Assembly (NCBI GenBank): GCA_031253545.1
Contig: JAIRWH010000016.1
Coordinates: 1-47,552, forward strand
Length of the DNA: 47,552 bases
From: Oscillospiraceae bacterium
GTDB lineage: Bacteria; Bacillota; Clostridia; Oscillospirales; UBA929
Direction of reading: 5' to 3'
In this document: in pieces, positions 1-47,552 of the stretch
Position numbering within the stretch: position 1 is the stretch's first letter
Layout of the letters: every line of letters starts with the position of its first letter
Notes under the pieces: model-generated
Told to the model about the DNA's origin: nothing
Seen by the model: only the letters and a program-made list of their open reading frames with translations
Databases searched by the model: none
Translations under genes and position numbers: made by a program

Positions 1-43
1 ACGCTTGAAGGAGGTGTTTGGCTAAACCCGCGCAACGCGACGC

Positions 44-118
44 GCCCCCATAGTTAAACGGATATAACAGACCCCTCCTAAGGGTCAGTTTGTGGTTCGA
101 TTCCACATGGGGGTGCCA
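44..118 (+). tRNA. tRNA-Arg (anticodon CCT)
   Basis: The sequence folds as a complete cloverleaf. The acceptor stem is GCCCCCA (44-50) against TGGGGGT, followed by discriminator G and an encoded CCA (116-118). The D stem is GTTA/TAAC. The anticodon stem is GACCC/GGGTC around the loop CTCCTAA, which gives anticodon CCT and decodes AGG. The T arm is TGTGG/CCACA around TTCGATT. The tRNA stands alone upstream of a secreted xylanase gene. Single tRNA genes are common integration targets, but no integrase or duplicated 3' end was seen here. Confidence 0.96.
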
Positions 119-185
119 ATCAGACAGACGTTTCGTTTGTCCGCGTAAGCTCTGCCGGAGCGGAGCCTCAAACTGAAGACAAAGT

Positions 186-207
186 CCGCTTTTCGGAGCG
201 GGGTTTT
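186..207 (+). terminator. Weak intrinsic terminator candidate after the tRNA
   Basis: CCGCT (186-190) pairs with AGCGG (197-201) around a 6-nt loop, followed by GG and four T residues. The stem is short, so this is only a candidate for ending the tRNA transcript before the xylanase gene. The rest of 119-284 shows no convincing sigma-A promoter. Confidence 0.3.
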
Positions 208-284
208 GCCATCTCCCCAAAAAGGGCGGACAGAAAGAGAAACTGCCATTGTTTACTACCAAAACATAAAGTGAGGCGTGTATC

Positions 285-1232
285 TTGAAGAGACGCAAAA
301 GGAGGATACCGGCCGTGTGCGCCGCCGCCGTATGCGCGTTTTCCGCCGTGGCGGCCGCGGCCCCGAACACCTACACCGGCAATATCATGGGCAAGTTCGA
401 CGACTTCGACTTCGAGCTGTGGAGCCAAAGGGAGACCGACGACGTGAGCATGACGCTCACCGGCGGGGGTACCTTCGAATGCCGTTGGGAGAACGTGTAC
501 AACGCCCTCTTCCGCATGGGCAAGAAACTCGGCAGCGTGGCCTCATACGCCGAATACGGCGATGTGACGGTGGAGTACAGCGCGGAGCATAACATCACGA
601 AAGGCGACGTGAGTTACCTGTGCGTCTACGGTTGGACGCAGAACCCGCTTCGCGAGTTTTACATCGTGGAAAGCTACGGCAACTACAAGCCGCCCGGCGG
701 AAAGGGCTTCAAGGGCACTATTGTGGCGGACGGCGGCGTTTACGACGTGTATACGGACACGCGCACGCAACAGCCGTCCATAGAGGGCACCCGGACGTTT
801 GAGCAGTATTTCAGCGTCCGCAGAGACAAGCGCGCGTTCGGCACGATTACCGTATCCGACCATTTCAAGGCTTGGGAAGCCCTGGGGCTTGACATGAGCG
901 GCGCGATATACGAAGTGGCGCTCTGCGTGGAGGGTTTCGGCGGCAGCGGCAACGCCGCCGTGCTTTACCATTCCCTCACCGCGGGCGACGATGTCTACTA
1001 CTCGCCCTACAACCCCTCCACCGAAGAGCCGTCCGCGAGCGGAGGCGCAAGCGCGCCCGCGAGCCGCCCGCAAAACTCCGCCCCCGCCCAAAGCGCGCAC
1101 AATTCCAAGACCCCCTCCCAAAACTCCGGCGCGAGCTCCGGCGACGGCTATCTGACATCGCTCTTAGCGGGGTTGGCGCTCCTTGCCGCTTTGGTGGGCG
1201 TGTTGGTGTTCTTCTCCAAACGTCAGAAATAG
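285..1232 (+). CDS. Secreted, membrane-anchored GH11 endo-1,4-beta-xylanase
   Basis: Endo-beta-1,4-xylanase of glycoside hydrolase family 11, cutting the xylan backbone outside the cell. Residues 1-26 are a signal peptide with a basic start and an Ala-rich core. The jelly-roll catalytic domain spans about 28-240 and keeps family signatures: YGWTQNPLREFYIVE with the nucleophile at E124, and YEVALCVEG with the acid/base at E216. A Ser/Ala/Pro-rich linker (about 245-287) leads to a C-terminal hydrophobic segment (about 288-309) and a basic tail SKRQK. There is no LPxTG motif, so anchoring by the membrane segment itself is inferred. The start is TTG at 285 with GTGAGG eight bases upstream; no upstream in-frame start fits better. 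It is convergent with the GH115 gene, and the pair would act on glucuronoxylan. Length 315 aa. Confidence 0.93.
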   Translation: MKRRKRRIPAVCAAAVCAFSAVAAAAPNTYTGNIMGKFDDFDFELWSQRETDDVSMTLTGGGTFECRWENVYNALFRMGKKLGSVASYAEYGDVTVEYSAEHNITKGDVSYLCVYGWTQNPLREFYIVESYGNYKPPGGKGFKGTIVADGGVYDVYTDTRTQQPSIEGTRTFEQYFSVRRDKRAFGTITVSDHFKAWEALGLDMSGAIYEVALCVEGFGGSGNAAVLYHSLTAGDDVYYSPYNPSTEEPSASGGASAPASRPQNSAPAQSAHNSKTPSQNSGASSGDGYLTSLLAGLALLAALVGVLVFFSKRQK

Positions 1233-1334
1233 TCCAAACGCCGGAAATAGCGCGGGGCGCGGCGCGTCAGTAGTGGCCGCCGTCGCGCCTTTGCCATTCT
1301 ATGTCGAACGGCTCCGGCATCTCCGGTTTCCGGC

Positions 1335-4300
1335 TCAGCCCCGCCCGGCGCGCCTGCGCAGGAGCAACCCCAAGCCTGCGGCGGAAACGGCAAACGCCGC
1401 GAAGGCAAAGGGCGTGAAGTTATCGCCGGTCGGCGGCACAGAGGGCGGCGTGGGCGCGGGCGCGGTCGTGTCCGGCGCGGCCACACCCGTAAGGTCTATC
1501 ATGCCAAACGTGGAGACAAGCTCAAGCGCCTCGAATTCCACCACGCGTATCCAGCTGTCGCTGTAATCGCTGTTTGACTGGTCGGGCACGGTGAAGCGCA
1601 CCCCGGACATGGCAATCGGGGAGGCAAGCTCCACGCTTATCCATGAATACTCGTTATCGGTAATCACGCCGCCGGGAAGCGGCAGCCACACGGCGCCATC
1701 CGCCGTATACTCGAAGTTTAGGTTACGGATTGTGCCGAGCGCGGTGGTGCCCTTCGTGTCGCGCCTGATGTCACGCGGCCGCGAGTTCCAAAGGCCCGTG
1801 ATACTGAATATGTTGACCACGGAAATGCTCTTTTGCGAGGGCAGCGTCAGCGTGACCGGGTCGGTAATGCCCGCTTGCGAATTGATTCTCCAGCGCTTCG
1901 TGTAGTCGAGCCTGTCGCCGTCGGTCAAGTCGCTCGCGGAGCCTTCGCCGTCGGGCGGCAAGGCGGTAACCGCGCCGCCGTTGGCGGCCAAACCGTGGTT
2001 GACAAAGGGCCGCAGGGTTATCTCTTTTATCACGGCCGGAGCCGTCGCCGACACAATCAGCAGGCGAACCTTGTCGGTGGTCACCGCGCGCGCCTGGAAA
2101 AACAGCAAGTCCGCGTCGGGGCCAATGCCGTTTCCGGTAACGGCGGTTTCCCAGCGGTTGTTTTCCATATCCCAATACTGCGCCTCATAGCCCGTGATAT
2201 TGCCGCCGTCTTCCGAGACGTAAAGGGTATCTATGGTGTAGCTGCCGGTAAAGCCTATCTCAACCCATTCCCCGGCAAGACCCAACATTTTAAGGGACGT
2301 GTCGGCGTTGCCGTCCAAAGCGCCCCCCACGCCGCTGCCCGCTTTTCCGGAAGACGAGCGTGTGGCGGGGAGCCTGTCGGCCCAAACGGCGTATAGCTCC
2401 ATTGATTCCCCGGCGATAACCGTAACGCCGGGGGAGTAAGTGTCGCCGCCGCCGTCCGGTTTGGTGCTCCACGTCACAAATACCTTGCCGGCGTTGGTAA
2501 ACTTATTCTCCTCAATCACAATCGCGGTCTGAGCCGGAGCGCCGCTCTCATAGGAAACGCCCGCGCCGCCGTTAGGCATATACGTATGCGTGACGGCGGA
2601 GGTGGATATATACCTTGCCGTGACGGTGGTGGGCGAGGTGAAGATAATCCCGTCCGTGAGCGGCGCGCCGTTTGGCATAAGCCAGCCGGAGAAGGCGTAG
2701 CCTTCGCGCGGCGGCGCGGCCACGGACGCGATTTGCGCGGCGGTCAGCCGCGAGGTGTTGGAGCCAAGGGCGGTAACGGTCTGAATCACGCCGCCGTTGT
2801 GGTTCGCAAACGTGACCGCCACGTCCGACGCGGTGTACTGCGCGATGCCGGCGTCCAAGCCGGGGTAGGGCGCGGCGGGGGCGGTATCGCCCGCGTAATA
2901 GCTCTCCGGCGGCCCGAAGTAGGAATCCATGAAGTGGTAGGTTTGCGGCGCGCCGGAGATATTCGTTATCACGGCGGCCACCGGGGCGATTACGATTTTC
3001 TGTATTGCCACATCCGGGTCAACGGCGTATACACGCAGAGTGTGCAGCCCTGCGGACAGTTGGCCGTGCGGGGTGGTCACCATGCGCGTATTGTTCATCT
3101 TGCCGTAAGCCCATGTGGTTTCCCTGCTGTCCGGCGCGTAGTTCGCGCTCAGCAGACCGCTCGCGGTCTGCCGCTGCCCGGCGTCAATCTGCGTCGAGAA
3201 GCGGAGCTGCTGCAAAAGCGGGGTCACGGTCTTGTGCGCCCTGTTGCCCGAAGGCGCGATGAAGGTATTGACATTATACGCGCCCGGCGTTTGTATGTAG
3301 AACGTATACTCGATATACGGCGCGTCGGCGGCACCCGGCGCGAAGGACTTGCCGTTTGGCAGCACCTTCACGGCGCTCCCGTCGCGCCCGTAGCCGTCAA
3401 TCACGCTCCACCGCTCCGTGCCCGAAGGGGAGTTGCCCGTGTAACGGGCGGGGTTGACGGAGACATACCCGTGCGTTTCCACGTATGTGTTGTCGGCGAG
3501 GGATTGGGCGAACACGTTTGCCGTGACATTCACCGTCACCGTGCCGCCCGCGCCGGAAACGGTGATGACGGCGGAGGCGTTTTGCGTCACCTTGGAGCGG
3601 TCTACCGAAACGCCCACGCGCGTTTGGTTCACGCAAACGCCTTGCGTGGCGCCGAGGATAACCCAGTCCGCGTTTGCGGACACGGTATACTCAAACGGGA
3701 AACTCTTGCCGTTCAAGATGTCTATGTAACGAAGTTCCCCGCTCAGGTTGGTGAAAGCGGGCAGTGAAACCGCGCCGGAGCGGGCGGGCTCGCCGCCGTA
3801 TTGCGCGCGCACCGCAAGCTCCGAGCCGGGAAGCGGCGTGACCGCGCCGGTTTTCGGCATTATATTCGGCGCTATTCCGGTAGACGGCCCGTCCCAAGCG
3901 GTGTAGCCGATGTGGTTCTGGCGCATGATGCCGTCCCACTTGCCGCCGGAGAGCTCTTTGTTGTAATACTCCGTGTCCGCCGCGTCCGCGTCAAAGGCGG
4001 CGCGGGCAAGAAGGGCGTACTCATTGGCGGCGGGCAGAGCGCGGTCGGCCATCCACACGCTCCACGCGGCGTAGATATTGCACTTATACACGTTCATTGC
4101 CGCGCGCGCCGGGTAGAGCGCGAGCTGGTAGAACGTGTCTTTTTTATGCTCCGGCAGCCTCGCGTACACCGCCTCGGCCGTCTTGACCACAGACTCGAAA
4201 GCGGCGAGCGTGCGGTCGGCCTCGTCAAAGCTCGTCAAGCTGAACGTGGACGGGTCGGGCATTACGACTTCCGCCTTGCGCGCTCCGAGTATCTTTGTGT

Positions 4301-5945
4301 AACCGTCGAGCACGGCCGCCCCGTCGGCGGCAAACTCCCCGCCAAACTCGCGCGCGGCGAAGGCGCGGGTAAACTCGTCCACCTTGTTGGTGGGGCTCCA
4401 CCGGGCGTAATCGTAGGCGAGATTCAGGAAGTAGTCAATGGGCAGCTCCATCGGTTTGAGGTCGCCCACGTTTACAATCCACACACGGTCAACTCCCGCG
4501 TCGTAGGCCGTGGTCATCTGCTCCCACACCTTGGTGAGCGGTGTCTGGTTAATCCATTGGTAACTTATCGGGCTGCCGCGGTAATCGAAATGGTAATACA
4601 TACCGAAGCCGCCGGAGCGCTCGCGCATCTGAGGCGTGGGCAGAGTGCGCACATAGCCGTGGTTGTCGTCGCAGAGCATTATAGTCACGTCGTCGGGCAC
4701 GTTGAGGACACCGTATTCGTCGCTGCCGTAATAGAAGTTTTCCACCTCCTTGTAAAGCGCAAGCAACTGCGGGGGCGCGTCTTCCGCGCCGTATACGTCT
4801 TTTATTATCTCGCGCTGGTCTTTCATCACTCTCGCGAGCAGCTCCATGTTGTCTTTGAGCGTGGCTCCGGAGCCGAGGATGGGGGTGTCGCCCAGCCCGC
4901 GCATGCCGAGCGTGAGGACAGCCTCGTATTTGCCGCGCTCCGTCACGCCGTTTTTCCAGAAATTGTAGATATTATCGCGGTTGGTGGCGTAGTTCCATGC
5001 GCCGAGCCCCGACCAGCTCCATTCCTTGTCGGCGCAGGTCATATGCTCCTGGTGCGAGGTGCCCATCACAATGCCGTAGGTATCCGCCATGGCGGAATTG
5101 AGCAAGTCGTCCGTGTGGAAAGAGTTGTTCCACATTGCCGGCCAAAGGTAGTTGCCTTTCAGGCGCAGCAGCAGCTCAAAGACCTTTTGGTAAAACTCAT
5201 GCGTATAGCCGCCGGTGGCGTTGCCGTTGAGAACCCTCCCGAAATTGGCGGAGACCCAGCCGGAAAGGCTCGGAGCCTCGTCGTTGAGGAAAATGCCGCG
5301 ATATTTCACCGACGGCTCGCCCTGCTCTATACGCAAATCGCCCGGAAACGTCAGCTTGCCCCGGCGCACGGGCACGCTGTCGGCCCACCAGACCCACGGG
5401 GAAACGCCAATCATCTCGGAGATTTTGTATATGCCGTATATAGTGCCGCGCTTGTCGCTCCCGGCAATGACCAACGCGCGGGTCACGCCGGGGGCGGGCT
5501 CGTCCACGACCTCCACAAGGTAGCTTTCCCACTTGCCGCTTATGTTTCGCGCGTCAATCTTCCCGTCGGCAATCAGCTTGTCTATAACCGCGCTCTTGCC
5601 AATGGTGCCCGCCAGCACGGCCATGCCGGAAAGCCGCGAAACGTCGTTTACAATGGCGGGTCTCTGCCCGCCCACCAACTCGATGTCGCCTTGCAGAGCC
5701 GTCAGCGCTATGGCCGCGCCCTCCCAGTCGCCGGCGTCAATATACAAGGTCGCGGCGCGGTCGTAGAGGAGCACGAACTCGTCTTCGCCGGGCGCGGAGC
5801 CCTTGTCCGGCACGGGCGGCAACGCCGCGCCGGACGCGGAAACCCTCGCGGCGGGCGCGGGCGCGGCGGGCGGCAGCCCGGCGGATGCCATAAGCGCCAG
5901 CGCGGGGAGAAAAGACAGCGCCTTCATAAATCGCTTCGCTTTCAT
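1335..5945 (-). CDS. Cell-wall-anchored GH115 xylan alpha-1,2-glucuronidase, multidomain
   Basis: GH115 enzymes remove (4-O-methyl-)glucuronic acid from xylan, including internal residues. The 1536-aa protein has a signal peptide (about 1-25) and a GH115 core (about 50-720) with typical stretches such as GSDKRGTIYGIY, SPWVWWADS, YRGIFLNDE and LKGNYLWPAMW. These are followed by a BACON/Ig-like domain (about 735-810), a GH115 C-terminal domain (about 815-985), two InlB-type B-repeat segments (about 1035-1175) and two discoidin-like carbohydrate-binding segments (about 1190-1290 and 1315-1480). The C terminus has VPPTGD (V1503-D1508), a hydrophobic segment and an Arg-rich tail, which is a sortase signal with P in place of the usual L. 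No sortase gene lies in the window. The ATG start has GGAGG eight bases upstream and a good promoter at 5978-6007. It is transcribed alone. Confidence 0.93.
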   Translation of the reverse strand: MKAKRFMKALSFLPALALMASAGLPPAAPAPAARVSASGAALPPVPDKGSAPGEDEFVLLYDRAATLYIDAGDWEGAAIALTALQGDIELVGGQRPAIVNDVSRLSGMAVLAGTIGKSAVIDKLIADGKIDARNISGKWESYLVEVVDEPAPGVTRALVIAGSDKRGTIYGIYKISEMIGVSPWVWWADSVPVRRGKLTFPGDLRIEQGEPSVKYRGIFLNDEAPSLSGWVSANFGRVLNGNATGGYTHEFYQKVFELLLRLKGNYLWPAMWNNSFHTDDLLNSAMADTYGIVMGTSHQEHMTCADKEWSWSGLGAWNYATNRDNIYNFWKNGVTERGKYEAVLTLGMRGLGDTPILGSGATLKDNMELLARVMKDQREIIKDVYGAEDAPPQLLALYKEVENFYYGSDEYGVLNVPDDVTIMLCDDNHGYVRTLPTPQMRERSGGFGMYYHFDYRGSPISYQWINQTPLTKVWEQMTTAYDAGVDRVWIVNVGDLKPMELPIDYFLNLAYDYARWSPTNKVDEFTRAFAAREFGGEFAADGAAVLDGYTKILGARKAEVVMPDPSTFSLTSFDEADRTLAAFESVVKTAEAVYARLPEHKKDTFYQLALYPARAAMNVYKCNIYAAWSVWMADRALPAANEYALLARAAFDADAADTEYYNKELSGGKWDGIMRQNHIGYTAWDGPSTGIAPNIMPKTGAVTPLPGSELAVRAQYGGEPARSGAVSLPAFTNLSGELRYIDILNGKSFPFEYTVSANADWVILGATQGVCVNQTRVGVSVDRSKVTQNASAVITVSGAGGTVTVNVTANVFAQSLADNTYVETHGYVSVNPARYTGNSPSGTERWSVIDGYGRDGSAVKVLPNGKSFAPGAADAPYIEYTFYIQTPGAYNVNTFIAPSGNRAHKTVTPLLQQLRFSTQIDAGQRQTASGLLSANYAPDSRETTWAYGKMNNTRMVTTPHGQLSAGLHTLRVYAVDPDVAIQKIVIAPVAAVITNISGAPQTYHFMDSYFGPPESYYAGDTAPAAPYPGLDAGIAQYTASDVAVTFANHNGGVIQTVTALGSNTSRLTAAQIASVAAPPREGYAFSGWLMPNGAPLTDGIIFTSPTTVTARYISTSAVTHTYMPNGGAGVSYESGAPAQTAIVIEENKFTNAGKVFVTWSTKPDGGGDTYSPGVTVIAGESMELYAVWADRLPATRSSSGKAGSGVGGALDGNADTSLKMLGLAGEWVEIGFTGSYTIDTLYVSEDGGNITGYEAQYWDMENNRWETAVTGNGIGPDADLLFFQARAVTTDKVRLLIVSATAPAVIKEITLRPFVNHGLAANGGAVTALPPDGEGSASDLTDGDRLDYTKRWRINSQAGITDPVTLTLPSQKSISVVNIFSITGLWNSRPRDIRRDTKGTTALGTIRNLNFEYTADGAVWLPLPGGVITDNEYSWISVELASPIAMSGVRFTVPDQSNSDYSDSWIRVVEFEALELVSTFGMIDLTGVAAPDTTAPAPTPPSVPPTGDNFTPFAFAAFAVSAAGLGLLLRRRAGRG

Positions 5946-5977
5946 GGGTTCATACCTCCGTTATCATTCTTGCATAC

Positions 5978-6007
5978 ACTATAACACCCCCGGCCTTTTG
6001 CCGTCAA
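5978..6007 (-). promoter_or_regulatory. Sigma-A-type promoter for the GH115 gene
   Basis: On the minus strand TTGACG (6002-6007) is separated by 18 bp from TATAGT (5978-5983). The expected start of transcription is about 25-30 bases before the GH115 ATG at 5945. No operator-like dyad was recognised. Confidence 0.7.
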
Positions 6008-6055
6008 GCGCGAAAGGCAGGGCACGGCCGCGCCATACGGCCATGACCGCCCGCG

Positions 6056-7027
6056 TTATATATCCGCCGCCGCGATTATAAGCCGCACGCAGTCTTCGAT
6101 GTCGGATATGCGGCATATCTCGTTTGGGCTGTGGATATGGCGGGCGGGCAGCGATATGCCGCCCGTGGGCACCCCCGCGCGGGAAACGTGTATGGCCCCG
6201 GCATCCGTGCCTTTGCCCGCGAGCAGTTCGCGCTGCGCGGCGATGCCGAGTTTTTCGGCTTGCGAGACGAGATACGCCACAGCGTCCGGGTGGCAGATAA
6301 CGGAGTCGTCCATGAGCTTTACGGCCGCGCCGCCGCCGAGCTTTACCTGCGTTTTCGGTTTGCAGCCGGGCGTGTCGCCCGCGTCCGTGACATCCACGGA
6401 AAAGGCTACGTCCGGCTCGAGCGCGTATGCCGCCGTCTTTGCCCCGCGCATACCGAGCTCCGCCTGCGCGGTGAATACGAAGTAAAGGTCGTTTTTGGGG
6501 CGGGCGACGGCGCGTGAGGCCGCGATGAGCGCGGCGCAGCAGGCGCGGTTATCTATGTGCGGGGAAATGAGCGCGCCGCCTTGCGTGACCGCCTCGCCGC
6601 CGTATACGGCGGCATCGCCGACTTTCACGCTTTGCGCGTTCGCGCCCGTGTCAATATACATATCCGTCAGCCTCGGCTCCTTGCGGTTATAGCTGCCGTC
6701 GGCGCACACGGCGGCGCGTGTGCCGTCGGCAAACACCACCCGCGCGCCGAGCAGGTAATCGGGCTCCGCGCCGCCGAGCGTGGCAAACCTCGCGAACCCG
6801 TCTTTGTCAATATAGGTAACAATCAACCCGAACGTGTCCATGTGGGCGGAAAACATCACCTTTTTGCCTTTGCCGCGTATACGCGCGGTCAGGTTGCCCA
6901 ATGTGTCCGTTGTAACCTCATCCGCCGCGCCGGCAAGGCGTTCCTTCACGGCAAGCGCAATATCCGCCTCCATGCCCGACGGGCCGAACACGGCGGCAAG
7001 TTCCTTATGCAGGGCAAAAATATCCAT
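6056..7027 (-). CDS. M42-family metallopeptidase paralogue 1 lacking the general base
   Basis: Member of the M42 (TET-type) aminopeptidase family, 323 aa, cytoplasmic. The metal ligands are visible: H62 in AHMD, D159 in HIDNRACC, E190, D212 in VDVTDAG, and the histidine of HIHSPNE near the C terminus. The usual QEE(V/I)G catalytic segment reads QAELG, so the residue that should be the Glu general base is A189, while the metal-binding Glu is kept. This predicts an inactive or altered enzyme that could still assemble. A reading frame continues upstream, but the start is set at ATG 7027 because GGAGGTG lies just upstream and the protein then begins as other family members do. It is the last of three tandem paralogues downstream of hflKC, with a 2-bp gap from its neighbour. 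Confidence 0.88.
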   Translation of the reverse strand: MDIFALHKELAAVFGPSGMEADIALAVKERLAGAADEVTTDTLGNLTARIRGKGKKVMFSAHMDTFGLIVTYIDKDGFARFATLGGAEPDYLLGARVVFADGTRAAVCADGSYNRKEPRLTDMYIDTGANAQSVKVGDAAVYGGEAVTQGGALISPHIDNRACCAALIAASRAVARPKNDLYFVFTAQAELGMRGAKTAAYALEPDVAFSVDVTDAGDTPGCKPKTQVKLGGGAAVKLMDDSVICHPDAVAYLVSQAEKLGIAAQRELLAGKGTDAGAIHVSRAGVPTGGISLPARHIHSPNEICRISDIEDCVRLIIAAADI

Positions 7028-7029
7028 GT

Positions 7030-8043
7030 TCACGCACCTCCGAAATGATTCAGCGAGCGCCACGCCAATTGCAGCACGCTCTCGGTGTCTTGCAGGCTGA
7101 CCACGGACGAGGGCGAATGGATATAGCGCACGGGGGCGGCGACGCAGACGACGAGCGCGCCCGCGAGGCTCCGCTGCGCCGAGGCCGCGTCTGTGCCGCC
7201 GGACACATACTCTTTGGTCTGCCACGGTATATGTTCTTTTTCCGCGATTTCGCGCAACGCCGTGAAAAGTTCCCGCGAATAGAAGGCGCCTTTGTCCATA
7301 AACGGCACCACCGCGCCTTTGCCGAGCGCGCAAACCGCGCGGTGGGCGGCTTCGGGCAAGTCGGCGGCCGTGGTGCCCTCGACGACAACGGCTATGTCCG
7401 GCGCTATGGAATACACAGCCGCCTTCGCCCCCCTCGCGCCGTTTTCCTCCTGCGCGGTAAAGGCGTAATGGCAGTCGAAGTCATGCGGCCTTTGCAGCAT
7501 TTGCAACAAGACGCAGCAGCCTATGCGGTCGTCGAGCGCCTTGGCGCGCAGGCAGCCGTTTGCCAATTCGCGCGTCTGCCCGCCGAAATATACGGGAGTG
7601 CCCGGCGCGGCGGCGTTGAGCGCGGCGGCCTTGTCGGGCGCGCCGATGTCAATATACAGGTTTTTGAGCTTTACGGCCTTGTCCGTCTCGCCCTCTTCGC
7701 ACAAATGTATGGGCTTTATGCCAATCACGCCCGGTATCCTCGCTTTGCCGATATACACCCGCTTGCCGGGCAGCACGCGCGCGTCTATGCCGCCCACTGC
7801 GCCGAACTTGATGAAACCGCCGTCCGTCGCCGACTTGCACATCAGGCCGACCTCGTCCATGTGGGCCATATAGAGCAGCTTGCGGCGCGGGCGCTTCTTG
7901 CCTTGCTTGAAGACGATAAGGTTGCCGAGGGCATCCGTCGTAACGCTGTCGGCTTCAACGCGGCTTATGATATACTCCCTCACTTCGTCTTCATTGCCGG
8001 AAATGCCGCACAGGCGGCACAGTTCAATAAGCTGCTCCTTCAT
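7030..8043 (-). CDS. M42-family metallopeptidase paralogue 2
   Basis: M42 aminopeptidase-like protein of 337 aa. It keeps the motifs of an active enzyme: MAHMDEVGLM, KALDDRIGCC, AQEENGARGAK with both glutamates, a later VVVEGTTAADLPE metal site and YIHSPSS. In this family two metal ions and the first Glu of the EE pair cleave N-terminal residues from short peptides, usually in a large tetrahedral complex. The start at ATG 8043 overlaps the stop of the preceding paralogue by four bases (ATGA), which indicates translational coupling. The long reading frame extending upstream of 8043 is a shadow of that neighbour. Substrate specificity cannot be read from the sequence. Confidence 0.92.
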   Translation of the reverse strand: MKEQLIELCRLCGISGNEDEVREYIISRVEADSVTTDALGNLIVFKQGKKRPRRKLLYMAHMDEVGLMCKSATDGGFIKFGAVGGIDARVLPGKRVYIGKARIPGVIGIKPIHLCEEGETDKAVKLKNLYIDIGAPDKAAALNAAAPGTPVYFGGQTRELANGCLRAKALDDRIGCCVLLQMLQRPHDFDCHYAFTAQEENGARGAKAAVYSIAPDIAVVVEGTTAADLPEAAHRAVCALGKGAVVPFMDKGAFYSRELFTALREIAEKEHIPWQTKEYVSGGTDAASAQRSLAGALVVCVAAPVRYIHSPSSVVSLQDTESVLQLAWRSLNHFGGA

Positions 8044-9074
8044 AATGCTTCGCCGCCGAGCGTGAGGATATATTCGGCAAGGAGCCGGGCGAGGTTTTCC
8101 AGGTCGCCCGTGTGGATTACCTCCGAGGGCGTGTGCATATAGCGCAGGGGCAAACTGAGCACGGCGCACATAACGCCGCCGGCGGCGACGCCGATGACAT
8201 CGCCGTTGGTGCCCGTGCGGGAGGTCATTACCTCGATGTTGTGGGGTATACCGTGCTCCCTCGCCAACGCCGATATGCGCTCCGCCATCTTCCTGTCGCA
8301 AACGGGGCCCACGCCCACGGCGGGGCCGGAGCCGAGGGCGAACACGCCGTCCGGCTCGGTGTCCGGCTGGGCGGCAAACGTAACGTCCGTAACCACGGCG
8401 TATTGCGGCTTGATTTTCCACGAGGCGGCGGCGGCGCCCCTCAGGCGCGCCTCTTCCTGCGCGCTGCCGCAGACCACTATGTCGCAGCGGCGTTTCCTTC
8501 CCCTGAGCGGCTCCAAACGCGGCAGCAATTCCAAGGCGCGGAGCAACGCCGCGAAACAGGCGCGGTTGTCGAGCGACTTGGCGCAGTAGAGCGTATCCGA
8601 GAGCGCGAAACCCTCCGCGTCGAACACGCCCGGCGTGCCGGGCGGCACATAAGCGCCGCAGGTGTCAATATACATCTCGTCAATTCCGGGCGAGGCCTCC
8701 GCTTGGGCTTTGGACAGTATGTGCGGCGGCAGACAGGCGACCACCCCGTATACCGGCGGGTCGGTGAGGAAGGTAACGCCTTGCGCCGGGAATACTCGCG
8801 CGTCCATTCCCCCGTGCGCGCGGAAGCGTATATAGCCTTCCTCGCTTCCTGCGGCGATAACGCCCACTTCGTCTAAATGCGCGTCAAGCAGCAACACGGG
8901 CGCGTTCTCCTCCCCGCACGGCGCAAAGCCGAGCAGGTTGCCGAGCGCGTCTTGCTCCGTGCGGGAGCAAAACCCGGAAAGCATTTCGCGCGCCGCCCGC
9001 ACTACGGGGCGCTCAAACCCGGACGGCGAGCCGATTGCGCAGAGTTTGCCCAGAATACCGGGAATATCGAGCAT
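8040..9074 (-). CDS. M42-family metallopeptidase paralogue 3
   Basis: M42 aminopeptidase-like protein of 344 aa. Visible motifs are DAHLDEVGVI, KSLDNRACF, AQEEARLRGAA with both glutamates, VVTDVTFAAQ, and RYMHTPSEV, where HTP replaces the commoner HSP. Its ATG at 9074 directly abuts the TAG stop of hflC (9075-9077), and its stop overlaps the next paralogue, so the five genes from hflK to 6056 look like one transcript. The three paralogues differ clearly from each other, so this is an old family expansion rather than a recent duplication. Pairing with HflKC suggests peptides from membrane proteolysis as possible substrates; this is inference. Confidence 0.91.
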   Translation of the reverse strand: MLDIPGILGKLCAIGSPSGFERPVVRAAREMLSGFCSRTEQDALGNLLGFAPCGEENAPVLLLDAHLDEVGVIAAGSEEGYIRFRAHGGMDARVFPAQGVTFLTDPPVYGVVACLPPHILSKAQAEASPGIDEMYIDTCGAYVPPGTPGVFDAEGFALSDTLYCAKSLDNRACFAALLRALELLPRLEPLRGRKRRCDIVVCGSAQEEARLRGAAAASWKIKPQYAVVTDVTFAAQPDTEPDGVFALGSGPAVGVGPVCDRKMAERISALAREHGIPHNIEVMTSRTGTNGDVIGVAAGGVMCAVLSLPLRYMHTPSEVIHTGDLENLARLLAEYILTLGGEAL

Positions 9075-10037
9075 CTAATCGCGTTCCGCCTGGGCGGCGG
9101 CCGATACCTCCGGGCCGAGCAGATACTTGGCAAGCGGGCTGTCGAGCGGCACCACCATGGTGGTGTTTTCGCCCACGGTGTCGCGGTAGACGCTCAGCAT
9201 ATTGAAAAACTCAAAGAAGTCGGGGTTTTTGCCGTATGCCTCGTTGAATACGCGGGCGGCCTCGCTGTCGCCCTCGCCCATGAGCGTTTCGGCTTCCCTA
9301 TACGCCTCCGAGGTGATGGTCACCGCGTCGCGGTCTGTCTCGGAGCGGATTTTTATGGCTTCCTCGTCGCCTTCCGAGCGGTACTGCGCCGCGATGCGGC
9401 TACGTTCCGTGGACATACGGTCGAATATGCTCTGATGGTTTGCGTCGGGCACATCGGTGCGTTTGATACGCACGTCCAGCACCGTGATACCGAACTTCAC
9501 GGAGTCTTCGGCGATTTCCGACACAAGCTCCGCGAGCATATCCTCCACGGTCTTCTTGTCGGCAATGAGCACATGAGCCTCTTTCTTGCCCACTTTTTCG
9601 TTCATTCTGGAGTAAAGTATGCCGTCGAGCTGCCTGCTGGCGTATGATATGCTGTTCATGGTCTTATAGAAGAGCGCGGGGTTTTCTATGCGCCATTGGG
9701 CGCTGCTGTCGAAGAAGAGCTGCTTTTTGTCGGCCGTGACCACCACGCTCGGCGCGGCGTTGTACGCTATGAGGCGGCGGGTATACGGTATGACCGTGTC
9801 TATGAACGGTATCTTGGTTTTCAGCCCCGCCCCCTCGTGTATGGCGATGTCGCCGTCTTCGGCGGCTATCTGCGCCCGCACTATGGGGGTGGCTTCCTGC
9901 ACATACACGGCCACAATGCGGCCAAACCGCTGCACAATGGCCACCTCATCCTCGTTGAGCGTGAAGAAGAAACCGTTTACCAACACGGCTGCCGCCACAA
10001 CGCAGATAGCGGCGATAATAATACTCTTCCTTTTCAT
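9075..10037 (-). CDS. hflC: HflC-like SPFH/band 7 membrane protein
   Basis: SPFH-domain protein of 320 aa. One N-terminal membrane segment (about 5-25) is followed by the band 7 domain (about 26-215) and a helical region rich in Ala/Glu/Arg (about 215-265). Phrases such as NEDEVAIVQRFGRI, GLKTKIPFIDTV and RMSTERSRIAAQYRSEG are typical of HflC. In well-studied bacteria HflC pairs with HflK as a ring around the FtsH protease and modulates degradation of membrane proteins. The ATG at 10037 has GGGGAGG upstream, and hflK ends one base earlier. Downstream are three M42 peptidase genes in the same apparent operon. Confidence 0.92.
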   Translation of the reverse strand: MKRKSIIIAAICVVAAAVLVNGFFFTLNEDEVAIVQRFGRIVAVYVQEATPIVRAQIAAEDGDIAIHEGAGLKTKIPFIDTVIPYTRRLIAYNAAPSVVVTADKKQLFFDSSAQWRIENPALFYKTMNSISYASRQLDGILYSRMNEKVGKKEAHVLIADKKTVEDMLAELVSEIAEDSVKFGITVLDVRIKRTDVPDANHQSIFDRMSTERSRIAAQYRSEGDEEAIKIRSETDRDAVTITSEAYREAETLMGEGDSEAARVFNEAYGKNPDFFEFFNMLSVYRDTVGENTTMVVPLDSPLAKYLLGPEVSAAAQAERD

Positions 10038-10038
10038 G

Positions 10039-11010
10039 TTATTGTCCTCCCCCTCTCGCGTATTCGGCCAGCGGCAGGAAATTGAGCTGGTTGCCGCCGC
10101 TGTCCACGAAGTAGATGTGCGACACGGAGGGCAGCACTTCTTGTATCATTTCAAGATACAGCCGCGTGCGCGTGACGAGCGGGTTCCTTAAAAACTCGGT
10201 TTCTATGGCCTCGTAGCGCGCCACCGCGCCCAAGGCGTCGTTTATGCGCTTTGTCTTGTAGGCTTCGGCGTCGTTGAGCGCCTTGGCGGCCTCGCCGCGC
10301 GCGGCGGGCAGCTTTTCGTTTTCGTATTGCCTTGCCTGATTGATTTTGCTGTTCTTTTCCTCTCTGGCGGAGGTAACGTCTAAGAACGCCGCCGCCACCT
10401 CGTCGGGCGGCTGCGCGTCCTGGAGCTGCACCGCCACTATACGCACGCCCATTTGGTATAAGTCGCACACGGCTTGCAGGTCGTCTAATATTTCCGCCTG
10501 TATGATGTCTTTGCTGTCCGTGAGTATATCGTCGAGCGGGCGCGAGGCCACCACGCGGCGGTAGGAGGCCTCGCAGATAATACGCAGCGTGTTGGTAACG
10601 TCTTGGATACGAAACAGGTAGTCGTAGCTGTTGCTCACCTGGTAGGTGATAACCCAGTCGGCGAGCACAAGGCACTCGTCGCCCGTGAGCATACGGGCTT
10701 CGTTGATGTAAAAGGAATCCGGCTGCGAGCTCCTGTAACCGAACTCCAACCTGTTGAGCTCCTGCACGTTCACGGAGTAGCGTTTGTCTATGAAGGGAAT
10801 CTTGAAGTGCAAGCCGGGCGTGGCCTCGGTCTTGATGACCTTGTCAAAGCGCGTGATGACGGACTCTGTGCCGGAATTGACGGTGTAGACGCCGGAAACG
10901 GCCACAAACAGCGCCGCTAAGGCTATCGCCGCGATGAGCATATAGCGGAGCACTTTCTTTTGCTTGTCGCCGAGGGGCATTTTCACGTTGATGACGGGAT
11001 TGTTTGTCAT
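10039..11010 (-). CDS. hflK: HflK-like SPFH/band 7 membrane protein
   Basis: SPFH-domain protein of 323 aa with a short cytoplasmic N terminus, a membrane segment (about 22-44), a band 7 domain (GTESVITRFDKV, GLHFKIPFIDKR) and a coiled-coil-like Ala/Glu/Lys-rich region (about 215-265). RRVVASRPLDDILTDSK and VRIVAVQLQDAQPPDEV match the HflK branch rather than HflC. It likely forms a hetero-oligomer with the product of the adjacent hflC gene. The ATG at 11010 has AGGAGGT upstream. The 100-bp gap before it shows no clear sigma-A promoter, so readthrough from the lipoprotein gene upstream is possible. Confidence 0.92.
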   Translation of the reverse strand: MTNNPVINVKMPLGDKQKKVLRYMLIAAIALAALFVAVSGVYTVNSGTESVITRFDKVIKTEATPGLHFKIPFIDKRYSVNVQELNRLEFGYRSSQPDSFYINEARMLTGDECLVLADWVITYQVSNSYDYLFRIQDVTNTLRIICEASYRRVVASRPLDDILTDSKDIIQAEILDDLQAVCDLYQMGVRIVAVQLQDAQPPDEVAAAFLDVTSAREEKNSKINQARQYENEKLPAARGEAAKALNDAEAYKTKRINDALGAVARYEAIETEFLRNPLVTRTRLYLEMIQEVLPSVSHIYFVDSGGNQLNFLPLAEYARGGGQ

Positions 11011-11110
11011 AGCTTGCTACCTCCTATATATTCTTTTGCTTTTCTCGTCTCGACGGCGGAGCGGGATTCGGATTCGCGCAACGCGCCCGGAGTGAGCGCG
11101 GCGTTGTATA

Positions 11111-11971
11111 TCAAGGCCAATTCCATATATCGCCGAGGGCGCTATGGGGAATATCAATGCGCACCGCGCCCACGGCAAACGCCGCGATGCTGTCCGGCGG
11201 ATAAAACAGGCTGATGCCGCCCGGGGTCAGGCAAAACGTCTCATACGGGAAATATGCCTCCGCGTCTTCCGCGTAGTAGCTCTCCGGGTCACGGGCTATA
11301 TAGTCGCGCACGTGCGAGAGCAGGAGGGGAAGGTAAAACGCCGCGCTCACGTTGAAAAAGTCGTCTAAGGTGAGGCGTGCGCCGCCGGAGAGGCTGAAAG
11401 TGTCGCAAGATATGGAAAAGATGGGGCGCGCGCCGCCGGAATCAAGAGTTTCCACGCGGTATACGGAAAAATAACCCCCGCTGTTCAGCTCCGTGTAATA
11501 GTTAAGGCTCATTTCGTAGGGCGCGGCAAGCACACCGCTTTGGTAGTCCGCCTTCGCCTGCGCGAAACGGTTTTCGCACTTGGTTTGGAACGAGTCCAGC
11601 ACGCCGGAGTAAAAATCGTTTATGGCATCGGGAGCGCCGGAGAGCAGCGGTAATCCGGCGGAAGCCACAAGGCATTCGACCGCGCCGTCTTTGTAGGTCT
11701 GCGACCATACCGTGTTGCCGATATTCACGCTGTTCGGCGGCAGAGATTCCGACGGGGGGAAACTTTCCGGCGGCTGATAGGGCGGCGCGGATTCCTTGTC
11801 GTTCCAATCGTGGCTTGGGGAGGGTTGAGGTTCGGACGGCCCGCCGGAGTCGGTCAGCGTGTCGGAGGGGGTAAGCGACACCGACGGAGAGGCGGACGGA
11901 CTCGGCGAGAGACCGCAAGAGGCAAGCAGACACAAGACAAGCGCGGCGGAGATAGGGTTAAAGTTTTTCAT
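11111..11971 (-). CDS. Lipoprotein with DUF3298/RsiV-like domain
   Basis: Secreted lipoprotein of 286 aa. The lipobox LLASC places the lipidated residue at C19. A Ser/Pro/Glu-rich low-complexity spacer (about 20-90) is followed by a globular domain whose end, around FPYETFCLTPGGISLFYPP and the later AVGAVRIDIP, resembles the DUF3298 family seen in RsiV-type surface proteins. The start was placed at ATG 11971 because AAAGGAGA precedes it; an upstream extension would lack a signal peptide at its N terminus. It overlaps the end of the PHP phosphatase gene by 14 bp, so it is probably the last gene of the PilZ-dnaJ operon. The ligand is unknown. Confidence 0.8.
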   Translation of the reverse strand: MKNFNPISAALVLCLLASCGLSPSPSASPSVSLTPSDTLTDSGGPSEPQPSPSHDWNDKESAPPYQPPESFPPSESLPPNSVNIGNTVWSQTYKDGAVECLVASAGLPLLSGAPDAINDFYSGVLDSFQTKCENRFAQAKADYQSGVLAAPYEMSLNYYTELNSGGYFSVYRVETLDSGGARPIFSISCDTFSLSGGARLTLDDFFNVSAAFYLPLLLSHVRDYIARDPESYYAEDAEAYFPYETFCLTPGGISLFYPPDSIAAFAVGAVRIDIPHSALGDIWNWP

Positions 11972-12740
11972 AGCGCGGTCTCCTTTCACGGTACGAGGTA
12001 ATATACGCAAAGCCCGCGTGGCGGAGTATATCGTAGCCTTCTCGCAAATGCGTGCCCACGTCGGCGGCGCAGTGGGCATCGGAGCCGCAGGTGATTATCT
12101 TGCCGCCGCACTCGCGGTAAAGGCGCAGCAACTCGATGTCGGGCATCAGCAGACCGGTTTTTTTAAGCAGACCCGAAAGGTTCAACTCGATGCCCTTGCC
12201 CTGAGAGATGGCGAGACGGTATATCTGCGCCACTTCCGCGCGGTACGCGGTAAAATCAATGTCCATGCCGCCGCGGCCGCGCATATAGCGCAAGGGATAG
12301 GTTAAGTGGGCGAGCACATCAAAGTTGCCTTCCGCGCATGTTTCATACAGTTCTTCCAAATACAGGCGAATGAGCGACCGGCAGGTGGGTATATCGGGAT
12401 AATCGAGCAAGTAGAAGTCGTCGCTGCTTTTCAGGCGATGGTATGCGCCGATTACAAAGTCGAGCGGCATAGCGCCGAGCATTTCCCTCGCGCGGGCGGG
12501 ATTGTGCAGGGATTCGCCAAGCTCGATGCCGAGCAGCAACGGCACGGGGGAAGACTCCGCGGCGGCGCTGAAAGCCGCCATGTAGGCGCGGGGGGCGAAG
12601 TCGCTTCCCATGTCGCAGTGGTCTGTAACGGCCAATTCGGTGAGGCCGCGCGCGGCGGCGGAGGCCGCGAGGCTCGCTATGCCGTCGGCGGCGTCAAACG
12701 AGGCGTCGCTGCTGTGCGTGTGGTAATCGGCGAAAAACAT
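11958..12740 (-). CDS. PHP-family histidinol-phosphatase-like phosphoesterase
   Basis: Polymerase-and-histidinol-phosphatase (PHP) fold protein of 260 aa. It shows the usual metal-site elements in order: DYHTHSSDAS (H7, H9), VTDHCDMG, GIELGE, the GAYHRLK region, LAHLTYP, and CGSDAHCAADVG near the C terminus. The pattern and length match HisK/HisJ-type histidinol-phosphatases, which dephosphorylate L-histidinol phosphate, but no histidine operon is present and related PHP enzymes act on other phosphoesters. The start ATG 12740 follows the PMT-like gene by 4 bp and has a weak ribosome binding site, so translation is probably coupled. Confidence 0.85.
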   Translation of the reverse strand: MFFADYHTHSSDASFDAADGIASLAASAAARGLTELAVTDHCDMGSDFAPRAYMAAFSAAAESSPVPLLLGIELGESLHNPARAREMLGAMPLDFVIGAYHRLKSSDDFYLLDYPDIPTCRSLIRLYLEELYETCAEGNFDVLAHLTYPLRYMRGRGGMDIDFTAYRAEVAQIYRLAISQGKGIELNLSGLLKKTGLLMPDIELLRLYRECGGKIITCGSDAHCAADVGTHLREGYDILRHAGFAYITSYRERRPRYEKL

Positions 12741-12744
12741 GGGT

Positions 12745-14763
12745 TTACACCGGCCAGGAGCCGAACCACCGCAGGAAATACGCTTGGTACCATTGCGGCA
12801 CGGGCAGGCCGGAGAGCGCCGGATAGAACATGACGAAGAGAAACAGGCACACGGCCGTGTATATCACCACCATGCGGCGGCCCCTCGCCCCCTCGCGCTC
12901 GATGTACATATCGAAGACCAACGCCAAGGCGAGCGTGAGGAAAAGCAGAGACGGGAAGTAGTGGTAGGCGTAGGTTGTGCGCGATATGGCAAACCACGGC
13001 ACAAGCTGGGAAAAATAGCCGACAAGGATGAACCAAGACGATTGTATCTTACGGTAGGCAAGCAGGAATACGGCGGCACCGAGCGAGAGCAGGCCGCCCC
13101 ACGCGAGCGCGGGGCTGGAGAATGTGCTCACCGTGGCGCGCATGGCTATGTCCGCGGAATTGGTATAGGTGGAGACGAAGTACCAGACGGGCTTGATGTC
13201 AATGAGCCATTGCCACCATTTGGAGCCCCAATCGTGACCCGACGTGAGGCCGCTGTGGTAGCTGTACATGTGTTTTTGGTTGCTCCAACACTCGCTCCAA
13301 AGGTTTGCGAGAGTCAGCTCCTTGCCCTTGGCGGTGATGTAGGGAATGTATGAGGCTATGTATATAGCGGCGGAAATGACCACGAAGAAGAGGGCGCACC
13401 AGAGCAGCACCGCCACGATTTGGCGGCCGGAGCGCATTTGCGCCGCCGCGCGGGCGTTATACCGCCGCGCCATGCCCCACGCAAGCAACGCAATGAGCCC
13501 GAGCGCCGCATAAAAACAGACCCACTTGGAGGCCGCCCCCAAGCCGAACATGAGTCCGCACAGCGCGAGCGGCGCGGCGCAGGAGCGCCAAAAGCCGCTT
13601 TGCGGATTTGACGTGAGGAAACGGTACATGAAGAAATACATGCCGAGTATGAAAAACACGGCGTAGACATCTATGGTGGATATGCGCGTCTGCACGTAGT
13701 GCATGAAGTCGAAGGCAAAGACCAATGTGGCTGCGAGGGATACGGCGGTTTTGCCGAACATATTGTGGATAAGCGCGTAGAGGAAAGGCAGCATGAGCAC
13801 CCCGAAGAGCGCGGGGAAGAAACGCCACCCAAACGGGGTCATGCCGAAAGCCTTGACACCGAGCGCGGTAATCAGTTTGCCAAGGGGCGGGTGGGTGGTC
13901 TCGTAGGGCGCTTTGCCCTGCACGAATTCGTAGGCGGTATAGGCGTGGTAAATCTCGTCGAAGTGGGTGGAGTTCAGTATGGTGCGCCGCACGGGCACCG
14001 TATCCTGCTCGTCAAAGAGAGCGCGCCCGCCGTCTTCCCCGCCCGTCACCGTAAAGCCGGAGGCATCGAGCGCCGTGTATTCGCCGATAACCTCCCTGTC
14101 GGCGGAACCGCAAACCTCGCAAGCGCCGTCGTTGCTCACGGTTTGGCGGTGACGGCAGGCCTTGCACAGGTAGTGGGAAAAGTCCCAGCGTTGCACGGAA
14201 AGCTCGCCGAGCTCGCAACCGCGGGAATCGGTCATCGTAATGCGTATATATTTCGCCGCGCCGTTTTCGTTGTCCAAGCGCGCCTCCGACCAGCGGAAGG
14301 TGCGGTCGTATGTGTGGGGCATACTCGACGCGCCTTGCTCGTGCCAGGAAAGGCCGTCGGAAGAGAGTTCCACCCTGTACACGTTCTTATCCCACGGGTA
14401 ATAGTTGAGCCCGGTGTAATACATGAGCCTGTTGACCTTTTGCGCTTGGGGCAGCTCGACGGTAACGCTCCCGTGGCTTGGGGTGAAGACATGAAAGGTT
14501 TGGGGCGCGGAGGTGTCGCCGAGGTAGAAGAAAGCGACGGCCGCGTACGCGAGGGTGACGGCGCACATGAGAAACCAATCTTTTGCGGCAAGCGGAAAAC
14601 GCCCAAGCTCGCGTTTTTTATCCTTCTCTATCTCGAAGGCTATCCATTCGAGAGTGCCGTTCGCGGGCAACTGCGATTTGAAGAAACAGACGAAGAAGAA
14701 GAGGATAAAAGCCACGAGTGCCGAGGGGAATATGTACACCACGTTGCCGAGCAGATTACCCAT
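12745..14763 (-). CDS. PMT/GT39-type protein O-mannosyltransferase with inserted discoidin-like and zinc-ribbon-like modules
   Basis: Multi-spanning GT-C glycosyltransferase of 672 aa that resembles dolichyl/polyprenyl-phosphate-mannose protein mannosyltransferases. The catalytic-loop motif HFDEIYHAYTAYEF (about 266-280) and the following THPPLGKLI segment are diagnostic, and about ten membrane segments follow. Unusually, after two N-terminal membrane helices (about 7-30 and 62-82) there is a soluble stretch (about 88-190) resembling a discoidin/F5-8 type C domain (YRVELSSDGLSWHEQG), then two CxxC knuckles, CKAC at about 199 and CEVC at about 218, that look like a zinc ribbon. Only then does the PMT core begin. 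It probably glycosylates secreted proteins. GCCAAGGAGG precedes the ATG. It sits between dnaJ and a PHP phosphatase. Confidence 0.85.
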   Translation of the reverse strand: MGNLLGNVVYIFPSALVAFILFFFVCFFKSQLPANGTLEWIAFEIEKDKKRELGRFPLAAKDWFLMCAVTLAYAAVAFFYLGDTSAPQTFHVFTPSHGSVTVELPQAQKVNRLMYYTGLNYYPWDKNVYRVELSSDGLSWHEQGASSMPHTYDRTFRWSEARLDNENGAAKYIRITMTDSRGCELGELSVQRWDFSHYLCKACRHRQTVSNDGACEVCGSADREVIGEYTALDASGFTVTGGEDGGRALFDEQDTVPVRRTILNSTHFDEIYHAYTAYEFVQGKAPYETTHPPLGKLITALGVKAFGMTPFGWRFFPALFGVLMLPFLYALIHNMFGKTAVSLAATLVFAFDFMHYVQTRISTIDVYAVFFILGMYFFMYRFLTSNPQSGFWRSCAAPLALCGLMFGLGAASKWVCFYAALGLIALLAWGMARRYNARAAAQMRSGRQIVAVLLWCALFFVVISAAIYIASYIPYITAKGKELTLANLWSECWSNQKHMYSYHSGLTSGHDWGSKWWQWLIDIKPVWYFVSTYTNSADIAMRATVSTFSSPALAWGGLLSLGAAVFLLAYRKIQSSWFILVGYFSQLVPWFAISRTTYAYHYFPSLLFLTLALALVFDMYIEREGARGRRMVVIYTAVCLFLFVMFYPALSGLPVPQWYQAYFLRWFGSWPV

Positions 14764-14790
14764 GTTTGCGGCCTCCTTGGCAGGGCATCC

Positions 14791-15921
14791 CTACGCGCTG
14801 CCCTTGAATTTCTCAAAAAAACCTTTCTGCCCGGGGTTGTTTTTGTCGTCGCTCAACGCGGCAAACTCCTGCAACAGTTCTTTTTGCCTTTTGCTCAGGG
14901 CTTTCGGCACCTCCACGGCAACGCGCACGAAGTGGTCGCCCCTGGACCTCCCGTGCAGCGACGGTATGCCTTTGCCCTTTATGCGAAACATTGTGCCGGT
15001 TTGGGTGCCTTCCGGTATTTGGAGCTTAACCCGCCCGTCCAAGGTGGGCACTTCTATTTCCGAGCCGAGGGCGGCCATAACGAAGGCGATGGGCATATCA
15101 ACGTGGACGTGGATACCGTCGCGCACGAAGATGGGGTGCGGCCGGATGGAAACGGTGACAAGCACGTCGCCGTTCGGCCCGCCGTTGCGGCCGACGTTGC
15201 CCTGCCCGCGCAGAGATACGGTTTGGTTGTCGTTTATGCCGGCGGGAACGCTGACCGTGAGCGCCAACCTTTGGCGTAAAACGCCTGCGGCCCTGCAGGC
15301 CGGGCAGGGGTTTTTGATGAGCCTGCCGCGCCCGCCGCAAGCGCCGCAAGGCCCGGTTGAGGTAAACATACCGAGCGGCGTGCGTTTGGTGGTGCGTACC
15401 TGACCCACGCCGGAGCACTCGGCGCAGGTGACCACATCCGCGCTGCTCACCGCGCCTTTGCCCCCGCATGATTCGCAACTTTCCACACGGGTGATATACA
15501 GCTCCTTTTCGCAGCCGAAGGCGGCTTCCTCAAAGGACAGACCAAGCGTGGCCTTGATGTTTTCGCCCTTGCGCGACGAGCTTTTGGTGGAGGAGCCAAA
15601 CCCGCCGGAGAAAAACGACTCGAATATGCCGGTCAAGTCTCCGACATCGAAACCGAAACCACCGCCGCCGCCCGCGCCGCCGTAGGCCGGGTCTACCCCC
15701 GCGTGGCCAAATTGGTCGTAGCGCGCTTTTTTGTCGGGGTCTGAAAGCACTTCGTAGGCTTCGTTGACCTCCTTAAACCGCTTTTCGGCGGCGGGGTTAT
15801 TGGGGTTGAGGTCGGGGTGACATTCCTTGGCCACTTTGCGGTAGGCCTTTTTTATGTCTTCTTCGCCGGCACCCTTGCCCACGCCTAAAACTTCGTAATA
15901 ATCGCGTTTTGCACCGGTCAT
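14791..15921 (-). CDS. dnaJ: Chaperone DnaJ (Hsp40 type A)
   Basis: Full type-A co-chaperone of 376 aa that stimulates the DnaK ATPase and holds unfolded clients. The J domain (about 6-70) has the HPD motif at H35-P36-D37. A Gly/Phe-rich linker (about 80-115) follows, then four CxxCxGxG-like zinc knuckles ([32 protein letters not shown]; the last is degenerate) and the C-terminal client-binding domains. It is not in the usual hrcA-grpE-dnaK-dnaJ order; upstream is a PilZ gene ending 2 bp before the start. It may be a second, dedicated dnaJ. Telling that requires the rest of the genome. Confidence 0.95.
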
Positions 15922-15923
15922 TG

Positions 15924-16490
15924 TCAGCTCACCTCAGTGCTTGTGACAGCCACGAAACGACAGCCGTAATCGTACAGTTCGGGGGTTGTGTCGTGAAAAT
16001 TTACCACGTCGGCCACCATGAGCTGCTTCTTGCCGCCGAGGTCAATTTGCAGAAGGATACGGGTGCTGTGGGGCACCAAACCGCGCGGGGCGCGGAAACG
16101 CACGCCTGCCTTGCTGATATTGGAAAGTTTGACCTCGAATGGCACGGCGAGCTTGAAAGACTCGTCGGCACCGGCGATTCTTGTAACGAGAGCTGTGGCG
16201 TCTAACTTGTGCCGGGGGTCTTGGCGCGTATTCTTTTCTTTTCCGCTGTGGAGGGCAAAGAGGGTGCGGCGACCGCGAATGACCGCCTTGCAACGGTAGT
16301 TGACGGGCACGGGCGAGGTGAGTATCAGGACTTCGAGGCGGGTGCCGTCGGTCACGGCGGGCGGTTTATCCGCCTCGATAGTCAACGCTTCTTTGTCGTA
16401 TGAAGTAATTACGGCCTGCCCCAGACGGTCGCCGCCGTCTGAGTAGAAGACCACGGAACAACCTGTGAAGTTATTTGTCAGTGCAGACAA
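15924..16490 (-). CDS. PilZ-domain c-di-GMP-binding protein
   Basis: Protein of 188 aa with a YcgR-like N-terminal beta domain (about 1-90) and a C-terminal PilZ domain. Both nucleotide-binding motifs are present: RQDPR (RxxxR type) at about 94-98, and NISKAG (NxSxxG type) about 35 residues later. It should therefore bind cyclic di-GMP. No membrane segment is seen. The start is TTG at 16490, supported by GGGAGG nine bases upstream and by the promoter at 16587-16615. It is the first gene of an apparent operon with dnaJ and an O-mannosyltransferase-like gene, which suggests second-messenger control of surface glycoprotein production; that link is inference. Confidence 0.88.
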
Positions 16491-16586
16491 TTTGTGCCGC
16501 CTCCCGTAATTTTCTCCGTAACAAACCCGATGGCAACGCCGCGCGGACGCGAAACAGCGCGGCTACGCGCCGAACGCCACTATGGC

Positions 16587-16615
16587 AGTATACCACAATA
16601 CCGCGGGTATTGCAA
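16587..16615 (-). promoter_or_regulatory. Sigma-A-type promoter for the PilZ-dnaJ operon
   Basis: Minus strand TTGCAA (16610-16615), 17-bp spacer, TATACT (16587-16592). The leader to the TTG start at 16490 is about 90 nt. The remainder of the gene-free stretch 16491-16846 holds the hairpin at 16710-16740 and nothing else recognisable. Confidence 0.7.
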
Positions 16616-16709
16616 TGTTGAGTTTGTGTTTTGCGCCGAGACTCGCAACCGCGCGCCGCCATAATGGGATGGCGGGGTTAGGCTCCGCAAAGCGCCTCCC
16701 TCGCGCGAC

Positions 16710-16740
16710 TATGCCTCCCCCCGCATGAGGGGGAGGCATA
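16710..16740. terminator. Perfect 12-bp stem hairpin downstream of the anti-sigma gene
   Basis: TATGCCTCCCCC (16710-16721) is the exact reverse complement of 16729-16740, with a 7-nt loop. It lies about 105 bp beyond the stop of the minus-strand anti-sigma-like gene and upstream of the PilZ promoter. There is no T tract on either side, so it is either a non-canonical terminator or a dispersed palindrome. Confidence 0.45.
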
Positions 16741-16846
16741 ACCTTGCCGTCTTATTGCGCGTATCCTTCCCCCAACCAAACGCCATGCGCCTCACCCCGC
16801 AGCGTGACGCGGGGAAAGTATGGCATAAGCGCGTGGGGCAAAGCGT

Positions 16847-18103
16847 TTATTTGGCGGGTGAATACACAATCATCAACGTCACCCCGTCGCCGCCGATATA
16901 CACGCTTTGCCCGCCCCCGACCGCGGCGGAATCGCGAAACTCAACCAGCCACACGTCCGCCTCACCGTCATAGTAAACCTTCGCTCCGTCGTGGAAAAAC
17001 TTCGGGGAGGCGAGTTTCATCTCTATTTCCCGGAGCGCCGCGCGGTACGCGCCGTAGCCGTCGTCTATCTTGCCGGCCTCGGTGAGGGCAAAGCCTCCCA
17101 TAGCCACGCCGGGCGTGCCCGCGGGGTACATAGCCTTGTGCTCGTCGAACGAAAACGGCTCCACGGTGCCGCCCGGCGACGCGACGGGCGTTTCGAGGTA
17201 TATCTCGGCGTTGTGTATGCCCGGCGGGTTTGTCTTTTCCACCGCGCCGTCATACACGACTGTCACGGTATCGCCCGCCTCCGGCCATTTTGCGGAAAGG
17301 CTTGTCCCTTCCACATACACAATCTCGCCGTCCGCCAAGGCGCTTGACCCGTCGCTCACCCTCACGAGGAACTCAAAGTAACCGTCGTTTCCGCCGCCGA
17401 GGAGCTCTGTTATCACGCCGGAGAGCTTATGGTCGCGGAGGGGCTGGGATACGGGCGGCTGCTCGCTCGGGCGGCTCTTGAGTGTGACCACGATGGCGGT
17501 GGCGCCGGGTATTTGCACGGGATAGCTATCCGACACAACGCCGTTGTAATAGACGGTGACCTCGTCGCCGGATACAAACGAGGGGGTCGTCTTTTCGGGG
17601 TGGAGGTAAACATAATCCGAATTGAGCAGCACATACACATAATCGTAATCGTAGCCCTCGGCGGGTTTTACGCCTATCATGCCGGCGAATACCTCATACA
17701 CTGTGCCGGAAAAAGAGTGGCCCGACGGCGGCATAAGGTCCGGCATAAGGTCTGCCGCCGGGTCGGCATAGTCGCGCCCGGGCGACGCGGGCAGCGAGGG
17801 CGGGTCGCCGTGCGGCATGCCCTCCCCGCCGGATTCGGGCGCGGAGCCGCCGGGCACATCGGGCGCGAAGGCGGGCGAGAGGTTGATGTAGGCAAACACC
17901 CCGGCGGCTATGAGCAGGCAAGCCGCGAGCGAGGACAGAGCCGCCGCGCGTAGCGAAGCGCGTATTTCGCGGCGCGGACGGGCGGGTTTGGGAGGCATTG
18001 CGGGTTTGGGCGAGGGCGTTTGCCGGGGCGCTTGCCGCATGATGGCATCGTGCAGCGCGCCGTCCACCGAGATATTGTCCATGTATTCCCTGTAACCTTT
18101 CAT
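16847..18103 (-). CDS. Membrane-anchored anti-sigma-like protein
   Basis: Single-pass protein of 418 aa. The N-terminal cytoplasmic part (1-52) is short and basic or proline-rich and begins with a MKGYREYMDNISVD segment typical of anti-sigma proteins of this kind. One membrane helix (about 53-74) is followed by a Pro/Gly/Ser-rich extracytoplasmic linker and two similar beta-rich segments containing the paired phrases SGDEVTVYYNG and AGDTVTVVYDG. A terminal PepSY-like segment (FHDGAKVYYDGEADVWLVEF) ends the protein. It lies 2 bp after an ECF sigma gene with its own GGAAGGGG site, so it is probably that factor's regulator. The signal sensed is unknown. Confidence 0.75.
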   Translation of the reverse strand: MKGYREYMDNISVDGALHDAIMRQAPRQTPSPKPAMPPKPARPRREIRASLRAAALSSLAACLLIAAGVFAYINLSPAFAPDVPGGSAPESGGEGMPHGDPPSLPASPGRDYADPAADLMPDLMPPSGHSFSGTVYEVFAGMIGVKPAEGYDYDYVYVLLNSDYVYLHPEKTTPSFVSGDEVTVYYNGVVSDSYPVQIPGATAIVVTLKSRPSEQPPVSQPLRDHKLSGVITELLGGGNDGYFEFLVRVSDGSSALADGEIVYVEGTSLSAKWPEAGDTVTVVYDGAVEKTNPPGIHNAEIYLETPVASPGGTVEPFSFDEHKAMYPAGTPGVAMGGFALTEAGKIDDGYGAYRAALREIEMKLASPKFFHDGAKVYYDGEADVWLVEFRDSAAVGGGQSVYIGGDGVTLMIVYSPAK

Positions 18104-18105
18104 GT

Positions 18106-18600
18106 CTATTCCCCTTCCAAATATTTTTTGAGCATGCGCCGGGCGCGGGTGAGCTGCTCTCGCGTGGCGGACTCTTTTTGTTTCGTGAGCGCGGCCACTT
18201 CCTTTGTGGAGTAACCCTCGTAGTAGTGCAGGTGTATGACGGCTCTGTATTTCGCCGGGAGAGAGAGTACTGCTTGCAGCACATCCGACTGTTCTTCGTT
18301 TCGCGCCGGGTAGCTGTCTGAGAGGGGCGCGGTCTTACTCCGCCAAGGCGAACGAAGCAGGTTTTTGCAGATATTGACCGTAACCCTTATGAGCCACGCG
18401 GTCTCGTGCTCGGAAGACTCAAAACTCGGCCGCTTCTCAAACAGTTTTACGAAAGCGTCTTGCACGGCGTCTTCCGCGTCCGCCCTGTTGCCCGTAATGG
18501 CGAGCGCGGAGCGAAACATTTTGTTTTCGTTGCGCAGCACGGTCTCTTGCGCCCAATCCACCGGCCGGTCGGATTGTTCGTCCAAACAACTCACCCCCAT
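18106..18600 (-). CDS. ECF-type RNA polymerase sigma factor
   Basis: Sigma-70 family protein of 164 aa. Region 2 contains ADAEDAVQDAFVKLFE, and region 4 contains LPAKYRAVIHLHYYEGYS followed by a helix-turn-helix. The two-domain layout without regions 1.1 or 3 is that of ECF sigma factors. The start at ATG 18600 has little Shine-Dalgarno sequence; a GTG at 18594 or TTG at 18585 with GGGGGTGAG upstream are alternatives that shorten the N terminus by 2 or 5 residues. It is divergent from an ABC exporter operon starting at 18749, a common arrangement for antimicrobial-peptide or envelope-stress responses. Confidence 0.9.
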   Translation of the reverse strand: MGVSCLDEQSDRPVDWAQETVLRNENKMFRSALAITGNRADAEDAVQDAFVKLFEKRPSFESSEHETAWLIRVTVNICKNLLRSPWRSKTAPLSDSYPARNEEQSDVLQAVLSLPAKYRAVIHLHYYEGYSTKEVAALTKQKESATREQLTRARRMLKKYLEGE

Positions 18601-18692
18601 ACTCTATATACACCCGGGAAGGGCAAAATGCCACAAGGCAAATTATTTTTTTCTCGCGGGGCAAACGAAGGCAAGGCATGTCGGCCGGCGTA

Positions 18693-18721
18693 TGGAAAAA
18701 TCCGCCGGAATGTGTTATCAT
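18693..18721 (+). promoter_or_regulatory. Candidate promoter for the ABC exporter
   Basis: TGGAAA (18693-18698), 17-bp spacer, TATCAT (18716-18721) matches sigma-A sites at four and five of six positions. A perfect 6-bp inverted repeat, CCGGCG (18685-18690) and CGCCGG (18703-18708), brackets the -35 box and could be an operator. Control by the neighbouring ECF factors is also possible. Confidence 0.4.
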
Positions 18722-18748
18722 AAACGGAGTATCGGAGGGGTGTGTGCT

Positions 18749-19456
18749 TTGGGCGAGGATTATGTGATATTCAGGGACGTGGTGCGCGAATACCGCACGG
18801 GTTCGGTGGCCGTGCGCGCCGCCGACGGCATTACCTTCTCGCTGCGCGGGGGCGAACTGAGCATTATCGTGGGCCCCTCCGGCGCGGGGAAAACCACGGT
18901 GCTCAACATATTGGGCGGTATGGACGGCGTGACTTCCGGCACGGTAACCGTGGACGGGCGCGAAATATCGAGCCTGTCGCGGCGCGATATTTGCTCCTAC
19001 CGCCGCGACGACGTGGGGTTTGTGTTTCAGTTTTACAACCTCATACCCAACCTGACGGCTTTGGAAAACGTGGAGCTTGCCCTGCAAATCCGCAAGGAGG
19101 CGTTAGACCCGCGCGCCGTGTTGGAAGACGTGGGCCTGGGTCACAGAATGCACAATTTCCCCGCGCAGCTTTCCGGCGGCGAGCAGCAGCGCGTGGCTAT
19201 CGCGCGCGCCTTGGCCAAGAACCCCAAGCTCCTGCTCTGCGACGAGCCCACGGGGGCCTTGGATTACGAGACGGGCAAGAGTATCTTCCGGCTGCTGCAA
19301 GACACCTGCCGCGAAAAGGGCGTGACAGTAGTGGTCATAACGCACAACGGGGCGGTCACCCCCATCGCCCACAGGGTGGTGAAAATCAAGAGCGGCAAGG
19401 TGGAGCGCGTGACGGACAACCCCTGCCCCAAGCCCGTGGCCGAGATAGAGTGGTGA
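18749..19456 (+). CDS. MacB-type ABC transporter ATP-binding protein
   Basis: ATPase of 235 aa from the LolD/MacB/FtsE group. Walker A is GPSGAGKTT, the Q loop lies in [12 protein letters not shown], the signature motif is [15 protein letters not shown], Walker B is [12 protein letters not shown], and the switch His is in VVVITHN. The reading frame is open far upstream, but the start was set at TTG 18749 because GGAGGGG (18734-18740) lies eight bases before it and this gives the usual family length. It overlaps or nearly overlaps the permease gene (stop 19454-19456, permease ATG at 19459). The partner permease and flanking sigma factors suggest export or sensing of an envelope-active compound. 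Confidence 0.94.
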
Positions 19457-19458
19457 TT

Positions 19459-22260
19459 ATGAGCGCGTATATGAAAGACATACTGCGCGAGATAAAACAC
19501 ACGCCGGGGCGGTTTGTGTCGCTCGCCGTCATCGCCGCCCTCGGCGCGGCATCCGTGGTGGGCATACAGGCCACCTCCATAGATATGCGCCTTGCGGCTG
19601 ACGCGATGTATAAGGGGCATAACCTATATGACCTGCAAATCAAGTCCACCGTGGGTTTTGACGGCGACGACGCCGACGCGCTGCGGCAGACCGAGGGCGT
19701 GGCCGCCGTGATGACGACCACGATATTTGACGCATACGCCAAGGTTTCCGGGGAAAACCACGCCACGCGCACATACGCCCTGCCCGACGGGCTGAACCTC
19801 GTGGATGTTACGGAAGGCAGGTTGCCGGAAAACGGCGGCGAATGCGCGGTGGAGCGCCGCCTCCTGCGCGACGGCGGATACCGGATAGGCGACACCGTGG
19901 AGCTTGCGCTCGATAATATGGACGACTACCGCGCCGCGCTGGGGCACAGCGCCTTCACCATAACCGGCGTTGTGACCTCTCCCCTCTACATCACCTTCCA
20001 GCGCGGCAACACCGCCCTTGGCGACGGCTCGCTCGACTATTACCTATACCTACACCCGAGCGCCTACACGCTCGGCGTATACACCGACGCCTATGTGCGA
20101 ATGAGCCCTTCGCCCGATATGGACAACCTCACGCATGAGTATTACGCCGCCGCCGACGAATGGAAGCGCCGGGTCGAGCAAACGGGCGCGGCGCGGGCAA
20201 AGCTGAAAAGCGACGATATGGCGCGGGCGTGGCGGGAGATATACGAAGGCAGGGAGGAATACGAAAGCGGAGTGAGCGAGCTTGCCGAAAGGGTTGCCTC
20301 GGCGCGCGCGCTTTTGGACGAAACAAAGGCGGCGTTGGACGAAGCGAGGGCGGAGCTTGAAAACGCGCAGGCGGCTTTGGACGCGATGATTGCCTCCGCG
20401 CTTTCGGCGGGCACGTTTGACGCAATGCGCGAACAGATAGAGGCGGCGAAGGCGGCTATTGACGGCGGGTGGAGCGAATATTTCGCCGGATTGAGCCGAT
20501 ATGAGGGCGGGGTTGCCGAATTGGACGCGGAGGAAACGGCGGGCAAAAAAGCGTTGGCGGAAGCCGCAGACAGATTGGACGAAGCGGAGGAAAAGCTGGC
20601 GAAAGCGCCCGCGCCGGAATGGTTTGTGTTTACCCGGAAAGACGGCGTGGCGTTTGATTCATATTTTCAAGACACGCTGCGCTTAGAAAAAATCGGCTAT
20701 GTGTTCCCCATGGTTTTTTTCTTGGTGGCGGTCATGGTGTCGCTCACCTCCATGTCGCGCATGGTGGAAGAGCACAGGACGCGTATCGGCGTATATAAGG
20801 CGCTCGGCTACCGCGCGGCCGCTGTGGCGCAAAAGTATTTGCTCTACGCGCTGGGGGCGGGCGCGAGCGGCGGGGCGGCGGGCGCTGTGGCGGGCAGTTA
20901 TGTGTTTCCGCTGATTATCACCGATGCCTATTCGCACTTATACGATATGCCGCCCGCGCCTATGCCCGTGCCGCTCGGCATAGCCGTCGCCGCCGTGGTG
21001 TCCGCCGTGCTGGCGGTGGTATGCGTCACGCTGGGCACATATATGGCCGCCATGAAGGGCAGCCCCGCCGTGCTCATGCGCCCGAAGCCGCCCGCCGGGG
21101 GCAGGCGTGTGCTGTTGGAGCGTGTGCCGCTCCTCTGGAATAAAATGGGCTTTTTTTCCAAGGTGACGGCGAGAAACGTGTTTCGCTATAAACGGCGCTT
21201 TATTATGACGCTTGCCGGAGTGGCGGGCTGCGCGGCTCTGCTGCTCACGGCGTTTGGCCTGCGCGACAGCATAGGCGGCGCGGCGGGCTTGCAGTTTGCC
21301 GAAGTGACAAAATACGACGCGCGGGCGTATCTGAAAGACATTGCGGACGAAGGGCAGCGTGAGGGGCTGACGGCGGCGCTGCCGAAGGCACATTTATTTA
21401 TCCGAGAGGAAGCGGTGGACGCGGACGGCCCGAAAGGCGGCCTTGCCGCCTCCGTGATAATACCCGAAGACCCCGAAAGCCTCGACGATTATTACGGCCT
21501 TTCGGCTCCCGGCACAAAAGAGCCCGTGACCCTGACCCACGGCGGCGCGCTGATAACCGACAAGCTCGCGCGCGTCACGGGCGTGGGCGAAGGCGGGGCA
21601 ATCGCCATAACGTGCAGCAACGGAAAGGCGTATAACGTGACCGTGACGGGTATTGTGGATAACTACATACAGCACTTCATCTATATGTCCCCCGAAACAT
21701 ACGCCGATGTGTTCGGCGCACCGGCACTCCCAAACAGCGTGGTGATGTATTACGACAACGGGCGGGCGTTCGCCGCCGTCCTTCTCGAAAACGAGAACGT
21801 CAGGGCGCTGCTCCACAACGACGAGCTGCTTTCTCAAATCGGAGAGCAGACGGACGCTATGGAAATCGTGACGGTGGTGCTGATTGTGCTCGCCTGCGCC
21901 TTGGCGTTTGTGGTGCTGTATAACCTCACGACCATCAACATATCCGAGAGGGTACGCGAGCTTGCCACAATACGGGTGTTGGGCTTTTACGATTCGGAGC
22001 TTGCCATGTATATATACAGAGAAAACGCGTTGGTCACGCTGCTCGGTGTGCTGCTGGGGCTTGCGGGCGGCGTGGAGCTGTTCAGATTTGTGATTACGTC
22101 TGTGGAGATAGACATATTGAAGTTCCCCCATATTATTCGGCCGCAGAGCTTCGCGTACGCGGTGGCGCTTTCCGCCGCCTTCGCGGTGCTCGTCAACCTC
22201 GTCATGCGCCGCAAGCTCACGGGCATTGACATGGTGGAGTCGCTCAAGAGCGCGGAGTAG
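19459..22260 (+). CDS. FtsX-family ABC exporter permease with extracytoplasmic coiled coil
   Basis: Permease of 933 aa in the MacB/FtsX superfamily. A first membrane segment (about 17-37) is followed by a large extracytoplasmic region, which contains a long Ala/Glu/Leu-rich coiled-coil stretch (about 254-384). Two FtsX domains (about 414-530 and 804-930) each have three or so membrane segments, with a second extracytoplasmic domain between them. This layout fits mechanotransmission exporters or peptide-resistance permeases rather than importers. The ATG at 19459 was chosen; a GTG at 19453 overlapping the ATPase stop is an alternative. The gene ends in TAG, and a strong bidirectional terminator follows at once. 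Confidence 0.9.
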   Translation: MSAYMKDILREIKHTPGRFVSLAVIAALGAASVVGIQATSIDMRLAADAMYKGHNLYDLQIKSTVGFDGDDADALRQTEGVAAVMTTTIFDAYAKVSGENHATRTYALPDGLNLVDVTEGRLPENGGECAVERRLLRDGGYRIGDTVELALDNMDDYRAALGHSAFTITGVVTSPLYITFQRGNTALGDGSLDYYLYLHPSAYTLGVYTDAYVRMSPSPDMDNLTHEYYAAADEWKRRVEQTGAARAKLKSDDMARAWREIYEGREEYESGVSELAERVASARALLDETKAALDEARAELENAQAALDAMIASALSAGTFDAMREQIEAAKAAIDGGWSEYFAGLSRYEGGVAELDAEETAGKKALAEAADRLDEAEEKLAKAPAPEWFVFTRKDGVAFDSYFQDTLRLEKIGYVFPMVFFLVAVMVSLTSMSRMVEEHRTRIGVYKALGYRAAAVAQKYLLYALGAGASGGAAGAVAGSYVFPLIITDAYSHLYDMPPAPMPVPLGIAVAAVVSAVLAVVCVTLGTYMAAMKGSPAVLMRPKPPAGGRRVLLERVPLLWNKMGFFSKVTARNVFRYKRRFIMTLAGVAGCAALLLTAFGLRDSIGGAAGLQFAEVTKYDARAYLKDIADEGQREGLTAALPKAHLFIREEAVDADGPKGGLAASVIIPEDPESLDDYYGLSAPGTKEPVTLTHGGALITDKLARVTGVGEGGAIAITCSNGKAYNVTVTGIVDNYIQHFIYMSPETYADVFGAPALPNSVVMYYDNGRAFAAVLLENENVRALLHNDELLSQIGEQTDAMEIVTVVLIVLACALAFVVLYNLTTINISERVRELATIRVLGFYDSELAMYIYRENALVTLLGVLLGLAGGVELFRFVITSVEIDILKFPHIIRPQSFAYAVALSAAFAVLVNLVMRRKLTGIDMVESLKSAE

Positions 22261-22266
22261 CGCCCC

Positions 22267-22302
22267 AAAAAAGCAGCCTTGCCCCGCGCGGGGCAAGGCT
22301 GC
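22267..22302. terminator. Bidirectional intrinsic terminator (30-bp perfect palindrome)
   Basis: Positions 22273-22302 form a perfect palindrome: a 15-nt arm and its exact reverse complement with no spacer. It is preceded on the plus strand by AAAAAA, which gives six U residues for minus-strand transcripts. It lies between the convergent ABC permease (ends 22260) and the broken anti-sigma gene (ends 22337). Confidence 0.85.
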
Positions 22303-22336
22303 CGATGGTTGCCGGCGGCTTAGGCCGCGGGTTTCG

Positions 22337-22981
22337 TCACTCGACCGTCAGCGCAAAGTCGTCGAAAGCCATGAAACCGGAAAAAGTGCTTTTCAGGGTT
22401 TCGGTCAGAAACTCCCTGTTCGCGTGGGCGGCAAACTCGCCGGAGAGCGTCAGGTTAAACGTGGTGCGGTTGCCGGGTATGTAGCCCACAAGCGGGTCGC
22501 CGCCCGACGGCCGTATCTCTTCGCCGTTGTCGCTCATGGAGAACTCCACGAGGCGCACGTTTTCGGCGTTGTTCAGTTTCGCCCATTGGGCGAACACATC
22601 CTCGGTCGTGCAAGGGAGGTAAACGCTCTTCGAGAGTATGTTCCCTTCCGCGTCCGCGTAGTAGACATCCACGTCTTTGTGGGTTAAAACGAAGAGGTCT
22701 GTGCCTTCAAGCTACCCGTCGGGGTGCCCGTCAACGACAGCGGGCGCGGAGGGCTGCTTCAAGAAGTTCGGGACGGCGACCGCCGCAATGGCGATTAGCA
22801 GGCAGGCGGCCGCGGGGGCAAGCCATTTCCTCGTGTTGAACATGAATACTTTCTCCTTTCGTATTTGGGTTTCGGCGGGCGTTTCCCGCCCGGTACGCAG
22901 ATTGACGCAAGCCTCGCGTATCCGCGCTTTGTCGGACATTTCGGCGCGCACCGCGCTTTGGATAAACTCGTGCCTCTTCAT
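22337..22981 (-). pseudogene. Anti-sigma-like membrane protein interrupted by an in-frame amber codon
   Basis: Two segments in the same frame are separated only by TAG at 22712-22714. The upstream part (22981-22715) encodes 89 residues: a basic N-terminal region, then MFNTRKWLAPAA with a membrane segment, ending at VDGHPDG. Reading on from LEGTDLFVL gives about 120 residues with a soluble domain (VYYADAEGNILSKSVYLP) and a natural TGA stop. A CAG to TAG change would explain it. AAAGGAGG precedes ATG 22981, and a second good site (AAAGGAGAAAGTATTC) precedes the internal ATG, so a shorter product is also possible. It lies just downstream of an ECF sigma gene. TAG is an ordinary stop elsewhere in this window, so recoding is unlikely. 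Confidence 0.7.
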
Positions 22982-23003
22982 AGCGGGTTACCTCCTTTGT
23001 GTG

Positions 23004-23552
23004 TCATCGGAACAGCTCCCGAAGCTCTTTCAGTGTGCGGTACAGTTTGTGCTTCACGTTGGACTCGCTCATTTGCAGGGCTTGCGCGATTTCGGCGATA
23101 GTCAGCTCCGCGTCGTAATAGAGGTTGAACACCTTCTTCACGTCGTCCGGCTTTTGCCTCAAAAAGCGCCGCGCCTCTTCGAGCATGATTTGGTTGACGA
23201 CCATCTCTTCCATGGAGGCGCTTTCCTCCTCCGCCTCCAAGTCCGCGAGCGACACCTCGTCGCCGCGCTCGTCGGTCACGGTCAGCGGCACAAACCGCCG
23301 CAGCTTTTCCGCGAGGGTGTAATGCCGATAGAGTTTGCGCTTGGCGATTTTCAGGGTAATGGCGTGCCCGTTGCGCACATAGTCCGCTCCGCGTTTGCAC
23401 AGCAGCCCATACAGCTCCATGTAGGTCTCCTGCGCGATGTCGCCTATGTCGGCGGCGTTTTTGCACCTCGCCGTGATATACGAGAGCACGGCTTTGTAAG
23501 TGGAATCGTAGATTTCGTTGAACTGTGAGGTAATGTCCCGGCCGGCCACCAA
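23004..23552 (-). CDS. ECF-type RNA polymerase sigma factor (second)
   Basis: Sigma-70 family protein of 182 aa. Region 2 has NAADIGDIAQETYMELYGLL, an acidic linker follows (about 95-120), and region 4 has KVFNLYYDAELTIAEIAQAL and SESNVKHKLYRTLKEL. The start is TTG 23552, or GTG 23549 one codon on; GGAGGTGG lies just upstream of both. It is followed 22 bp later by the broken anti-sigma gene, so this sigma factor may now lack membrane-bound control. A GGAACTT box at 23592-23598 is consistent with autoregulation. Confidence 0.88.
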   Translation of the reverse strand: MVAGRDITSQFNEIYDSTYKAVLSYITARCKNAADIGDIAQETYMELYGLLCKRGADYVRNGHAITLKIAKRKLYRHYTLAEKLRRFVPLTVTDERGDEVSLADLEAEEESASMEEMVVNQIMLEEARRFLRQKPDDVKKVFNLYYDAELTIAEIAQALQMSESNVKHKLYRTLKELRELFR

Positions 23553-23591
23553 TTACCACCTCCGCTGTATACGTGTATCGTTCGTTATAAA

Positions 23592-23598
23592 AAGTTCC
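23592..23598 (-). promoter_or_regulatory. Possible ECF -35 element (GGAACTT) upstream of the second sigma gene
   Basis: GGAACTT on the minus strand matches the widely shared ECF -35 core and lies about 40 bp before the sigma gene start. Downstream candidates for -10 (CGATAC, CGTA) are not at an exact standard spacing, so this is tentative. Confidence 0.35.
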
Positions 23599-23700
23599 AA
23601 AGCGGATTATCGCGGCGCGGCGCAAGGGGGCGCGAATTCGCCCCGGCGCGACCGCCGTGACGGGGCGATGATGCCCGACCGGCTCGGCAATAACACGCGC

Positions 23701-23729
23701 TTGCGGGCGGCGCGCTTTTGTGGTAGACT
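23701..23729 (+). promoter_or_regulatory. Sigma-A-type promoter for the arabinose operon
   Basis: TTGCGG (23701-23706), 17-bp spacer, TAGACT (23724-23729), about 30 bp before the ATG at 23758. No AraR-like or CcpA-like operator was recognised. Confidence 0.6.
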
Positions 23730-23757
23730 GAGACAGGCGGGAGGTGGCGGCGGGTTT

Positions 23758-24741
23758 ATGGCTGTTATCACCATAATCGGAGCGGGTATGATGGGTTCGG
23801 CCTTGGCCGTGCCCGCCCGCGACAACGGCCACGAGGTACGCCTCGCGGGCACCCCGCTTGACGGGCACATTATCCGCGCGCTGCTTTCGGGTTTGGGGCA
23901 CCCCACCTTGGAGCGCGACCTGCCGCGCGGGACTGGGTATTATTACGCGGAAGCGGCGGCGGAGGCCCTGAGCGGCGCGGAGCTTGTTATCTGCGGCGTG
24001 TCTTCCTTCGGGGTGGATTGGTTTGCCGAAAGTGTGTTGCCATTGTTGCCGCCCGACGTGCCCGTGCTGTCCGTCACAAAGGGCTTGCTCTGTTCACCCG
24101 GCGGCGTTCTGACGACATTTCCCGATTACTACGCCTCGCTCGCCCCGCAGCGCCCTTACTGCGCCATCGGCGGCCCTTGCACAAGCTACGAGCTTGCCGA
24201 CAAAGCGCCCACCCATGTGTGCTTTTGCGGCGAAGACCCCGCGGTTTTGCAAAACCTGCGCGCTATGCTCGCCACGCCGTATTACCGCGCGAGCCTCTCT
24301 TGCGATGTGTTTGGCGTGGAGACGGCCGCCGCGCTGAAAAACGCTTACGCGCTGGCCGTGACGCTGACGCGGAGCCGCAACAGCCAAGCCGCCCTGTTTG
24401 GGCAAGCTGTGGCGGAGATGCGCGGGTTGCTCGCGCTCTTCGGCGCGGGGGCGGAAAACATCGCCTACGCCGCGGGCGACCTGTATGTGACCATATTCGG
24501 CGGACGCACCCGTCTGCTCGGCGATTTACTCGGAAGCGGCCTGCCGTATTCGGAGGCGGCGCGGCGGCTCGAAGGAGTGACGCTCGAATCGGCGGTTATC
24601 GCGCGGCGCGCGGCTTTTGCCCTGCGCAAAGCCTTGGAAGCGGGCCGGGCCTCCGGCGGCGATTACCCCCTGCTGCTGCATATGGGCGAAGTGATTGCCG
24701 AAAACAAACCGGCGCCGTTGCTTTGGGAATCCTTATTCTGA
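23758..24741 (+). CDS. GpsA-like NAD(P)-dependent glycerol-3-phosphate dehydrogenase family protein
   Basis: Rossmann-fold dehydrogenase of 327 aa. The nucleotide-binding motif is IIGAGMMGSA at the N terminus. SVTKGLL and the catalytic-lysine segment AALKNAYALAV match GpsA. The substrate-phosphate segment that is CTSxxSRN in true GpsA reads GDLYVTIFGGRTRLLG here, and GGPC replaces the usual GPSFA/GPSH. It is therefore a divergent member whose substrate may be another sugar or polyol phosphate. The start at ATG 23758 has GGGAGGTGG upstream; earlier in-frame codons lie before the promoter. As first gene of an araA-araB-araD operon it may serve pentose metabolism rather than lipid synthesis. Confidence 0.82.
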   Translation: MAVITIIGAGMMGSALAVPARDNGHEVRLAGTPLDGHIIRALLSGLGHPTLERDLPRGTGYYYAEAAAEALSGAELVICGVSSFGVDWFAESVLPLLPPDVPVLSVTKGLLCSPGGVLTTFPDYYASLAPQRPYCAIGGPCTSYELADKAPTHVCFCGEDPAVLQNLRAMLATPYYRASLSCDVFGVETAAALKNAYALAVTLTRSRNSQAALFGQAVAEMRGLLALFGAGAENIAYAAGDLYVTIFGGRTRLLGDLLGSGLPYSEAARRLEGVTLESAVIARRAAFALRKALEAGRASGGDYPLLLHMGEVIAENKPAPLLWESLF

Positions 24742-24760
24742 CATAAAAGGAGCGTTGGCA

Positions 24761-26308
24761 ATGAACAATTTGAGCCCGCCGGCGGAAGGACCCGCCAAGT
24801 CTTCGGTGAAAAAGCTCCTCATTACCGCCGCCGCCGCCATATCCTTCGCGGCGGTCGTCTCCCTCGCGCTGTGGCTTATGTATCCGGCTATCCTCAAGGC
24901 TTCCGACCCGCAAAAGTATATGGAATACTCGTTCGCGAAAACAGCCGTTGCGCTCTCGAAGTCCGACGTATTTTTTACCACGCCGCGTTTAGACGGCAAG
25001 GAACCGTATTATTCCGCCGTATCCGCCGACGGGCTCAAGCTCATTGACGACAGCGGCGAGCTTGACTTGCCGTGGTTGCGCCTTACCGCCTCGACCCTTT
25101 TCGACAAACCCGGCAAGCGGGCGATGTTTCGCGTGGCCACGGGCTACGAGTCCGGCAATATCGCCCTTTTGCTGCACGCCGACGCGCAGAGGCTCACCTT
25201 CGGCTACAACGCGGATTCCTCGGTCGGCTGGTATGTGAACAACAAAACCTTCGGCAGTGAACTGAGCGAACTTGGGGTCGGGATTGACGAAGGTTTTGCC
25301 TTGGACTTGGAGCGTTACCTGTTTGCCGAAAACAACGCCGACACCCGGGGCGAGGAATACTCGAAGGCGCTTTTGGGTTTTTACAAGAAATTGAAGTTTA
25401 CTTCCGACGACCTCGCCTCCCCGCCCTCCCCGCTCTCCGGCCCGTTTACCGCCATGACCGCTGCCATTGACGAAGGCGACGCGAGGGATTTGCTGCAAGA
25501 CCTTACGGATATATACTTTGAGCAGTTTGCGGACGAACTTGAGGCGCTTGGGCTCGGCAGCCTGAAAAGCCAACTGCGCGCGGGCATAAAAGAGCTCGAA
25601 CTCGGCAAGGTTTCACTCACCTGCTTTATCAGCGGCAAGCATATTGTCCAAGCGGCCCGGCTCGGCATTGAGCCGCGCCGCGGGCAGTCCGTCGCCGTCA
25701 CGGTTGGTATGTGCGGCGAGCAGAACCTGCCGGACCATGTCTTTTTAAGCGGCGTTACGAATGACGACGGCGTGAAGAGCACGGTTTCCATAGACAGCCA
25801 AGGGCAGCATGTGCCGGTGGACGGCACGTTTACCGACGTGACCGTTATTAAGGGCACCGACATGGACACCGTGAAGCTCACCACCAAAATCACCAACGGC
25901 GGCAAGGCGAGCTTTACGGTGAGCTCCGGCGGCAAGGATATGCTCGCGTTGGAGGGAAGGTTTGAGTCCTCCGCCGAAGAGCTTACCGTGATAATCAACT
26001 CCGCCGAGTTTACCGCCGACACAAAGATTACCGCAACGCCGGCTTTCGCCTACGAGGCGCTCGCGAGCGGCGGCGGGGACGATACGCTCAGGGTCGAGGG
26101 CAAACTCGTCTTCTCTTGCGGCATGGCCGGACCTTCCGACTTCAACGCCCTGCCCGACAAACTGTACGCGCTGAAAGACTTCGACGGCGAACAACTTTTG
26201 CCGCTGCTGCGCGCGGGCGAAAGACTGCTGGCGGAAAACGACGCGCTCAACGCCGCCGTGGGCAGTCAGTTATATCTTCTGCTCGCTATGCTTGGGGTGG
26301 TGCTATGA
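24761..26308 (+). CDS. Single-pass membrane-anchored protein of unknown function in the arabinose operon
   Basis: I do not recognise this family. The protein has 515 aa: a short cytoplasmic N terminus rich in Pro/Ala/Lys, one membrane helix (about 18-40), and a long extracytoplasmic part of mixed alpha/beta character with few cysteines. Its second half contains repeated short beta phrases (VSIDSQGQHVPVDGT, FTVSSGGKDMLALEG) that may be tandem lipocalin- or DUF-like beta sheets. The C-terminal residues are hydrophobic ([12 protein letters not shown]). ATG 24761 has AAAGGAG nine bases upstream; a longer frame into the preceding gene is a shadow. It overlaps araA by four bases (ATGA), so it is co-translated with sugar enzymes, which is unexpected for a surface protein. 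Confidence 0.85.
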   Translation: MNNLSPPAEGPAKSSVKKLLITAAAAISFAAVVSLALWLMYPAILKASDPQKYMEYSFAKTAVALSKSDVFFTTPRLDGKEPYYSAVSADGLKLIDDSGELDLPWLRLTASTLFDKPGKRAMFRVATGYESGNIALLLHADAQRLTFGYNADSSVGWYVNNKTFGSELSELGVGIDEGFALDLERYLFAENNADTRGEEYSKALLGFYKKLKFTSDDLASPPSPLSGPFTAMTAAIDEGDARDLLQDLTDIYFEQFADELEALGLGSLKSQLRAGIKELELGKVSLTCFISGKHIVQAARLGIEPRRGQSVAVTVGMCGEQNLPDHVFLSGVTNDDGVKSTVSIDSQGQHVPVDGTFTDVTVIKGTDMDTVKLTTKITNGGKASFTVSSGGKDMLALEGRFESSAEELTVIINSAEFTADTKITATPAFAYEALASGGGDDTLRVEGKLVFSCGMAGPSDFNALPDKLYALKDFDGEQLLPLLRAGERLLAENDALNAAVGSQLYLLLAMLGVVL

Positions 26309-27771
26309 ACGGAAACAGGGGGCCCGTATTCCACTTCCTCACGGGCAGTCAGCACCTCTACGGCGAGGAGGCGTTGCGGCAGGTGGAGACGCATTCGCGT
26401 GAAATCGCCAATTACCTCTCCGCGCGGCTGCCCTTTAAGCTGCTTTTTGTGCCCGTGGTGAAAACGCACGGCGAAATACTCGACGCTTGCCGCAGGGCGC
26501 AGGCGGATTCTTGCTGCGCGGGCGTTATCACATGGATGCACACGTTCAGCCCGTCCAAAATGTGGATAGGCGGCTTGAAGGCGCTGTCTTTGCCCGTGCT
26601 GCACCTGCACACGCAGTATAACGCCGAGATACCGTTTGACGGCATTGACATGGACTTTATGAACATCAACCAGTCCGCCCACGGCGACCGCGAACACGGC
26701 TATATCTTCGCGCGCATGGGCAAAGCCCGAAAGATTGCCGTGGGCCACTACAAAGACGACGCGCTGGCGGCCAAAATCGCGTCGTGGATGCGTGTGGCGG
26801 CGGCGGCGCTCTTCGCCAAAGAATTGAAGGTAATGCGCTTAGGCGACAATATGCGCGATGTGGCCGTGACGGAAGGCGACAAGGTGGAGGCGCAGATAAG
26901 GTTCGGCTGGCAGGTCAATTACCGCGCCGTGGGCGAGCTTGCCGAGCATGTGAGCGCCGTGGGCGAGGCGGAGGTCGCCGGGCTCATGGGCGAATACGCC
27001 GACAAGTATATCATGAACACGCAAGACACCGCCGCCGTGCGCTATCAGGCAAAGTTGGAGCTTGGCCTGAAAACATTGCTCGACGCGCACGGCTGCGGCG
27101 CGTTTACCAATACGTTCGAGGACTTGCACGGTTTGGAGCAGCTGCCCGGACTGGCCTCGCAGCGGCTCATGGAGCAAGGCTACGGCTTCGGGCCGGAAGG
27201 CGACTGGAAAGTTTCCGCCCTGCTCGCCACCATAAAACACCTGACGGCCAACAAAGGCACGACGCTGATGGAGGATTACACCTACCACCTGAGCCCCGGC
27301 CATGAGGCCATACTCGGCGCGCATATGTTGGAAGTCTGCCCCACCATTGCGGAGCATAAGCCGAAAATCGAGGTGCACCCGCTGGGTATCGGCGGGAAGA
27401 ACCCGCCGGCGCGCCTTGTGTTCAACGGCAAGCCGGGCAAAGCCGTGTGCGTGTCGCTTGTGGATATGGGCGGCCGTCTGCGGCTCATAGTCTTGGACGT
27501 GCAGGCGATAGAGATACCGTTTGCCATGCCGCGCCTGCCCGTGGCGCGCGTGATGTGGAAGCCGGAGCCGGACTTTTTCATAGGGTGCGAAGCGTGGCTT
27601 TTGGCGGGCGGCGCGCACCATACCGTGTTGTCATACGATACCAACGCGGAGGAAATGGCCGACCTCGCGGAGATTATCGGCATTGAGTGCGTGCATATCG
27701 GCAAAGGTACCGACATCGCCGCGCTCGGCCGCGAGCTGCGCATGGGCAACCTGCTCTGGGCGGGAAGATGA
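26305..27771 (+). CDS. araA: L-arabinose isomerase
   Basis: Converts L-arabinose to L-ribulose in the cytoplasm. The 488-aa protein begins [14 protein letters not shown], as AraA does, and keeps the manganese-site environment: [31 protein letters not shown] and [29 protein letters not shown] and [16 protein letters not shown] are also family signatures. Its ATG overlaps the preceding stop (ATGA), and its own stop overlaps the kinase start in the same way, so the operon is translationally coupled. Confidence 0.95.
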
Positions 27772-29315
27772 GGCACTTTCTGGGCTTTGAGCTGGGCTCC
27801 ACCCGCGTGAAGGCCGTGCTCATTGACGAAAGGTTCGAGGCCGTGGCCTCCGGGGCGCGGGAGTGGGAAAACGAATGGCGCGACGGTTACTGGACATACG
27901 GCTTGGACGGCGCGTTCGATTGCCTGCGCGGCGCTTACGGCGACCTTTCCGCCGAACATAAAAGCAAATACGGCGCCGCGCCGCGGGTGGACGCCATCGG
28001 CATATCCGCCATGATGCACGGTTACCTCGCCTTCGACGCGGAGGGCGATTTGCTCACGCCTTTCCGCACATGGCGCAACACCACCACCGGGCAGGCTTCG
28101 CGCAAGCTCACCGAGGAGTTCGGTTTCTATATCCCGCAGCGCTGGAGCGTGGCGCATTTATATCAGGCCGCGCTCAACAAAGAACCGCATGTGGGGCGTT
28201 TGCGCTTCCTCACCACATTGGCGGGATATGTGCATTGGAAACTTACCGGGCGAAAGGCGGCGGGAGTGGGGGACGCGTCGGGCATTATGCCCCTCGGCCC
28301 GTCCGGCTTGGAATATGACACCGCCATGGCGCACCGTTTCCGTGAGCTTACGGGCATAGCCCCCGGCGATGTCCTGCCCGACATCAAGCCCGCCGGAGAG
28401 CACGCCGGCGGACTTACCGCCGAAGGGGCGCTGCTGCTCAGCCCGTCGGGCGAATTGGAGCCGGGCATACCGTGCTGCCCGCCGGAAGGTGACGCGGGCA
28501 CGGGCATGGTGGCCACCAACAGCGTCGCGGAGCGCACGGGCAATATCTCGGCGGGCACTTCCGTATTCGTTATGACCGTGTTGGAAAAACCGCTGCGCCG
28601 ACATTATGAGGAGATTGACGTAATCGCCACTCCCGCCGGAAAACCCGTGGCAATGGTGCATTGCAACAACTGCACGTCGGATATAGACGCTTGGGTGAAC
28701 CTGTTTTCCGAATCGCTTGAGCGCTTCGGCGCGAGGCCGGACAGAACCGCCTTGTTTGACGTGCTTTACGCGGAGGCGCTGAAAGGCGACCCGGACTGCG
28801 GCGGGCTTTTTTCCTGCAACTATGTGTCCGGCGAGCACCTCACGGGTTTCGCGGAGGGCCGCCCGCTGTTTGCCCGGCTGCCGGGCAGCCGTTTCACGTT
28901 GGCCAACTTCATGCGCGCCCATTTGTTTTCCTCTGTGGCCACCTTGAGAATCGGCATGGAAATACTCACCGAAAAAGAGAAAGTGCCGCTTGATTATCTC
29001 ACGGGTCACGGCGGGCTGTTTAAGGCAAGCGGCGTGGGGCAGCGACTTGTGGCGGCCGCGCTGAACGTGCCCGTGGCCGTGCCGCGCACGGCGGGGGAGG
29101 GCGGCGCTTGGGGCATCGCGCTGCTGGCGGCTTTCATGGTTCTGGGGCGGGAAGGCGAGAGCTTGGAAAGTTTCCTCGGCGAACGCGTATTCGCCCGGCA
29201 CCCCGCCGTGCCCGTTGAGCCTTCCGAGAGCGATGTGAAAGGTTTCGCGGCATATTTCGAGCGGTATAAGGCAGGGCTTGCCGCCGAACGCGCCGCCGTG
29301 GCGCACCTGAAATAG
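27768..29315 (+). CDS. araB: FGGY-family L-ribulokinase
   Basis: Sugar kinase of 515 aa. It starts [18 protein letters not shown], with the acidic/Gly phosphate-1 motif of the FGGY fold, and has a second ATPase half with [13 protein letters not shown] and [16 protein letters not shown]. The placement between araA and araD supports phosphorylation of L-ribulose at O5. The sequence looks closer to the short xylulokinase-like FGGY branch than to the classic 560-residue AraB, so the name rests on context as well as fold. The ATG overlaps the araA stop by four bases. Confidence 0.86.
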
Positions 29316-29319
29316 TTTT

Positions 29320-30003
29320 ATGCTTGAAGCGTTGAAAGAAGAGGTTCTGGCGGCCAACCTCATGTTGCCGGAGCTGGGGCTTGCCCGTTTCACATGGGGC
29401 AACGCGAGCGGCGCGGATCGCGCCTCCGGGTTTATTGTCATCAAACCGAGCGGCGTGGAATACGCCGCCATGCGCGAGGGCGACCTTGCCGTGGTGGATA
29501 TGGAGAGCGGCAGGCTCGTCGAGGGGAAAAAGCCGTCCTCGGACACGGCCGCCCACATAGCGCTGTATAAAGCCTTTCCGTTTATCGGCGGCGTGGCGCA
29601 CACGCACAGCCGCTTCGCCACGGTGTTCGCCCAACGCGAGAGCGGTATCCCCCCGCTCGGCACCACCCACGCCGACCATTTCCGCGGCGAAGTGCCCTGC
29701 GCGCGCGCCATGACCCCGGAGGAGCTCGCGGGCGACTATGAGCGCAACATCGGCCTTGTGGTCGCCGCCGCCTGCAAATCCCCGCGCGAGGTGCCGGGGG
29801 CGCTCGCGGCAAGGCACGGCCCGTTTGCATGGGGCGGCAGCCCGCGCGAGGCCGTGTTCAACGCCGCCGTGCTGGAGGAAGTGGCGTTATTGGCGTGGCA
29901 TAGCTTAGCGTTTCGCGAAACGCTGCCGCCGTTGCCGCCGGAGCTTGCCGACAGGCATTATTACAGAAAGCACGGCGAGAGCGCCTATTACGGGCAGGGG
30001 TGA
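29320..30003 (+). CDS. araD: L-ribulose-5-phosphate 4-epimerase
   Basis: Class II aldolase-type zinc enzyme of 227 aa that converts L-ribulose 5-phosphate to D-xylulose 5-phosphate, which enters the pentose phosphate pathway. Zinc ligands are visible in GVAHTHSRFA (H94, H96) and RHGPFAWG (H166). TWGNASG and IKPSGVEYAAM form the phosphate-binding part, and YYGQG ends the protein as in other AraD sequences. It follows araB by 4 bp and ends 16 bp before the convergent hisF-like gene, with no clear terminator between them. Confidence 0.95.
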   Translation: MLEALKEEVLAANLMLPELGLARFTWGNASGADRASGFIVIKPSGVEYAAMREGDLAVVDMESGRLVEGKKPSSDTAAHIALYKAFPFIGGVAHTHSRFATVFAQRESGIPPLGTTHADHFRGEVPCARAMTPEELAGDYERNIGLVVAAACKSPREVPGALAARHGPFAWGGSPREAVFNAAVLEEVALLAWHSLAFRETLPPLPPELADRHYYRKHGESAYYGQG

Positions 30004-30019
30004 GCGCGTCGGCGGCATA

Positions 30020-30817
30020 TTATGCCGTAGTCGCTTGCGCGAACGGGCGCATGGGCACGCCGCAGGACGCGAGGTACTCTTTCAGTTCGCGCACGGAGTA
30101 ATTGCGCTCCAATCTGGGCGAATACAGCATACTGCTGATGATGGCCGCCTGCGCGTCCGTTTCCGTGAAGAGCCGCTTTAAGTGCTCCGGCGAGCCCGCG
30201 CCGCCGGAAGCAATGAGCGGCACGGACACGGCCTTTTCGGCCAAGCGCATCAGCGGGTAATCGTAGCCTTGCAGCGTGCCGTCGCAGTCAATGCTGTTCA
30301 CGCATATCTCGCCCGCGCCCAGCTCCTGCCCGCGCCGAAGCCATTCCAAAGCGTCAAGGCCCGTGGCCACCCTCGCGCCGTCTATATATACCTCGTAGCC
30401 GCAGGGCATCTTCGGCTCGCGCTTAACCTGCACGGACAATACCACGCACTGCGAACCAAACGCCTTCGCGCCCAGGGTGATAATCTGCGGGTTCCTCACG
30501 GCCATGGAGTCCACGCTGATTTTCTCCGCGCCCGCTTTCAGCGCCTCATACATACCGTCCAAGTCCTTGATGCCGCCGCCCACGGTAAACGGTATAAAGA
30601 CCATGCGCGCCACTTTCGCCACAGTTTGTATGTCAATACCGCGCTTTTCCGCGCTCGCCGTGATGTCATAAAAAATCAGCTCGTCAATCTGCGCTTCATA
30701 CATCTCCCTCGCCAATTCCTCGGCGGGCGCCACGTCTATGTTGTCTTGAAACTGCACGGCTTTTGTGACCCTGCCGCCGATGATGTCAAAACAGGCGATA
30801 AGCCTTTTAGTCAGCAT
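30020..30817 (-). CDS. HisF-like cyclase with exchanged active-site residues (N103D, D130Q)
   Basis: TIM-barrel protein of 265 aa, clearly homologous to HisF, which uses ammonia from HisH to make imidazole glycerol phosphate. It aligns to T. maritima HisF (recalled sequence) without gaps over the first 130 residues. D11 is kept in ACFDIIGGRV, and the ammonia-gate residues R5, E46, K99 and the equivalent of E167 are kept. However, catalytic D130 is Q (VVLSVQVKRE) and N103 is D (EKISVDSMAV). T171 is N (VNSIDCDG), as in HisF2/WbuZ relatives. No other his gene is present. ATG 30817 is chosen over 30823 because AAAGGGG is then correctly spaced. It overlaps hisH by 11 bp. True HisF of an unusual branch, or an amidating synthase for another substrate, are both possible. 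Confidence 0.85.
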   Translation of the reverse strand: MLTKRLIACFDIIGGRVTKAVQFQDNIDVAPAEELAREMYEAQIDELIFYDITASAEKRGIDIQTVAKVARMVFIPFTVGGGIKDLDGMYEALKAGAEKISVDSMAVRNPQIITLGAKAFGSQCVVLSVQVKREPKMPCGYEVYIDGARVATGLDALEWLRRGQELGAGEICVNSIDCDGTLQGYDYPLMRLAEKAVSVPLIASGGAGSPEHLKRLFTETDAQAAIISSMLYSPRLERNYSVRELKEYLASCGVPMRPFAQATTA

Positions 30818-31442
30818 TGCCATGCCCCTTTCCCGTAAGGTTCAGGAAACCCGAAAGCAGCCCCAACCCCGCGCTCCCGCTCTTTTCTATGTGAAACTGG
30901 GTGGCGTATATATTGCCGCGCCGGACGGCGGCCGTAAACAGCCCGCCGTAATCGGCCTGCCCCCATATATCCGCCGTGTCCTCCGGCTTCGCGCGGTATG
31001 AGTTCACAAAATAGAAGTGGCCGTCGGGCGGGGCTATTGGGTTATCCCCGGTAAAACGCACGAGATTCCAGCCCATTTGCGGCACCCTGACCTTCGTGCC
31101 GTCAAACCTTGCCACTTTCCCCTTCAGCCAGCCCAGACACACCGTGTCTTCTTCCTCGCTGTGCTCGAAGAGTATCTGCAAGCCCACGCATATGCCCATA
31201 AACAGCGCGCCGCGCCGCAAGACCGCGTCTTCGAGCGGGGCGGCAAGCCCCATGTCGCGCAGGGAATCCATGGTGGCTCTCGCGCTGCCCACGCCCGGCA
31301 GTATAATATGGGTGGCGCGCGCGATGTCGCCGGGGTCGCGGGCATACGCGGCGGCAAAGCCCAAGCGCTCCGCGGCGTGCATCACGCTGGGGGCGTTGCC
31401 CGCTTTGTAGTCTATCACGGCGATGCTGTGTTCAGTTTTCAT
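30807..31442 (-). CDS. HisH-like glutamine amidotransferase (glutaminase) subunit
   Basis: Class I glutaminase of 211 aa that would release ammonia from glutamine for the HisF-like partner. The nucleophile elbow GICVGLQIL and the catalytic dyad segment TQFHIEKSG are present. Departures from usual HisH are QFHIEKS instead of QFHPEKS, VPQMGWN instead of VPHMGWN, and FVNSY instead of FVHSY. These parallel the changes in the HisF partner and suggest a co-evolved divergent pair. The ATG at 31442 overlaps the ANTAR gene stop by 11 bp. The gene lies downstream of glutamine synthetase, its likely glutamine source. Confidence 0.87.
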   Translation of the reverse strand: MKTEHSIAVIDYKAGNAPSVMHAAERLGFAAAYARDPGDIARATHIILPGVGSARATMDSLRDMGLAAPLEDAVLRRGALFMGICVGLQILFEHSEEEDTVCLGWLKGKVARFDGTKVRVPQMGWNLVRFTGDNPIAPPDGHFYFVNSYRAKPEDTADIWGQADYGGLFTAAVRRGNIYATQFHIEKSGSAGLGLLSGFLNLTGKGHGNAD

Positions 31443-32001
31443 AGGTCCTCAATATTACCTCCGCAATCGCTTTTTTTGTGGAACGCATATCCATCGCTTG
31501 TTTTTCAATGGCTCTGTGCGCTTCCTTTTCGCTGATATTCATGCGCGAAATGAGCAGGCACTTTGCCCTGTCCACAATGCGCAGCTCCTCGATTTTCGCC
31601 CGCAGGCGCTCGTTTTCCGTGTGCATTGACCTCAGTTTGCCGCGCACGGAGCGGGCGAGCATGAGCGCCGACCAGAAGACTTGGCGGTTGATGGGTTTCG
31701 CCACCACGAGCACGCCGTTGTCTTCACACTCCGACGAGACCGATTCGTAATGCTCGCCGGACACGGCGAGGATAACCTGCGTCAGGCTGCCCGACGCCAC
31801 GGTCTTGGCAAAGTTTTCCCCCGTTTCGTCGCGCAAGGGCGCGTTGACGAGCACTAAGTCAAAGTCCCGCTCCAAGAGCAGCCTGCGCGCTTCGCCGCAG
31901 CTGCGCAGGGCGGCCACTTGCTTCACGGACGCGGAAGAAATAAGCTCCGCGAAAAAGGCGGTGCCCTTTTCCGTGCACGACACAATCAAGGCGTTGTCCA
32001 C
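31432..32001 (-). CDS. ANTAR-domain RNA-binding response regulator
   Basis: Protein of 189 aa. The N-terminal part (about 1-115) has the fold pattern of a receiver domain but lacks an obvious DD pair, so phosphorylation is doubtful. A helical linker (about 115-130) precedes the C-terminal ANTAR domain (about 132-186), with RAKCLLISRMNISEKEAHRAIE and then RSTKKAIAEVIL. ANTAR proteins bind paired RNA hairpins in leaders and prevent termination, often in nitrogen genes. The start is GTG 32001 with AAAGGGG upstream. It lies 13 bp after glnA, an arrangement known from other Clostridia, and controls this cluster or distant nitrogen genes by inference. Confidence 0.88.
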   Translation of the reverse strand: MDNALIVSCTEKGTAFFAELISSASVKQVAALRSCGEARRLLLERDFDLVLVNAPLRDETGENFAKTVASGSLTQVILAVSGEHYESVSSECEDNGVLVVAKPINRQVFWSALMLARSVRGKLRSMHTENERLRAKIEELRIVDRAKCLLISRMNISEKEAHRAIEKQAMDMRSTKKAIAEVILRTYEN

Positions 32002-32014
32002 CTATATGCCCCTT

Positions 32015-33265
32015 TCAGCGATTTTTCTCCGCGACCCATTTGCCGAGCAGCTCGTCGCCGAGCACGTCCTTCACAAGCTCGCTGCCTGCGGCAAGCGCCA
32101 CGGCTTCCGCGAGGGTCGCCGGCAGGCGCGTGAGCGTGCCCGTCACGCCTTCGTTTGCCGTTTGCATGTCAACGTCTAACGGCGGAGGGAGCGGCAGGCG
32201 GTTTTCCAAACCGCGCAACCCTGCGGAGATAATCAGCGCGAAAGCGAGGTAGGGGTTGCACGCGGGGTCGGGCGAGCGCAGCTCCATTCTCACTTTTTCG
32301 CCCGTGGCGGCGGGGATTCTGATGAGTTGGGAGCGGTTTTGGTGGGACCAGGACACATATTTGGGGGCCTGAAACGCGCCGAGGCGCTCATACGAGGACT
32401 CGACGGGGTTGAGGAAAGCCGTGATTTGCGGCACGGCCGCGAGCACCCCGGCGATAAAGCTCTCCGCCTCCGGGCAATGGCCTTCGCCCGTGTGCAGAAA
32501 CACATTGCGGCCTTCGCGCGAGAGCGAGATGTTGATGTGCAACCCGCTGCCTTCCGCGTCGGGCAGCGGCTTTGGGGAGAAGGACGCGCAAAGGCCGTGG
32601 CGGGCGGCCACGGCGGCCACGGTGGACTTGAAGGTCTGGAAGTTATCGGCGCTCGCGAGCGCGGTGTCGAAGCGGAAGTCAATCTCGTTTTGGCCCGGCC
32701 CCTGCTCGTGGTGTGACGCTTCGGGATATATGCCCGTTTCCTCCAAGGTCAGGCAAATCTCCCTGCGCACATCCTCCCCTTTGTCCGGCGGGGCGATGTC
32801 CAAGTAACCGCCCTTGTCAAGCGGCGTGCCGGTCGGCTCGCCGTGCTCGTCGGTCTTGAAAAGATAAAACTCGCACTCCGCGCCGATTTTGCACACATAG
32901 CCCAATTCCTCGCAGCGTGCGGCCGCTTTTTTCAGAATAGCCCTGCTGTCGTGGGCGTAGGGGGAGCCGTCGGGGTTTTTGATGTCGCAGTAAAAGCGCG
33001 CCACCCTGCCCGAACCCGGACGCCACGGCAAGAGCGAGAACGTGGACGGGTCGGGCAGCAAAAGCAAGTCCGAACGGGCGGTGTCCCTAAACCCCCGTAT
33101 GGCGTGGGCGTCGAAAGACACGCCGCAGCGGAAGGCGTTTTCCAGTTCGCCCGCCATGATTGCGATGTTCTTGGGCACCCCGAACAAATCGCAAAAGGTG
33201 AGCCGTATAAACTTCACGTCGTTTTCCAAAGCCTGCGCCAGCACGTCGCCGGATATGTCGAACAT
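32015..33265 (-). CDS. glnA: Type I glutamine synthetase
   Basis: Makes glutamine from glutamate, ammonia and ATP. The 416-aa protein is slightly shorter than most GlnA-alpha forms (about 440). Visible landmarks are CDLFGVPKNIAI, the substrate and metal strand GAECEFYLF, HHEQGPGQNEIDF, GSGLHINISL, the ATP/ammonium site NRSQLIRIPA and the glutamate segment MELRSPDPACNPYLA. The adenylylation-site Tyr context of beta-type enzymes is not evident, which fits feedback-type regulation in Gram-positives. ATG 33265 has AAAGGAGG upstream. The gap to glmS is only 74 bp with no clear promoter, so co-transcription with glmS is likely. Confidence 0.95.
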   Translation of the reverse strand: MFDISGDVLAQALENDVKFIRLTFCDLFGVPKNIAIMAGELENAFRCGVSFDAHAIRGFRDTARSDLLLLPDPSTFSLLPWRPGSGRVARFYCDIKNPDGSPYAHDSRAILKKAAARCEELGYVCKIGAECEFYLFKTDEHGEPTGTPLDKGGYLDIAPPDKGEDVRREICLTLEETGIYPEASHHEQGPGQNEIDFRFDTALASADNFQTFKSTVAAVAARHGLCASFSPKPLPDAEGSGLHINISLSREGRNVFLHTGEGHCPEAESFIAGVLAAVPQITAFLNPVESSYERLGAFQAPKYVSWSHQNRSQLIRIPAATGEKVRMELRSPDPACNPYLAFALIISAGLRGLENRLPLPPPLDVDMQTANEGVTGTLTRLPATLAEAVALAAGSELVKDVLGDELLGKWVAEKNR

Positions 33266-33339
33266 CGTATGCCGCCTCCTTTGAGTGACGATTACTTCCG
33301 AAAACCGTTTGCGAGGAGTTTTTCGCCCTCCCCGCCTTA

Positions 33340-35148
33340 TTATTCCACCGTCACGCTCTTGGCCAAGTTACGCGGTTTATCTATATCAAGCCCTTTGTTG
33401 GCCGCCACATAATAGCTGAAAAGCTGCAGCACTATTACCGACAGCGACGGCGAGAAAAGCTCCGCCGTGTCCGGCAGGGCGATGTGCGTGAGCTTATCGC
33501 CGCTTTCCGCGTCCGGGTTTCGGCCGATGAGCATAACTTTCGCGCCGCGGCTGATAACCTGCTCGATATTGCTCATTATCTTGCCATACAGGCGCTCGCA
33601 GTTGGATATGGCCACCACGAGGGTCTCGTCTTCTATCAGCGAGATGGGGCCGTGCTTGAGCTCGCCGCCGGCGTATGCCTCGGAGTGGACGTATGAGATT
33701 TCCTTGAGCTTGAGCGAGCCTTCCAGCGCGATGGCGTAGTCTATGTTCCTGCCGATGTAAAACACGCTCTTATAGCCCACGCAAGACGCGGCGTATCTTT
33801 GTATGGTGTCCACCTGCGCCAATACGCTCGTGATTTTGTCCGGCAACGCCCAAAGCTCCGCTTGCAGCTCCTCGGCCCCCGCCGGGCTGAGCGCGCCGAG
33901 TTTCACGGCGAAGCGTATGGCAAGCGCGTACAGCAGCGCGAGCTGGGCGGAAAAGGCTTTCGTGGTGGCCACGGCGATTTCGGGCCCGGCGGCGGTGTAC
34001 ACGCACATGTCCGATTCCTTGGCGATGGCGCTGCCCACCACGTTGACGATGGCCAAGGTGGTCGCGCCCTTCGCCTTAGCCTCGCGCATGGCGGCAATAG
34101 TGTCCGCCGTCTCGCCGGACTGGCTGATGAGTATGACGAGCGCGGACGGGCCGATGTTGGCATCCCTGTAACGGAACTCGCTGGCAAGGTCCACTTCCAC
34201 GGGGGTGCGGCACAGCTTCTCGAATACGTACTTTGCCACAATGCCCGCGTTGTAGGCCGAGCCGCAGGCCGTGATTACGATTTTCTTCACGTTTGCTATG
34301 TCAATGCCGTCTATCACGTCTTTGTTCTCGCCGCTCACGGCGGAGCGTATGGTGTCGCGCAGCACCTTGGGCTGCTCCATAATCTCTTTGAGCATAAAGT
34401 GCGGCCAGCCGCCCTTTTCCGCGCTGTCCACACTCCATGTTATGGTTTTGGGTTCCTTCCGCACCGGCTCTTTGTCGGAGTTGTAAAACCGCACGCCGTC
34501 GCGGCGCAGCACGGCGATTTCCATGTCTTCGGGGTAATACACCGTGTCCGTGTGCTTGAGCACGGCGGGCACATCCGAGGCGAGGAAGCTGCCGTGGGGG
34601 GAAACGCCGATGATGAGCGGGTTGTCTTTCTTTATGGCAATGAGCGTGTCCGGGTCGTCCCGGCACATAATGCCCAAGGCATACGAGCCTTCTAACCTCG
34701 CCGCCACTTTGATAACCGTGTCCATAATATCGCCGTTGTAGTAATATTCGGCAAGTTGGGCAATAACCTCGCTGTCCGTCTGCGAGGCAAACTCTATGCC
34801 CCTGCTCTGCAATCGCTCCCTGAGCGCCTTGTGGTTTTCGATAATGCCGTTGTGCACCACGGCAATTCTGCTCCGGCTGCCTAAATGCGGGTGGGAGTTT
34901 ATGTCAGACGGTTCGCCGTGGGTGGCCCAGCGCGTGTGGCCGATAGCCACACGGCCGCGCAGCGGGTGCGCGGCAATCTCGCTTTCCAACACACTCAGCC
35001 TGCCCTTGCGCTTGACCACCTCGAAGCCGCCGCCCGTAAACACGGCCAATCCGGCCGAATCGTAGCCCCTGTACTCTAACTTTTTCAGGCCTTCCACAAT
35101 CAGCCCCACGGCGTCCTCGTCGCCGACATACCCTATTATACCGCACAT
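33340..35148 (-). CDS. glmS: Glutamine-fructose-6-phosphate aminotransferase (isomerizing)
   Basis: First step of UDP-GlcNAc synthesis: it transfers the amide nitrogen of glutamine to fructose 6-phosphate. The 602-aa protein has the N-terminal glutaminase domain with nucleophile C2 (MCGIIGYVG) and GHTRWATHGEPS. Two SIS sugar-binding domains follow, including ITACGSAYNAG, ISQSGETADT and the C-terminal DKPRNLAKSVTVE that all GlmS proteins share. Its promoter is at 35288-35316 and the leader is structured. No glmS ribozyme was recognised. It heads a minus-strand series glmS-glnA-ANTAR-hisH-hisF whose enzymes all make or use glutamine. Confidence 0.97.
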   Translation of the reverse strand: MCGIIGYVGDEDAVGLIVEGLKKLEYRGYDSAGLAVFTGGGFEVVKRKGRLSVLESEIAAHPLRGRVAIGHTRWATHGEPSDINSHPHLGSRSRIAVVHNGIIENHKALRERLQSRGIEFASQTDSEVIAQLAEYYYNGDIMDTVIKVAARLEGSYALGIMCRDDPDTLIAIKKDNPLIIGVSPHGSFLASDVPAVLKHTDTVYYPEDMEIAVLRRDGVRFYNSDKEPVRKEPKTITWSVDSAEKGGWPHFMLKEIMEQPKVLRDTIRSAVSGENKDVIDGIDIANVKKIVITACGSAYNAGIVAKYVFEKLCRTPVEVDLASEFRYRDANIGPSALVILISQSGETADTIAAMREAKAKGATTLAIVNVVGSAIAKESDMCVYTAAGPEIAVATTKAFSAQLALLYALAIRFAVKLGALSPAGAEELQAELWALPDKITSVLAQVDTIQRYAASCVGYKSVFYIGRNIDYAIALEGSLKLKEISYVHSEAYAGGELKHGPISLIEDETLVVAISNCERLYGKIMSNIEQVISRGAKVMLIGRNPDAESGDKLTHIALPDTAELFSPSLSVIVLQLFSYYVAANKGLDIDKPRNLAKSVTVE

Positions 35149-35287
35149 ATTCGCAAGAGCACCTCACCGCACAGATACTTTCTTACTCCGAAAACCGGAG
35201 GCAACAGCCCGCCGCCCCTCTTCCCCTCCGGGGGAGGGGTGTCTTTCCGTTTGGGTCGCGGATGCCTGTCGCCGGAGTAATACTCAG
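35149..35287 (-). promoter_or_regulatory. Structured glmS leader with two alternative stems
   Basis: The transcript would begin near 35281 and run about 130 nt to the ATG. Its first bases (cggagtaa in plus-strand terms, 35273-35280) are the exact reverse complement of 35183-35190. Part of that second segment (35186-35190) can instead pair locally with 35196-35200 around a 5-nt loop. Between them is a further hairpin of 7 bp (CCCCTCC/GGAGGGG, about 35224-35240). The mutually exclusive pairings look like a switch. I do not see the conserved core of the glmS ribozyme. Confidence 0.45.
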
Positions 35288-35316
35288 ATTGTAATACACA
35301 TCCGCCCCGCTGTCAA
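35288..35316 (-). promoter_or_regulatory. Sigma-A promoter for glmS
   Basis: Perfect TTGACA (35311-35316) with a 17-bp spacer to TACAAT (35288-35293), the best consensus match in the window. The -35 box directly abuts the terminator hairpin of the upstream lipoprotein gene. Confidence 0.85.
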
Positions 35317-35350
35317 CGAGGGGGCGGACGCAAAAACGTCCGCCCCCTCG
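35317..35350 (-). terminator. Hairpin terminator of the propeller lipoprotein gene
   Basis: A perfect 14-bp stem, 35317-35330 against 35337-35350, with a 6-nt loop (CAAAAA on the plus strand), starting 2 bp after the lipoprotein stop. There is no T tract; the next bases are the glmS -35 box. Confidence 0.6.
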
Positions 35351-35352
35351 CC

Positions 35353-37200
35353 CTAATACCCAATACGCCCGTCCGAGCCGTCAAGGTTCATGGTATACGC
35401 CCTGCCGCTGCCGCCCTCAAAGCAAAAGAACCTGCCTGCGGCGATGCTGATGTCGTAATATTCGCCGCTTGCCACCTCCCTCTTGCCCGTGCCGTCGGCG
35501 TTCACGGCGCTGAGCGCGCCGAGGCTGTAATCGCAGTAATACACGGTGCCGCCCTCCGCGTTGACGTAACGCGTGTGGCCGCCGTCCAAAAGCCGCCTGT
35601 TCGTGCCGTCTGTGTCCATGGCATACAGTTTGTATCCGTCGCGCGCGTCCGCGTAAAATATGCTGCCGCCCGACACGACCATGTCCGCCACGCTGTCGCC
35701 GCCGAGCTTGCGCTTGTTTGAGCCGTCGAGGTTCATGGCGCGCGGGGTCAGGCCGTCGCCCGGATTGACGTAGTATATGGTATCGCCTTCCACGCAGAGA
35801 TACCATGACCTGTCGAGGTTTAGGAAGCGGCGCTCCGAGCCGTCGGGGTTCATGGCGTAGATTCTTTCGTTGTCATCGTAATTGACGTAATATATGCCGT
35901 TTTCAAGCACATTGATATACCAAGACGGGTCGTCGCATAGCTTCCGCCTGTTTTTGCCGTCGGTGTCAACGCAATACAGCCTGTTGCGGTCGCTGCGGTT
36001 TTGGTAATATATCACCCCGTCCATTACGTTGATATACCGCGCCTCGTCGCCGCACACCTCGCGCCTGTCCGTGCCGTCGAGCCTCATGGAGCAGAGTGTG
36101 CCGGAGGTATCGTCGTGGTAATAGAGCCTGCCGCCGTATTCGGCCACGATACCGCCGTTTGTGATATTGCCCGACGTGTTGCCGCGCCCGGCGGGCGGGG
36201 GCGGAGGGGCGGAGGGCGTGTGCGCATATTCGTTCAGTTCCTGCTTGTCCGAGCCGTCGAGCCTTATGGTATACAGCTTGCCGCCGTCGCTGTAATTGCG
36301 GTAATAAAGCCTGTCGTTTGCCACGTTAATAAACCGCGTCTCGTCGCCGCACAAAAGACGGCGGTTTGTGCCGTCGGCGTTCATGGAGTAGAGTTTGCCG
36401 CCGTCGCCGTAATTGACGTAGAACACCTTCCCGCCCGACGCGTTGACATAGTCCGAGTCGTCTTCGTTGAGCCGCCGCCGGGTGCCTCCGTTGACGCTCA
36501 TCGCATATATGCTGTTTCCCGCGAGCCGATTGGTGAAGAATATATCCTCGCCCTCCGAAACAAGGAATCCGGCCGTGAAACCGCGCTCTGCCTTGTTGTC
36601 GCCGCCGTCGAGGCTCATCACGTTGAGCAAGCCGCCGTCCGCGCCGCCTCCGAGGTAATATATTTTCTCGCCGCTGACACCGATAAAGCGCGAATCGGTG
36701 CCGGCAAGCATACGGTTGCCGCTGCCGTCCGCCCTAACGGTATACAGCATACCGCCTTTGCTGTCGTTGCGGTAATAGAGCCTGCCGCCCAGCGCGTTGA
36801 TATAGTACGAACGCGCGTCGTTGAGCGCGCGCCTGTTTTTGCCGTCGGTGCCGATGGCGTAGAGCCTGTTCCCGTCGCTGCCGTTGCTGTAATACACGGT
36901 GTCGCCTATCACGTTGATATACTGCGATATATCGTCGTTGAGCCTGCGCTTGTCGCCGCCGTCGATACTCATCGCCCAGAGTCTGTATCCGTCGCTCACA
37001 TTGCAGTAATAAAGCGTGTCGCCCTGGCTTGCCACAAGGCCGTAATTGGCTATATTGCCCGAAGAGTTGCCGCGCTCGTTGACCGGGGGTGACGGCGAGG
37101 GGGCGGGGCTTTCCGAAGGCGAAAGGCCGCAAGACACAAGAGTAAGCAGCAGCCCCGCCGCGAGGGCGAGGGCGAGAGAGGGCAGGCAACCTGCGCGCAC
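35353..37200 (-). CDS. Lipoprotein with two seven-repeat DUF5050-like beta-propellers
   Basis: Surface lipoprotein of 615 aa with lipobox LVSC (C24) and a Ser/Pro spacer. It is built of repeats of about 40 residues with the pattern (L/V/I)YYxNxxDGxxLYxMxxDGxxxRxLxxD, as in DUF5050/TolB-like propellers. I count seven repeats in about 44-325 and seven in about 339-615, joined by a proline-rich linker (APPPPPAG). Both halves open with near-identical phrases, RGNSSGNIANYGLVA and RGNTSGNITNGGIVA, so the gene arose by duplication of a whole propeller. The start is GTG 37200 with GGAGGTG eight bases upstream and a promoter at 37233-37261. The ligand is unknown. It is transcribed alone. Confidence 0.87.
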   Translation of the reverse strand: MRAGCLPSLALALAAGLLLTLVSCGLSPSESPAPSPSPPVNERGNSSGNIANYGLVASQGDTLYYCNVSDGYRLWAMSIDGGDKRRLNDDISQYINVIGDTVYYSNGSDGNRLYAIGTDGKNRRALNDARSYYINALGGRLYYRNDSKGGMLYTVRADGSGNRMLAGTDSRFIGVSGEKIYYLGGGADGGLLNVMSLDGGDNKAERGFTAGFLVSEGEDIFFTNRLAGNSIYAMSVNGGTRRRLNEDDSDYVNASGGKVFYVNYGDGGKLYSMNADGTNRRLLCGDETRFINVANDRLYYRNYSDGGKLYTIRLDGSDKQELNEYAHTPSAPPPPPAGRGNTSGNITNGGIVAEYGGRLYYHDDTSGTLCSMRLDGTDRREVCGDEARYINVMDGVIYYQNRSDRNRLYCVDTDGKNRRKLCDDPSWYINVLENGIYYVNYDDNERIYAMNPDGSERRFLNLDRSWYLCVEGDTIYYVNPGDGLTPRAMNLDGSNKRKLGGDSVADMVVSGGSIFYADARDGYKLYAMDTDGTNRRLLDGGHTRYVNAEGGTVYYCDYSLGALSAVNADGTGKREVASGEYYDISIAAGRFFCFEGGSGRAYTMNLDGSDGRIGY

Positions 37201-37232
37201 GGCAAACGCACCTCCTTGTGTTTGCTACGGGA

Positions 37233-37261
37233 ATTATAGCACAAAAAAAGCGCGGCGGCAA
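37233..37261 (-). promoter_or_regulatory. Sigma-A promoter for the propeller lipoprotein
   Basis: Minus strand TTGCCG (37256-37261), 17-bp spacer, perfect TATAAT (37233-37238). The -35 hexamer coincides exactly with the loop of the hairpin at 37246-37271. Confidence 0.75.
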
Positions 37262-37271
37262 CCGCGCTTTT
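37246..37271. terminator. Terminator-like hairpin overlapping the lipoprotein promoter
   Basis: AAAAGCGCGG (37246-37255) is perfectly complementary to CCGCGCTTTT (37262-37271) with a 6-nt loop. A seven-T run follows on the minus strand. It would stop antisense or upstream minus-strand transcription just before the lipoprotein promoter. Confidence 0.55.
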
Positions 37272-37342
37272 GGGGCCGCTCTGCGCGTTCGGAAAACGCG
37301 GCGGCAAGCCGGCGCAAGTCCGTGGGCGCATAAACGGAGTTA

Positions 37343-37435
37343 CCCGTGTCATATTTTCTCGGCAGTCACACGGGAGGTTTTGCTTGTTTCCCTCCGCCCT
37401 TCGGGAGGGAAACATCTTGGCGCAGCCTTCCCGTG
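37343..37435. promoter_or_regulatory. Switch-like nested inverted repeats upstream of the mccB-like operon
   Basis: CCCGTGT (37343-37349) can pair with ACACGGG (37368-37374), while the overlapping CACGGGA (37369-37375) can pair with TCCCGTG (37429-37435). Inside the second pairing is a perfect 10-bp hairpin, GTTTCCCTCC (37386-37395) with GGAGGGAAAC (37404-37413). I recognise no known riboswitch. The region lies before the best mccB promoter, so transcription through it is not established. Nothing else was seen in 37272-37492. Confidence 0.4.
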
Positions 37436-37492
37436 ATTTACGGCCGGGGCAATGCAAGAACGTGGCGCGGGCATCCCTGCCGCTATGCCCTA

Positions 37493-37521
37493 TTGACGCG
37501 AAAGCGGCTATCTGCTATATT
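37493..37521 (+). promoter_or_regulatory. Sigma-A promoter for the mccB-like operon
   Basis: TTGACG (37493-37498), 17-bp spacer, TATATT (37516-37521), followed after about 45 bp by the GTG start. The -10 box lies inside the dyad at 37515-37543. Confidence 0.75.
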
Positions 37522-37543
37522 CATACTGTACAGATGAATATAG
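37515..37543. promoter_or_regulatory. Operator-like 29-bp dyad over the promoter -10 and start site
   Basis: CTATATTCAT (37515-37524) and ATGAATATAG (37534-37543) are exact inverted repeats around ACTGTACAG, whose last eight bases are themselves a palindrome. The AT-rich dyad stands out in this GC-rich genome and covers -10 to the start of transcription, as expected of a repressor site. The regulator is not in the window; a sulfur regulator of the CymR type is a possibility but the match to its site is not clear. Confidence 0.6.
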
Positions 37544-37566
37544 TATAATAAGGAGGATGAGCACGC

Positions 37567-38733
37567 GTGAGAGCATACAGACACTTCGGTTCCGCGCTGA
37601 TACACGGCGGCATATACGGCGACGGGGCCACGGGGGCGGTGAACACGCCCATATACCAAACCTCCACGTTTATGCAGGAAGGTTTGGGCAAGCACAAAGG
37701 CTACGAGTATTCGCGCACGGGCAACCCCACCCGCGCGGCGTTGGAATCGCTCATTGCCGAGTTGGAGGGCGGCGCGGCGGGGTTTGCCTTCGCTTCGGGC
37801 ATGGCGGCCGTCACGGCTGTGCTCGCTCTTTTCAACGCCGGCGAGCGCGTTATCGTGACGAGCAACGTCTACGGCGGCACATACCGCGTATTGGATAAAA
37901 TCTTTCGCCGCTTCGGCCTGACATACACCCTCGCGGATACGTCCGACCTTGCCGCCTTGGAGGATGCAATCACAAGCGACGTGAGGGCGGTGATGGTGGA
38001 AAGCCCCGCGAATCCCCTGCTCACCGTCACCGACATCGCCGCCGTTTCGCGCCTGTGCAAACGGCGCGGGCTTTGCCTGATTGTGGACAACACGTTCATG
38101 ACACCGTATTTTCAGCGACCCATCGAGCTTGGCGCGGACATCGCGCTCCACAGCGCCACAAAGTACCTCGGCGGCCATAGCGACATCATAGCGGGTTTGG
38201 TGGCGGCGCGCGACGCGGAGCTTGCCGAGCGGCTCCATTTCATACAAAACGCCACCGGCGGCATATTGCAGCCGTTTGACTCTTTTCTGCTTATACGGAG
38301 CATAAAGACGCTCGGAGTGCGCATGGAGCGCCACGCGGAAAACGCCGTCGCCGCCGTGGATTTTCTGCGGGCGCACCGCGCCGTGGACAAGGTGTATTAC
38401 CCCGGGCTGCCCCAGGCTCCGGGTTACGAAATAAACAAGCGCCAAGCGGGCTGCGGCGGGGCGATGATAGCCTTTGAGCTTGCCGCAGACAGAGCCCTGC
38501 GCGTGTTTTTCGAATCGCTGCGCCTTGTGGCCTTGGCCGAGAGCCTCGGCGGCGTGGAGTCGCTTGTATGCCACCCGGCAAGCATGACCCACGCCTCTAT
38601 GCCGGAGGAGATACGCGAGAAGGTGGGCATTAGCGATAGGCTTGTAAGGCTGTCTGTGGGGATAGAGGACATACGGGATATTTTAGACGACATAGGGCAG
38701 GCTTTGGATAGGAGTGGGGTGAGCGCCTCATGA
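37567..38733 (+). CDS. Cystathionine gamma-lyase/synthase family PLP enzyme
   Basis: Cys/Met-metabolism PLP enzyme of 388 aa. The PLP lysine is K199 in HSATKYLGGHSD. YEYSRTGNPTR and FASGMAAVTA supply cofactor contacts, and VESPANPLL and LIVDNTFMTP are also typical. Sequence alone cannot separate gamma-lyase (MccB) from gamma-synthase (MetB), but the overlapping downstream gene resembles MccA, so the reverse transsulfuration route from homocysteine to cysteine is favoured. The start is GTG 37567 with AGGAGG ten bases upstream; the ATG at 37557 is in another frame. Transcription starts from the dyad-covered promoter at 37493-37521. Confidence 0.9.
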   Translation: MRAYRHFGSALIHGGIYGDGATGAVNTPIYQTSTFMQEGLGKHKGYEYSRTGNPTRAALESLIAELEGGAAGFAFASGMAAVTAVLALFNAGERVIVTSNVYGGTYRVLDKIFRRFGLTYTLADTSDLAALEDAITSDVRAVMVESPANPLLTVTDIAAVSRLCKRRGLCLIVDNTFMTPYFQRPIELGADIALHSATKYLGGHSDIIAGLVAARDAELAERLHFIQNATGGILQPFDSFLLIRSIKTLGVRMERHAENAVAAVDFLRAHRAVDKVYYPGLPQAPGYEINKRQAGCGGAMIAFELAADRALRVFFESLRLVALAESLGGVESLVCHPASMTHASMPEEIREKVGISDRLVRLSVGIEDIRDILDDIGQALDRSGVSAS

Positions 38734-39641
38734 GCCGCTACGAATCCATGAAAGAGCTTGTCGGCCGGACACCGTTGGTGAGGTTGGGCGGTATGGGCTT
38801 GCCGCCGCGACTCAACGTATACGCCAAATTGGAGCTGTATAACCCCTCCGGCAGCGTGAAAGACAGGATAGGCTTATATATGTTGGATGAGGCCGAGCGC
38901 GTCGGTCGCCTGAAGCCGGGCGGTGCCGTGGTGGAGGCCACCGCGGGCAACACGGGTCTCGGCATAGCGTTTGCCGCCCTTGGGCGCGGCTACCGCGTTA
39001 TCTTCGTTGTGCCCACAAAGTTTTCTTCGGAAAAACAGACGTTGCTGCGCGCCTTGGGGGCGGAAGTTATCAACACGCCGAGGGAGGGCGGCATGGCCAA
39101 AGCCGCCGAGGAAGCGGAGAAGCTGCGAAGCGAGATTGACGGCGCGATAACCTTGGAGCAGTTTAAGAACATGAGCAACCCGCTTGCCCATTATGAGCAA
39201 ACGGGGCCGGAGATATACGGGGACATGGGCGGCAAGATAGATTATATAGTGGCGGGTGCCGGCAGCGGCGGCACTTTTACGGGCGTGTTGAGGTATCTGA
39301 AAGAGCGAAACCCCGCGATAAAGGGCATATTGGCCGACCCCGTGGGCTCGACCATGGGCGGCGGCGAGTGCGGCAGCTATGAGATTGAGGGTATCGGCAA
39401 CGACTTTATAGCCGACACGATGGACATGGCGTTGGTGGATGGCGTAATAAAGGTCACGGACGCGGAGGCGTTTGGCGAGGCGCGCGCGCTCGCAAGGCGC
39501 GAGGGCATATTTGCGGGCTCGTCTTCGGGGGCGGCTATGGCCGCCGTGAGGAAACTCGCCGCCACCGTGACGGAAGGCAATATCGTTACCCTATTCCCCG
39601 ACAGGGGTGACCGCTATTTCAGCAAGGGGCTGTACGGCTGA
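38730..39641 (+). CDS. Cysteine synthase/cystathionine beta-synthase family protein (MccA-like)
   Basis: Fold-type II PLP enzyme of 303 aa. The cofactor lysine is K44 in SGSVKDR, and the substrate loop is EATAGNTG rather than the EPTSGNTG of most CysK proteins. VVPTKFSSEKQ and the glycine-rich phosphate loop GAGSGGTFTG follow. EATAGNTG with KFSxEKQ is what I recall from B. subtilis YrhA/MccA, which condenses O-acetylserine (or serine) with homocysteine. The ATG overlaps the upstream stop by four bases. A small hairpin at 39659-39682 separates it from convergent holA. Confidence 0.88.
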   Translation: MSRYESMKELVGRTPLVRLGGMGLPPRLNVYAKLELYNPSGSVKDRIGLYMLDEAERVGRLKPGGAVVEATAGNTGLGIAFAALGRGYRVIFVVPTKFSSEKQTLLRALGAEVINTPREGGMAKAAEEAEKLRSEIDGAITLEQFKNMSNPLAHYEQTGPEIYGDMGGKIDYIVAGAGSGGTFTGVLRYLKERNPAIKGILADPVGSTMGGGECGSYEIEGIGNDFIADTMDMALVDGVIKVTDAEAFGEARALARREGIFAGSSSGAAMAAVRKLAATVTEGNIVTLFPDRGDRYFSKGLYG

Positions 39642-39658
39642 CGTGTGTTGAACCATAT

Positions 39659-39682
39659 GGCGCGGGCTATGGCGGCCGCGCC
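39659..39682. terminator. Short hairpin between convergent mccA-like and holA genes
   Basis: GGCGCGG (39659-39665) and CCGCGCC (39676-39682) pair perfectly around a 10-nt loop in the 42-bp gap between two convergent stops. There is no T tract, so function as a bidirectional terminator is tentative. Confidence 0.35.
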
Positions 39683-39683
39683 C

Positions 39684-40703
39684 CTAAGTTGCCTGCGCCG
39701 TGAAGAGCCTTCCCAATAGGTATTCGAGCGCCACAAGGCGGGCGACGCCTTGTGAGCGCAGGTCTTTGGTCGCCTCATAGCAGCAGCCGAGCGCGAAACG
39801 GAACCACGGCAGTTTGCGGGCGCGAGCCGCTTCGTATGTCACCTTCGCCTGATATGGATGCCTCATGCCGCAGATTTCCATCAGCTGCGACTGCGGCTTG
39901 TTGTTATCTATAAGCAAACGGGCGGCGTATAGCCTGAGAAGCTGATATGTCATGGCCGCCATTATGCGTTCAACCGGCTCCCCGCCGGGCGCCGTCAGTT
40001 CGGCGAGCGCGTCCGCGGCGGCGGCGCGGCGGTTGGCGCTCACGGCGTTTACGAAGTCGGATACTTTCACGGCGCTCGCGGGTTCCGCGGCGGCGCGTAT
40101 ATCATCCGGCGTAATGGCCTCGCCTTGCGCGTAGGCGGCGATTTTCGAGATTTCGTTTTTGAGGTTTTGCATATCATAACCGCAGACATAGATAAGCCGT
40201 TCGGCTTCCGGTGCCCGCAACTTTTTGCCTAACGCGGCAAAGCGTCTGACCGCCCACTTTTCCAGTTTATCCTGCTTCTGTGTGGCAAACTCCACCGCCA
40301 TGCCGTGCTTCTCGCAGAGCGCGGTGAGTTTGCATGGCTTGTATTCCAAGGCGCAATACTGGAATATCAGGCACACGCTCTCCGGCAAGGCTTCAAGCAG
40401 CGCGGCGAGCTTTTTATCTGCGCCGTCCGATATCTTGTGCAGGTCATAGTCCGTGACGACGACGAGCCTCCGCGCTCCGAGCACCGGCACAGCCTCTACG
40501 GCGTTGTGCAACGCCGTGAAAGCGAGGTTTTTGCCGTCGAGCGTATCGAGGTTAAATCCCGCCGAGCCTTCTTCCACCACGGCCTTCTTAATCTGCGACA
40601 CAAAACTCTCGCGCAAGTAGCTTTCATCGCCGTAAAACAGGTAGAGTTTTCCGACGATGCCCGCGCCAAGCTGTTTTTGCAGTTTCTCGAAGCCATCCGC
40701 CAT
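39684..40703 (-). CDS. holA: DNA polymerase III delta subunit
   Basis: Clamp-loader delta subunit of 339 aa. It opens with YLFYGDESYLRESFVSQIKKAV, here seen as the typical FYGDE(E/S)YL motif near the N terminus, and has an AAA+-like domain without Walker motifs. The middle contains CGYDMQNLKNEISKIAAYA, and the C-terminal helical collar (about 210-335) is complete. Delta contacts the beta clamp and opens it during loading. It follows comEC by 13 bp on the same strand; comEC-holA is a common neighbour pair in Firmicutes. AGGAGGG precedes the ATG. Confidence 0.93.
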   Translation of the reverse strand: MADGFEKLQKQLGAGIVGKLYLFYGDESYLRESFVSQIKKAVVEEGSAGFNLDTLDGKNLAFTALHNAVEAVPVLGARRLVVVTDYDLHKISDGADKKLAALLEALPESVCLIFQYCALEYKPCKLTALCEKHGMAVEFATQKQDKLEKWAVRRFAALGKKLRAPEAERLIYVCGYDMQNLKNEISKIAAYAQGEAITPDDIRAAAEPASAVKVSDFVNAVSANRRAAAADALAELTAPGGEPVERIMAAMTYQLLRLYAARLLIDNNKPQSQLMEICGMRHPYQAKVTYEAARARKLPWFRFALGCCYEATKDLRSQGVARLVALEYLLGRLFTAQAT

Positions 40704-40716
40704 GTGAGCGCCCTCC

Positions 40717-42609
40717 TCAATAGACCTTCATTGACATTTTACCGCTCTCGGCGGTGCTGTACAGCTCGATGCCGCGTAAAGCGAGCCTTTGCCGCAGTTG
40801 CGGCGAGGCGGGCTTATCGGAAGATACCGCCACCGCTTGCGGCCGTATGGCATCGAGCAGTTCCTCGCAGACCGCGTCGCCGCCGCCGTGCCTTCCGGCA
40901 ATGAGCGCGCCGCCGCGCGGGAGCGCGAACGCGCGCGTCAGATAGCGCTCTCCGGCGGCGCTTGCCGGACCCGTGACAAGGCAGGAAAAACCGCCGTATT
41001 GTATCAGCACCGTCAGGCCGTGGTCTTTGCCCGCCCACTCCACGGGGATTACGGTGAGCCGCGCCGCGCCCACGGCGATAACGCGCTCTTGCGGGGAATA
41101 GACCACTTCGCGGCAATTAAGCCTGCGCGTCAATGTGTATAGCCCCGAAGTCCTCGCGTTTTCCGTGCCCGTCAGTATCACGGCGTTGATATTTCTCACG
41201 CCCGCGCTTTGCAGAAACTTCACGGCCGTGTCGCCCGCGCGGTAACCTCCGCAGTCAATGACCGCCGCCTCGCCTTTTGAGCGCACCACCACGCATTGAC
41301 CCTGCCCCACGTTCAACACGTCCACCGCCAGCGGCAGAGCGCGGTTTTGCCACACGGTTATGCCGAGCATCAAGACGAAAGCGCCCGCCGCCAACCCTGC
41401 GGGCAGTTTCCATTTGGGCTTGAAAGCAAGGCACAGCAAGAATATAACATAGGTGAACGCGAGCCACGCCACAAGGTATATTTGCGAGGTATACAGCACG
41501 GCGTAGGGTATATCGGCGAGCAGACGCATTGCCCAAAACAGGAACCGCAACAGCAAGGTCAGCGCTTTGGCGAGAGGGGTGATAAACAGCGTAAAGGGTG
41601 AGAGCAGGAAGCATATGTTGATTATCGGCAGCAGCAAGAGATTGGCAAGCGGCGAAACGAGCGACACGCCCCCGAAACTGTAAGCGACGATGGGTGTGGA
41701 AAACACGAGCGGCGAGAGCGTTTGCGCGAACTTTCCGCCTTTGCGAAACAGGCAAAGCCCCAATGTGGAGGAAAAGGAGAGCTGAAAGCTCAGGTCGCGC
41801 GCGGCGTAGGGTTGAAAGAGCAAGATTAGCGCGCCGGCAACGAGTAGCGCGCGCAGGGGGCGGTATTCCCTGCCCATGACGGGTGAGGCGAGCGATAGCG
41901 TGAGCATGATGGCCGAGCGTATGGCGGACACGGGGAAACCCGCCATGGCCACATAGAGAAGTATGGCGGGCAGCGTGAGCGCCAAGGCGAGCTTTCTGTT
42001 GCGCGCGAAGAAGGTGATGAAACCCGCGAGCATTACCACATGCAGACCCGACACAGACGCTATATGCGTCAGCCCCGTGGCGTAGAGGTCAAAATACAGC
42101 GCGTTTGGAAAGTCGCGGGTGTTGCCCGTGAGGAGCCCGTCTAAGAACGCCGCCTGCGTTGAGGGGAATAAGAGGCGCAGCCGATTGCGCAAACGCTCCG
42201 CCATGACCGCGGGGAGATAGCGCCACGGTGTCTTTTCCGGCAAGATGGTGTCAATGGCCCCTGTTTGCGTGAGCGTGAGGTGTATGCCGTCTCTGACGTA
42301 TCCGGCTTTGACAAGAAACTCCCCGCGCAAGACCGTGCCCGGAGGCAGCAACATATCCTCGCTTTGCGATAGGTATACCCTCGCCTTTGTGCCGAGCGCA
42401 CGCGCCGAGAGGGCGTAGTCGGTCACGGTCACGGTAAGCTCCGCGCGTTTGCCGTCGAGCGCGTAGGCATCTTTGAGGAAGAGCTGCCCGCAGAGCCATT
42501 GCCAAGGCCACAGGAGCGCCGCCGCCGCTAAGGCGGGCAGGAGGCGACGCAATATAAGCCGTGCTGTTTCCCGTCTGTTACCCTGCATGTCAAGCGAGCC
42601 TCGAACCAC
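40717..42609 (-). CDS. comEC: ComEC/Rec2-family DNA uptake channel with a degenerate nuclease domain
   Basis: Polytopic protein of 630 aa. A DUF4131-like OB-fold region (about 30-130) precedes the competence domain with TRDFPNALYFDLYATGLTHIASVSGLHVVM, here noted by its core GLTHIASVSGLHV, and about nine membrane segments. The C-terminal metallo-beta-lactamase-like domain (about 430-630) starts DVLNVGQGQCVVV, but HxHxDH is replaced by LTGTENARTS, LTGD by VTGPAS, HHGS by RHGG, and the GHP motif is missing. Every metal ligand is thus lost, so strand degradation by this domain is not expected. The start is GTG 42609 with AAGGAGGG ten bases upstream; ATG 42588 is an alternative. Confidence 0.88.
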   Translation of the reverse strand: MVRGSLDMQGNRRETARLILRRLLPALAAAALLWPWQWLCGQLFLKDAYALDGKRAELTVTVTDYALSARALGTKARVYLSQSEDMLLPPGTVLRGEFLVKAGYVRDGIHLTLTQTGAIDTILPEKTPWRYLPAVMAERLRNRLRLLFPSTQAAFLDGLLTGNTRDFPNALYFDLYATGLTHIASVSGLHVVMLAGFITFFARNRKLALALTLPAILLYVAMAGFPVSAIRSAIMLTLSLASPVMGREYRPLRALLVAGALILLFQPYAARDLSFQLSFSSTLGLCLFRKGGKFAQTLSPLVFSTPIVAYSFGGVSLVSPLANLLLLPIINICFLLSPFTLFITPLAKALTLLLRFLFWAMRLLADIPYAVLYTSQIYLVAWLAFTYVIFLLCLAFKPKWKLPAGLAAGAFVLMLGITVWQNRALPLAVDVLNVGQGQCVVVRSKGEAAVIDCGGYRAGDTAVKFLQSAGVRNINAVILTGTENARTSGLYTLTRRLNCREVVYSPQERVIAVGAARLTVIPVEWAGKDHGLTVLIQYGGFSCLVTGPASAAGERYLTRAFALPRGGALIAGRHGGGDAVCEELLDAIRPQAVAVSSDKPASPQLRQRLALRGIELYSTAESGKMSMKVY

Positions 42610-42706
42610 GGGGCGCGCACCCTCCTTGCTCGAATATTCCGGGGGTGTGCCGCAATATCTTCATCCCGGCGCGTTTCACTCATATGTTCCACACTCCGCC
42701 GGTCGG

Positions 42707-42736
42707 ATTATACCACACCCACGCCGCGCCCGGCAA
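42707..42736 (-). promoter_or_regulatory. Sigma-A promoter for comEC-holA
   Basis: Minus strand TTGCCG (42731-42736), 18-bp spacer, perfect TATAAT (42707-42712), about 95 bp upstream of the comEC GTG. The -35 hexamer is the same as that of the lipoprotein promoter at 37256-37261. Confidence 0.7.
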
Positions 42737-42760
42737 GTGGCCGGCGTTGTTGCTACGAGC

Positions 42761-43000
42761 TCAGCTTAAAACCTTCCACAAGAGTTCTACCGCGTCGTCG
42801 TATTCGTATTTTTTAAGCGCCGCCGCCGCGCCGTCTATCAGGTCGTTTATCTCCGTGCCGTAATCGTAGGCGCGTAAAAGAGCGATAACCTCCAATCCCG
42901 TGTCGGCATCGTAGTTTTCCACGGCTTCCAACGCCTCGCGCGCGGCTTTTCGCAGCTTCGCGACATCGCCGGGTGTCCTGCTCGGCGCGGAGACACCGCC
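42761..43000 (-). pseudogene. C-terminal remnant of a signalling protein (helical Asp/Ala-rich tail)
   Basis: The last 65-80 residues of this frame (VAKLRKAAREALEAVENYDADTG, here cited only by ALEAVENYDAD, then ALKKYEYDDAVELLW) resemble the helical tails found at the end of hybrid sensor kinases and response-regulator proteins, where two similar helix pairs end in xYDYDxA. Upstream of about 43000 the frame becomes incoherent and overlaps the plus-strand promoter at 43002-43030. No start codon has a ribosome binding site. I read it as a leftover 3' end of a lost gene, though a short free-standing protein cannot be excluded. Confidence 0.4.
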
Positions 43001-43001
43001 G

Positions 43002-43030
43002 TTGACACGCGGAGCGGCTTGTGGTAGTAT
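43002..43030 (+). promoter_or_regulatory. Sigma-A promoter for the AT-rich membrane protein gene
   Basis: Perfect TTGACA (43002-43007), 17-bp spacer, TAGTAT (43025-43030). It gives a leader of about 150 nt before the ATG at 43185. Confidence 0.55.
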
Positions 43031-43184
43031 AAATGCACGCCTTGTCGTTTTTGCGGCGCACGGCAAGGAGCGAACGGGAGAAGGGTAGGGTTTTGCTTCA
43101 CGCAGAGAATGGCGCTTTTTATTCTCCCATGTCAGCTGAAATGAGCGGGGGAAACGCGGATGTATCGGAAGGAGCATGGACGGT

Positions 43185-43640
43185 ATGGAGGATAAGGTTC
43201 TCGCATTGCTGAATTTGTATTATGACGAATGGAAATTTAGGGTAGAAGGATTGTGGAAACGAATAATGCAGTTTTTTATTATTATTTTTTTCGTTTCAAC
43301 TTTCCCGATAACGATAAATGCATTCAATGGGTTGGCAATGCCGAAAATGCCGATAATCTTCTTCCCGATATCGGGTATCGCGCTGACGGTCTTTTACCTG
43401 GTCTTTTGTCTTTCCGAATCTTCGCGAATAAGCTCAATAGACAACAAAGTTAAACAGATTATTACCAACAGGTTTCCCGATTACCACAAAAACGAACTCC
43501 CTTCGTTCAGCGGGAAGAAGAGGGCTTTTTTCGTGTTTCGCTGGAGGATGGCCATATGGGTTCCCTGTTTTTTATCCGTGATTCAGATTATTATAGCATG
43601 TACAATCATTTACTTGATTTCCACCGGGGCGTTGTCGTAA
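43185..43640 (+). CDS. Small AT-rich membrane protein of unknown function
   Basis: I do not recognise the family with confidence. The 151-aa protein has three or so hydrophobic segments (about residues 25-45, 53-75 and 125-147), separated by a charged cytoplasmic loop containing SSRISSIDNKVKQI and a Lys/Arg cluster (FSGKKRAFF). It starts LLNLYYDEWKFRVEGLWKR. Its base composition is far more AT-rich than any neighbour, with runs such as TTTTTTATTATT, which indicates recent transfer. ATG 43185 is preferred to 43176 because AAGGAG is then about ten bases upstream. It lies alone between a gene remnant and a PHP gene. Confidence 0.75.
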   Translation: MEDKVLALLNLYYDEWKFRVEGLWKRIMQFFIIIFFVSTFPITINAFNGLAMPKMPIIFFPISGIALTVFYLVFCLSESSRISSIDNKVKQIITNRFPDYHKNELPSFSGKKRAFFVFRWRMAIWVPCFLSVIQIIIACTIIYLISTGALS

Positions 43641-43732
43641 GATATATTGCAAGCATAATATCAAGCAACGTGAAAGGATGGCGCGCGTACCGCGCTTAGT
43701 GTGGAGAGCGGGCGTTTGCCGGCCGCCCTCCG

Positions 43733-44419
43733 TCAGTCCGGGGTTATCAGCCGCGCCTTGCGTTGCCTGATTGCCGCTATTATGTCGAAGATGTCTTTGG
43801 CTTTGCGCGGCAGGGCGATGCCGGCGGCGAAGGCGATGTCGGCGGTGTGGGAATCGCTACCGGATTGCGGCGGCAGCCCGTGGGTTTCGGCGAAGTCTGC
43901 CGCCTGCCCGTTGACATGCGCCGGCATCGAGGCGTTGCAGACCTCCACGCCGTCCAAGAGCAAGGGGCACACCGGGCCGGGGCGGCGTATCCACGAATCC
44001 ACCCTATACGGGTGCGCCTGCGCCATGTAGCCGCCGCGCTTCCGTATGAGCGCACTGTACGCCTCCGGTGTCAGTCGGTCCATGCCGGGGTGCGCGAGCA
44101 GAAAATCAAGGTCAAGACCGTAAGTCAAAAACTCTGTGCCCTCAACGGCGTATTCCCAACCGAAGAACACGTCCACACCGAGGCGCTCACCCTCCGCGCG
44201 CGCCCTTTGGAAGCCGGAATGAAAATACCGCATCTTCTCCTCCCACGGTATGTCGCGCGGGCAGGAGCAGTTGCCGTTGATAAAGTGGTCGGTAACGATA
44301 ACGCCGGCGTAGCCCCTTGCGGCGTAAGCCCGTACCTGCTCATCGGGCAAAGCGCGCGCGCAGGCGCTCACGGGCGCGGTGTGCAGATGGGTTTCATACA
44401 GGTACACGGTCTTGCTCAT
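43733..44419 (-). CDS. PHP-domain metal-dependent phosphoesterase
   Basis: Protein of 228 aa with the PHP metal-binding pattern: YETHLHTAPVSAC near the N terminus, VIVTDHFINGN, FFGWEYAVEGTEFL, YMAQAHPYR, VEVCNASMP and the terminal GSDSHTADIA. It lacks the polymerase or nucleotidyltransferase parts of PolX, so it is a free-standing phosphoesterase. Similar proteins act on 3',5'-nucleotide bisphosphates or sugar phosphates; the substrate here is unknown. Its start overlaps the MATE gene stop by four bases (44416-44419), so the two are co-translated. Confidence 0.85.
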   Translation of the reverse strand: MSKTVYLYETHLHTAPVSACARALPDEQVRAYAARGYAGVIVTDHFINGNCSCPRDIPWEEKMRYFHSGFQRARAEGERLGVDVFFGWEYAVEGTEFLTYGLDLDFLLAHPGMDRLTPEAYSALIRKRGGYMAQAHPYRVDSWIRRPGPVCPLLLDGVEVCNASMPAHVNGQAADFAETHGLPPQSGSDSHTADIAFAAGIALPRKAKDIFDIIAAIRQRKARLITPD

Positions 44420-45792
44420 GCGTCGTCAAAGAGCGGGGCGGAGCCTATCAGCCTCTTTTCCTTCCAACGGCCGGTCTTATAGAAGAAAAACGCCGCCGCA
44501 AGGCTGCCCGCCGTGGCGAGCGGAGCAGCAAGGCCTATGCCCGGCAGGCCCATATCCAGTACCTCGCTGAATATGAGGGCGAGCGGTACCCGCAGCAGTA
44601 CGGACGCGAGCATGCCGCTGAACATGGTAAACACCGTCAGACCCGCGCCCATGAGCAGCCCGTTGAGGCAAAACATAAACGGCACCACCACATAGTCTAT
44701 GCAAAACAGGCGGATATAGGAAACACCGTGCTCTATTACAAGCGGTTCGTTGGTAAACAGCCCCATCACGACCTGCGGGGCGAAAAACGCCAGCGAGAAA
44801 AACAGCGCCCCTATGGGCAGCGAGAGCAATATGCCCGAACGCATGGCGGCGGCGGCTCTGGTGTGCTTGCCCGCGCCGATGTTTTGAGCCGCCATGGAGG
44901 AGACGGAGGAGGACATGGCTATGGCGGGCAATATCGCAAGACCGTTGAATTTGCCCACAATGCCCGTGGCGGCGGAGGCGTCCACGCCGAAACGGTTGGC
45001 GAGCGTCATCATTATGAGAAAGGACATGCCCACCACCACATGCTGCAGGGAGTTGGGCAGCCCTATCTTGATAATCTGCCGCAGGCGCTCGGTGTGTATG
45101 CGGAAGTTTTCGCGCCGGAAGTCAAACACGAAGTCGCGCTTACGCAGATAAATAACGGCAAGCGTCAGCGAAAGCGCCTGCGCTATGACCGTGGAGGCGG
45201 CATCGCCCGCCGCGCCCCAACCAAACAGCCCCACAAAGGGCAAATCGAGCAGTGTGTTGACCACGCCGGCTATCAGCACGAAATACAGCGGGTTCTTGGA
45301 GTCGCCCATGCCGCGCAGTATGGCGGCCACGGCGTTGTAGCCGAAGGTGAATACCGTGCCGCCCATGCAGATGACAAGGTAGATATACGCTTCGCCAAAG
45401 GCTTCGTCAGGGGTGTTTACCAAACGCAGCAGCGGCCTTGCGAATGTGACGACCAAGGCGGTGATGAGCAGCGAAAGGCAGGCGAGCGAGGTGAACATGG
45501 TGCCGATGGTGGCTTTCAGCTCGGCGCGCTTGCCCGCGCCGAAAAACTGGCCGATGAGCACCGTGCCGCCGACGGTGAAGCCGATGGCGAAGTTCATGGC
45601 TATCAGCGTAATCTGTCCGCCCGTGGCCACGCCGGACACGGTGTTCGGCCCGGCAAACCAGCTGACCACAAGCGTGTCGGTGACGTTGTACATGGCTTGC
45701 AGGAAGTTAGACAGCAGAAAAGGCACACAGAAGCGCACCAACTGACCCATGACCGGGCCGGAGGTCAGGTCTTTCTCAAAAGGTCTACGCAA
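44416..45792 (-). CDS. MATE-family multidrug/toxin efflux transporter
   Basis: Twelve-helix transporter of 458 aa. It begins RPFEKDLTSGPVMGQLVRF, as many Clostridia MATE proteins do, with two homologous six-helix halves. MYNVTDTLVVSWFAG, GVATGGQI and VTFARPLLRLVNTPDE are typical of the NorM/DinF-type superfamily. It should exchange cations or protons for organic compounds. The start is TTG 45792 with AAGGAG eight bases upstream and a good promoter at 45846-45874. It is co-transcribed with the PHP gene downstream. Confidence 0.92.
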   Translation of the reverse strand: MRRPFEKDLTSGPVMGQLVRFCVPFLLSNFLQAMYNVTDTLVVSWFAGPNTVSGVATGGQITLIAMNFAIGFTVGGTVLIGQFFGAGKRAELKATIGTMFTSLACLSLLITALVVTFARPLLRLVNTPDEAFGEAYIYLVICMGGTVFTFGYNAVAAILRGMGDSKNPLYFVLIAGVVNTLLDLPFVGLFGWGAAGDAASTVIAQALSLTLAVIYLRKRDFVFDFRRENFRIHTERLRQIIKIGLPNSLQHVVVGMSFLIMMTLANRFGVDASAATGIVGKFNGLAILPAIAMSSSVSSMAAQNIGAGKHTRAAAAMRSGILLSLPIGALFFSLAFFAPQVVMGLFTNEPLVIEHGVSYIRLFCIDYVVVPFMFCLNGLLMGAGLTVFTMFSGMLASVLLRVPLALIFSEVLDMGLPGIGLAAPLATAGSLAAAFFFYKTGRWKEKRLIGSAPLFDDA

Positions 45793-45845
45793 AGCCGCAA
45801 CTCCTTCAAGCGCAACACTATGGCAACAGACGGCCGCCGCGTTAC

Positions 45846-45874
45846 AGTATATCAGCTAACGTCCGTAAGGTCAA
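45846..45874 (-). promoter_or_regulatory. Sigma-A promoter for the MATE-PHP operon
   Basis: Minus strand TTGACC (45869-45874), 17-bp spacer, TATACT (45846-45851). It is divergent from the promoter at 45950-45978 in the 269-bp gap 45793-46061. Confidence 0.7.
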
Positions 45875-45949
45875 CCCGCGCGCGGCGGACGGATCGGCGG
45901 CATCCGGCTTCCCGCGCATCGGTATATCGTAAAAAGCCGGGGAAAGCGC

Positions 45950-45978
45950 TTGCGCCCGCAACGCAAACGGCGTATAAT
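45950..45978 (+). promoter_or_regulatory. Sigma-A promoter for the patatin gene
   Basis: TTGCGC (45950-45955), 17-bp spacer, perfect TATAAT (45973-45978), about 85 bp before the ATG at 46062. Confidence 0.7.
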
Positions 45979-46061
45979 GAAGAGGTATCAAATAAGTCGC
46001 GACGCGCGGCTTTTGTCGTTGTAGCGGGAAGCCTCGCATAATGTGGCACGGGGGGTGTGAG

Positions 46062-46916
46062 ATGACCAACGTCGGGTTAGTCCTTTCCGGCGGAATGGCC
46101 AAGGGCGCGTACCAAATCGGGGCTTTGCGGGCAATCAGCGAAATGTTTGGGCCCGCAGACATTTCCTGTGTTTCCTCCGCGTCCGTCGGGGTGTTAAACT
46201 CATACCTCTATCTCACCGGCGCCTTGGATAAGGGTATCAACTTGTGGAACAGCATATGCGCCACCAATACCCGCCCGTGGGTCACCACGCTGCTCAGGAG
46301 CACTTTCCTGCAAAACGCGATAAAATCTTTAATATCGGAGGAAAGGATAACCAATGTTTTCTACATTCCGCTTCTCAACCTGCGGACGAGGACGCTCTCG
46401 TACATAGACATCAAGAAAGTGCCGCCCGAAGACATAGGGGATTACTTGCGGGCAAGTGTCGCCATGCCCATCTACAACTCCGCGGTGCAGATAAACGGGG
46501 AGCCGTTTTACGACGGGGCGCTGATTGACAACATACCGATATATCCGATTCTCAAGCACCCGTTAGACTATGTTATCTGCATTTACTTCGATTCTTGCGA
46601 CTATATTTTTGAGAACGATTACCTCAACAACAAAATTATCAAACTGAGTATATCCGACAACAAATTCGTGTCTAACTCGGTCGTTTTCAAGCACGAATAC
46701 ATAAAACGGATGATTGACGACGGATACGCCAAAGCAAAGAGAATCTTAGAATATGTGTTCGTAAACGGCACGGATAATGTTGATTCCGTCTATTCAAGAA
46801 TCGCGGACCTAAACGCCATGAACCACAGCCACACCCTGCGGATTACGGGCGACGTCGCGGTCAACAACATGAACAGGCTGACCAAGAAACTCATGAAAAA
46901 ATCCGAAATACGCTGA
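46062..46916 (+). CDS. Patatin-like phospholipase
   Basis: Serine hydrolase of 284 aa. The oxyanion loop is SGGMAKGAYQIG. The nucleophile elbow is SASVG (S41) in place of the usual GxSxG, and the catalytic Asp is in FYDGALIDNIP (D151-G152-A153). So the Ser-Asp dyad is complete although the first elbow glycine is Ser. There is no signal peptide, so it is cytosolic or peripheral, likely a lipid acyl hydrolase. The start is ATG 46062 with GGGGGTG upstream; an earlier in-frame ATG at 46041 has no such site. Base composition in the second half is less GC-rich than neighbours. A 59-aa membrane protein follows 14 bp later. Patatins occur in anti-phage systems, but no cyclase or sensor was seen here. 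Confidence 0.88.
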   Translation: MTNVGLVLSGGMAKGAYQIGALRAISEMFGPADISCVSSASVGVLNSYLYLTGALDKGINLWNSICATNTRPWVTTLLRSTFLQNAIKSLISEERITNVFYIPLLNLRTRTLSYIDIKKVPPEDIGDYLRASVAMPIYNSAVQINGEPFYDGALIDNIPIYPILKHPLDYVICIYFDSCDYIFENDYLNNKIIKLSISDNKFVSNSVVFKHEYIKRMIDDGYAKAKRILEYVFVNGTDNVDSVYSRIADLNAMNHSHTLRITGDVAVNNMNRLTKKLMKKSEIR

Positions 46917-46930
46917 AAGGAGGCTGTGTT

Positions 46931-47110
46931 GTGAAAAAAGCCGTCTTATGGTATGTCGCCATCTGCGCGGGGGCGCTGACTTACACGGCGGCGGCGGTTT
47001 TGGCCGTCATGTACGTCCGGGATATTTTTACCTTCGCTCGCGGCAAAGCGGTAAAGCTGCGCGCCACGAAAGGCAAGTTGCTGGCTCGCTTTCTGCCGGA
47101 GGCGCAGTAG
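46931..47110 (+). CDS. Small single-pass membrane protein (59 aa)
   Basis: Short gene starting at GTG 46931 with AAAGGAGG about seven bases upstream and ending in TAG. The product begins MKKAVLWYVAICAGALTYTA, has one membrane helix (about 5-28) and a very basic tail (FARGKAVKLRATKGKLLARF) that would lie in the cytoplasm as an amphipathic Lys/Arg-rich helix. It follows the patatin gene by 14 bp and is probably co-transcribed. I do not recognise a family; a membrane partner of the patatin or a toxin-like peptide are possibilities without direct support. Confidence 0.65.
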   Translation: MKKAVLWYVAICAGALTYTAAAVLAVMYVRDIFTFARGKAVKLRATKGKLLARFLPEAQ

Positions 47111-47260
47111 CGGAAAACGCCGGATACCGGGGGTTTTATCCTTCCCAAAGAGTATCTTTCCCGCGCCCGAAACGCGGGGCGGTTTCCGCGCCATTGGCGT
47201 GCGGCGATAGCGGCGAGGCTCCCGCCTTGCCGGCAAAACCGACAAAGGAGGCGTATCGGC

Positions 47261-47552
47261 ATGGCGGCAGGCAAAACCAAATATTTCGCGAACATCTATA
47301 ACGAGCTTGTAAACAACGAAAATGCGGACTTCTGGGAGCTTACCCCCATACGCGACACAACCGTGGGGCGCGTGGTGAGTTATGTCATATTCCGCAAGGT
47401 GGGCGTGGACATAGCCAAGTATTTCAGCCTGCTCAAGCCGGAAGATTTGCCCGCAGGCGGTCGTCCCCCGTTCCCTCTCCCCCGTTCCCTCTCCCCCGTT
47501 CCCTCTCCCCCGTTCCCTCTCCCCCGTCCGCTAACAACCAACCCATCGGGGG
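47261..47552 (+). CDS. Unknown protein, 5' part only (runs off the window)
   Basis: The frame opens at ATG 47261 with AAAGGAGG upstream and has no stop before the window edge. The first 68 residues look like a normal soluble protein (KYFANIYNELVNNENADFW, then VGVDIAKYFSLLKPEDLPAGG). From 47465 the coding sequence becomes a 14-bp tandem repeat that translates to Pro/Ser/Leu/Arg-rich sequence. The repeat may have interrupted the gene, or be a genuine low-complexity linker. I do not recognise the family. The 150-bp gap 47111-47260 holds nothing I can name. Confidence 0.5.
   Translation, partial: MAAGKTKYFANIYNELVNNENADFWELTPIRDTTVGRVVSYVIFRKVGVDIAKYFSLLKPEDLPAGGRPPFPLPRSLSPVPSPPFPLPRPLTTNPSG
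47465..47527. repeat. 14-bp tandem repeat, four and a half copies
   Basis: CCCCCGTTCCCTCT is repeated exactly four times (47465-47520), followed by a half copy CCCCCGT (47521-47527). All copies are identical, which points to recent expansion by slippage. The unit is not a multiple of three, so each added copy shifts the reading frame of the surrounding open frame. Confidence 0.95.

Follow-up and report, generated by a model that had tools for sequence, protein, structure and literature searches.

A natural HisF variant with Asp103 and Gln130 probably serves as imidazole glycerol phosphate synthase with a relocated catalytic base

Here we report that a hisH–hisF pair in a 47,552-nucleotide stretch of DNA from an Oscillospiraceae bacterium (the window, meaning the whole stretch that was analysed) probably encodes a functional imidazole glycerol phosphate synthase (IGPS) that has no second copy in its genome and in which the catalytic base appears to have moved from D130 to D103 (Thermotoga maritima numbering). 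We put the probability of this reading at roughly 0.7. The D103/Q130 form of HisF is a real natural variant that many genomes share. Barrel evolution, allostery and enzyme design are all studied with HisF as a model, and its D130 is regarded as catalytically essential; a natural clade apparently making histidine with Gln130 and Asp103 would clearly show a catalytic residue moving between neighbouring strands. With the ordinary sister group identified and the swap confined to two residues, the evolutionary path can be tested. Such enzymes would be overlooked or given the wrong name by curated models and by rules based on catalytic residues.

Residue changes in the HisF–HisH pair

The pair occupies the downstream end of a run of five genes (Table 1), of which glmS is the probable first member of a glmS–glnA–ANTAR–hisH–hisF transcription unit. 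The hisH and hisF genes overlap by 17 bases, the ANTAR gene overlaps the start of hisH by 11 bases, and no Rfam elements were found near the operon. An earlier sequence-only reading of this DNA had placed hisF and hisH correctly in coordinates, strand and reading frame, and the neighbours that it named (glnA, glmS and an ANTAR regulator) are supported by family matches.

Table 1 Features of the hisH–hisF locus in the window
Feature	Coordinates	Strand	Remarks
hisF, D103/Q130 variant cyclase subunit	30020..30823	-	267 aa; likely true start is Met3
Codon of window D105 (T. maritima position 103)	30509..30511	-	Asn in 180/186 ordinary HisF
Codon of window Q132 (T. maritima position 130)	30428..30430	-	Asp in 186/186 ordinary HisF
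hisH, glutaminase partner with FVNSY and QFHIEKS	30807..31442	-	TIGR01855; motif counts
ANTAR-domain regulator	31432..32001	-	PF03861, 49.8 bits
glnA-like glutamine synthetase	32015..33265	-	PF00120 and PF03951; TIGR00653 378 bits, under cut-off
glmS, glutamine--fructose-6-phosphate transaminase	33340..35148	-	TIGR01135 757 bits, over cut-off

In a phmmer alignment to solved HisF, which is gapless in the stretch concerned, window D105 corresponds to T. maritima N103 (SVDS versus SINT) and window Q132 to D130 (LSVQVKR versus VAIDAKR), bearing out the N103D and D130Q exchanges that the sequence-only reading had proposed from a gapless alignment. D11, R5, E46 and K99, which it had listed as kept, are indeed conserved in the clade: the window HisF retains D11, K19, E46, K99, E167 and D176, these residues and S201 are conserved clade-wide, and R5 is present in all but one member. 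The gate residues of HisF are also kept.

A scan of genome contigs yielded 52 loci at 64–83% identity, all with D103/Q130; within the class, a match of at least 66% occurred in only 6 of 393 genomes, the window's included, and the other listed matches were 43–50% identical. To these we added relatives from the window's family and from Spirochaetota, and some 100 ordinary HisF of other Bacillota and of spirochaetes. Searching a phylum with the WbuZ model mostly turned up ordinary HisF, and its hits served solely for comparison. The residue comparison set held 254 distinct sequences, 68 with D103/Q130 and 186 others. Both residues are invariant in the clade and always co-occur (68 of 68 distinct members, at 58–83% identity, versus 0 of 186 others), and no sequence among the 254 has only one of the two changes. 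All 186 ordinary HisF have D130, and at position 103 they have Asn (180), Cys (3), Ser (2) or Gly (1); yeast HIS7 likewise has Gly at the 103 position (PMC5980557). Position 103 thus tolerates small uncharged residues, whereas position 130 is unvaried outside the clade. The D103/Q130 pattern is far beyond chance, and chance or sequencing error was rejected as its source, since 68 distinct sequences show it without exception. The open-access literature searched contained no description of a naturally occurring D130Q or N103D HisF.

The window HisF scores 278.4 bits against TIGR00735, under the equivalog cut-off of 294.55, although this is nonetheless its best-scoring NCBIfam family; most clade members score 261–294 bits and one (G329) reaches 302.9. 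It matches Pfam PF00977 at 213 bits, and no NCBIfam model dedicated to the variant was present among the matches. An AlphaFold2 model gives a confident HisF barrel (pLDDT 91, pTM 0.89), for which every listed Protein Data Bank (PDB) match is a HisF or a design derived from HisF; residues 103 and 130 lie on the adjacent strands 4 and 5. Compared with the HisF/HisH IGPS (TIGR00735/TIGR01855; T. maritima PDB 1thf and 7ac8), the variant has the same fold and length, the six residues retained in the window HisF, the HisH Cys–His–Glu triad, the gene pairing and, in some relatives, the place in a his operon; it differs in its score under the TIGR00735 cut-off, in its usual position beside glutamine-metabolism genes and, apart from N103D and D130Q, in about ten further near-invariant HisF positions changed in the clade (G20A, P32A, G145A, L222I, A224S, H228Y and others), A20 being present in 80 of 81 clade rows. 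Of the catalytic Asp pair required of a standard HisF, D11 is kept in all clade members and D130 is replaced by Gln, so that on its sequence the variant would be filed as working like HisF and not as a standard member.

The partner subunit is altered as well. The window HisH scores 187 bits against TIGR01855, above the cut-off of 105.4, and the Cys–His–Glu triad is intact in 75 of 75 variant pairs. All three HisH motifs that the sequence-only reading had called unusual are present, and two of them proved clade-specific: an H-to-N change in FVHSY gives FVNSY/F in 75 of 75 variant HisH, versus FVH in 48 of 48 ordinary HisH and FVN in none of these, and the Pro of HPEKS, after the catalytic His, is lost in 75 of 75 (QFHIEKS in the window) versus 1 of 48. 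The third motif, VPQ, also occurs in 5 of 48 ordinary HisH. The one ordinary HisH without the Pro, at locus L155 (genome G469), is paired with an N103/D130 HisF, yet already has QFHLEKS and IDYKAGN, so this proline may have been lost before the HisF residues were swapped.

Place of the variant in histidine biosynthesis

The genome of the window is 97% complete and carries, on another contig, a hisD–hisC–hisB–hisA–hisI–hisE cluster without hisH or hisF, with HisG on a third contig. The HisA of this cluster and the window HisF are the only members of the HisA/HisF family above cut-off. Apart from the hisH–hisF pair, none of the his genes found genome-wide lies on the window contig, in agreement with the earlier observation that the pair has no other his gene beside it; the second hisF that had been proposed as something to look for in this genome is absent, and the variant is its only HisF. 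Two outcomes had been named as counting against an unusual enzyme: that this be the only hisF of the genome and restore histidine growth, of which the first part holds, and that D103/Q130 be ordinary across HisF, which is not the case (0 of 186).

Among 54 distinct carrier genomes, the variant is the sole HisF in 31, coexists with a verified ordinary HisF in 22, and in one (G398) accompanies a second HisF whose residues were not read. Herbinix hemicellulosilytica is a carrier of both kinds. In 30 of the 31 sole carriers, one or more of HisB, HisD and HisG is present. Genome G397, the only one of the 54 to lack all three, also lacks HisA, which may reflect assembly loss or a real auxotroph. HisB is also present in nine further sole carriers that came from the searches of the family and of the spirochaetes, among them a spirochaete assembled almost wholly in one 2.7 Mb contig. 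In some relatives the variant sits among the his genes themselves, in Defluviitaleaceae inside a complete his operon. Locus L026 has a contiguous hisH–hisF–hisG–hisD–hisC–hisB–hisA–hisIE, in which the variant hisF scores just below the HisF cut-off and the other genes each match their own family model; L047 has the run hisF–hisG–hisD–hisC–hisB–hisA–hisIE, again with the variant hisF; and in L302 the variant adjoins a hisZ-like gene.

The variant likely performs the IGPS step, because sole-copy status alongside his genes and membership of his operons are hard to explain otherwise. In this genome-level test of its place in the pathway, it fills the IGPS step both in the window's genome and in L026, and for the sole carriers as a group we consider IGPS function highly probable. 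The sequence-only reading had left two options, a true HisHF with a compensated active site and a synthase for a non-histidine substrate; the sole HisF, the his cluster without hisHF and the full his operon in relatives favour the former and not the latter.

Some genomes have unusual sets of his genes. Three sole carriers from the rumen titled Planctomycetota (Thermoguttaceae-type; G437, G438 and G439, loci L051–L053) have variant hisHF, HisA and HisB, and no HisD or HisG match was found in them. The Fibrobacterota/Chitinispirillia carriers (L311, L312, L313 and L314) have hisC–hisB, and neither the HisF model search nor inspection of the genes beside hisB gave a HisA, indicating that their HisA has diverged strongly or that the step is missing. 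G455, a member of the window's genus at 94% completeness, has HisB and no HisF of either kind, through either an assembly gap or loss.

Origin, spread and gene neighbourhood

In a tree built without columns 103 and 130, all D103/Q130 rows fall on one side of a single branch (SH-aLRT 99), and the clade groups with the spirochaete-type ordinary HisF (SH-aLRT 99), plus the single rows L108 and L155. This sister group (L142–L166) has Y50, N171 and E98 in common with the variant and is adjoined by an ordinary HisH; unlike the variant, it keeps N103/D130, H228 and FVH, and HPEKS in all but L155. Because the variant forms a single clade, the double change happened once, on a stem branch along which some ten other changes became fixed as well. 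The co-variation of positions 103 and 130 that the sequence-only reading had proposed to check is thus present inasmuch as the changes always come together, and it reflects a single inherited event with no repeats. The subsequent spread forms a star-like pattern and covers records titled Oscillospiraceae, Treponema, Endomicrobium, Chitinispirillia and Planctomycetes, some of which may be misbinned metagenome contigs; it fits gene transfer among gut bacteria. The median pairwise dN/dS within the clade is 0.15, and the genes are therefore under strong purifying selection.

Glutamine or nitrogen genes lie within about 6 kb of the pair in 28 of 39 long loci, and his genes in only 4. These neighbours comprise guaA, carB, pyrG, purL, glmS, gatCAB, glnA, ANTAR, gdhA, argG, asnA and a second glutamine synthetase; outside the window, gat, ANTAR and the second glutamine synthetase were named from sequence similarity read by eye. 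The window order glmS–glnA–ANTAR–hisH–hisF recurs in L023 and L039. The window pair lacks his neighbours because it has been relocated, and in most carriers it sits with glutamine and nitrogen genes; the supply of nitrogen or glutamine probably governs hisHF expression through shared control.

The same neighbourhood lends itself to the best of the alternatives, in which the pair, at least in genomes that also have an ordinary HisF, is a glutamine-dependent synthase for a substrate outside histidine biosynthesis and the nitrogen genes are its real home. Such a synthase would suit the simultaneous change of about ten near-invariant HisF positions, several of them around the active site, the scarcity of his neighbours and the 22 genomes with both HisF kinds. 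We consider it unlikely, however, given that in many genomes the variant is the only HisF accompanying an otherwise complete set of his genes, that it occupies a full his operon in L026 and L047, and that just 1 of 54 carriers is without all of HisB, HisD and HisG. We give equally low odds to a distinct role in the genomes where the two kinds coexist, and to a broader form of this proposal, in which D103/Q130 HisHF forms a separate kind of IGPS-like synthase that has a substrate or regulatory role of its own within a nitrogen-assimilation supercluster, was spread across several gut-bacterial phyla by gene transfer and took over the histidine step from ordinary HisF in some lineages.

Several features of individual loci were also observed. 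A second D103/Q130 hisF, at L299:5984-6766 (G449:C7), has no hisH neighbour and stands beside a type III-like glutamine synthetase and an aminotransferase; the same genome carries the usual pair in carB–guaA–pyrG–hisH–hisF–dapL–gatC–purL (L300). In the window, an arabinose-type operon (araA-like, xylB-like kinase and araD-like epimerase; 26116-30003, plus strand) converges on hisF with a gap of 16 bases, and xylB–araD genes likewise adjoin the variant hisHF in L030 and L043. Upstream of glmS, on the same strand, 35353-37200 encodes a 615 aa secreted-looking protein of repeated YY-N-DG(G/N)-LY-M--DG units.

Proposed mechanism and remaining alternatives

As an IGPS, the pair would work as follows. 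HisH would hydrolyse glutamine, the ammonia would travel through the HisF barrel, and HisF would turn PrFAR into imidazole glycerol phosphate and AICAR. The strand 5 base D130 would have been exchanged for Gln as Asn103 on the adjacent strand 4 became Asp, with D103 taking the general-base role, Q130 supplying the amide role, D11 staying the general acid and the surrounding shell re-tuned as compensation; the genes would have left the his cluster for the glutamine-metabolism operon glmS–glnA–ANTAR. For D103 as the general base itself, we lean only slightly in favour.

In T. maritima HisF, D11 is described as the general acid and D130 as the general base (PMC11350729), and both are reported to be essential (PMC5919458). 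When 26 T. maritima active-site positions including N103 and D130 were randomised, only a dozen complementing variants were reported, changed at nine positions only, N103 and D130 not being among them (PMC4565649). Furthermore, G20A alone lowers the kcat of T. maritima HisF about 100-fold, from 2.4 to 0.022 per second (PMC11350729). The clade thus unites changes each of which is harmful by itself in T. maritima, and yet it stays conserved. Compensation is the simplest account. We counted against the IGPS reading the reported essentiality of D11 and D130, the library result, A20 of the clade and the 22 genomes that also have an ordinary HisF, and against the best explanation that the co-change is one inherited event and not repeated co-variation. 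In its favour we counted the joint invariance of D103 and Q130, the HisH triad, the gate residues, the HisF fold and the purifying selection.

The D130 and G20A results could instead mean a cyclase crippled by the loss of D130, in a complex that mainly acts as a glutaminase or supplies ammonia, or a slow enzyme retained for a regulatory purpose. This is improbable, more so than a non-histidine synthase, as the clade is under strong purifying selection, keeps D11, D103 and D176 invariant and is the sole copy alongside his genes.

A neutral residue at 130 gives T. maritima HisF some TrpF (phosphoribosylanthranilate isomerase) activity. The engineered T. maritima D130V variants (for example, PDB 4ewn, D130V and D176V) resemble the clade in replacing the acid at 130 by a neutral residue, but are laboratory-made and lack the matching N103D. 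A HisF with added TrpF activity would agree with the lack of a TrpF match in 12 of 36 carriers searched; an acid is restored close by, at 103, and the window's genome has its own TrpF (G000:C86, 89 bits), so that bifunctionality is not required there as a reason for Q130, and we regard it as very improbable. The weakest proposal, a HisF2/WbuZ-type ammonia channel for sugar acetamidino modification, is scarcely credible: WbuZ and AglZ pair a HisF-fold protein with a HisH-like glutaminase as the variant does, and WbuZ is its second-best NCBIfam match, but the scores lie far under both cut-offs (218 versus 299.7 bits for WbuZ, TIGR03572; 182 versus 310 for AglZ/HisF2, NF038364), which led us to reject this identity, the variant is the sole HisF in his-positive genomes, and its recurrent neighbour clusters, which include no sugar-modification genes, consist of glutamine/nitrogen or his genes.
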